Source: Rhodohalobacter sulfatireducens | GTDB taxonomy: Bacteria; Bacteroidota; Rhodothermia; Balneolales; Balneolaceae | Length of the DNA stretch: 38,272 bases | Direction of reading: 5' to 3' | Assembly: GCF_022012475.1 (NCBI RefSeq) | Contig: NZ_JAKLWS010000040.1 | Span: forward strand, 1-38,272 | Shown: piece after piece, positions 1 to 38,272 of the stretch | How the letters are laid out: every line of letters starts with the position of its first letter | How positions within the stretch are numbered: position 1 is the first letter of the stretch | Made by a program: the position numbers and the translations under genes | The notes under the pieces: generated by a model | Told to the model about the DNA's origin: nothing | The model's input: only the letters and a program-made list of their open reading frames with translations | Database searches by the model: none

Positions 1-95
1 TGGTTTCTGGTTTCTGGTTTCTGGTTTCTGGTTTCTGGTTTCTGGTTTCTGGTTTCTGGTTTCTGGTTTCTGGTTTCTGGTTTCTGGTTTCTGGT
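1..95. repeat. Heptanucleotide tandem array (TGGTTTC)n
   Basis: The window opens with about 13.6 perfect copies of the 7-bp unit TGGTTTC, and the array may extend beyond the left edge. It lies just downstream of the 3' end of the cydA remnant, read on the minus strand. No interruptions or unique spacers are present, so it is a simple-sequence array and not a CRISPR. A related heptamer array (TGGTTTG when read on the minus strand) lies near the other end of the window. Confidence 0.97.
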
Positions 96-138
96 AAAGC
101 TGGACTTATTCTAATGAATTACCAATTTTTTTGAATAC

Positions 139-741
139 TTACTTTGCTGTTTCATAGCGATCTGAAAGAGTGATTATTTGCCTATACATTAACCAACTTA
201 CGATAAGCGTAAGCAACAAGTATACACCGGTAAAAATGAAAAGCGGGTATTGTAATCCCGGCATGGATGATACTGCATCTTCTGTTTTCATAATACCGTA
301 AATAATCCAGGGCTGGCGACCAACTTCGGTTACAGTCCACCCTGCCTCCACCGCAATAAATCCAAGGGGTGTACAAATTCTTACCAACCATAAAAACCAC
401 CTTGATTGAAGTTTCTCTTTTTACGCCTATACAAGAAAAAATAGAAGAACCCCACGAAAAAGGCATACCAAAACCGGACCGGTATGCTCCATAAAGGTAG
501 GCCGGAGAAGCCCTAACTCGAATGAAAGTGCCGTACCTGAAACAGCGCCAGTAGCAAAAACTATGGCAACACCCTTCAACCACGCTTTTGCCAGGTCCAA
601 ATACACCTTCTCACCTGTTTTAATCCATTTGTATTCGGTTATTGCAATTAAAAATGGCATTGCCATCCCGATACAGGCAAAAATAATGTGGAAACCAAGC
701 GGTACGGCCATCTGCGGACGCGCTGCAAGAAGATCTTCCAT
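139..741 (-). pseudogene. cydA: Remnant of cytochrome bd ubiquinol oxidase subunit I
   Basis: CydA is the haem-bearing subunit of the cytochrome bd quinol oxidase in the inner membrane and is normally about 440-520 residues. Here the N-terminus is intact from ATG at 741 (MEDLLAARPQM, GFHIIFACIGM, ATGAVSGTALSFELGLL) to about position 480. After a frame change the family motif GMPFSW follows. The coding then jumps to what looks like the C-terminal quarter: FFLYRRKK in one frame, then after another shift KLQSRWFLWLVRICTPLGF, EAGWTVTEVGRQPW and a last membrane helix ending at TAA 139-141. Roughly 260 internal residues are missing and at least two frameshifts remain. No cydB is visible downstream, where the heptamer array starts. 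The haem-ligand region of the middle is gone, so the gene should be non-functional. Confidence 0.9.
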
Positions 742-885
742 AGTTTCAGATGATTTTCAGCTTCATATTTGCAATTAGTAAGAAGATATAAATGAATGAG
801 ATATGAATATTAATCTAATCTTAGGGTGGAACTCATCTCAATTCGCAGTCTTCCCGAAAAACGTTCAAATAAATAGTAAATCTTA

Positions 886-3294
886 CTAAATCGCAGGGTA
901 TTTGGAAGGATTGGCTTCATGCATCATCTCATATACCTTCTCCAAAATATCCTCAGCATTCGGCTTTGAAAAATAATCTCCATCAGAAGCATACGCCGGT
1001 CTGTGTGCTTTTGCTGTGAGGCATTTTGCAGGACTATCCAGGTAATAGTATCCTCCATGCTCTTCAATCACTTTTTGCATCATATATGCCGTAGCACCCC
1101 CCGGAACATCCTCATCGATAAATAGAATCCGGTTTGTTTTTTTAAGCGATTCCAGGATGATCTTATTTCGGTCAAATGGCAGAAGTGAACGTGCGTCTAT
1201 CAGCTCTGCCGAGATATTCATCTCTTGTAGATTCGGCAACAGACTTTCCACAATATTAAAGGTTGAGCCATACGAAACCAATGTTATGTCTGATCCTTCC
1301 TGTACAACATCCGGGATACCCAGCGGCACTGTAAACTCACCCAGATTCGTTGGAATTTTTTCCTTCATACGGTAAGCGTTCAGTGGCTCAATGACAAGCG
1401 CCGGATCATCTCCCTGCATCAACGTATTATAAAAACCAGCCGCTTCGGTGAGATTTCTAGGTACGCAAACATGTACGCCTCTAATGGCGTTAATGATCAT
1501 TCCCATGGGCGAACCGGCATGCCAAATTCCCTCGAGCCGGTGTCCTCTTGTACGGACTATCAGAGGGTAAGCTTGACCTCCCTTTGTTCGATACCGAAGG
1601 GATGCAACATCATCAACCAGACCTTGTAAACAATAAACTATATAATCTAAATATTGAATTTCTGCGATGGGGCGTAAACCCCTTAGCGACAATCCGATAC
1701 CCTGTCCTAAAATTGTAGCCTCGCGAATTCCGGTATCACTCACCCGTATTTTACCATATTTCTCCTGCATGCCTTCAAGCCCAAGATTTACATCTCCAAG
1801 CTTTCCTACATCCTCGCCAAATGCCAGAGAATTCGGGTACTTTTCAAAAATCTTATCAAAATTATCCCGCAAGACGATTCGTCCATCTACTTTCTTGGAA
1901 TTTGAATTATACGTAGGCTTGACCTCTTCAATATTCAGCGGTGAATATTTCGTTTCGCTGTAAAGGTGTGAATGATATCGATCGAAATTAACATCCTGTT
2001 GCTCTTCAAGCCAGTTTACAAGTCTGCTTTTGACTTCTGAATCAGTACCTCTCAATTCAAGTAAAATTCGGCGGGCTATTGAAATCACATCACGACGAAG
2101 GGGCTTCTTTTTGCGGTTTAATGTTGATTTATAGGATTTAAGATTATCCCGATGCGGATATAGGTTAATCGCCTGATCGAGAATTTTTAGTATGTCATTC
2201 TTCTCATTTACAATAGGGTTTTGGAAAGCATCCCAGGCTTTTTTCTGTTCTCTTTGAACCTCGTCCCTGGCCTCTTTGTCCAGCTCTTGGAGTTCTTCTT
2301 CCGTGGCAATTTCCTCTTTTATGATCCACTCTTTAAACTGATTCACACAGCAGTGTTTCTCCTCCCATTCAAGACGCTCATCACTTTTGTACCGCTCATG
2401 CGAACCGGATGTAGAGTGGCCTTGTGGCTGGGTTACTTCTTCAACATGGATCAGTACAGGTACATGTTCCTCGCGAGCTACCTCTTTTGCATCGTTATAT
2501 ACAGTTAACAACTCCTCATATTCCCATGCTTTCACCGTAAAGATTTCAAAACCCGGTTCTTTCTGGGTCCGTTTAAATCCTCGCAGCGCTTTTGAGATAC
2601 TCTCTTTTGTAGTCTGATATTTCTTGGCGACGGATATACCGTAGCCGTCATCCCACACAGACATAATCATTGGTACCTGCAGAACACCCGCGGCATTCAT
2701 CGTTTCCCAAAAAATTCCTTCCGATGTACTGGCATCCCCAATGGTACCCCATGCAATCTCATTTCCGTTGACTGAAAATTGGTTCCAGTCCAACAGATCT
2801 TCATTATTACGGTATACCTTAGAAGCCTGTGCAAGACCCAGCGTCCGAGCCATTTGTCCTGCAGTCGGTGAAAGATCAGCCGATGTATTTTTCATGTCGG
2901 TTTGCGACTTCCACTTACCGTCATCTTTAATCAGACGCGTTGCAAAATGCGAATTCATCTGACGTCCTGCAGAATTAGGATCCGCTTCAGGATCAGGATG
3001 GGCATATAGTTGAGCAAAAAACTCGCGAATCGTCAATTCGCCGATAGCCATCATAAAGGTTTGGTCACGGTAATAGCCTGACCGAAAATCTCCATTCTTG
3101 AAAAACTTGGCCATCACAATTTGGGGCAGCTCTTTTCCGTCGCCAAAAATTCCAAATTTTGCCTTGCCGGTAAGCACCTCTTTTCGCCCCAAAAGCGACA
3201 TCTCACGACTGGTCCGGGCTAACTTATAATCTTTAAGTATTTCCTGAACCTGTTCTGCAGAATATTTTATTTCAGTCGCTTCCTTATTTGCCAT
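886..3294 (-). CDS. Fused E1 alpha/beta subunit of a 2-oxoacid dehydrogenase complex
   Basis: This is a thiamine-diphosphate-dependent E1 component that decarboxylates a 2-oxoacid (branched-chain 2-oxoacid or pyruvate type) and passes the acyl group to the lipoyl E2. At 802 residues it joins the alpha and beta chains, which are separate polypeptides in many bacteria. The alpha half (about 1-370) carries the ThDP-binding segment GDASTSEG (186-193) followed by WDDGYGIS (214-221), and the regulatory-loop-like HSTSGSHERY. The beta half begins near residue 470, with FGEDVGKLGDV and the RIRE/GxGxGL-like region SDTGIREATILGQGIGL. ATG at 3294 gives the expected N-terminus. The gene stands alone: fumC lies 173 bp upstream on the same strand, and no E2 or E3 gene is in the window. 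The exact substrate cannot be decided from sequence. Confidence 0.9.
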   Translation of the reverse strand: MANKEATEIKYSAEQVQEILKDYKLARTSREMSLLGRKEVLTGKAKFGIFGDGKELPQIVMAKFFKNGDFRSGYYRDQTFMMAIGELTIREFFAQLYAHPDPEADPNSAGRQMNSHFATRLIKDDGKWKSQTDMKNTSADLSPTAGQMARTLGLAQASKVYRNNEDLLDWNQFSVNGNEIAWGTIGDASTSEGIFWETMNAAGVLQVPMIMSVWDDGYGISVAKKYQTTKESISKALRGFKRTQKEPGFEIFTVKAWEYEELLTVYNDAKEVAREEHVPVLIHVEEVTQPQGHSTSGSHERYKSDERLEWEEKHCCVNQFKEWIIKEEIATEEELQELDKEARDEVQREQKKAWDAFQNPIVNEKNDILKILDQAINLYPHRDNLKSYKSTLNRKKKPLRRDVISIARRILLELRGTDSEVKSRLVNWLEEQQDVNFDRYHSHLYSETKYSPLNIEEVKPTYNSNSKKVDGRIVLRDNFDKIFEKYPNSLAFGEDVGKLGDVNLGLEGMQEKYGKIRVSDTGIREATILGQGIGLSLRGLRPIAEIQYLDYIVYCLQGLVDDVASLRYRTKGGQAYPLIVRTRGHRLEGIWHAGSPMGMIINAIRGVHVCVPRNLTEAAGFYNTLMQGDDPALVIEPLNAYRMKEKIPTNLGEFTVPLGIPDVVQEGSDITLVSYGSTFNIVESLLPNLQEMNISAELIDARSLLPFDRNKIILESLKKTNRILFIDEDVPGGATAYMMQKVIEEHGGYYYLDSPAKCLTAKAHRPAYASDGDYFSKPNAEDILEKVYEMMHEANPSKYPAI

Positions 3295-3467
3295 GTTTCA
3301 AAAATTTAAAGCAAAAAATGCTGTGACATAAATGGTTTTCGATAAGCTAAAGCATAATAAGAGGTTGGGGTGTAAAACCAAAATCAAGCTCTCATTATTT
3401 CGGATCAAATATCTAAATATTTAAACCATAAACTATTGTTTAAATTTTGTTTAAATATAAATTTAGT

Positions 3468-4859
3468 TTAATCACTAAATCCGCCCGTTGTCATATTTAT
3501 AGGATTTAGTGCTTTCTTAAGTTCCTCTTCAGAAAGATCTGTCATCTCTTTGGCAACCTCCATTACTGCACGATCTTCTGCAAAAGCCGTTTTTGCAATT
3601 TTTGCAGCTTTATCATATCCAATCAACGGATTTAATGCGGTGACAAGTACAGGATTTTTGCCGACCATCTGCTTGATTTTTTCACGGTTGGCCGTAAGTC
3701 CCTGTACAGATCGTTCGGCAAAATTTTTCGCTGCGTTTGCAAGAATGTCAATAGATTGAAGCAGGTTATGAGCAACGACCGGCAGCATTACATTCAGTTC
3801 AAAATTTCCGGATTGGCCACCCACAGTTATTGCGGCATCATTTCCAATAACCTGTGCGCAGACCATTGTCAAGGATTCCTCAATTACAGGATTTACTTTC
3901 CCCGGCATAATAGAAGATCCCGGCTGTAATGCCTTTAATTGTAATTCACCTATTCCGCTATTTGGCCCTGAATTCATCCAGCGAAAATCATTTCCGATTT
4001 TCATCAAACCCACAGCAATTGTTTTTAACTGGCCGGAAAGTTCCACAGGCGCATCAACCGTTGCCTGTGCTTCAAAGTGATTTTCAGCTTCAACAAATTC
4101 CAGGCCTGTATCTTCAGACATTGCCGCTGCAAATCTCTTCCCGAATTCCGCATGGGTATTGATTCCCGTTCCTACAGCTGTACCTCCCTGCGGGAGTTCC
4201 TGTACTCTTTCCAAAGCCGATTGCAGTCGTTTAATTCCAAGTTCGATTTGTCTTGCATACCCACCAAACTCCTGTTGGATCGTCACCGGCATTGCATCCA
4301 TCAAATGGGTACGCCCGGTTTTTACAACATCTTTTAGTTCATCTCCTTTTTCCAGGAGCGCTTTATGAAGCAGTTGAAGCGCAGGAATTAGTTTTTGTTT
4401 GATAGATAAAGCAGCAGAAACCCGAATAGTAGTCGGAATAACGTCATTTGAGCTTTGACCAAAATTTACATGATCGTTCGGGTGAATTGTAACGTCTGTG
4501 CCGGACTTTAGTTCGTTTGCTCTCTTGGCAATAACCTCATTTGCATTCATATTTGTAGACGTTCCCGACCCAGTTTGGAAAATATCTACCACAAAATCGG
4601 AGTCAAATTTATTGTCAATCACTTCCTGTGCCGCTTTTTGAACGGCATCGGACACTTCATCAACCAGCAGGTCAAGATCTGAATTAACAATTGCAGCCAC
4701 TTTTTTTACACGTCCCAAAGCAGATATAAAATCACTGCTAAAACCAATGTTACTAACTGGAAAGTTTTCAAACGCTCTCTGTGTTTGCGCCCCATAGTAT
4801 GCATCTTTGGGCACTTTAACTTCACCCATTGAATCTTTTTCTATTCGGTAATCAGCCAT
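3468..4859 (-). CDS. fumC: Class II fumarate hydratase
   Basis: FumC interconverts fumarate and L-malate in the TCA cycle and works in the cytoplasm as an iron-independent homotetramer. The 463-residue length is typical. Visible motifs are GSGTSTNMNANEV (98-110), HPNDHVNFGQSSND (126-139), the catalytic-histidine segment TGRTHLMDA (181-189) and the superfamily signature GSSIMPGKVNPV (314-325). The sequence fits fumarase rather than aspartase or argininosuccinate lyase. The start is ATG at 4859. A 118-bp gap separates it from the acyltransferase gene upstream, and the E1 fusion gene follows on the same strand, so two central-carbon genes sit together although not tightly coupled. Confidence 0.96.
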   Translation of the reverse strand: MADYRIEKDSMGEVKVPKDAYYGAQTQRAFENFPVSNIGFSSDFISALGRVKKVAAIVNSDLDLLVDEVSDAVQKAAQEVIDNKFDSDFVVDIFQTGSGTSTNMNANEVIAKRANELKSGTDVTIHPNDHVNFGQSSNDVIPTTIRVSAALSIKQKLIPALQLLHKALLEKGDELKDVVKTGRTHLMDAMPVTIQQEFGGYARQIELGIKRLQSALERVQELPQGGTAVGTGINTHAEFGKRFAAAMSEDTGLEFVEAENHFEAQATVDAPVELSGQLKTIAVGLMKIGNDFRWMNSGPNSGIGELQLKALQPGSSIMPGKVNPVIEESLTMVCAQVIGNDAAITVGGQSGNFELNVMLPVVAHNLLQSIDILANAAKNFAERSVQGLTANREKIKQMVGKNPVLVTALNPLIGYDKAAKIAKTAFAEDRAVMEVAKEMTDLSEEELKKALNPINMTTGGFSD

Positions 4860-4977
4860 AATTTCTTTTATTAATGTTCTTCTTGCTACTCTTATTAAGG
4901 TAGGTTTTTTATGCCAAAATTTGAAGAAAAGAAGAGCAGATTGGACTGATTTTTGATGGGAATGTCAACCCTATTGC

Positions 4978-6111
4978 TTACAGCTTTTTGCTGTACATTC
5001 TGTAACGTTTGTCGAGCTTACCGCCAATTCGTTCTGCAACCCGAACCATCTGAATATTGTTCTCCAGTATCCAGCCAACCTCCGAAGAGTGCACACCTTT
5101 TTCCAATCCGTTTTGAATTGCCTCCCGATGCATCAAAACATCAATTCCTTTTCCCTGGTACTCGGGAAGAACTCCCATCAAAGCAGTTCGGACTTTATCG
5201 ATCTTACGCTTATTCCAGAGGAGTTTAAATATGCCAAATGGGAAAAGACGGCCATTCATATCCCTGAAAATCTGGTTGTAATCAGGGAGTGCAATTGAAA
5301 ATCCAACCGGTTGCCCGTTAATCTCGGCGATATGTGCAAAGTCATCATCTACAATCGTTTTTAGGTCTGAAGCCAATGCATCAAACTCTTCTTTCGAAAG
5401 TGGAATAAATCCCCAATTATTTTTCCAGGCTTCGTTAAAAATATCGCGGATGATGTGAACCTCATCCTTGATTTTCCGCATATTTATTTTTCGAATCTCA
5501 AGATCGGGCAGGCGTTTTTTAACAATCTTAACGGCTCGTTCCGCCCGCTCGCGATCTACACTATTTTGTGTAACGAGATATGTGAGAAGGTCCATCTCCT
5601 TTTCGTAGCCGGCTTTTTTGGCAAGTTTATCGTAATACGGCTTGTGATAAGGCATCAGGATAGATGGGTATTTCTCAAAACCATCCACCAGTATACCAAT
5701 CTCATCCATCATACTTGGATTTGAGGGTCCCAGCACATCTTCCATCCCTTTCTCTCTCAACCAATCTTCCGCAACTTTAAATAGAAGGTTCGCAGTGTTA
5801 TGATTATCAATCGATTCAAAAAAACCAAAAAAACCGGTCTTTGCCTTGTGAAATTCGTTATATCGGTGATCGATAATTGCAGCAATTCGGCCTGCTGTTT
5901 CCCCGTTTAACTTTGCCAGGAATAGGGCAATTTCTGCATTATTATAGAATGGATTTTTCTTCTCGTTGATGAGCTTTTTCTGCTCCATTAGAAGGGGAGC
6001 TACCCAATACTTGTTGTGAGAGTAATGCCTGTAAGGAAACTCTATGAACTCCTTACGATCCTTCTCAGTCGTAATAATGGAAATTTCGTGTGTATTGGGA
6101 TTCTCTTTCAC
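4978..6111 (-). CDS. GNAT-like acyltransferase coupled to serine palmitoyltransferase
   Basis: This 377-residue cytoplasmic protein has an acyl-CoA N-acyltransferase (GNAT) fold. The N-terminal half has family-like stretches such as YWVAPLLMEQKKLI, GRIAAIIDHRYNEF and GFFGFFESID. The C-terminal half has an acyl-CoA-binding-like segment ALMGVLPEYQGKGID (V-L-P-x-Y-Q-G-K-G, near 315). It matches a Bacteroidota family usually annotated only as N-acetyltransferase. The GTG start at 6111 directly abuts the TAA of the SPT gene (6112-6114), so the two are almost certainly co-translated. Position and fold make an N-acyltransferase step in sphingolipid synthesis (ceramide synthase-like, as for the acyltransferase-fold bCerS described in Caulobacter) an attractive inference. 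The true substrate is not shown by sequence. Confidence 0.8.
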   Translation of the reverse strand: MKENPNTHEISIITTEKDRKEFIEFPYRHYSHNKYWVAPLLMEQKKLINEKKNPFYNNAEIALFLAKLNGETAGRIAAIIDHRYNEFHKAKTGFFGFFESIDNHNTANLLFKVAEDWLREKGMEDVLGPSNPSMMDEIGILVDGFEKYPSILMPYHKPYYDKLAKKAGYEKEMDLLTYLVTQNSVDRERAERAVKIVKKRLPDLEIRKINMRKIKDEVHIIRDIFNEAWKNNWGFIPLSKEEFDALASDLKTIVDDDFAHIAEINGQPVGFSIALPDYNQIFRDMNGRLFPFGIFKLLWNKRKIDKVRTALMGVLPEYQGKGIDVLMHREAIQNGLEKGVHSSEVGWILENNIQMVRVAERIGGKLDKRYRMYSKKL

Positions 6112-7359
6112 TTACGAATTAATATCAATCAGCGATTGACCGTTTTCGTCAATAATTCCGTGCTTAAGACCCACTTTCCTGAATGCTTCAAGAATTTTAT
6201 CGAGATGCTCATCGGTATGGGTTGCCATATAACTTGTACGAACAAGGGCTTGTCCGCTAGGTACTGCCGGAGGCACTACGGCATTCACATAGACACCGGC
6301 CTCAAACAGATCTTTCCAAAACTCAAAACAACTGATCATATCGCCTATAACAACCGGAATAATCGGTGTTTGACTGGTCCAAACGTTAAAACCAAGCGCT
6401 TTGAGCTCTTTCCTCATATAGTTAGAAATTTCCTCAAGCCTCTCTAACCTCCATGGTTCTTGCTGGAGTATTTCGAGTGATTTTAAAACAGTAGCTACGT
6501 TTGCCGGGGGCATACTGGCACTGAATATATGAGCGGGTGATTTATGACGGATATATTCGATAACTGCCTTATCACCAACCAAAAATCCACCAAGAGAAGC
6601 AAATGATTTGGAAAAAGTTCCACTAATAAGTTCGACTTTGTCCATCAATCCAAAAACAGATGCCGATCCTCTTCCACCTTCTCCTACTACGCCTATGGCA
6701 TGGGCATCATCAATATAAAGGCCCGCATCAAATTCATCAGCTAATTGGACGAGTTCCGGAATCTTGGCTAACGTACCCGACATTGAAAATACTCCATCGG
6801 TAACAATAATTTTTCCAACAGATGGATCTTCTCTTTCAAGGAGAGTTCGCAAATGATCCATATCGTTATGGCGATATCGCACCGTCTTAGCATTCGAAAC
6901 CTGGGTTCCTACTACGATGCATGCATGGTTATCTTTATCAGAAAAAATGACATCATTACGATCGGCAATAGTTGAAATAGACCCTTCATTTGTTTGATAC
7001 CCCGTACTAAAAAGTACACAAGAATCTTTCCGCATAAATTCAGCAAGCTTCTCTTCAAGCTCAAGATGCAGATCTAAGGTGCCATTCAAATATCGAGAAC
7101 CTGTACAGCCGGTTCCATATACTTCAATTACTTTTTGAGCAGCTTCAATTGTTCGGGGATCGTTGGTAAGGCCGAGATAATTGTTTGAACCGGCCATGAT
7201 AACATCTCTTCCTTCGATGTTAACTGTAGTACCATCTGTGGCTTGTAACGGCTTAAAATATGGATACAGACCACTTTCTTTAATCTCCTCGGCCATAGTA
7301 AAATCATAGGCCTTCTTAAAAACACTGCTATAGGAGGTTTCGGCTTTGATATCGCCCAT
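6112..7359 (-). CDS. spt: Serine palmitoyltransferase (alpha-oxoamine synthase family)
   Basis: This PLP enzyme condenses L-serine with a long-chain acyl-CoA to 3-ketosphinganine, the committed step of sphingolipid synthesis; bacterial SPTs are soluble homodimers. At 415 residues it has all the family marks: the PLP-stacking histidine in DKDNHACI (H145), the cofactor Asp and His in YIDDAHAIG (D217, H220) and the Schiff-base lysine in GTFSKSFASLGGF (K251). The GTGCTGSRYLNGT segment (82-94) is also typical of the family. Other members (AONS/BioF, KBL, ALAS) share the fold. SPT is favoured by resemblance to Bacteroidota SPTs and by the neighbouring acyltransferase and glycosyltransferases. ATG at 7359 is the start. 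A 70-bp gap follows the upstream glycosyltransferase gene. Confidence 0.85.
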   Translation of the reverse strand: MGDIKAETSYSSVFKKAYDFTMAEEIKESGLYPYFKPLQATDGTTVNIEGRDVIMAGSNNYLGLTNDPRTIEAAQKVIEVYGTGCTGSRYLNGTLDLHLELEEKLAEFMRKDSCVLFSTGYQTNEGSISTIADRNDVIFSDKDNHACIVVGTQVSNAKTVRYRHNDMDHLRTLLEREDPSVGKIIVTDGVFSMSGTLAKIPELVQLADEFDAGLYIDDAHAIGVVGEGGRGSASVFGLMDKVELISGTFSKSFASLGGFLVGDKAVIEYIRHKSPAHIFSASMPPANVATVLKSLEILQQEPWRLERLEEISNYMRKELKALGFNVWTSQTPIIPVVIGDMISCFEFWKDLFEAGVYVNAVVPPAVPSGQALVRTSYMATHTDEHLDKILEAFRKVGLKHGIIDENGQSLIDINS

Positions 7360-7429
7360 TATAAATTCGTTGCATTTTTATTAAACAGGTAAATATACCG
7401 AGTATTCAGCTTCAATCAAATTTCAAGAT

Positions 7430-8554
7430 TTAAGCTGATTCTCTGTTCACTACACGTTCCAGAAATGAGATATACTGATCGACAACTGTATCCCAGCTAT
7501 AATACTTCTGAACGTATTCCTTCGACTTTCTCGACAACTCATCGAGTTCATGTCTTAAAACATAATCAATTTTTGCGGCAAAAAGGTCCGGATTTCCATG
7601 AGGAATTTTATAACCATTCACACCTTCCTCTATTACATCTTTTATTCCCTCCAGGTCAGATGCTATAGCCGGCACACCTGCTCTGTTTGCTTCCAATAAA
7701 ACAATTCCAAAGCCTTCCATATCTCCCTCAACCGGAATATTCGGCATTATAAAAAGATCAGCCGCCGCATAACAAGCGTTTAAAATTTCGTCCGGTTGCT
7801 TCCCTACAATAACAATTTTTTCCTTCTTATCAGACTTTTCTTTTGCTTTTTGAATATTTTCTCTTTCGGGTCCGTCTCCAACAATTAGATATACGGTGTC
7901 TGTTTTAATTTTATCAAAGGTTTTATCTACAAACCACCTGTAGCCTTTTCTTTTTACCTGCCTCCCTACGGATAACAAAAGCTTTCTTCCTGATAAGTCT
8001 AGTTTAAACTGTTCCTCAATGAGTTTCCTGGCTTTATTCTTTTCAGGTAACATATCCATCACCTTTGTATCAAACCCATTGGGTAAGGCTACTCCTTTTT
8101 CGGGCTCCATACCACGCTCAATACAAGCATTCCTCGTTGCAGATGAGACCGATATTACACCATCGAGCTGTTTAAATAAAAAAGAGAGATACCGTTGATA
8201 GGTAGCAGAGGGAAATGTAACATCTTGACCATGATTGATGGTTACAAAAGGCACTTTTGTTTTATTCAAAATAAATGGCAAAATCCCGGCTGTAACCATA
8301 GAAGAGAATAGTACTACATCCGGTTTTGTTTTTTCTATTTTTGCTGGAATTCTCCAAACCAAGCTCATCAGGAAAAAAAAGGTTTTAAGCCTGATAAATT
8401 TCCAGGAAGCACGCATAATGATACTTTCAATTTCGATATCTTTGCTCTTTTGGAGAGAATCCACGAGCTGCATACTTACACTTTGCATGCCGCCGATACT
8501 TTTCAGGGGCTTGTTTTTTGGGGGATGCAGATGTGAAATGTAAAGTATTTTCAC
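7430..8554 (-). CDS. GT4-family glycosyltransferase (first of two)
   Basis: This is a 374-residue retaining, nucleotide-sugar-dependent transferase of GT-B fold. The N-terminal acceptor domain begins MKILYISHLHPP. The C-terminal donor domain starts near 190 (LLLSVGRQVKRKGYRWFV) and carries the EX7E motif EGFGIVLLE followed by ANRAGVPAIASD, which is characteristic of GT4. The start is GTG at 8554, 10 bp after the stop of the upstream glycosyltransferase, so the two form an operon with SPT and the acyltransferase. The acceptor is unknown. The context favours a lipid, possibly ceramide, at the cytoplasmic face of the inner membrane, but polysaccharide or other glycolipid roles remain possible. 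Confidence 0.88.
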   Translation of the reverse strand: MKILYISHLHPPKNKPLKSIGGMQSVSMQLVDSLQKSKDIEIESIIMRASWKFIRLKTFFFLMSLVWRIPAKIEKTKPDVVLFSSMVTAGILPFILNKTKVPFVTINHGQDVTFPSATYQRYLSFLFKQLDGVISVSSATRNACIERGMEPEKGVALPNGFDTKVMDMLPEKNKARKLIEEQFKLDLSGRKLLLSVGRQVKRKGYRWFVDKTFDKIKTDTVYLIVGDGPERENIQKAKEKSDKKEKIVIVGKQPDEILNACYAAADLFIMPNIPVEGDMEGFGIVLLEANRAGVPAIASDLEGIKDVIEEGVNGYKIPHGNPDLFAAKIDYVLRHELDELSRKSKEYVQKYYSWDTVVDQYISFLERVVNRESA

Positions 8555-8564
8555 GCTTTTGGCT

Positions 8565-9689
8565 TTAAGTATCTAATACCTCTTTATAGTAATCTAAAAG
8601 TTTACCGTTTATAGAATCCCATCTATAATCTTTAGACTTTTCCAGGGAGGCTTTTGACATTTTATCTCGCAAACTCGCATCAAGAATCAATCTCTCGATT
8701 AAGGTAAAGAATTTATCAGATCTTTCAACCGGAGCTCGGAAGCCATTTTCACCATGATCCACCAAAGATTTGCTTCCGGTTGCATCAGCTACAACCGCCG
8801 GTAAACCACATGCCATCGCTTCCAGGGTTACATTTCCAAATGTTTCCGTATCTGACGGAAAAAAGAAAATATCACTCGAAGCATAGGCCCTGGCAAGATT
8901 TTCTCCTTCAAGAAATCCTGTAAATTCTGCCTTTGGAAGCATCTCCATCATCTCATTACGCGCCGGACCTTCTCCAACTACCATTGCTTTAACAGATGCA
9001 TATTTGTTTTTCAACCTCTGGACTACCGTAGCAAAAAGTTTCAAGTTTTTCTCCCAAACCAGTCTCGAAACAAAACTAATGACGATATCTTCATCTTTAA
9101 ATCCAAGCTTCCGTCTCCATTCCATGTCTCTTTTGCTTGGGTTAAAAAGCTCCCTGTCAATTCCACGTTCCCAAAGTTTCAAATTCGTTTTGATGTTATT
9201 CTTTTTTAAGATTTCCGCCATCGACTCGGAAGGCACATATACCTGCCTGCACTTACCGTAAAACCATTCAAGATAATTCCAAAAAAACGACTCAATTGCA
9301 GAAAGTTTGTAATATTTTAAATAACTCGAAAAATGAGTGTGATAAGACGATACAACGGGTATTCCTTTCTTTTCAGCCCAAAGCAAGGCTTTTATTCCCA
9401 AGATATCAGGTGTGGCAAGATGCAAAAGGTCTGGTTGAAAAATTTCAAGTACATTCTTTGCTTTCTTGGGAAACCATATTGTAAATCGATATTCAGGTCT
9501 TCCGGGCATCTTCATTGAGGGAATCGGAACCAATCTGCCAACATGATCGATGGCCGGGTCTGGTACTGTAGGACCAAAAACAAGAACCTCAACCTCGTTC
9601 TTCTGCAGATAATCAACCAACCTGTTCAGCGTAATGGAAACTCCATCTTTTATATGGTTATAATTACCCGTAAAAATTGCTACTCTCAT
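8565..9689 (-). CDS. GT4-family glycosyltransferase (second of two)
   Basis: This is a GT-B fold glycosyltransferase of about 374 residues. It resembles the alpha-mannosyl/sulfoquinovosyl lipid-glycosyltransferase branch: N-terminus MRVAIFTGNYNHIKDGVS, then SSYHTHFSSYLKYY, WERGIDRELFNP and the EX7E motif ETFGNVTLE followed by AMACGLPAVVAD. I chose ATG at 9689 over the longer reading frame, which would begin at TTG 9713, because the family N-terminus starts exactly at the ATG. It is the promoter-proximal gene of the minus-strand cluster. A 91-bp intergenic region separates it from the divergently transcribed epimerase gene. Donor and acceptor cannot be read from the sequence. Confidence 0.88.
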   Translation of the reverse strand: MRVAIFTGNYNHIKDGVSITLNRLVDYLQKNEVEVLVFGPTVPDPAIDHVGRLVPIPSMKMPGRPEYRFTIWFPKKAKNVLEIFQPDLLHLATPDILGIKALLWAEKKGIPVVSSYHTHFSSYLKYYKLSAIESFFWNYLEWFYGKCRQVYVPSESMAEILKKNNIKTNLKLWERGIDRELFNPSKRDMEWRRKLGFKDEDIVISFVSRLVWEKNLKLFATVVQRLKNKYASVKAMVVGEGPARNEMMEMLPKAEFTGFLEGENLARAYASSDIFFFPSDTETFGNVTLEAMACGLPAVVADATGSKSLVDHGENGFRAPVERSDKFFTLIERLILDASLRDKMSKASLEKSKDYRWDSINGKLLDYYKEVLDT

Positions 9690-9780
9690 GCCGTCAAATC
9701 GTTTCAAATGCAATCGGCATATTTGTATCTTAACCGATGGTTAGCGATTTCTGTTCAAAGAATGTGAATATACGAATTAA

Positions 9781-10755
9781 ATGAATGTATTTATTACCGG
9801 CGCAACCGGTTTTATAGGAAGTCATGTTTTTGATCATTTGTCCGAAAATGATCATGTAAATAACATCAAGTGCCTTGTACGAAATAAGGAAAAATGGTTA
9901 GAAGGTAAGTCTTATCAAAAGATAGATGGAGATCTTCACTCCATTCAAAGTATAGAAAAAGCGCTTGAAGGTGTAGATGTTATAATCCACCTGGCAGCAA
10001 TTGTAAAGGCTCCCACACAAAAAGAGTTTGATCATGCAAATGTTGATGCTACTGAGCATCTTGTACGTCTTGCCAACCGGTCGGGTGTAAAGAAAATGGT
10101 GGTATTATCTTCACTGGGTGCTTCAGGTCCAAGTAATGGCAAACCATTGACAGAAAAAGATCCTATGAAACCGATCAGCATGTATGGTAAATCCAAAAAG
10201 AAGATGGAGGAGATGATCCACAATGTGGCCGATTCAGATCTGTCGGTAACCATTTTAAGGCCTCCGGCGGTTTACGGCCCGCGCGAGGATCAAATCTTTA
10301 CGCTTTTTAAAATGATGAGTTATGGATTGGCACCAATGATTGGTGAAGGAGATAAACCAGAGATCTCTATCATGTATGTGAAGGATTTAGTCCAGGCTAT
10401 TGTCAAAGCAATGATGCAGGAAGAAAATGGGGTTCATACCTATTTTGTTTCCGGTAAAAATACCACAAGTCTGAAGAAGGTTAATGATATCGTTCAGACA
10501 GTTCTTGGGAAAAAAAGTCTTCCTATTCACTTCAAACCAACATGGATAAAAAAAATTGCAGGAGTTGTTGAAACAACATCAACATTTTTTGGTTCATACC
10601 CCGTTATAAACAGGGAAAAAGCAGACGAATTCGTTCTGGAATGGATTTGCGATCACCAAAAAGCAAAAAAAGAGCTCAACTATCAGCCGCAATATACACT
10701 GGAAGAAGGCATTTCCAGGACATTACGATGGTACAAAAAACATAACTGGCTATGA
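9781..10755 (+). CDS. NAD(P)-dependent epimerase/reductase, extended SDR
   Basis: This is a 324-residue extended short-chain dehydrogenase/reductase. The Rossmann dinucleotide motif is GATGFIG (7-13), the acidic sugar-epimerase-like segment is DVIIHLAAIV, catalytic serines lie in VVLSSLGASG, and the catalytic pair is Y135/K139 in MYGKSKK. LRPPAVYGPRE is typical of the NDP-sugar epimerase/dehydratase and 3-beta-HSD group. It is divergent from the SPT/glycosyltransferase cluster across 91 bp. Because the 3-ketosphinganine reductase CerR of Caulobacter belongs to this broad family, a ketosphinganine-reducing role is a reasonable inference. An NDP-sugar epimerase feeding the glycosyltransferases is the main alternative. 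Its TGA overlaps the ATG of the next gene (ATGA). Confidence 0.85.
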   Translation: MNVFITGATGFIGSHVFDHLSENDHVNNIKCLVRNKEKWLEGKSYQKIDGDLHSIQSIEKALEGVDVIIHLAAIVKAPTQKEFDHANVDATEHLVRLANRSGVKKMVVLSSLGASGPSNGKPLTEKDPMKPISMYGKSKKKMEEMIHNVADSDLSVTILRPPAVYGPREDQIFTLFKMMSYGLAPMIGEGDKPEISIMYVKDLVQAIVKAMMQEENGVHTYFVSGKNTTSLKKVNDIVQTVLGKKSLPIHFKPTWIKKIAGVVETTSTFFGSYPVINREKADEFVLEWICDHQKAKKELNYQPQYTLEEGISRTLRWYKKHNWL

Positions 10756-12308
10756 TATTTATGAACAAAATTTTTAAATCATTTCTAACATTTATTATCC
10801 TATTCTGCTTTACTTCAGGCAGTTACATACATGCTCAGCTGGTTAAAGATCTTGGTCGGCAAATTGAGATCCCGAATATTGTAAATCTTCAAAGTTCAGA
10901 GACACATCTTTACGCTCTCTCCGAAAGTGAAGGCCTCGTCGTATTTCGTGCATACAGTGATTCTTTACAATGGCTCTACTCCTCTACAGGCATGCAACAA
11001 CGCGGTCATATTATTGAGAGCGACATTCGTTTTGCTTACCTCTATGGAAATACTCGCCGCCTTACAGTCGTTGAACCGACCTCTGTTCTGGGCGTATATT
11101 CTTCAACTGTTCTGCCTGATGTACCCCGTGCTGTAGTAAGAATGGGCAATGATCTCTATATCGCACTTGGAAACTCCGGTTTGGGTCGAATTAGTCTCGA
11201 AACGCCGGAAAGCGTTGACTCAGGTGTAGAAATTATCCGTGATAACCAAACAATTGACTTGACATCCGATAACGGGCAGACTGTTTTTGTCCTCCGAGGG
11301 GATAATTCGATCGGTATCTATACCATTCGTGAAGGGAACGCAACGCTGAGCGAAGAGGTAAATATTGATCAAACACTGACTAAACTATTCCTGATAAAAG
11401 GAGAATTAATGGGAAGTGATAATGACGGGAATATATACCTTGTTAATTCTGATGGTAATACAGAACAAATTGCAAACCTGGCAAATCCTGTTGATAAAAT
11501 CTCAATATGGAACGACCGAACAATCATTAGAACCGTTACGGCAGATATTTGGATTGATGACAGCAATGGAAATTTCAACCAGTGGAAACCCGGAAATCGT
11601 TCTGGCAATTATTTGACTGTAACAGAAGACACTTTCTGGATTTCTGAGTACAATAAGATTTTTCCGATCATAGAGCGGGCCGACCAGCAAGAGATGGATA
11701 GTGATACACCCGTTTCTGATACTTTTGCACTCAGTGAAATTGAGGATGTAGTACTGCCATTTCCTCGTCCGTTGCTTTTACCGATTGAGTTCGAAGGAGA
11801 TGTCAGCAGTGACAATATTTCACTCAGCTACATTGCCTCATTTAATAATGCACAAATACGTGGAAATTCATTTTACTGGCAACCTACAGCCACTCAATCC
11901 GGACGGCATACGGTTACGATTACAGCATCCCTGGCAGATGGGAAAACAGACAGCACCCAGTTCGTCATCAATCTTCGTCCATTTAATTCACCCCCTCGAT
12001 TTACCCCCTCCCGACCTATCTCAATACCTGTAGGCGAGGAGTTTGAATTGGGCATTTCGGCTATTGACCCGGACGGCATCAACCAATCATTAATTCGATA
12101 TTTGGGTGTAGATATGCCTGACGGTGCACAAATAAATGAAACAACCGGCCGGTTCAGATGGAATCCTGATGAAAGACAAGTTGGCGAACATACTTTTAGA
12201 GTTATAGCTACAGATCAATACGGTGCTGCAGCTTCGCAGGATTACACGATAAATGTGGTTGAACTTTCAGCACAAACAGGTGAAGAAGAAGACCTTTTTG
12301 AACAGTGA
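10752..12308 (+). CDS. Exported beta-propeller-like protein with two Ig/cadherin-like domains
   Basis: No named family is certain for this 518-residue protein. It starts with a secretion signal (hydrophobic SFLTFIILFCFTSGSYIHAQ), using the ATG at 10752 or the one at 10761. Residues about 35-330 are a run of short beta-rich repeats (for example LYIALGNSGLGRISLE and ELMGSDNDGNIYLVNSDG) that look like a WD/PQQ-type propeller. Residues about 340-407 and 408-505 look like two Ig/cadherin-like (He_PIG, dystroglycan-type) domains: FYWQPTATQSGRHTVTITA, and DPDG then GRFRWNPDERQVGEHTFRV. No type IX C-terminal sorting signal is evident. It overlaps the epimerase upstream by 4 bp and mutY downstream by 4 bp, so it is translated within one operon. 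A periplasmic or outer-surface binding or assembly role is a guess. Confidence 0.8.
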   Translation: MIFMNKIFKSFLTFIILFCFTSGSYIHAQLVKDLGRQIEIPNIVNLQSSETHLYALSESEGLVVFRAYSDSLQWLYSSTGMQQRGHIIESDIRFAYLYGNTRRLTVVEPTSVLGVYSSTVLPDVPRAVVRMGNDLYIALGNSGLGRISLETPESVDSGVEIIRDNQTIDLTSDNGQTVFVLRGDNSIGIYTIREGNATLSEEVNIDQTLTKLFLIKGELMGSDNDGNIYLVNSDGNTEQIANLANPVDKISIWNDRTIIRTVTADIWIDDSNGNFNQWKPGNRSGNYLTVTEDTFWISEYNKIFPIIERADQQEMDSDTPVSDTFALSEIEDVVLPFPRPLLLPIEFEGDVSSDNISLSYIASFNNAQIRGNSFYWQPTATQSGRHTVTITASLADGKTDSTQFVINLRPFNSPPRFTPSRPISIPVGEEFELGISAIDPDGINQSLIRYLGVDMPDGAQINETTGRFRWNPDERQVGEHTFRVIATDQYGAAASQDYTINVVELSAQTGEEEDLFEQ

Positions 12309-13399
12309 GCAGTTTTTCAGATAAGATTGTAGCGTGGTACCAGGAAAATAAAAGAGATCTGCCCTGGCGAAAAACCGACGATCCCTATAAAATCTGGATT
12401 TCGGAAATAATGCTCCAGCAAACACGGGTTGATACAGTTATTCCCTACTATGAACGATTCCTTGAGCGATTTCCAACCGTATATGATCTTGCAGAAGCCG
12501 ATCAACAGGATGTGTTAAAGAGTTGGGAAGGGCTTGGATACTACAGCCGCGGACGAAATCTGCATCATGCTTCCAAAACTGTTGTGGATAAGTTCGATGG
12601 TAATGTGCCCTCTGTATGGGATGAAATTACCTCTTTGAAAGGGATTGGACCCTACACGGCATCAGCGCTTCTTAGTATTGCTTTTCAAAAAAAATATGCT
12701 GTGGTTGATGGAAATGTAATTCGCGTTCTCTCGCGCTATTATGGAATTCAGGATGATATTCGAAAGTCCACAACAAAAAACAGGATACAAGAACTTACGG
12801 ATGACCTGATTCCAGAAGATAAACCCGGTGATTTCAACCAGGCCGTCATGGAGCTTGGAGCAACAGTTTGCACCCCTCAAAACCCTAATTGTAATGATTG
12901 CCCCCTTTTTGTTGATTGCATTGCTGCAAAAAGAGCTCAAACTGATGAAATACCATATAAATCACCCGCGAAAAAAATACCGCATCATCAAATTGCTGTT
13001 GGGTTGATTCTCAATCAAAAAAATGAATTACTTATCGCTCTACGCCCCAATGAGAGCATGCTCGGTGGACTTTGGGAATTCCCGGGCGGTAAGCAGGAAG
13101 AGGATGAAACATTACAAGAAGCAACAGCTCGCGAGTTGAGTGAAGAACTTGGTGTTGAGGTTGAAGTCTTTTCAAAGTTTCGGGATCTGAGGCACGCTTA
13201 CTCTCATTTTAAAATTACGATGCACGCATTTTGGTGCCGAATAAAAAATGGAGATCCTAAACCTAAATCAAGCCAGAAGATAAAGTGGGTCTCACTGGAT
13301 GAAATTGATGAATTTCCTTTTCCAAAAGCCAACAAAACTCTCATTAAAGGCTTGAAGAATCTCGATAAAGACGACCTATCTCATTACCTGGATAACTAA
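12305..13399 (+). CDS. mutY: Adenine DNA glycosylase MutY with a complete Nudix box
   Basis: MutY removes adenine mispaired with 8-oxoguanine. The 364-residue protein has the catalytic Glu in SEIMLQQT (E34), the HhH motif LKGIGPYTA (111-119) followed by the catalytic Asp in VVDGNVIRV (D135), and the [4Fe-4S] ligands C189, C196, C199 and C205. The C-terminal domain begins near 228 and contains the MutY 8-oxoG-reading loop HAYSH (297-301). Unusually it also has a perfect Nudix signature GX5EX7REUXEEXGU at 262-284 (GGKQEED onward, then RELSEELGV), which ordinary MutY C-domains have lost. The GTG start at 12305 overlaps the TGA of the previous gene. Its TAA overlaps the ATG of the next gene. Confidence 0.95.
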   Translation: MSSFSDKIVAWYQENKRDLPWRKTDDPYKIWISEIMLQQTRVDTVIPYYERFLERFPTVYDLAEADQQDVLKSWEGLGYYSRGRNLHHASKTVVDKFDGNVPSVWDEITSLKGIGPYTASALLSIAFQKKYAVVDGNVIRVLSRYYGIQDDIRKSTTKNRIQELTDDLIPEDKPGDFNQAVMELGATVCTPQNPNCNDCPLFVDCIAAKRAQTDEIPYKSPAKKIPHHQIAVGLILNQKNELLIALRPNESMLGGLWEFPGGKQEEDETLQEATARELSEELGVEVEVFSKFRDLRHAYSHFKITMHAFWCRIKNGDPKPKSSQKIKWVSLDEIDEFPFPKANKTLIKGLKNLDKDDLSHYLDN

Positions 13400-14235
13400 T
13401 GCTATCAAAGCCGTTACGCAAACGTACTCCTCAGGGACTTTGGGATTTGAAACCCTATCTGGACGAAATAAATGACCGGGTTGAAACTGCTGATTATATC
13501 TCTGAAGATCCTGTTCAATTTCTTCACGCATTCCATCAAAAAAAAGACCGGGAAATTGCAGGATTCCTGGCTGCCACGATGGCCTGGGGACGACGGGATA
13601 TTGTCATTGCAAAAGTGGAAGATTTGTTAAGTCGTATGCAAAACGATCCGTATCGTTTTGTAATGAGTTACAATCAAGCTGAATTTAGCAGGCTTCGGTC
13701 TTTTAAACACCGCACATTTAAACCGATCGATATTCACGGTATCCTTCTCAGCCTGAAAAATATCTATTCCAGTTATGATGATTTTGAATCATTTTGGATA
13801 AAATGTCATGAGCAGGCAAAAGCTGAAAACAGACCTTTGATGGCTCTTTTTCATCATAACTTTTTTAATGGTTGCGATGATCTCGCCAACCGAACACGAA
13901 AACATGTCTCCAATCCCGAGAAAGGGAGTACCTGTAAACGTTTGTTCATGTTCCTGCGCTGGATGATTCGTAAAGATAGCCCTGTGGACCTTGGTATATG
14001 GGATTTTATTCCTGCTTCGGATCTGTTGATTCCCTACGATGTTCATGTAGCCCGGCAGGCAAAAAAGTATGGATTAGTATCACGAAAAAGCAACGACTGG
14101 AAAACGGTTAACCAGCTTACGGAAACATTGAAATTACTAAATCCCGATGATCCTGCTCGCTATGATTACTCACTTTTTGGAATGGGTGCACTAGATTATT
14201 CACTTCCGAAAAAGTTTATCCTGAACAAAGTTTAA
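13399..14235 (+). CDS. TIGR02757 (DUF2400) family protein
   Basis: This 278-residue cytoplasmic protein belongs to the conserved family TIGR02757/DUF2400, widespread in Bacteroidota and of unknown biochemical function. Family-like segments are REIAGFLAATMAWGRRD, CKRLFMFLRWMIRKD, SPVDLGIW, LLIPYDVHVARQA and a C-terminal ARYDYSLFGMGALD. The fold is thought to be related to helix-hairpin-helix glycosylases. The start ATG at 13399 overlaps the mutY stop (TAATG), so it is translationally coupled to a DNA-repair glycosylase, in keeping with a nucleic-acid role. The stop overlaps by 4 bp the stop of the convergent membrane-protein gene. Confidence 0.88.
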   Translation: MLSKPLRKRTPQGLWDLKPYLDEINDRVETADYISEDPVQFLHAFHQKKDREIAGFLAATMAWGRRDIVIAKVEDLLSRMQNDPYRFVMSYNQAEFSRLRSFKHRTFKPIDIHGILLSLKNIYSSYDDFESFWIKCHEQAKAENRPLMALFHHNFFNGCDDLANRTRKHVSNPEKGSTCKRLFMFLRWMIRKDSPVDLGIWDFIPASDLLIPYDVHVARQAKKYGLVSRKSNDWKTVNQLTETLKLLNPDDPARYDYSLFGMGALDYSLPKKFILNKV

Positions 14236-14903
14236 ATGGTCATCCAGAGATCAATAAATCGGTTTACGGCAAAAATAAAATAACCGATAATTGAAATCGA
14301 AAAGCTTTCCAGCACAAGAAAAAGAATACACCCAAGTGTGTAGGAAGATAAAATCTGTATCCAGCTTTTTATCCCCTCCATCAAAAAATACCTCTCATAA
14401 ATTCTGAGTACTACAATGCCTACTAACACCAACGGCATGTATGTAGTTATGGTTGAATTGAACAAAGTGGATGGAGATACTAACCAAATTGGTACTAACA
14501 CCAATAATGAAACCACAGCTGTTCCAACTGCATAGGCGCTGAGAATCAAGTTATAATAGAAACCCTCTATATTTTCACGGAAGAAGAATAATCCCGGAAT
14601 AGCTAAGGAGGGAATTAACAGAAGGAACATTAGGAGTGGTAATAAAAAAGTAGATAGCTTTAAATCTGCATATTGTATCCAGTATGTGAGTTGCTGGTAC
14701 TGATCAATCTCTTTGCTTACGAATTCTGCGAGTATCGGGGTTCTGTACCCAAGAACCAATGAATAAAGAGCTATTACAATGATAACCCCAATCAATCCAA
14801 AAGAAAACGGATGCATGTAATTTGATTTCTCGTCAAGAACAAAGCTGTCCACAACTTTCCCGGGCGTGATAAGCATCTCTCTGAATGTTCTTACATACTC
14901 CAT
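14232..14903 (-). CDS. Yip1/DUF3667-like polytopic membrane protein
   Basis: This is a 223-residue inner-membrane protein of unknown function. A short cytoplasmic N-terminus (FREMLITPGKVVDSFVLDE, reminiscent of DUF3667/Yip1-type proteins: a 'TPGK' segment, then a PF segment) is followed by five or six hydrophobic helices starting near 34. These include GLIGVIIVIALYSLVLGY, STFLLPLLMFLLLIPSLAI and AVVSLLVLVPIWLV. No catalytic motif is visible. Start ATG is at 14903. It converges tail-to-tail on the TIGR02757 gene with a 4-bp overlap and is divergent from rpsU across a 234-bp gap. Confidence 0.75.
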   Translation of the reverse strand: MEYVRTFREMLITPGKVVDSFVLDEKSNYMHPFSFGLIGVIIVIALYSLVLGYRTPILAEFVSKEIDQYQQLTYWIQYADLKLSTFLLPLLMFLLLIPSLAIPGLFFFRENIEGFYYNLILSAYAVGTAVVSLLVLVPIWLVSPSTLFNSTITTYMPLVLVGIVVLRIYERYFLMEGIKSWIQILSSYTLGCILFLVLESFSISIIGYFIFAVNRFIDLWMTI

Positions 14904-15137
14904 GTAGCCTGGTTAGTAATTATTGGTAAAAGTTTCCCCGTTATCGGTGAATGAATGCCGTTTTAGAATTGACTTATAATATCCTAAAAAATTAAAGATG
15001 AAAAAAGCTGTTCTCTGAATTCAACCCGCAATTCAGGACTAATAAATAGTATCTTTTTTTAACTGTGAAACTATTTTTTTCTGAAAAGTATTTTTATATT
15101 AGGTGTCTGTCAATTTTTATAAAACTAAACATTAGAT
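14904..15137. other. Divergent intergenic region upstream of rpsU
   Basis: This 234-bp non-coding stretch must hold promoters for the membrane-protein gene (-) and rpsU (+). A short inverted repeat (CTGAATT / AATTCAG, 15015-15036, 8-nt loop) lies about 100 bp before the rpsU start. The last 30 bp before the rpsU ATG are AT-rich and show no Shine-Dalgarno match. I could not place a promoter with confidence. Confidence 0.5.
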
Positions 15138-15332
15138 ATGATCGGAGTTAACGTAAAAGACAATGAAAGTATAGATCGCGCAATTAACCGCTTTAAAAAG
15201 ATGGTTACGCGTTCTCGAATACTTAATGAATACAAAGAACGGCAGCAGTACACAAAGCCATCTGAAGAGCGCAGAGAAGCTCTGAAAAAAAGTATTCGTG
15301 AAGAGCGAAGACGTCAGAGAGAAAACTACTAA
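15138..15332 (+). CDS. rpsU: 30S ribosomal protein bS21
   Basis: At 64 residues this is a typical S21 of the small ribosomal subunit, which contacts the 3' end of 16S rRNA near the anti-Shine-Dalgarno region. Recognisable features are the N-terminus MIGVNVKDNESIDRAINRFK, the central RSRILNEYKERQQYTKPSE and a highly basic tail REERRRQREN. ATG at 15138 is the only sensible start, and no SD-like purine run precedes it. The stop lies only 6 bp from the convergent radA stop, which leaves no room for separate terminators between them. Confidence 0.97.
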   Translation: MIGVNVKDNESIDRAINRFKKMVTRSRILNEYKERQQYTKPSEERREALKKSIREERRRQRENY

Positions 15333-15338
15333 AAGAGT

Positions 15339-16679
15339 TTAAACAAATTCCGAGATAGTAGCCGCGGTATTGATCTCAATGTTATTCTGAACCGCGGTTC
15401 CGCTCTTGGGTAACAGAGCTCTCTGAATACCCATCTTACCTGCCTCTCGTATACGTTGCGCAACATTCGATACATTCCTTATCTCCCCACCTAACCCAAC
15501 TTCGCCGATATAAACGGTATTTTTATCAACTACCTGATCTTTCAGGCTGGATGAAAGTGCCGAAATTACGGCGAGATCGGCTGCAGGATCGGTGATCTTC
15601 AATCCCCCGGCTACATTCAGGTACACATCCTGGTCACCAAAATGAAGTCCGGCTCTTTTTTCAAGTACAGCAATCAAAAGTGATAATCGTCTTTGATCAA
15701 ATCCGCTGGCCGTTCGCTGGGGAGTTCCATAATTGCTGGATGAAACCAATGCCTGGACCTCAACTAGAATAGGTCGCGTTCCTTCCATCACACAAGCTAT
15801 GGCATTACCGCTGACCTCCAGGTCAGAGTCAGACAAGAATAGTTCAGATGGATTCGTAACCTCCTGAAGCCCACCTTCATTCATTTCAAAAACGCCAACC
15901 TCCTGTGCCGGACCGAAACGGTTTTTTATACATCTCAACAATCGATAAAAGTGATTTTTGTCTCCTTCAAAATGAAGAACGGTATCAACCATGTGTTCCA
16001 AAATTCTGGGACCGGCAATGTCTCCTTCTTTGGTCACATGACCAATCATCAAAGTCGTAATATTCTCTTTTTTTGCAATCTGCTGAAGCAGAGCTGAGCA
16101 TTCTCGAATCTGACGAATACTTCCGGGGAGACTTGTCAGTTCATCGCTGAAAAGCGTTTGTATCGAGTCGATAACTAAAAGATCTGGTTTCAGTTTTCGG
16201 GCAGAGTGAATGACCGACTGGACATCTGTATTTGAACTGATGTAGAGGTTCTCACCCGTTAAACCTATTCGGGCTGCACGTTGTTTGATTTGAGCACCCG
16301 ATTCCTCGCCCGCGATATAAAGAATTTTCAAATTCGGGCTATTTTTTGCGGTTTGAAGCATCAATGTACTTTTACCGATCCCGGGATCTCCACCCAAAAG
16401 TGTAAACGATCCATCTACAAAACCACCGCCAAGAACACGGTCAAACTCATCTAGATTGCTCGACAACCTCTCCTGGTGTTCTGTTCCCACGTCAGACAGC
16501 CTAACGACTTCAGAATTGTCCGATTCGGAAATCTCAACTTTATGTTTTTTTGAGCTCTTTTTTTTCTCCCGTTTTTCTGTAAAGGTATTCCATTCGCCGC
16601 ATTTTGGACAAACTCCCAGCCATTTGGGAGAAACATGGTTGCAATTACTGCATTCAAAATGAATCTTTTCCTTAGCCAT
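15339..16679 (-). CDS. radA: DNA repair/recombination protein RadA (Sms)
   Basis: RadA is a RecA-like ATPase that drives branch migration in homologous recombination. The 446-residue protein has the N-terminal zinc ribbon C10-C13/C24-C27 (CSNC, CPKC), Walker A GGDPGIGKST (96-105), the RadA-specific KNRFG motif, and a C-terminal Lon-protease-like domain (VAGGLKITDPAADLA, GEVGLGGEIR). The length is normal. ATG at 16679 lies inside the 3' end of the upstream membrane-protein gene, an 8-bp overlap, so the two are co-transcribed. Confidence 0.97.
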   Translation of the reverse strand: MAKEKIHFECSNCNHVSPKWLGVCPKCGEWNTFTEKREKKKSSKKHKVEISESDNSEVVRLSDVGTEHQERLSSNLDEFDRVLGGGFVDGSFTLLGGDPGIGKSTLMLQTAKNSPNLKILYIAGEESGAQIKQRAARIGLTGENLYISSNTDVQSVIHSARKLKPDLLVIDSIQTLFSDELTSLPGSIRQIRECSALLQQIAKKENITTLMIGHVTKEGDIAGPRILEHMVDTVLHFEGDKNHFYRLLRCIKNRFGPAQEVGVFEMNEGGLQEVTNPSELFLSDSDLEVSGNAIACVMEGTRPILVEVQALVSSSNYGTPQRTASGFDQRRLSLLIAVLEKRAGLHFGDQDVYLNVAGGLKITDPAADLAVISALSSSLKDQVVDKNTVYIGEVGLGGEIRNVSNVAQRIREAGKMGIQRALLPKSGTAVQNNIEINTAATISEFV

Positions 16680-17754
16680 GATCTTCTAATTCTTCGACGG
16701 GAATGGGTTCATCTGTTTCTGAAAGTCTTTGCTCTACGGAATCATTTACATACCAAATCATCGCAAAAATGCCAAGGCCAATGCTGGAATAATAGGTAAT
16801 AATTCTCCATGTAAATACAGCTAAACCTATAAATGCTTTTCGATCAATTAACGGGCCGAGGAATATCGCAAAAAGACCCTCAACTCCACCTGATCCGCCA
16901 GGCGTGGGAATGACAAGAAATGCCAGGTTCATGGCAAGGCTTCGTAAAACCAATAAGATTTCATCTGCCGGCAGTAAACTCAGAACAACAATTACGGGTA
17001 AAGCAACTTTACAAAGCCACGTCATGGTTGAGAGATAGAAAGCTTTGAGAACAAATGTATATGGTTTCTTTTTCAGTAATTTTGAATAGCTTTCAAGATT
17101 ATCAGCCTCTTCATTAACCTTATCAGCATATTTTCTTAAAAATGGCAGCTTAAAAATTACCCGGATGACCTTTTTAATTGCTGCTGGATTAATCAACAGG
17201 CCATAGGCAAGTAAAGCTCCATACAACAAAAGTGCCGTGTAGATTAAAGCCATAGAAACATTTCCAACCAAGCCAATCTCCTCCGGTAAAACCTGGAAGT
17301 AGATTCCTGAAATCAGCAGAATCGGCACGGCCAATGCATACCAAAATTGATCTAATAATACACTGTAAAGCATAATAGCTGATGATTGGCCAAGCTGAAT
17401 TCCCTCCCGTGTCATCGCAAATGTTGCCACAGGTGCACCACCGATTGTAGAAGGGGTAACAGCGGAGGCAAAATCCCAGGTAAGAGCAATTCGAACAGCA
17501 GCCATCTTACCAATAACCTTATCTGCCAGGTACCTGATTTTTGCTGCACTGAAATACACTTTCAAGAGTGTTACTGCGATAGCGATTCCCAATCCAGGTA
17601 ATCTTTTGGGCTTCAGATGTTCCAATACACCCGGAGTGTAGGTCAGATAAATTACGATTCCCATACTGATTACACTCAAAGCGATAGATATCGCCAAATA
17701 CTTGAGTGAAATCAGAGGTCCGCTGCTTGGGCTATGTTGAACAGGTTTCGACAA
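16672..17754 (-). CDS. Lysylphosphatidylglycerol synthase TM-region (flippase-like) membrane protein
   Basis: This 360-residue polytopic inner-membrane protein belongs to the LPG_synthase_TM/UPF0104 group (PF03706). It has about eight hydrophobic helices, the family segment TPSTIGGAPVATFAMTREG and the re-entrant-like FLVIPTPGGSGGVEGLFA. It lacks the catalytic aminoacyl-transfer domain of true MprF, so it is more likely a lipid transporter or flippase-like protein than a lysyl transferase. The reading frame opens at TTG 17754; no ATG lies before the first helix, so a TTG start is assumed. It overlaps radA by 8 bp. Confidence 0.85.
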   Translation of the reverse strand: MSKPVQHSPSSGPLISLKYLAISIALSVISMGIVIYLTYTPGVLEHLKPKRLPGLGIAIAVTLLKVYFSAAKIRYLADKVIGKMAAVRIALTWDFASAVTPSTIGGAPVATFAMTREGIQLGQSSAIMLYSVLLDQFWYALAVPILLISGIYFQVLPEEIGLVGNVSMALIYTALLLYGALLAYGLLINPAAIKKVIRVIFKLPFLRKYADKVNEEADNLESYSKLLKKKPYTFVLKAFYLSTMTWLCKVALPVIVVLSLLPADEILLVLRSLAMNLAFLVIPTPGGSGGVEGLFAIFLGPLIDRKAFIGLAVFTWRIITYYSSIGLGIFAMIWYVNDSVEQRLSETDEPIPVEELEDHG

Positions 17755-17811
17755 ATAAATGATTTATGTGTTCAAAACCCTGAAATATACTGAAATGGTA
17801 GGGTAGAGAAT

Positions 17812-17848
17812 AAAAAAAATGCCGGGTTTTTAAGACCGGCATTTTTTT
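17812..17848 (-). terminator. Rho-independent terminator of fbaB
   Basis: Read on the minus strand, a GC-rich stem (ATGCCGG at 17842-17836, pairing with CCGGCAT at 17825-17819) encloses a 10-nt loop and is followed by a run of eight Ts. It lies about 20 bp after the fbaB stop. The A-run on the other arm makes the structure potentially bidirectional. Confidence 0.92.
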
Positions 17849-17867
17849 GAAATGAAAGAAAAGTTAA

Positions 17868-18944
17868 TCAGGCGATCGTTATCTCTTCGTTGAGATATAC
17901 ATCCTGAATGTAGTTCAGCAGTTTAATGCCTTCTTCCATTGGACGCTGAAAAGCTTTTCGACCACTAATCAGTCCCATTCCACCGGCGCGTTTGTTCACA
18001 ACTGCTGTTTTAACAGCTTGTGCAAAGTCATCTTTACCGGATGCTCCACCTGAGTTAATCAATCCGGCACGACCCATGTAGCCATTAGCTACCTGGTATC
18101 GAGTCAAATCAATTGGATGATCCGTTGTCAACTCATCATAGATTCTTTGATCGAGTTTACCGTATGATGAATCTCCTGAATTGAGGGCAAGATATCCGCC
18201 ATTGTTTGTAGGCAGTTTTTGTTTTACGATATCAGCTTCAATCGTTACACCGAGATGATTTGCTTGTCCGGTTAAGTCGGCTGATGCGTGGTAGTCTGTT
18301 CCGTCTACTTTAAAAGCAGAATTTCGGGTGTAACACCATAGTACTGTTGCCATTCCAAGCTCATGTGCTTTCTCAAAAGCCTTGGCAACTTCAACGATCT
18401 GTCGTGATGATTCTTCAGAACCAAAATAGATTGTAGCTCCTACTGCAGCAGCACCCATGTCGTAAGCTTTCTCAATAGATCCAAACATAATTTGATCGTA
18501 ACTGTTTGGATAGGTTAACAACTCATTATGGTTGATCTTCACCAAAAATGGAATTTTATGAGCATACTTTCTGGATACCGCACCTAAAACACCAAATGTT
18601 GATGCAACTGCGTTACATCCACCTTCAATAGCTAATTCAACAATATTTTCCGGATCAAAATAAGCCGGGTTTTTGGCAAAGGATGCACCGGCACTGTGCT
18701 CAATACCTTGGTCTACAGGAAGAATGGATACGTATCCGGTTCCGCCGAGTCTACCATGATTTAAAATTCTTTGTAGATTTTGAAGAACACGATTACCTCT
18801 GTCTGAATGATACCATACATCATCAACGTACGTTGAAGATGGAATATGAAGTTTTTCTTTAGGTATTGTTTCGCAAACATGACTGAGTAAGGAGTCAGCA
18901 TCGTTCCCCAATAATTCTTCTATACTTGATTTTTCAAGTGCCAT
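17868..18944 (-). CDS. fbaB: Class I fructose-bisphosphate aldolase (FbaB/DhnA type)
   Basis: This enzyme cleaves fructose 1,6-bisphosphate to DHAP and glyceraldehyde 3-phosphate through a Schiff-base lysine and acts in glycolysis/gluconeogenesis. The 358-residue length fits the bacterial FbaB family. Visible features are [25 protein letters not shown] with a likely Lys in the barrel, [16 protein letters not shown], and the phosphate-binding end of the barrel [11 protein letters not shown] and [18 protein letters not shown] at 18944 has a good ribosome-binding site (GGAG about 10 nt upstream, unusually clear for this genome), which fits high expression. It is monocistronic with its own terminator. 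Confidence 0.93.
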
Positions 18945-19128
18945 TATATTATTGCTCCTGTATTAGTTAAAATTTGTTTTGACATCATTAATATACATGT
19001 TAATTCGACAATTGGCTATTCACAGAGCTCCATATCTGATATTGGAAGCGCTTTGATTGGTAAAAATTAAAGGATTTAGCAGTCTGTCAAAAAAACTGTT
19101 ATTTTTGTCCGTTCAAGAAATTTACGAT

Positions 19129-20118
19129 ATGAAGATTCAACACATTAATTTAGGACAAAAGCCACTGCTACTCGCCCCGATGGAGGACGTAACTGATTCT
19201 CCATTCCGACAAATCTGTAAACAGAAAGGTGCCTCGGTCGTTTACACTGAATTTATCAGTTCCGAGGCGATCATTCGGGATTCCGATATCGCCATGCACA
19301 AGATGCAGTTTGAGGAATCAGAACGCCCCTTCGGAGTACAGATTTTTGGCGGACGCGAAGAAGCGATGGAAGGGGCTACAAAAGTAGCGGTAGCCAGCAA
19401 TCCCGATATTGTGGATATCAACTTCGGATGCCCTGTTTACAAAATCGTTAAAAAAGGCGCCGGCTCAGCTTGCCTGAAAGATTTGGCTATGATGGAGAGA
19501 ATGGCCGGAACGGTTGTTGATGCCGCGGGTGATTTTCCCGTTACTGTTAAGACACGACTCGGCTGGGACGACCGAACGATTCGGATCAGTGAAGTTGGAT
19601 TGATGCTGCAGAATCTCGGTGTTAAAGCTCTGACTGTGCATGCACGAACACGAAATCAAAAATATAAAGGCGACGCTCGGTGGGATTATCTGAAAGAGCT
19701 CAAAAATACATCGGGACTTGAAATTCCAATCATTGGAAATGGGGATGTGACCTCACCTGAACTCGCTAAAAAGATGTTTGATGAAACCGGTGTAGACGGA
19801 GTGATGATCGGCCGCGGTGCAATCGGCAACCCGTGGATTTTTGAACAGACACGACATTACCTGGAAACCGGTGAACTGTTGCCCGATCCAACTGTAGATC
19901 AACGGTTAGCACTGTGTGCAGAACATCTACGATTTTCAGTAGCTCATCACGGGGAGCAGTATGGCGTAATCATCATGAAAAAACACTACGGACAATACCT
20001 CAAGGGCATTCGAAACAGCCGAAAACTGCGGGGAGAGATTATGCAAGAGAAAGAGATGGATCCAATTTTGGAACTTCTTCTCAATTTCAAAGAAGAGGAA
20101 TTATACGCAGTGGCATAG
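19129..20118 (+). CDS. dusB: tRNA-dihydrouridine synthase (DusB-like)
   Basis: This FMN enzyme reduces specific uridines in the tRNA D-loop. Motifs in order are LLLAPMEDVTDSPFR (FMN site), VQIFGG, DINFGCPVYKIVKKGAGSA with the catalytic Cys in GCP, VTVKTRLGWDD, the HARTRNQKYKG phosphate/RNA contact, IIGNGDV and GRGAIGNPW. I start at ATG 19129 (329 aa), because MKIQHINLGQKPLLLAPM is the normal N-terminus. An upstream TTG at 19057 would add 24 residues with no family counterpart. It is divergent from fbaB and is followed 56 bp later by a small membrane-protein gene. Confidence 0.94.
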   Translation: MKIQHINLGQKPLLLAPMEDVTDSPFRQICKQKGASVVYTEFISSEAIIRDSDIAMHKMQFEESERPFGVQIFGGREEAMEGATKVAVASNPDIVDINFGCPVYKIVKKGAGSACLKDLAMMERMAGTVVDAAGDFPVTVKTRLGWDDRTIRISEVGLMLQNLGVKALTVHARTRNQKYKGDARWDYLKELKNTSGLEIPIIGNGDVTSPELAKKMFDETGVDGVMIGRGAIGNPWIFEQTRHYLETGELLPDPTVDQRLALCAEHLRFSVAHHGEQYGVIIMKKHYGQYLKGIRNSRKLRGEIMQEKEMDPILELLLNFKEEELYAVA

Positions 20119-20174
20119 CGAATCATTTTCCCAAAAAAGACGTAAACCACAACTAAACAAAAAAACACTGCATT

Positions 20175-20396
20175 ATGTGGTATCGTATTATTCGTCTTCT
20201 TAAAGCTGGTGGAAACGCATATATCTTTTATTCCAATCCATTTCGGTATCTAGTTGGCCTTCTACTCATTCTATTAATACCGTATGCTATTTACATCTTT
20301 TGGGGTTCTCTGATTGTTATAATCCTTGCCGCTTTCGGTGTTTACTTTATTTTCAAATTGATTAGATCAGCATTTGAAAAAGCACCTTATTCCTAA
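20175..20396 (+). CDS. Small membrane protein, two predicted helices
   Basis: I do not recognise this 73-residue protein. It begins MWYRIIRLLKAGGNAYIFYS and has two adjacent hydrophobic segments (YLVGLLLILLIPYAIYIF and SLIVIILAAFGVYFIFKLI) and a short basic C-terminus. ATG at 20175 lies 56 bp after dusB on the same strand, so it may be the last gene of that transcript. The codon pattern and clean hydrophobic helices support a real gene, but no function can be suggested. Confidence 0.62.
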   Translation: MWYRIIRLLKAGGNAYIFYSNPFRYLVGLLLILLIPYAIYIFWGSLIVIILAAFGVYFIFKLIRSAFEKAPYS

Positions 20397-20461
20397 ATAA
20401 GGATTAAAAGGAAATAATCGAGAGAGGAGAGTCAAGCAACTTTTAGTACGGAATAATCAAG

Positions 20462-20695
20462 TTATTGGTTAAAATCGCTCAAGTGTTTCTTATCAATTGT
20501 TGCAACTGGTACACTCCAATCATTTGCAGTAGCTGCAATAATTGCATCCGGAATTTCAATTCCATGGCTTTTGAGAAATTTTCTCCTAAGCAAACCAGCT
20601 CTTTTGCGATTTTTAGTGATACATGTATCGATTCAACATACTTTAGAAACTCTTCCAATTAGAAAGTCTATTATAACATTGGTATCAACTATCAT
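20462..20695 (-). pseudogene. Decayed VapC-type PIN-domain toxin
   Basis: Read on the minus strand from ATG 20695, the frame encodes MIVDTNVIIDFLIGRVSKVC, which is the first strand of a PIN-domain RNase with its first acidic residue. TGA at codon 21 follows, then in the same frame RRKFLKSHGIEIPDAIIAAT and the VATIDKKHLSDF tail of VapC, ending at TAA 20462-20464. The frame spans 78 codons including both stops, whereas VapC is usually about 130 residues. The central part, with the conserved glutamate and helices, is deleted and an in-frame stop is present, so the toxin should be inactive. The start lies 16 bp after the stop of the antitoxin gene, the usual antitoxin-toxin order. Confidence 0.85.
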
Positions 20696-20711
20696 CCCCG
20701 TATACTCTCTT

Positions 20712-20942
20712 TTACCGCCTTCCCCATCCTTTTCTTAACTCTCTTACATCGGGAATATCTTTTTTGTCTTTCCAGATACCGGCAAAATTCATGATTGTTT
20801 TCTTTTTTTCGGTTTCTTTATCCGCCACATACTGATCAATAGCTTCACGAATGATATTACTTTTGGTGGTATTCCTCTCTTTGGAAAGCTTATCTAAAGC
20901 CTCTTTTTCCTCTTTAGTGATATAGATCTGAGTACGGATCAT
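20712..20942 (-). CDS. Ribbon-helix-helix (CopG-type) antitoxin
   Basis: This 76-residue protein has an N-terminal ribbon-helix-helix DNA-binding domain (strand IRTQIYITKEE, then helices EALDKLSKERNTT and SNIIREAIDQYVADK) and a C-terminal tail rich in charge and Trp (MNFAGIWKDKKDIPDVREL), the part that in such antitoxins wraps the toxin. It precedes a broken PIN toxin and is itself intact, so it is an orphan antitoxin. Autoregulation is likely through the palindrome just upstream of its ATG (20942). Confidence 0.88.
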   Translation of the reverse strand: MIRTQIYITKEEKEALDKLSKERNTTKSNIIREAIDQYVADKETEKKKTIMNFAGIWKDKKDIPDVRELRKGWGRR

Positions 20943-20960
20943 GCAAATTGAATGCCTTAA

Positions 20961-20988
20961 ATGATGTATATATTATATATCACATCAT
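20961..20988. promoter_or_regulatory. Palindromic operator/promoter of the antitoxin gene
   Basis: A perfect 7-bp inverted repeat, ATGATGT (20961-20967) and ACATCAT (20982-20988), flanks an all-A/T core with alternating TATATA that could hold a -10 element. It lies 19-46 bp upstream of the antitoxin ATG, the standard place for the operator of a ribbon-helix-helix autorepressor. Binding is inferred, not shown. Confidence 0.7.
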
Positions 20989-21087
20989 ATCAGGAATTAA
21001 TTTACTTACCTTTCAAGAGTTCACAATATCGAATCAAAACTCATATCTCAGTAAATTCCGGACATGCGTATCTCACCCCAGCTTCAA

Positions 21088-23457
21088 TCAGATAACCACT
21101 ATTTCATCCGCATAAATCTTGGCGGGTTGTCCGGCTCTAATATGCCACGGAGGCATCTCGACTGGACTCTCGGCATGCACTTTTATATACCGGACAAGTT
21201 TGGATTTCATATCTGCCTTGAAAGACTGAACTCGCACACTAGTGATTTGAGGATTGTTATCGGGATTGGGATCATGGGGATTGCTGATTCGAACGGGTTC
21301 TTCAAAATTCTCTCCATCGACAGACAGCCGGTACTCTACAAATTTCGGCAAAATAGTTAGGTGCCACTTTGGTTGAGCCTGGGCATTCAGGAAATCCATG
21401 TTGATCGTTTGAATAGGTTGTACTTCACCCAAATCAATGAGGAATTCCATATGTTCTCCTTCAAAACCGACCCAATTCACGCCAATTTTATCCGGGAATC
21501 TCCATGACTCATCTGAACCGAAAATCCCATCGGTTAACGCTTCAACTCCTTTCGTATACTCACTGCTTTTTGTGATTGGAGACACTTTTTTATGAAGTGA
21601 TATGGAATGGGCCACCTCATCCATCTTATCAAAAATTCGCTGATAAGCCAGTAAATATTCATCTGCAGATGTGGTTCTCTCCCGAATTCGATTCACACCA
21701 TATTCCTTGCAACGATCCACAAAAAGATACACCAGTTCCTTCATTTCAGGCTTGACAACGACCCTCCCCTCCTCGTTGCGCATAAACATGCTCCGGGGGG
21801 TATCCACTTCGGTTCGGCCAATCTGAATTTGGGCAAACATCAGAGGCAGCCTTGCGATTCTTACCCGTTTCAACCGTTCATAATCCTCTTCGACTGCTTT
21901 CTCGGCACTGTCAAACAACTGTTCGTACTCCGCCATTAATCGGGAAGACAAATAGGTTTCTTTTGCATCGATTGGCGAATCAAAAATTTTGAGTTCGTGA
22001 TTACTCGCCAGCAATGCCTCTCTCATCGTGTCAATATATTGATGAATATGAGTCCCCGCATCTCCGTAATATCCATCTAGAAAATCATTCATGACCTGAC
22101 CTTCATCAGCCTCCGGATTCCACATCAACTTGCTAATCAAATAAGATCTAAGACTTGCCATTTCACTTCCGGCTTGCGAGGTAGCCTGCATAAACAGCGA
22201 ATCTACATTGTTATCTTTGTAGAATTTTATATTCGGCTTCAGAGTGTGAAGGTTAGGAAATGGACTGACTGGGTTCGCAAACTGAATGTTATAATCCCAA
22301 ATTAGAATTCTGTCACTAATTTTTCCCCAGTCCTCCAGGTCTTTTGTGAATGACGGGGCTGTTTCAAAAATGGGCCGGTGCCGGGCCGGGCCAATGGGGC
22401 AAAGCATAATATTAACATTAGGCCCCGGCTTTATATGATCTGGGGCTTGGCGAGTATACCAATACGCCAATGTTGAAATAATTTTATCCGGAAATTCTTT
22501 GGCTACTTTATTCACAAAATAGATAAGTGAGCCGCTTGGAACACCAAATTCCAATTCAGGTCTTGTACCCCCGTGCTTTTCATTCAATTCTGTACAGGGT
22601 CCACATGTGCAATATTGATCATTATCTTCCGGGCTGACAGACCAATAGAGCGCTGCAGGCTTTTCAGCCATTCTTGTTCTTAGATTTTCAACGACGATAT
22701 CCAAAACTTCTTCATTCGAGAGGCACAATTGAGTACTTGGATTCCGTTTTCCATCTCGCCAGGAATAATATTCAGGATGCGACTCGCCAAACTGTTCAGG
22801 TGGAACCAGCTCAAAAAAAGTATGCACAAACATACCCCATGATTCGCTGCTGCTATCGAGCCCGTGCCAATCAAAAATATCGCCGTCATCCTTGTCATAG
22901 TAGGATGTTTGGCGATAAACCATCCCGGGTAAAGTAATTGAATCCGCAGGAAGTTGGAGGGAATCCATTTCTGGCACAAATGTACTTACCGAATCGTATT
23001 TTCTATAGCCAAGCACCTCCAGTAAACCATAAACTCCATACAACACCCCTTTTTCTGATCCGCCTGTGACTACAAAATTATCACCATGAGTTTTGAATGC
23101 ATACCCGTCTTTATCCAGTTGGGTGTAATCAATCTGCAACTGTTCAGCATAGCGAGTATGTCCGATATAGATCGCTTGATTCCCTTGATATGATTCCTCT
23201 TCGATAATTGGAAGGTCGATATCAGCTTTCGCAAGATAACTCTTAAGCTGCTGAGCCGCCTGCTCTTCTATTGGGTTGTTGATGCTCCGATTGTAAACAA
23301 TTTGATATGGCTGAACCTCTGAATTAACTGAATTTGTGTCTGATAGTAGTGCAGCTCTCAATGCAGATGGCAAAAACGTTATTCCACCGGTTATAGCTGC
23401 AGATGTTTTTAAAAATTTTTTTCTCGAAACTATACCTTTTTTAGAAACATCATCCAT
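21088..23457 (-). CDS. Secreted DUF4838 protein with GH20/67-N-like and discoidin-like domains
   Basis: This 789-residue exported protein likely acts on glycans. The N-terminus has a Tat-like signal (SRKKFLK then TSAAITGGITFLP; the pair is Arg-Lys rather than Arg-Arg). Residues about 48-150 resemble the GH20/GH67 N-terminal domain (EEQAAQQLKSYLAKADI, GSEKGVLYGVYGLLEVLGYR). DUF4838 follows, about 190-460, with LYWSVSPEDNDQYCTCGPC and SGSLIYFVNKVAKEFPDK. About 640-789 looks like an F5/8 type C (galactose-binding-like) domain (GEHMEFLIDLGEVQPI, VEYRLSVDGENFEEP). Proteins of this architecture occur in polysaccharide-degrading Bacteroidota. The catalytic activity is not established and there is no surrounding utilisation locus. 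Start ATG is at 23457. Confidence 0.87.
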   Translation of the reverse strand: MDDVSKKGIVSRKKFLKTSAAITGGITFLPSALRAALLSDTNSVNSEVQPYQIVYNRSINNPIEEQAAQQLKSYLAKADIDLPIIEEESYQGNQAIYIGHTRYAEQLQIDYTQLDKDGYAFKTHGDNFVVTGGSEKGVLYGVYGLLEVLGYRKYDSVSTFVPEMDSLQLPADSITLPGMVYRQTSYYDKDDGDIFDWHGLDSSSESWGMFVHTFFELVPPEQFGESHPEYYSWRDGKRNPSTQLCLSNEEVLDIVVENLRTRMAEKPAALYWSVSPEDNDQYCTCGPCTELNEKHGGTRPELEFGVPSGSLIYFVNKVAKEFPDKIISTLAYWYTRQAPDHIKPGPNVNIMLCPIGPARHRPIFETAPSFTKDLEDWGKISDRILIWDYNIQFANPVSPFPNLHTLKPNIKFYKDNNVDSLFMQATSQAGSEMASLRSYLISKLMWNPEADEGQVMNDFLDGYYGDAGTHIHQYIDTMREALLASNHELKIFDSPIDAKETYLSSRLMAEYEQLFDSAEKAVEEDYERLKRVRIARLPLMFAQIQIGRTEVDTPRSMFMRNEEGRVVVKPEMKELVYLFVDRCKEYGVNRIRERTTSADEYLLAYQRIFDKMDEVAHSISLHKKVSPITKSSEYTKGVEALTDGIFGSDESWRFPDKIGVNWVGFEGEHMEFLIDLGEVQPIQTINMDFLNAQAQPKWHLTILPKFVEYRLSVDGENFEEPVRISNPHDPNPDNNPQITSVRVQSFKADMKSKLVRYIKVHAESPVEMPPWHIRAGQPAKIYADEIVVI

Positions 23458-23793
23458 CTGAGACCTTCCGTTTAATTTTATTTATAAATATCGTTCATTC
23501 TATTAAAATCAGAAAAAATCATGAAATCATAAGTAGACATTTAGCATGCATTTCTCACCAAGAAATTTTGTTGTGAGCAAGGCCAAGTTCAAATTGCGCA
23601 ATGAGGCGTACATGCTGTACGTTGATTAAGCTATTTGAACTTCTGCCAAAGGCATGCCCTGGGCAAATGCAACTCTCGGGAAAAATTCGCCGAATTACAC
23701 ACTGCACTTTTTAATTGAAATATAGATAATTCCAACTCATTGATATTTAATAGGTTATAAATTTATAACATAAATGTTTGTGAGAAATGAAGG
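23458..23793. other. Gene-free interval holding a long hairpin repeat
   Basis: This 336-bp stretch lies between the DUF4838 gene and serS. Its central part (23548-23670) is an elaborate imperfect palindrome listed separately. The flanks are AT-rich; the left flank is presumably the promoter region for the DUF4838 gene and the right flank lies after the serS stop. I see no ORF or RNA gene. Confidence 0.7.
23548..23670. repeat. Long imperfect palindrome (hairpin-forming element)
   Basis: Nested inverted repeats share one centre near 23614. The innermost stem is CGTACA/TGTACG (23607-23612 and 23616-23621) with a 3-nt loop. A perfect 10-bp outer stem is AAGTTCAAAT/ATTTGAACTT (23585-23594 and 23633-23642), extending imperfectly outward as GGC/GCC. 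A looser GCATTT/AAATGC pair lies at 23548 and 23665. Between the stems, the arms match with small mismatches. The size and layout resemble dispersed REP-like or miniature elements more than a terminator, since there is no T-run. Confidence 0.78.
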
Positions 23794-25062
23794 TTACATT
23801 TTTTCTGAGTTCATATAGGGTTGCAGAACATCCGGCACGAGTACATCTCCATCTTCGGTTTGATACGTTTCAAGAATGGATGCCACGATACGAGGCAATG
23901 CCAAACCAGATCCATTTAATGTGTGAAGAATCTCCGTTTTTCCTTTTTCATTCTTATATCGAAGCTGCATTCGCCGTGCCTGGAACGACCCAAAATTGGA
24001 ACAGGAGCTCACTTCCAACCAGCGATGTTGACCGGGGCTCCAAACTTCAAGGTCATATTTTTTGGTTTGTGTGAATCCCATATCGCCGGTACACATCAGT
24101 AGTGTTCGATACGGCAATTCCAGTTTTTTCAGCAGAGATTCTGCATATTCCCGCAGTGATTCCAGTTCCTCATCAGAAGAATCGGGATGCACAATTTTTA
24201 CTAACTCCACCTTGTCGAATTGGTGCAACCGGTTCAAACCGCGGACATCCTTCCCATAACTTCCTGCTTCTCGTCTCCAGCAAGGAGTATATGCTGAGTA
24301 ATAGACGGGCAGATCTTCCATTGAAAAAATTTCATCGCGGTGAAAATTAGTCACAGGAACTTCCGCGGTTGGAATGGCAAAAAAACCATCTCTCGGAATG
24401 GTATACATCATATCTTCTTTATCGGGAATCTGCCCGGTACCACGTGCAGAATCTTCATTCACAAAGTAGGGTGCCTGAAGCTCAGTATATCCTTTTTCGG
24501 ATGCTTCATTCAGGAAAAAATTTATCAGTGCTCGCTGCAACCTTGCCATGGCACCCACATAAAAAGGAAATCCGGCCCCGGTTACTTTCGATCCACGTTC
24601 AAAATCGATCCAACCTTTTTTCTCTGCAATCTCCCAGTGCGGTTTTCGCCACTCCTCTTCAGACGTTTCGCCCCACGTCAAGTATACTTCATTATCTTCT
24701 TCCGAATGACCAACCGGTACGGACTTATCCGGTACATTTGGAATTTGATATAGCAGATCACTTCGCTCTTTCTCCAAACCGGAAAGTTTATCTTCAAGTT
24801 CTTTAATCTTCTCCTTGTTATCGCCTGTCTCTTTGATCAGTTTTTGGGCTTCCTCTTTTTTGCCCTGACCCATTAACTGGCCAATTTTCTTCGCTTTCTT
24901 ATTACTCTCAGCCCGCAGGTTATCAAGTTCAGTTACAACACTTCGCCATTCTTCATCTTTCTCTATCACACGGTCTACAACGGAGCTGTCTGGTTCCCCC
25001 TTATTCTTCATCCCCTCCTTCACGAGATCAGCGTTTTCACGGATAAATGCTACGTCCAACAT
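23794..25062 (-). CDS. serS: Seryl-tRNA synthetase
   Basis: This class II aminoacyl-tRNA synthetase charges tRNA-Ser (and tRNA-Sec). The 422-residue protein has the N-terminal antiparallel coiled coil (about 28-110, KKAKKIGQLMGQGKKEEAQK), class II motif 2 in CWRREAGSYGKDVRGLNRLH and motif 3 in NGSGLALPRI. The serine-site TAEVPVTN is also present. ATG at 25062 is the usual start. It is divergent from the Lrp/AsnC regulator across 187 bp and appears to be monocistronic. Confidence 0.97.
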   Translation of the reverse strand: MLDVAFIRENADLVKEGMKNKGEPDSSVVDRVIEKDEEWRSVVTELDNLRAESNKKAKKIGQLMGQGKKEEAQKLIKETGDNKEKIKELEDKLSGLEKERSDLLYQIPNVPDKSVPVGHSEEDNEVYLTWGETSEEEWRKPHWEIAEKKGWIDFERGSKVTGAGFPFYVGAMARLQRALINFFLNEASEKGYTELQAPYFVNEDSARGTGQIPDKEDMMYTIPRDGFFAIPTAEVPVTNFHRDEIFSMEDLPVYYSAYTPCWRREAGSYGKDVRGLNRLHQFDKVELVKIVHPDSSDEELESLREYAESLLKKLELPYRTLLMCTGDMGFTQTKKYDLEVWSPGQHRWLEVSSCSNFGSFQARRMQLRYKNEKGKTEILHTLNGSGLALPRIVASILETYQTEDGDVLVPDVLQPYMNSEKM

Positions 25063-25249
25063 ATGAGCTAAATATTATTTTTTGATTGTTATTTTGGCAC
25101 AAAGATACAATGAGTAAAATCCTGTTTGAAATTTTTTCATCGGCTAACCTAAATTTTTGTATGCATTTATGTAAATGAGTAAAAGGGATTGTTTTCCTAA
25201 CAAATTAAGGCTAAATTGAAATTGAATTAGAAATATTAGGCAGGGCGAA

Positions 25250-25729
25250 ATGACAAATCTATTAGACGAAACAGACATAAAAATTCTTAATCATCTACAA
25301 GAGGACGGAAGAGCTCAGCGAAATACAATCGCGGATATTGTTCATTTATCGGTACCTTCCGTTTCCGAACGAATGCGGAAACTTGAAGAGAAAGGGCTCA
25401 TTATTAATTATAATGCCATTCTTGATGCAAAGAAGTTTCACTTTGATATAACCGCATTTATTTTTGTGGAAGTGGATGGCTCTGAACGTTATTCAGACTT
25501 CGTAGAGCGGGTAACTGAACATCCAGAAGTGATGGAATGTCATTCTATAACGGGTGATGGTTCTCATATTCTCAAAGTGCGCACAAAAAACACGGAATCC
25601 CTGGAAAAATTCCTTTCGTTGATTCAAACGTGGGAAGGGGTTACTCGAACACGATCAAACATTGTACTCTCTACGTTTAAAGAGACCCGAAAACTACCTA
25701 TTGAAAACGCTGAGGATATCAAAAAATAA
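25250..25729 (+). CDS. Lrp/AsnC-family transcriptional regulator
   Basis: This is a 159-residue feast/famine regulator. The N-terminal winged HTH (about 5-55: DETDIKILNHLQEDGRAQRN, LSVPSVSERMRKLEEKGLI) is followed by an AsnC/RAM ligand-binding domain (about 65-140: AFIFVEVDGSERYSDFVERV, VMECHSITGDGSHILKVRT). It probably forms octamers that sense an amino acid or other small molecule. Its target is not evident. It is divergent from serS, and the next gene probably begins inside its 3' end. Confidence 0.92.
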   Translation: MTNLLDETDIKILNHLQEDGRAQRNTIADIVHLSVPSVSERMRKLEEKGLIINYNAILDAKKFHFDITAFIFVEVDGSERYSDFVERVTEHPEVMECHSITGDGSHILKVRTKNTESLEKFLSLIQTWEGVTRTRSNIVLSTFKETRKLPIENAEDIKK

Positions 25730-27242
25730 TACGGTCATTTTACGAACTCTCGTTTTATCATTTTTCATTTTTGGGTTATTAGTATCTCTTTCAGCAAAAT
25801 CCATTGCCGGATCTCTACAAAACGAGCCTTCGCATAGAATTGCTTTGTCTGTTAATGATTCAGACAACTATTTATTTACATCCGGAAATTTAGATAGGAT
25901 TCGCGCAATCGGGGTCGATATGCTGGAGGTACCATTTCCAAACAGCATTAGCAACACTGATCTGGAACAGTTTTACTTGCTCCTGGACTCAAACCAACAC
26001 TACGTTACGGAGTATCAAGTAAGAAACAACTATAAATTGATTCTGAATTCGGTACTGAGATCGTATAATAGTGTACCGGCTCAATTAATGGATAATTTAG
26101 CGGCAATAAAATTGTTTGATTATCCTGCAGATTATAGACCTGATTTTCCTTCTTCAGCTGATAGTCTACTCATCCAACTCTCGAATTCTTTTGATAAACC
26201 GATTTATTATCAATCAGCATTTTCTGCACCGAACTATCCACTTCAGAAAATTGATTTTTTCTCAAGCCAGATTAAGGTTCGGCAAGATGGATTAACTCCT
26301 CTCTCATCAACAGTTGTCAAATTTGAACCATCCACCGATGAGAATGCTTCTCTCCAAAGCCTTGAAGAGTGCCTCAATCAGTTGCTCACCGAATCCGAAA
26401 GTCTAATCATCATTCCTGCTGATTGGTTTCTCAAACGAATGGAAGCTCAATCATCATTTTCAACGATCATCTCTGCATATCTTGACGGAGAGCCCGTTAA
26501 TTTTCCAATGCCAGCAGAAACCGCATACTCTCCGGAAACCAACTGGCCGATTATAATATTGTTGATAATATGGATCAGTTTTATCCTCAATTATAGGTAT
26601 CAACCCATGTATAAGGCAGCCTTGCCCCGATATTTCCTGAATCATTCCTTTTTTGTTCAAGATGTGAAGCAATACCGAATTCGAAATGCCACACCGGGTG
26701 TCATTATTTTACTGCAGCATGCTGTTATCACAGGTTTATTTTTCTATTTGCTCTCCGAAGATTTTATTAGCAGCCTAGGTTTAGAATCTTTTTCATATCA
26801 TTACTCAGTTATTTTTTATCCGGGTTTTGAAAAGCTTTCTCTCTTTGGAATTGGATTTTTAACAGCCTTAATCTCACATATCATTTCAATTTTCTGGATT
26901 TACCTGCCCAACAAACAAATAAAGCAGCTCAACCAGGTGATAAATCTCTATAGTTGGCCATTCCACATCAACCTGATTGTGGTAACTTTTGCAGTTTACT
27001 TCGTACAGCTTCAATCTGCAGAAGACTGGACTCTTGCAGCGGCCGTTATTTTTTTCTTCTTTTGGTTTTCGAGTTTTATAATCGCCGCAGCAGACAGCGC
27101 TCGGTTCCTCCAAAAATACCGAGCTCTTAATTTATTTCTAACCGTGGGCCTTTATTTTCTTGTGATCTCCCTCTCAATCGTGCTTGCCTTGTGGCTGCCA
27201 GGGATCTATCAACCAATTGAGATGGCTTTTATGCTCCCTTAA
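25701..27242 (+). CDS. Unknown exported protein with C-terminal membrane domain
   Basis: I do not recognise this protein. The open frame reaches back to a TTG at 25662, but a TTG at 25701 gives a better N-terminus (MKTLRISKNNTVIL, then hydrophobic LVLSFFIFGLLVSLSA), about 513 aa. No ATG is available before the signal segment. Residues about 35-285 are predicted extracytoplasmic and mixed alpha/beta (HRIALSVNDSDNYLF, RAIGVDMLEVPFPNSI, ESLIIIPADWFLKRM). About six membrane helices follow (starting NWPIIILLIIWISFILN). It overlaps the Lrp gene and is probably co-transcribed with it. Its stop overlaps by 3 bp the stop of the convergent rpoN gene. Confidence 0.7.
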   Translation: MKTLRISKNNTVILRTLVLSFFIFGLLVSLSAKSIAGSLQNEPSHRIALSVNDSDNYLFTSGNLDRIRAIGVDMLEVPFPNSISNTDLEQFYLLLDSNQHYVTEYQVRNNYKLILNSVLRSYNSVPAQLMDNLAAIKLFDYPADYRPDFPSSADSLLIQLSNSFDKPIYYQSAFSAPNYPLQKIDFFSSQIKVRQDGLTPLSSTVVKFEPSTDENASLQSLEECLNQLLTESESLIIIPADWFLKRMEAQSSFSTIISAYLDGEPVNFPMPAETAYSPETNWPIIILLIIWISFILNYRYQPMYKAALPRYFLNHSFFVQDVKQYRIRNATPGVIILLQHAVITGLFFYLLSEDFISSLGLESFSYHYSVIFYPGFEKLSLFGIGFLTALISHIISIFWIYLPNKQIKQLNQVINLYSWPFHINLIVVTFAVYFVQLQSAEDWTLAAAVIFFFFWFSSFIIAAADSARFLQKYRALNLFLTVGLYFLVISLSIVLALWLPGIYQPIEMAFMLP

Positions 27243-28774
27243 ACAATCTGTTTTCTTAGTCGGGCTACAGGGATCTGAAGATTTTCGCGGTACTTGCTAA
27301 CCGTCCGTCGGGCTACTTTATATCCTTTATCCTTGAGAATTTCTGTGAGTGCCTGATCGCTATACGGCTTCTTTTTATTCTCATTTTGAATTACATCCCG
27401 GAGTACATTTTTTACTTCCCGGCTTGATACGTCCTCGCCACTTTCTGTTTCCAACCCTTCACTGAAAAAATACTTCAGTTCAAATACACCAAAATTGGTT
27501 TGAACATATTTGCCATTTACAACCCGAGAAACCGTTGATATATCCATATTGATCCTTTCAGCTACATCTTTGAGAATCATTGGTTTTAAACCTTCCCCGT
27601 GTTTGAAGAAATCCTCCTGAAGAGCGACAATGGTACGCATCGTTTTCATCAACGTGTTGTGCCTCTGTTTGATGGAATCAATAAACCACTGGGCTGACTC
27701 GACTTTATCTTTGATGAATTTTCTTGCTTCTTTATCACCACTCTCTTTCTGTTTTTCTTTCTTATTCTTTAAATTTTCCCACATCATTTTATAGTCGGGA
27801 GAAATCCGGAGTGGGGGGATATTTCGCTGACTCAATCGAATGACAAATTCACCTTCATCTTTTTTTCCATCCTCTTCAAACGGCTCGTAATAAACTTCAA
27901 AATCCGGTTCAATATATTGCTGGTTGTCTGTATCGGGATTTGAAACCCCTCCCGGACGTGGATTTAAGCCTTTGATCAGCTCAAATACCTCTTTCAATTC
28001 TTCATTGCCAACACCGAGGCGAGACTTCAGCTTTTCAAAATGTTTCTTTTCAAAGGCGTCCCACTCCTCCTCAAGAAGTTTTTCTGCCAGTTCCCTGAGG
28101 TCTGTATCTGTATCTGAGTGTCGGACCTGGCACAAAAGGCAATCTCTCAAATCCCGGGAAGCGATACCGACGGGTTCCAACTCCTGGATCTGTTTTCGAA
28201 CCTTTTCAACCTGGCCGGCCTTCACTAAAGTCCCGTGGTTAAATGCAATATTATCTACCACGGCATCAATTTCTCTGCGGAAATATCCATCCTCATCCAG
28301 TGAACCCAATATTTGGTCTGCGATCAACATTTCGTCTTCATCCAGGTCTAGAAGAGAAACCTGCTGTTCAAGTTCTTCTAAAAGGGATTCATGATACGGA
28401 TTAGGCAGGTCTTTCCAGTCGTCATCCCCAGCAGATCGGCTTCCGGTACCCGAATAGTTCATACCGTCGTACTCGGTATTATGTAGAAAAGAATCCCAGT
28501 CGATCTCTTCATTTTGATCTACCGGGTCCGGGTCACTATCGCCCTCCTGCTCTTCGGTCTCCTCCCACTCAATCTCCTCATTTTCAGGGAGTGTTTCCTC
28601 TTGTGATAGCGGATCTCCTTCTTCAAGAACAGGATTCATCTCGATCTCCTGTTTCACTCTTTGTTCAAGGCCCATCGTGGGAAGCTGCAACAGTTTCACA
28701 AATTGAATCTGCTGCGGAGAAAGCTTCTGCTGCAGCGACTGTTTTTGTGATATGTTTTGACCTGTTTTTAACAT
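27239..28774 (-). CDS. rpoN: RNA polymerase sigma-54 factor
   Basis: RpoN directs RNA polymerase to -24/-12 promoters that require AAA+ activators. The 511-residue protein has the Gln-rich activator-contact region I (SQKQSLQQKLSPQQIQFVK), an acidic region II (about 50-115), a core-binding domain, the HTH (AERINMDISTVSRVVNGKYV) and the C-terminal RpoN box ARRTVSKYREN. The ATG at 28774 directly follows the TAG of the DUF3109 gene, so the two are co-translated. No sigma-54 activator gene lies in the window. Confidence 0.96.
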   Translation of the reverse strand: MLKTGQNISQKQSLQQKLSPQQIQFVKLLQLPTMGLEQRVKQEIEMNPVLEEGDPLSQEETLPENEEIEWEETEEQEGDSDPDPVDQNEEIDWDSFLHNTEYDGMNYSGTGSRSAGDDDWKDLPNPYHESLLEELEQQVSLLDLDEDEMLIADQILGSLDEDGYFRREIDAVVDNIAFNHGTLVKAGQVEKVRKQIQELEPVGIASRDLRDCLLCQVRHSDTDTDLRELAEKLLEEEWDAFEKKHFEKLKSRLGVGNEELKEVFELIKGLNPRPGGVSNPDTDNQQYIEPDFEVYYEPFEEDGKKDEGEFVIRLSQRNIPPLRISPDYKMMWENLKNKKEKQKESGDKEARKFIKDKVESAQWFIDSIKQRHNTLMKTMRTIVALQEDFFKHGEGLKPMILKDVAERINMDISTVSRVVNGKYVQTNFGVFELKYFFSEGLETESGEDVSSREVKNVLRDVIQNENKKKPYSDQALTEILKDKGYKVARRTVSKYRENLQIPVARLRKQIV

Positions 28775-29356
28775 CTACGCGATTTGTTTCCTTTCTTCTT
28801 CACAAATATCAAGAAACTCCATATACCATTCCTCCCCATACCGGCGAATGAGCGAATCTTTCAAAAAATCAGACAGGTAAATACCTTCACTTTCACCCCG
28901 ATCACATCCGGCAGAACACAATTCCGGCAGGTATTCAAAATTAGCATATTCAAGACCGGCAATTCGTTTGAGCCGAATCGGGTACAAGTGACAACTAATC
29001 GGCTTTTCCCATCCAAATTCACCGGAATAGTAAGCATTTTGAATGGCGCATGTGGCAGCTCCGTTTTCATCTTTCTGAACAAAAACACATTCACCGGACT
29101 CAATACAGGAGATTTCATAGCCGTTCCGGCTATCACCCTGTACTACTCCATTTTCCTTGACAACATTCACTGCTTCAGGATCCAAATTGTCTCTAAGTTT
29201 TCTGAAAGCCTTCCTCAAAACCGGGATCTCCTTCTTGCTTACAGGTGCTCCGGCATCACCCACTACACAGCATGCACCTTTACATCTGCTAATGTCACAT
29301 GCGAATTTTGCCGTTGCAATATCCTCAGAAAGTATGACGTTTTGAACTCTTATCAT
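28775..29356 (-). CDS. DUF3109 family cysteine-rich protein
   Basis: This 193-residue protein of the DUF3109 family is common in Bacteroidota and has unknown function. The conserved cysteines occur as CDISRCKGACC (residues 20-30), SCIESGEC, TCAIQNA, SCHLYPIR and ELCSAGCDRG, which together suggest metal or Fe-S binding related to the YkgJ/CxxCxxCC-type proteins. It begins at ATG 29356 and abuts rpoN. The octamer array lies about 115 bp upstream, between it and dprA. Confidence 0.88.
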   Translation of the reverse strand: MIRVQNVILSEDIATAKFACDISRCKGACCVVGDAGAPVSKKEIPVLRKAFRKLRDNLDPEAVNVVKENGVVQGDSRNGYEISCIESGECVFVQKDENGAATCAIQNAYYSGEFGWEKPISCHLYPIRLKRIAGLEYANFEYLPELCSAGCDRGESEGIYLSDFLKDSLIRRYGEEWYMEFLDICEEERKQIA

Positions 29357-29622
29357 GTTTCATTACTTAATAATACTTGAATAATCTATCTGCTTTAGAG
29401 TCATCAACTAAGTGAATAATATCAAATATAATATCAGCTCAATTTCATTTATCCGATGACTGCCACTTTTCATCAACTCATCAACTCATCAACTCATCAA
29501 CTCATCAACTCATCAACTCATCAACTCATCAACTCATCAACTCATCAACTAAATATAACGAACACAAATGAGGGGTATGGCATTTATCCTGCTAAAATTT
29601 GGAATTTTAATCTCAGGATGGA
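29357..29622. other. Intergenic region between dprA and the DUF3109 gene
   Basis: This 266-bp region contains a 10-copy octamer array (29471-29550). Next to it, at 29440-29461, is a 22-bp sequence (ending ATCCGATGACT) that recurs almost unchanged upstream of tsaB. The part nearest 29357 is AT-rich and should contain the promoter for the DUF3109-rpoN operon. No gene was seen. Confidence 0.6.
29471..29550. repeat. Octanucleotide tandem array (CATCAACT)10
   Basis: There are ten exact copies of CATCAACT with no interruptions. The array is entirely intergenic, 73 bp beyond the dprA stop and about 115 bp upstream of the DUF3109 start. Perfect copies indicate recent expansion by slippage, so copy number is expected to vary between strains. 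Confidence 0.98.
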
Positions 29623-30747
29623 TCAACAGAGCTCAAAATATTTTCCGGCTTTTTGTTTAACAGCACCCTTCATTTCCAGGTCTAAGAGTGTCGGCAGAAG
29701 TGCATAGGTGGGTTTTTCAATCTTCTCACTTATTTGATCGATATGTAACTCATCGTTTTTTAAAAGCTTGCAAATTTCTTTTGATGCTTCATCAAGCTCC
29801 AGGCTTTCCCACTTCTTTTTGGGATTTTCTTCAATTTCCTGTGATTTTGAATCGGTATGAACAGAAATTTCAACTAAAATATCATCAATAGACTGAACCA
29901 ATTTCCCCTGTCCGGTGCGAATCAAATAATTGCACCCCTGCCCACCTAAAGAGTCCAAAGGATGTGGAATGACAAACACTTCACGATTTTGGTCTAACGC
30001 ACTTCGAGCGGTAATCATACTTCCACCTTTAACTCCACTTTCCACAACCAATGTACCGTGACTCATTCCACTGACAATTCGATTCCGTTCCGGGAAGTTT
30101 ACAGCATCAGGAGCAGCTCCCGGTTCAAATTCTGTAATAACCGCACCATCATTTTCGATGATATCTTCCGCTAACCTAGAGTTTTTCGACGGGTAGATCA
30201 CGTCTATTCCCGACCCTAAAACAGCAACTGTTTTACCACCCGATTCCACCGCCGCCCGATGTGATACAGCATCAACACCGTAAGCAAGGCCGCTATTTAC
30301 ACAAAGGCCGGCAGCTGTAAGCTTACTTGCCCACACTTTCGCTTGATTCAATCCGTATTTTGAAGCTCGCCGGGTCCCAACTACAGCAATTCCGTCTGAT
30401 AGCAGTGCTTCTTTATTTCCTTTTACCCAAAGTAAAACCGGCGGATCAAAAATATGCCTGAGAAGAGGTGGGTAGTGTTCATCATTAATGGAAACAAGAT
30501 CTGCCCCGATTTTTTCTGTCTTTTCGAGAATGGAATCTACTTTTTTCCATTCATCAAACTGGACGAAATTTTTAGCTATGTGTTCACCAAATCCATCAAA
30601 CCGAAGCAGGTCCGGCAATTTCATTTTGAAAAGCTCAGACGCATCCCCTACTGCGGTACGGTCTAATAATGTTTTTATTCTGCGGACTCCGAAATCGGGG
30701 ATTTGAAGAAGTGCCAGCAGTGCTCTATGATGACTTGTCTTGTTCAA
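29623..30747 (-). CDS. dprA: DNA-processing protein DprA
   Basis: DprA loads RecA on incoming single-stranded DNA during natural transformation. The 374-residue protein has an N-terminal SAM/HhH-like part (LLALLQIPDFGVRRIKTLL), the Rossmann-like DprA core (about 113-320: GIAVVGTRRASKYG, GLAYGVDAVSHRAA, VAVLGSGIDVIYP, FPERNRIVSGMSHGTLVVE) and a C-terminal winged-helix DML1-like domain. No ATG is available near the N-terminus; TTG 30747 fits the family start and overlaps the 3' end of obgE by 23 bp, which suggests translational coupling. Confidence 0.93.
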   Translation of the reverse strand: MNKTSHHRALLALLQIPDFGVRRIKTLLDRTAVGDASELFKMKLPDLLRFDGFGEHIAKNFVQFDEWKKVDSILEKTEKIGADLVSINDEHYPPLLRHIFDPPVLLWVKGNKEALLSDGIAVVGTRRASKYGLNQAKVWASKLTAAGLCVNSGLAYGVDAVSHRAAVESGGKTVAVLGSGIDVIYPSKNSRLAEDIIENDGAVITEFEPGAAPDAVNFPERNRIVSGMSHGTLVVESGVKGGSMITARSALDQNREVFVIPHPLDSLGGQGCNYLIRTGQGKLVQSIDDILVEISVHTDSKSQEIEENPKKKWESLELDEASKEICKLLKNDELHIDQISEKIEKPTYALLPTLLDLEMKGAVKQKAGKYFELC

Positions 30748-31723
30748 CGGTTTGTAGTTTCTCCCAAATTTTCTCTTTCAGCTCCTCCATATTATGCCCA
30801 GTTGCAGAGGATATCAATATTGTGTCGATACTATCCTTCAAGTCAAGCTCTTCATCCAGCTCGTAATTCTCTTTCAGGTCCATTTTACTTATAGCAAGTA
30901 GTCTTGGTTTATCCAAAAGATCAGATCGATAAGCTTTAAGCTCGTTCAGGAGAGCATTGTATTCCTGCTTGATATCTGAATTGACAGCAATTACAAATAA
31001 CAACAAATTATTCCGTTCTATATGCCTCAAAAACTGGATTCCTAAACCTTTTCCTTCATGGGCATCTTCAATAATTCCGGGAATATCTGCCATCACAAAA
31101 CTTCTGTAATCTGAAGATGTTACTACACCCAAATTTGGCTGGAGCGTTGTAAAGGGATAGTCTGCAATTTTGGGTTTGGCCGCAGAAAGAGCCGATAACA
31201 ATGTACTCTTCCCGGCATTTGGAAAGCCGACGAGTCCGACGTCTGCAATCAATTTCAATTCCAGTTCAACCGTTCGTTCTGCGCCCTCTTCACCTTCCTG
31301 GGCGTGTTGGGGAGTTTGGTTGGTGGCACTTCGGAAGTGCCAGTTACCAAGTCCGCCTTTCCCGCCTTCCGCAATAACAATTTCCTCTCCGTCTTCTGTA
31401 ATCTCACCTATACGCTCTTTTGAATCAGCATCATAGGCCACCGTTCCCATGGGTACTTCAAGAATTTCATCCTCACCGTCTTTTCCCTGTTTTCGGGATG
31501 TATGTCCATTTTGCCCATCTTTAGCATTCACAAATTTTCGGTATCGAAGGTCAAGAAGAGTATTGAGTTGCTTGTTTCCCCTGAGTATAACATCTCCGCC
31601 TTTGCCTCCATCGCCTCCGTCTGGACCTCCTTTAGGCTCATACTTCTCCCGCCTGAAGTGAGCCATTCCGCTCCCTCCGTGTCCACCTGTTACATAAATC
31701 TTCGCGTAATCGGCAAATCTCAT
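30725..31723 (-). CDS. obgE: Obg-family GTPase
   Basis: This GTPase acts in late 50S ribosome assembly and stress control. The 332-residue protein has the glycine-rich Obg fold (1-155: GGHGGSGMAHFRREKYEPKG, GDGGKGGDVILRG) and the GTPase domain with G1 GFPNAGKS, G3 ADIPGIIE and a late G4 SKMD. It lacks the extra C-terminal OCT domain, as many short Obg proteins do. ATG is at 31723, 117 bp after accD. Confidence 0.97.
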   Translation of the reverse strand: MRFADYAKIYVTGGHGGSGMAHFRREKYEPKGGPDGGDGGKGGDVILRGNKQLNTLLDLRYRKFVNAKDGQNGHTSRKQGKDGEDEILEVPMGTVAYDADSKERIGEITEDGEEIVIAEGGKGGLGNWHFRSATNQTPQHAQEGEEGAERTVELELKLIADVGLVGFPNAGKSTLLSALSAAKPKIADYPFTTLQPNLGVVTSSDYRSFVMADIPGIIEDAHEGKGLGIQFLRHIERNNLLLFVIAVNSDIKQEYNALLNELKAYRSDLLDKPRLLAISKMDLKENYELDEELDLKDSIDTILISSATGHNMEELKEKIWEKLQTVEQDKSS

Positions 31724-31840
31724 AAATCTCTTTATTTTTTAATAAGGCAAGAAATTCGCAAATTTTCCTTCAGAAGAATCATAAACTTGTTTCCAATGAC
31801 GACAGTATAAAGGAATAACTTCGCGGATTTTTAATACAAT

Positions 31841-32680
31841 TTAATTTCTCAGTATCCGAAGCAACTTTGACAATTTTTTCTTCAACTTCGGCCGTGCTAC
31901 GATAAAATCGAGGAACCCATGCTCCAAAAGATACTCTGAGGTTTGGAATCCTTCAGGAAGATCTCTTCCGATGGTTTGACGAATGACCCGCGGACCGGCA
32001 AATCCAATAAGCGCCCCCGGTTCTGCAATGTTAAAATCTCCAAGCATTGCGTAACTGGCTGTTACTCCACCCGTCGTTGGATTGGTCATCACGGATATGT
32101 ATGGAACTTTTTCCCTTTCCAACAAAGCAAGTTTTGCGGAGGTTTTCGGTAGTTGCATCAGGCTGTAGACGCTTTCCATCATGCGGGCTCCACCAGATTG
32201 TGAAATAATAATAAGCGGGTACTTTTTCTCGCGAGCATGATCAATTGCCCTGCACAAGCGCTCTCCCACTACGGATCCCATACTTCCGCCGATAAACGAA
32301 AAATCCATACATGCAATAACTACATTATGCTTATCAAGCTTTCCAACTCCAACACGACATGCATCCGAAAGGCCCGATTTTTTCTGAGTTTGTTTAATCC
32401 GGTCTTTATACTTCTTTCGGTCCTCGAAATCGAGGGGGTCGGTAGGCATGATATCATCGGCAATTTCCGTGAATTTATTACCATCAAAAAGGATCGAGAA
32501 ATACTCCTCACTCCCTACTCGAAAATGATACCCGCTGAGCGGATCCACCCAGTGATTTTCCTCAAGTTCTCGCCGGTGAATGGTTTCTCCCGTCTCAGGT
32601 ACCTTCACCCATATGCCCTCAGGCATATCTTTCTTTTTATCGGTTTGAATGTTACTGTCTTTTCTTTTAAACCAAGCCAT
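31841..32680 (-). CDS. accD: Acetyl-CoA carboxylase carboxyltransferase beta subunit without zinc cysteines
   Basis: AccD, with AccA, transfers the carboxyl group from carboxybiotin to acetyl-CoA in the first committed step of fatty-acid synthesis. The 279-residue length is typical, and the carboxyltransferase core is intact (FIGGSMGSVVGERL, SQSGGARMMES, NPTTGGVTASYAMLGD, GALIGFAGPRVI). The N-terminal region aligns to the zinc ribbon, but the four ligand positions are V27, T30, D46 and S49 instead of cysteines (KVPET and VDPLS in place of KCPxC and VCPxC). So the subunit should not bind that zinc. This may be a lineage trait rather than damage, as the rest is well conserved. Confidence 0.95.
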   Translation of the reverse strand: MAWFKRKDSNIQTDKKKDMPEGIWVKVPETGETIHRRELEENHWVDPLSGYHFRVGSEEYFSILFDGNKFTEIADDIMPTDPLDFEDRKKYKDRIKQTQKKSGLSDACRVGVGKLDKHNVVIACMDFSFIGGSMGSVVGERLCRAIDHAREKKYPLIIISQSGGARMMESVYSLMQLPKTSAKLALLEREKVPYISVMTNPTTGGVTASYAMLGDFNIAEPGALIGFAGPRVIRQTIGRDLPEGFQTSEYLLEHGFLDFIVARPKLKKKLSKLLRILRN

Positions 32681-33094
32681 ATAAACTGATTAAATTTTAG
32701 ACTGCCTCAAAAATAACGAATATCGCCCGAAGCAAAAATCTTTTTATTTGGGTAAATCCTCCGGGGCAGGATTGTAGTCATCAAATTGGGTATAAAGATC
32801 TATTATCGTCTGTTTCAGCTCATGGCTATGAAAAGAATAACAAATTGCTCTGGGTCAACACCAAAAATACTAACCTATTGCCCCGCTGGAGCAAATAAAG
32901 GATTCATATACTCGCTTGCTAAAAAACATCCTGTCCCGTCCGGGACAAGTTCTTAGATTATATAACCAGTTTTAGCAAGCAATTCACTCTGCTCCGGCAG
33001 GAGCAGCAAATTCGTAGATAAGCGGACAGATAATATCCCAAGCGATCCGGAGGTGCGGCATGTTCTAAACGGCAAACCTGTCTCCAGAACTCCC
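32681..33094. other. Intergenic region with nested hairpins
   Basis: This is a 414-bp gap between tsaB and accD. At 32744-32854 the minus strand holds a 37-codon open stretch without a start codon (ICYSFHSHELKQTIIDLYTQ, ending DDYNPAPEDLPK), which could be the end of a lost gene; I cannot identify it. The 32878-33006 part is a set of hairpins listed separately. The accD promoter should lie just beyond 32680. Confidence 0.6.
32878..33006. repeat. Composite inverted-repeat element
   Basis: There are four stems in order. TTGCCCC/GGAGCAA (32878-32894) has a 3-nt loop and one mismatch. GCTTGCTAAAA/TTTTAGCAAGC (32914-32924 and 32970-32980) is a perfect 11-bp match. Nested inside it is the perfect TGTCCCG/CGGGACA (32932-32938 and 32941-32947). 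CTGCTCC/GGAGCAG (32989-32995 and 33000-33006) has a 4-nt loop. The two outer hairpins are sequence-related (TTGCyCC/GGAGCAA versus CTGCTCC/GGAGCAG), giving a symmetric layout. There is no T-run, so a simple terminator is unlikely. Confidence 0.8.
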
Positions 33095-33763
33095 TCAAAC
33101 ATCCGTATCATTCACCTGTGAAAGCGTCAAATATTCTGGCTCAAACGATTCTACATCTGCCTGACTGAAATGCTTTTTCAATTCGGGATGGTTCCATCCC
33201 AACACAAGATTCTTCGCTGAGATCGCTTCGGTTCCATGCCAGGTCATCTCACCTCGATTTTCGATTTCTAACCGTTCCCACCCGGTTCCAACTATCACAT
33301 CTCCCTTTTTGATCTGTCTCTCTAACTTCTCGATCTCAACTACATTTGCCTTTGAAATCTCAATTTCATTATCCAAACTCTTTTTCACTTTTTGATGATA
33401 GAGGTGCTGCCGGCGTGCATCAATCACAGCGTGAATAGCGGGGGGATTATCTGCCAAAAAAGGGATCGCAAAACTAAGAAGTGTGGGAAGTGTATAAAGA
33501 GGTACATCCTGCTGAAAAAGCAAACCTTTAATCGCTGAAGCACCAATTCTTAATCCGGTATATGAGCCCGGTCCGTTGCTGAAAAGAACGGCGTCTAAGT
33601 CTGCTACTTTTAATGAATGGCGATCCAACAGCTCCTTGATGAACTCAAATGTACGTTCAGAGTGTACGGAACGACCTTCCATCCGTTTTTCAATTACGCT
33701 TCGCCTTCCTTTTCCCAAAGCAACTGAACAGACCGGTGTTGATGTTTCAATGGCTAAAATCAT
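33095..33763 (-). CDS. tsaB: tRNA t6A synthesis protein TsaB
   Basis: TsaB is the scaffold partner of TsaD and TsaE in making N6-threonylcarbamoyl-adenosine at position 37 of ANN-decoding tRNAs. The 222-residue protein has the ASKHA-fold N-terminus MILAIETSTPVCSVALGKG, the VHSERTFEFIKELL segment and the SNGPGSYTGLRIG signature. The C-terminal half is degenerate, as usual for TsaB compared with TsaD. ATG is at 33763. A 10-bp inverted repeat lies upstream (33821-33877). Confidence 0.93.
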   Translation of the reverse strand: MILAIETSTPVCSVALGKGRRSVIEKRMEGRSVHSERTFEFIKELLDRHSLKVADLDAVLFSNGPGSYTGLRIGASAIKGLLFQQDVPLYTLPTLLSFAIPFLADNPPAIHAVIDARRQHLYHQKVKKSLDNEIEISKANVVEIEKLERQIKKGDVIVGTGWERLEIENRGEMTWHGTEAISAKNLVLGWNHPELKKHFSQADVESFEPEYLTLSQVNDTDV

Positions 33764-33820
33764 AATCGTTCGATCTTCAAATTAAAAAAACAATACCCGT
33801 CGATGCTCGGTTTATACAGC

Positions 33821-33877
33821 CATCGGATGAGTATTCTAATTCTAAATTTAACTTTCGGTAAATTCATTCATCCGATG
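33821..33877. repeat. Inverted repeat upstream of tsaB
   Basis: CATCGGATGA (33821-33830) and TCATCCGATG (33868-33877) are a perfect 10-bp inverted pair with a 37-nt spacer; allowing two mismatches, the arms extend to 15 bp. The right arm lies in a 22-bp sequence that recurs (19 of 22 identical) at 29440-29461. It could be a protein-binding site or part of a dispersed repeat. Confidence 0.6.
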
Positions 33878-33913
33878 ACTCAATGGTTATAATCTATTTA
33901 GAGTAAACAACTT

Positions 33914-35911
33914 CTATTGTTCAATAAACCAGGTTTCGTTGCTTAAAAATACCCATCGCTCATAAATTCTTCGAAGCTGACTGTAAACATCTGCGGGAAA
34001 CTCTTTTCTGCTGATATCGATATCGAATGAATATTTAACTGTGTTCCCTTCAGAAATGTATTCCTCACGCAAAGCCGCACCCTGCAAACTTGTATCTCTT
34101 GTTTCACCCATCGCGTCCACAGAAAATCCATCCGGCAGATCAACAGTATAGCGAATTGATAATTTTTCCGGAGCATCAAGCGTAATCGGGACTCTTCGCT
34201 CGGTAGACTCAAAGGGATTTCGAAAGAGATATCCTACTACCATCGGGCGAAATTCAATTCCATCCCGAAAACTTGCCGCATAATTGGGGATTTCAAATTC
34301 TGTAGTAACATCCACAATATTCCGGTTCCGGGAGTTAATTTGCAAGCTGCTTTCAGCCATCTCGGCTTCCGTGTACACCTCAAAAAATATCTGTTTAATA
34401 ATTGCTGGCGCCGGCTCTCCTGATTCTAATTGCTCCCGAATATTCTGAGACGGATATCCTCTTGTCTGAGCCATTAGTGTTCCGTTTAATGTTCCATCCA
34501 TCGAGAGGGCTGCCTGAATTTCAATGTCCAAATCAAAAACACTTTGTTCCGGTGAAATATCAACCCATTGATAACTCTCTTTTGTCAGTACCATACCCTG
34601 CGAATTGTACGACTCAATAGGGATTAAATTGGGCATACTTACTGGAAATGAGCCATCCATAAAATATTTCTTTCCATCAATTTCACTAAAAACAAGCAAC
34701 CTGTTAAACTGGAAAACAGATGGAAATGATTTATCAATTCTGCCAAATTCACGACCCGACAAATACAGAGGTTTTGCATCAATCCCTGCCCCTCTTAGTA
34801 TAGTCAAAAGAACCAGGTTGATTTCGGCCTGTGTGGCTAATTCACCTTCTAAAACATGATAGAGGTCCCCCTCCGCAACTACTGAATTCACACCATTAAA
34901 CTGTACATTTGAGTTCACATAATGGAACACTGAATCCTGTGCCTCAACAACTGAATTCTTTGATGCCGCGATCTCCTCTCCTATCCGTTCAAACTCCTGA
35001 TAAGGAGCAATCTTTTCATAGGGATTTCGATTCCGAAGAAGCTGCGCTGCAACAAACTCCCAACTATTTTCAAGAGGCTGACGCGGAATTCCGAATTCAC
35101 TGATCTGAAATTTAATCTGTGCCCGGATATCATCAATCGAAGAGATATAGCTCGACACATCTACTGCGGGAATCTCCTCCCCATTCCACTCCTGTATATA
35201 TACCGGGTTTGGCCTTGGCAGAGTAAAAAGCAGCGGAACATTGCTTGTATCCACCCGGTGTTCCTGGTATTCAAGTTCGAAGTCTTCTATATGCAAAGGA
35301 ACTGCATCGTAGCGGATAAATTCAGAATTCCTGAAATACAAATTGGCTTCCTGTGTAGGAACCCTGTGCCCAAGGTAGAAGTTTGGAAGTTCTTCAATGT
35401 AACGCCTCTCTAAGGTATACTTATACTCAATTATTGATCCTTCCTGAACTTCCGGCATCTCAAACTCAATAATTTTATAACGCGAATTAAGATCAACCGT
35501 ACGCCTGTTTTCAACATCAAACCGCACCTGGCTTCCATCGGGTTGATGGGTGATCGCTTCAAGATTAGTGATCGTTTCAATGCCGTCTTTGAAATAAAAT
35601 GGTATTCCAATTAGTCCGGCTTCAGCCTGTTCGAGCTGATCACCGGTGAGAACTCGAATTCTCACAAGATTATCGATTACTGCCAAAATTCCGGATGGCC
35701 TCTCTATCGTTCTGATAGATGATTCTTTCAGAAGATATTCGAACGGATACCCATGATCTGCAGAGTTATTGAATTGGCTACCCGGAATTGAACCGAATTT
35801 ATTGAAAATATGGATCTCATCAAGGATGGGAGAATCGTCTTGAGAATAAGCCGTTCCACCAAAAAGAAGAACAATTAATAAGGGTAAGAAAAGCCGCACA
35901 AAGAGCTGCAT
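33914..35911 (-). CDS. Exported DUF3857/transglutaminase-like protein with a degenerate catalytic triad
   Basis: The start I favour is ATG 35911 (665 aa), because it begins a clean signal peptide (MQLFVRLFLPLLIVLLFGGT, cleavage near AYSQ) and clears the pyrC stop by 19 bp; the open frame continues back to 35986 inside pyrC. A DUF3857 domain (about 65-240: YKIIEFEMPEVQEGSIIEYK) precedes a transglutaminase-like core (about 320-425). The usual GDCKDK motif reads ELATQAE (residues 357-363), the usual His reads R404 (QFNRLLVF), and only the Asp remains (D419, YFMDGS). It is probably periplasmic and non-catalytic, a binding or structural protein. It lies immediately downstream of pyrC on the same strand. 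Confidence 0.88.
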   Translation of the reverse strand: MQLFVRLFLPLLIVLLFGGTAYSQDDSPILDEIHIFNKFGSIPGSQFNNSADHGYPFEYLLKESSIRTIERPSGILAVIDNLVRIRVLTGDQLEQAEAGLIGIPFYFKDGIETITNLEAITHQPDGSQVRFDVENRRTVDLNSRYKIIEFEMPEVQEGSIIEYKYTLERRYIEELPNFYLGHRVPTQEANLYFRNSEFIRYDAVPLHIEDFELEYQEHRVDTSNVPLLFTLPRPNPVYIQEWNGEEIPAVDVSSYISSIDDIRAQIKFQISEFGIPRQPLENSWEFVAAQLLRNRNPYEKIAPYQEFERIGEEIAASKNSVVEAQDSVFHYVNSNVQFNGVNSVVAEGDLYHVLEGELATQAEINLVLLTILRGAGIDAKPLYLSGREFGRIDKSFPSVFQFNRLLVFSEIDGKKYFMDGSFPVSMPNLIPIESYNSQGMVLTKESYQWVDISPEQSVFDLDIEIQAALSMDGTLNGTLMAQTRGYPSQNIREQLESGEPAPAIIKQIFFEVYTEAEMAESSLQINSRNRNIVDVTTEFEIPNYAASFRDGIEFRPMVVGYLFRNPFESTERRVPITLDAPEKLSIRYTVDLPDGFSVDAMGETRDTSLQGAALREEYISEGNTVKYSFDIDISRKEFPADVYSQLRRIYERWVFLSNETWFIEQ

Positions 35912-35930
35912 TCTGGCTGGTAATTCAAAG

Positions 35931-37232
35931 TCAATTCTTAAGTGTGTTGATGGCAAACCTTTTTTTATTGTAAACAGCAAGTGCACGACCGGTCAGTGTT
36001 TCACCAAGATAAGGTGAGTTCTTTGATTTCGACCGGACTTCGTTTTTATTGTATGTCCACTCCTCGTCAGTATTAAAAATGGTCAGGTTTGCAGACTGAC
36101 CTTCTTTGATTTCAGGAATTTCAAGATTTAAAATTTGCCGCGGGTTGATAACGAGCTTATCCATCAACTGTTGCAGAGAGAGTTTGTTGGATTGTAGCAA
36201 TCGTTTTACGCTGATGCTCCAGGCTGTTTCAAGGCCTATAATTCCGTTTGGTGCGTATATAAATTCTACCTCTTTCTCTTCGATGGCATGTGGGGCGTGA
36301 TCGGTACAAATTACATCAATGGTTCCGTCAACCAACCCTTCAATCATTGCATCCACATCATCTTGGGTTCGAAGCGGCGGATGCATTTTCACATTCGTAT
36401 CAAAATTTCGGGATTCGATCTCCTTGTCCGTCAGATCAAAGTGATGTGTACAAACCTCGGTTGTTACATTGACTCCATCCTCTTTCGCTCTTCGAACAAG
36501 ATCCACAGCTTTACGCGTGCTGATGTGCGCCACGTGAATGTGTCCGCCTGTAAATCCGGCCAGTAAAATATCGCGGGCAATCATCGCTTCCTCGGCAATG
36601 CCCGGAGTCCCGTCCAGTCCCAATCTTGCAGAAACGTCGCCTTCGTTCATATGACCGGGGCGTGAGAGTGCTAAATCTTCCTCATGATTGATGATCGGCA
36701 CTCCCAGCATCGACGAATATTCCAGGGCCACGCGCATCACTTGGGAGTTGTAGACCGGATCACCGTCATCGCTAAATGCCACGGCTCCGCCCTCTTTCAT
36801 ATCGCTCATCTCCGCGATCGATTCTCCCTTTCGCTCCTTTGTCGCACAGCCAATCGGGTGAACATCCACCAATTGATGTTCTGATTTATTCCGGATGAAT
36901 TCGACAACATCCCGCGTGTGAATGGCGGGTTTGGTATTCGGCATGCAAGCCACTTCCGTAAATCCGCCGAACATGGCTGACCGGCATCCTGTTTCTACTG
37001 TCTCTTTATGTTCATATCCCGGCTCCCGAAAATGGACGTGCATATCCATCCACCCACCGCTTATGTAAGCACCACCGGCATCAAAAACCTGTTCTCCATC
37101 TTGTTTCTTTAATCCGGAGCCAATTTCTGAAATCACACCCTCTTTGATGCGAATATCGACGGAGTCGTCGCCGTCATGATTAGAGCTTACCGGTTTTGCA
37201 TTTTGAATAAGAAGGTTCGGAGTGGTTTCCAT
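35931..37232 (-). CDS. pyrC: Class I dihydroorotase
   Basis: This enzyme closes carbamoyl-aspartate to dihydroorotate in pyrimidine synthesis. The 433-residue protein is an amidohydrolase with the metal-binding MHVHFREPG motif (H65, H67), the class I pattern AFSDDGDPV, further histidines in PIINHEED and HIHVAHIST, and the final Asp in CTDHAPH. The length and MHVHFREPGYEHKET fit the multifunctional-type (class I) dihydroorotases. An allantoinase or hydantoinase is less likely. ATG is at 37232. The upstream 130 bp contain two hairpins, and regulation by leader RNA cannot be excluded. Confidence 0.93.
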   Translation of the reverse strand: METTPNLLIQNAKPVSSNHDGDDSVDIRIKEGVISEIGSGLKKQDGEQVFDAGGAYISGGWMDMHVHFREPGYEHKETVETGCRSAMFGGFTEVACMPNTKPAIHTRDVVEFIRNKSEHQLVDVHPIGCATKERKGESIAEMSDMKEGGAVAFSDDGDPVYNSQVMRVALEYSSMLGVPIINHEEDLALSRPGHMNEGDVSARLGLDGTPGIAEEAMIARDILLAGFTGGHIHVAHISTRKAVDLVRRAKEDGVNVTTEVCTHHFDLTDKEIESRNFDTNVKMHPPLRTQDDVDAMIEGLVDGTIDVICTDHAPHAIEEKEVEFIYAPNGIIGLETAWSISVKRLLQSNKLSLQQLMDKLVINPRQILNLEIPEIKEGQSANLTIFNTDEEWTYNKNEVRSKSKNSPYLGETLTGRALAVYNKKRFAINTLKN

Positions 37233-37265
37233 TAACTAATTAAATTTCTTTTTATGGTCAAAGAA

Positions 37266-37370
37266 CCTGTCAGAGTCCGAACGGAGTGAGGTCCTGACAG
37301 AGTTCAAAACGTATTCAATTAAACGCGACTCTGGCAGTCCCGACACTTCGGGGGCACTCTGGCAGGTCGC
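37266..37370. repeat. Pair of hairpins upstream of pyrC
   Basis: CTGTCAG (37267-37273) pairs with CTGACAG (37294-37300), enclosing a small TCCG/CGGA hairpin. A second unit has GCGAC (37325-37329) pairing with GTCGC (37366-37370) around CCCGA/TCGGG (37339-37352). It also has an ACTCTGGCAG direct repeat at 37328-37337 and 37356-37365. The two units resemble each other in layout, as in dispersed palindromic repeats. They lie 34 bp and 93 bp upstream of the pyrC start. Confidence 0.7.
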
Positions 37371-37497
37371 TTTTATATTTTTATAAATATAGGCTGATTT
37401 GACGGGAAAAACGATTGTGGATTTTAGGAGATGTGTAGTATTGAATAATGAGCTTAACAGAATAAATTTAATAGATCAATATTGACCGTTTAAAATC

Positions 37498-37737
37498 CTA
37501 TTTTTCTTCTTTAACCAGCTCTTTGTCTCCCTCTGATCTATAATTCCGCAGGAAGTCAGAAAAAAAGTCATAGCCTTTCGGCCAATATATTTCTCTGCCG
37601 TTTTCATACAATTTAGCCTGTTTGAAATAAGCGAGATCAGATAATGGGCTGCTTAATTTATCGTCTTTAATGAATGGCGATAGATCTATGGTTTTCTCTG
37701 TTTCATTACTAAAACTTAAATGAATTTTTTTGATCAT
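37498..37737 (-). CDS. DUF2442 family protein, 5' end apparently frameshifted
   Basis: This 79-residue protein has the DUF2442 pattern: a beta strand KIHLSFSNETEKTIDLSPFI, then LSDLAYFKQAKLYENGREI and YWPKGYDFFSDFL. DUF2442 proteins are small, function unknown, and often sit next to a DUF4160 gene; no such partner is seen here. The ATG at 37737 may not be the original start. Just upstream, ATG 37768 encodes MIRITEFTI, the usual DUF2442 N-terminus, in a frame shifted by one base and ending at TAA 37739-37741. Removing one base would give a typical 89-90-residue protein. Confidence 0.72.
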   Translation of the reverse strand: MIKKIHLSFSNETEKTIDLSPFIKDDKLSSPLSDLAYFKQAKLYENGREIYWPKGYDFFSDFLRNYRSEGDKELVKEEK

Positions 37738-37768
37738 CTTATATGGTAAACTCTGTTATGCGTATCAT

Positions 37769-38219
37769 CTTCCATCTAATCTTACACATCCGGTGATTTT
37801 TTATTTCTTTTTTGAACCATTATTAAAAACTAAAATGAAAAAACCGTTTATAATATCTAAACAAGGACAAAACAAATCTGAGAATTATACTGAAAATTAA
37901 CTTTTCCCCTCTACCCCTCGACCTCAATTTTTGCCTTTATAACATTTAACGTCTCGGGGTTTTCTTGGTTGTCTATCATACCCGGGTTTGCTCATTTCAT
38001 TCGCTCCACCCGGGGCTACAAACATGTCACTCCTCCGGAGTGGAGTCGTTTTTACAGTCATCAAATTGAATCTAACCAAGTAAATACCCATCAGTTTTTC
38101 GAAGCGAAGCTTCGGAATAATTTTCAAACCACAAACCACAAACCACAAACCACAAACCACAAACCACAAACCACAAACTGTCTATCCCTAGCATAGCTTG
38201 ACCGGTTAAATACCAAGTT
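37769..38219. other. Gene-free interval with palindromes and a heptamer array
   Basis: This is about 450 bp between the DUF2442 gene and the partial ORF at the right edge. The first 150 bp are AT-rich with no visible signal beyond promoter-like A/T runs. From 37979 there is a repeat-like block. CCCGGGT (37981-37987) pairs with ACCCGGG (38008-38014), followed by a CACTCC-TCC-GGAGTG hairpin (38028-38042) and a CGAAGC-GAA-GCTTCG hairpin (38100-38114). The heptamer array follows at 38125-38178. I see no functional ORF; open frames here are translations of the repeats. Confidence 0.6.
38125..38178. repeat. Heptanucleotide tandem array (CAAACCA)n
   Basis: There are about 7.7 perfect copies of CAAACCA, equivalent to TGGTTTG on the minus strand. 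The unit differs by one base from the TGGTTTC unit at the left edge of the window. The array is intergenic and uninterrupted, so it is a slippage-prone simple repeat. Confidence 0.97.
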
Positions 38220-38272
38220 ATGAACACACGAAAACTAAATAAACGCCGCAAATTCAGCGAACAAATACGCCG
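38220..38272 (+). CDS. Partial ORF at the right edge, possibly an IS-type transposase OrfA
   Basis: ATG at 38220 opens a frame, MNTRKLNKRRKFSEQIR, that is still open at the window end. The basic RRKFSEQIR start resembles the N-terminus of IS3-type OrfA helix-turn-helix proteins (RRKFSEEFK-like), but only 17 residues are visible. The call is weak; a non-mobile small basic protein or a chance ORF is possible. Confidence 0.3.
   Translation, partial: MNTRKLNKRRKFSEQIR

Follow-up and report, generated by a model that had tools for sequence, protein, structure and literature searches.

Five genes lie at positions 4978 to 10,755 of the window (the whole stretch of DNA analysed, 38,272 nucleotides of a Rhodohalobacter sulfatireducens contig), and all five open reading frames were confirmed where the sequence-only reading had placed them. 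On the reverse strand, GTa (8565..9713, −), a GT4 glycosyltransferase proposed to add the first sugar to a lipid, is followed after 10 bp, as that reading had it, by GTb (7430..8554, −), a GT4 glycosyltransferase proposed to add the second; after a further 70 bp comes a serine palmitoyltransferase (SPT)-type alpha-oxoamine synthase (6112..7359, −). The GNAT-like gene (4978..6111, −; GTG start), assigned below to the bCerS/YghO family of tandem-GNAT N-acyltransferases and predicted to encode a ceramide synthase, adjoins it with zero spacing (TCG TAA GTG, i.e., SPT stop, then GTG start), again as described. An extended SDR (9781..10755, +), the best candidate for a CerR-type (ceramide/3-ketosphinganine) reductase, is transcribed divergently. 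The gap between SDR and GTa (9714..9780), presumed to be a promoter region, measures 67 bp if GTa starts at TTG; the 91 bp given earlier matches the alternative, in-frame ATG at 9689. A promoter consensus scan gave no support for one there (22 found; shuffled mean 16.1, sd 4.3). Pfam domains above cut-off: Aminotran_1_2 in SPT; Epimerase in SDR; Glycos_transf_1 and Glyco_transf_4 (GT4-type domains) in both GTa and GTb; Acetyltransf_1 in the GNAT-like protein, residues 221–363 only.

The predicted ceramide-forming enzymes

SPT: The catalytic residues named beforehand (K251, H145, D217) were all found in the alignment, and with H220 and R374 the set of PLP lysine, stacking His, Asp and carboxylate-binding Arg is complete. 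Position 281, Ala in SPT and Lys in cysteate acyltransferases, is given as the separating criterion in the available text of PMC9304779; Ala281 was found in the window enzyme and in 10 other aligned SPT-type sequences, Lys in three of cysteate type. Among solved structures it comes closest to SPT entries of the Sphingobacterium type (E 1e-122, 413 bits), as against 218 bits to the cysteate enzyme 28eh. The window enzyme scored under all three curated NCBIfam SPT cut-offs (score/cut-off: NF047600, 502.6/640; NF047599, 386.3/500; NF047603, 311.3/670), which are subfamily score thresholds and not biochemical features; NF047600 was the best model, ahead by 104 bits. On account of its residues and best match, with the NCBIfam cut-offs missed, the product of 6112–7359 is classed by sequence as SPT-type and not as a sulfonolipid enzyme.

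Two other lipids were considered as products of this first step. If the SPT-like enzyme were a cysteate fatty acyltransferase, the locus would make sulfonolipids; in that pathway (SulA, CapB) the first enzyme is homologous to the window SPT, and sulfonolipids are known from the phylum (PMC9304779, in its available text), but Lys281 there stands against Ala281 here and the bit scores favour SPT (413 against 218). This reading is barely credible, and sulfonolipid synthesis at this locus was rejected on Ala281. That the product is a 1-deoxy lipid or one built on some other long-chain base, instead of ordinary membrane ceramide, is improbable: alanine use by SPT and 1-deoxyceramides are reported in Bacteroides/Bacteroidota, as far as the available parts of PMC10056535 and PMC11334938 go, but none of the sequence features examined in the window favours alanine. 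Glycosylation would require the C1 hydroxyl, which is absent from 1-deoxy bases.

GNAT-like gene: The sequence-only reading took this family to be uncharacterised, which has to be corrected, since it belongs to the published bCerS/YghO (CC_1154) family. With E. coli YghO as query, the GNAT-like gene was the first match in the window's genome (4.1e-74; runner-up 2.3e-33), the two proteins being 36–37% identical over about 97–98%; the link to Caulobacter CC_1154 goes via YghO, which the available text of PMC9386255 equates with it as its counterpart. In a tree the window gene was grouped with YghO and other SPT-linked copies, the fork having a support of only 87/90; the linkage is loose for L105 (6 kb apart) and L125 (elsewhere in the genome), and the stretch of L207 is without SPT. 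A sequence search of solved structures gave no close relative. Structure prediction gives a complete tandem GNAT (pLDDT 93.3); the model aligns over its full length with N-myristoyltransferases (1nmt: Z 16.3, rmsd 4.6 over 285 residues) and is closer to acetyl-CoA tandem GNATs (best match 7q3a, an acetyltransferase, Z 25.2). The gene is predicted to be bCerS, a bacterial ceramide synthase; an apparently unknown gene would thereby become a testable one, in an order for which a literature search showed, among the papers listed and judged by title, none on its sphingolipids or other lipids.

SDR: The E. coli epimerase as query retrieved the window SDR at 1.7e-24 (next match 4e-7), and Y135 and K139 of the YxxxK motif are invariant in 16 sequences. 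By sequence, the divergent SDR is the best candidate for CerR, which in Caulobacter is periplasmic and reduces the ceramide ketone (PMC11087976, available text). Assignment as HpnA was rejected (130 bits against a cut-off of 367.65), and so was a role as sugar epimerase; in both cases synteny and best match favour CerR.

Co-occurrence and clustering: Occurrence of the GNAT-like gene mostly in genomes lacking SPT, which the sequence-only reading had named as evidence against itself, was looked for, and the opposite was found: a strong match (best E at most 7e-84, with no values between 7e-84 and 7e-56) is present in 219 of 225 SPT-positive and 3 of 71 SPT-negative phylum genomes (the three being G067, G079 and G291). 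Six SPT-positive genomes have no strong match; G024 and G217 lack the gene, in G294 it is split into two parts next to SPT, G033 carries a diverged copy adjoining SPT, and G230 and G238 have diverged copies away from it. The adjacency of the two genes, also put forward at the outset, proved to be conserved and to exceed chance: among the matches listed, 88 of the 116 genomes with both places listed have the GNAT-like gene no more than 600 bp 3' of SPT and in the same orientation, and outside the window's class 31 of 58 do. In three genomes the two are fused in one reading frame, the fusions retaining every SPT position checked (7/7) and, with a single exception, the 15 GNAT positions checked. 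Among 80 GNAT loci from many phyla, the fetched stretch holds SPT in 52 and an SDR match in 47. An acetyltransferase unrelated to sphingolipids was rejected on the co-occurrence with SPT across the phylum.

Proposed pathway and known systems

The locus is taken to make (dihydro)ceramide and probably to glycosylate it (probability about two in three); its ceramide synthesis is well supported by sequence, and its glycosylation likely. SPT would form 3-ketosphinganine by condensing serine and a fatty acyl thioester, the GNAT-like bCerS would N-acylate this product, and the divergent SDR (CerR) would reduce the ketone; GTa would then place a first sugar onto ceramide and GTb would add a second. 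Family kinship of SPT, bCerS and SDR, conserved clustering and fusions are what the sequence evidence covers; the activities, ceramide as the acceptor of GTa and GTb, and the identities of the sugars we infer. Acylation is placed before reduction by analogy, and the SPT–bCerS fusions hint at the same order: a fused enzyme may hand 3-ketosphinganine straight to its acyltransferase, and thus acylation would come before reduction. In Caulobacter, acylation reportedly precedes reduction. The fusions offer a concrete test of the step order in bacterial ceramide synthesis.

The three enzyme types are those of the Caulobacter crescentus pathway (spt CC_1162, cerR CC_1164, bcerS CC_1154); SPT, a tandem-GNAT N-acyltransferase and an epimerase-type reductase are shared with it and with the E. 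coli yghO locus, which comprises an SPT gene above its NCBIfam cut-off, ACP, epimerase, ligase and yghO. The window differs from both in that no ACP or acyl-ACP synthetase gene is found among its five genes (gaps 0 to 70 bp), SPT and bCerS are directly adjacent, and two GT4 genes lie inside the cluster. In other classes of the phylum the SDR lies divergently beside SPT, as in the window, in 10 of 14 loci read (L108–L120 except L117, together with L126 and L127; in L127 it is downstream), whereas GTa and GTb were not found in the SPT loci read there. The three ceramide genes are said in the available text of PMC11334938 not to be close neighbours in sphingolipid-producing Bacteroidota; the 31 of 58 adjacent pairs outside the class, among the matches listed, stand against this as regards SPT and GNAT.

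Glycosyltransferases and their proposed acceptor

The gene order SDR< GTa> GT> SPT> GNAT> was found in all 26 loci read from the 41 other genomes of the window's order in the phylum set; GTa is in the SPT operon in 26/26, and the second GT is GTb in 22 and another GT4 in four. The arrangement resembles the established three-enzyme route to ceramide in bacteria, with two GT genes inserted across one bacterial order. With the GT pair set into the ceramide cluster across the order, its bacteria probably produce sugar-bearing sphingolipids, and glycosphingolipids are predicted there. All enzyme types invoked by the sequence-only reading (SPT, a candidate ceramide synthase of acyltransferase fold, a reductase of the CerR type and a pair of GTs) are indeed gathered in one locus. 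Of the full pathway to diglycosyl ceramide proposed there, the clustering stands, while diglycosylation is kept conditional since the GT pair is found class-wide and its linkage to SPT is confined to the window's order.

For the same reason GTa and GTb may serve another lipid: the locus product would be ceramide, and the two enzymes would act on another acceptor (diacylglycerol, surface polysaccharide) and merely share the operon. GTa is present in 90/90 genomes of the window's class; of the 42 genomes that carry both genes and belong to the class but not to the order, 40 have them next to each other at a site apart from SPT, and none of the loci read outside the order has them beside SPT. The top three NCBIfam models for GTa, every one below cut-off, are glycolipid synthases named for phosphatidylglycerol and diacylglycerol-type lipids, and no solved relatives were found at E ≤ 1e-15. 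Such an acceptor is nevertheless rather unlikely, as GTa sits between SDR and SPT throughout the order loci read and SPT is present in 127 of the 129 phylum-set genomes that have GTa at E ≤ 1e-75, a count confounded by kinship. Ceramide is likewise the proposed acceptor of the named bacterial glycosphingolipid synthases, the Bacteroides alpha-galactosylceramide enzyme BF9343_3149 and Zymomonas ZMO1957 (PMC10865984, available text). For GTa and GTb the GT4 assignment rests on Pfam domains; BF9343_3149 and ZMO1957 we take to be GT4 as well.

The diverged GNAT clade

In a family of bacteria that lacks SPT, 21 of 28 genomes have a diverged clade of the GNAT-like family represented next to a cysteate fatty acyltransferase gene; in the other 7/28 no fatty acyltransferase gene lies within the 1.5 kb flank. 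One tandem-GNAT family might N-acylate both ceramides (the SPT-linked group) and sulfonolipids (the clade beside the cysteate acyltransferase), a tentative reading given slightly less than even odds because several residues that never vary in the SPT-linked group are missing from this clade. No capnine N-acyltransferase is named in the available portions of PMC9304779, PMC10191378, PMC9386255, PMC12927429 and PMC11324152, and the clade provides a concrete test of which enzyme N-acylates capnine. Its members, including the SPT-adjacent one, differ from the SPT-linked group at W229, N232, R308, W347 and other positions; in G021 the diverged-clade GNAT and fatty acyltransferase genes are on different contigs.

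Gene order and assignment of SPT and SDR

The locus is predicted to be a ceramide cluster; it is well conserved, and across one order a pair of glycosyltransferase genes is inserted in it. Two GT4 glycosyltransferase genes, GTa (8565-9713) and GTb (7430-8554), the serine palmitoyltransferase-type gene SPT (6112-7359) and the GNAT-like N-acyltransferase gene (4978-6111; GTG start) are directed leftward; the extended SDR gene (9781-10755), the best CerR candidate, is directed rightward from a short divergent gap. The SPT stop touches the GTG start with no spacing, as the sequence-only reading had stated. The SDR gene overlaps an Ig-domain protein gene by 4 bases, and mutY and a DUF2400 gene follow (window 10752-14235); in the window's order, where 26 loci were read, SDR-Ig was kept in all 26, with mutY present in 24 and DUF2400 in 21, some stretches ending early.

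The best solved relatives of the window SPT were SPT entries (E ~1e-122, 413 bits) versus 218 bits for the cysteate enzyme. By alignment, the catalytic residues are present and residue 281 is Ala; three cysteate-type homologs aligned with it carry Lys281. According to PMC9304779, Ala at this position marks SPT and Lys the cysteate enzyme. The window SPT scored under all three curated NCBIfam SPT cut-offs, i.e., a missed score threshold.

With the E. coli SDR counterpart as query, the window SDR was the top match in its genome (1.7e-24; runner-up 4e-7). An SDR homolog was divergent next to SPT in 10 of 14 SPT-holding loci from the phylum's other classes (L108-L120 minus L117, plus L126 and L127). 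In 80 GNAT loci from many phyla, fetched as stretches of which many were short contigs, an SDR match (E<=1e-6) was found in 47 and SPT (>150 bits) in 52. Clustering of Spt, bCerS and CerR across many phyla is already published (PMC11334938); that source also states that in sphingolipid-producing Bacteroidota the three genes are not close together, whereas here SPT-GNAT adjacency was common in the phylum, a few families excepted.

Family, fold and linkage of the GNAT-like gene

The GNAT match of the E. coli record was YghO. YghO and CC_1154 are both listed as acyl-CoA N-acyltransferase of ceramide synthesis in PMC9386255, and CC_1154 is named cerS in PMC11324152. Because YghO, printed alongside CC_1154, matched the window gene first in the genome (4.1e-74), the family is assigned by sequence to bCerS, CC_1154 being likened through the published listing. 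The gene had been singled out as the most novel of the locus; this did not hold, since its family is already known. E. coli carries a ceramide-type cluster with yghO (L042 4522-10119); yghO DNA matches were found in 4501 of 5426 complete E. coli genomes.

The AlphaFold2 model was a full tandem GNAT (pLDDT 93.3, pTM 0.90); its closest solved fold was 7q3a (Z 25.2, rmsd 3.4, 305 residues), and N-myristoyltransferase 1nmt gave Z 16.3, rmsd 4.6 over 285 residues, a shared fold that shows no function.

In 296 phylum genomes (SPT+, match at E<=1e-100), a strong GNAT match was found in 219/225 SPT+ vs 3/71 SPT- genomes (Fisher p ~9e-56, kinship uncorrected), the "strong" cut having been drawn after a gap between ~7e-84 and 7e-56 was seen. 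Beyond the window's class, 145 genomes held both, 3 GNAT only, 6 SPT only and 68 neither (p ~6e-46). The adjacency, put forward for a phylum-wide test by the sequence-only reading, is conserved: among matches listed with both places known, the GNAT-like gene lay downstream of SPT, same strand, <=600 bp, in 88/116 genomes (57/58 inside the class, 31/58 beyond). SPT and GNAT formed a single reading frame in G164, G128 and G208 (820, 795 and 830 aa); the 7 SPT positions checked are all retained there, and the 15 in GNAT show one change (Ala for Gly). The sites are L111 8851-11313, L118 7703-10090 and L229 6091-8583, in three genomes of two families. Plasmid records matching GNAT numbered 45, with coverage of 80% or more in 44; the five plasmid loci examined (Sphingomonas, Rubrobacter, Streptomyces, Aureispira, E. 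coli) each had, inside ~9 kb, both SPT-type and SDR genes.

Glycosyltransferase pair

Divergent SDR followed by co-directed GTa, a second GT, SPT and GNAT was the arrangement in all 26 loci read, drawn from 41 other genomes of the window's order in the phylum set. The second GT was GTb in 22; in the other 4, all of genus g5, it was another GT4, detected solely as a weak GTa match. GTa and GTb were absent from the loci read in the rest of the class (14) and other classes (13, L108-L120), and of the 80 many-phyla GNAT loci the 5 closest alone had them. GTa was found in 90/90 class genomes (E<=1e-60) and GTb in 79/90 (E<=1e-40), all 7 misses within the window's order belonging to g5; outside the order, the two were side by side in 40 of 42 class genomes having both (18 such loci were mapped, selected for being adjacent). 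From this spread and adjacency, GTa and GTb are therefore a two-gene unit in this class, which the window's order carries within its SPT operon. Such a placement favours, without proving, a sphingolipid role for the pair.

bCerS-family tree and a diverged clade

Two clades, one of paralogs (12 rows) and one diverged (8 rows), each had 100/99 support in the tree of 39 GNAT rows; its SPT-linked set (17 rows) had fork support 87/90. The paralog clade includes a second, distant family member of the window's genome (contig C49, L228 8794-9939). A Cloacimonadota contig carries a tandem pair of bCerS-family genes (L207 6836-9064); SPT is absent from that stretch.

Several residues that never vary in the SPT-linked set are missing from the diverged clade. 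Its G033 copy adjoins SPT, and the G230 and G238 copies are from SPT+ genomes; the G057 and G170 copies adjoin a cysteate fatty acyltransferase gene, that of G021, same family, does not, and copies from SPT- genomes G049 and G037 also belong. The fatty acyltransferase was labelled a cysteate enzyme because one copy scores 730 bits against 28eh, a solved cysteate enzyme, and three copies carry Lys281. A diverged-gene match (56-100% identity) was found in 28/29 genomes of family f26, possibly Flavobacteriaceae, and SPT in 0/29. In other families' genomes, among coordinates compared, SPT was the sole alpha-oxoamine synthase beside GNAT matches. At most, the diverged clade is a candidate to carry out sulfonolipid N-acylation. 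Within 1.5 kb flanks, the fatty acyltransferase gene lay tail to tail with the diverged gene in 21 of the 28 f26 genomes; the loci behind this observation are L121 7931-10367, L122 7808-10889 and L233-L260.
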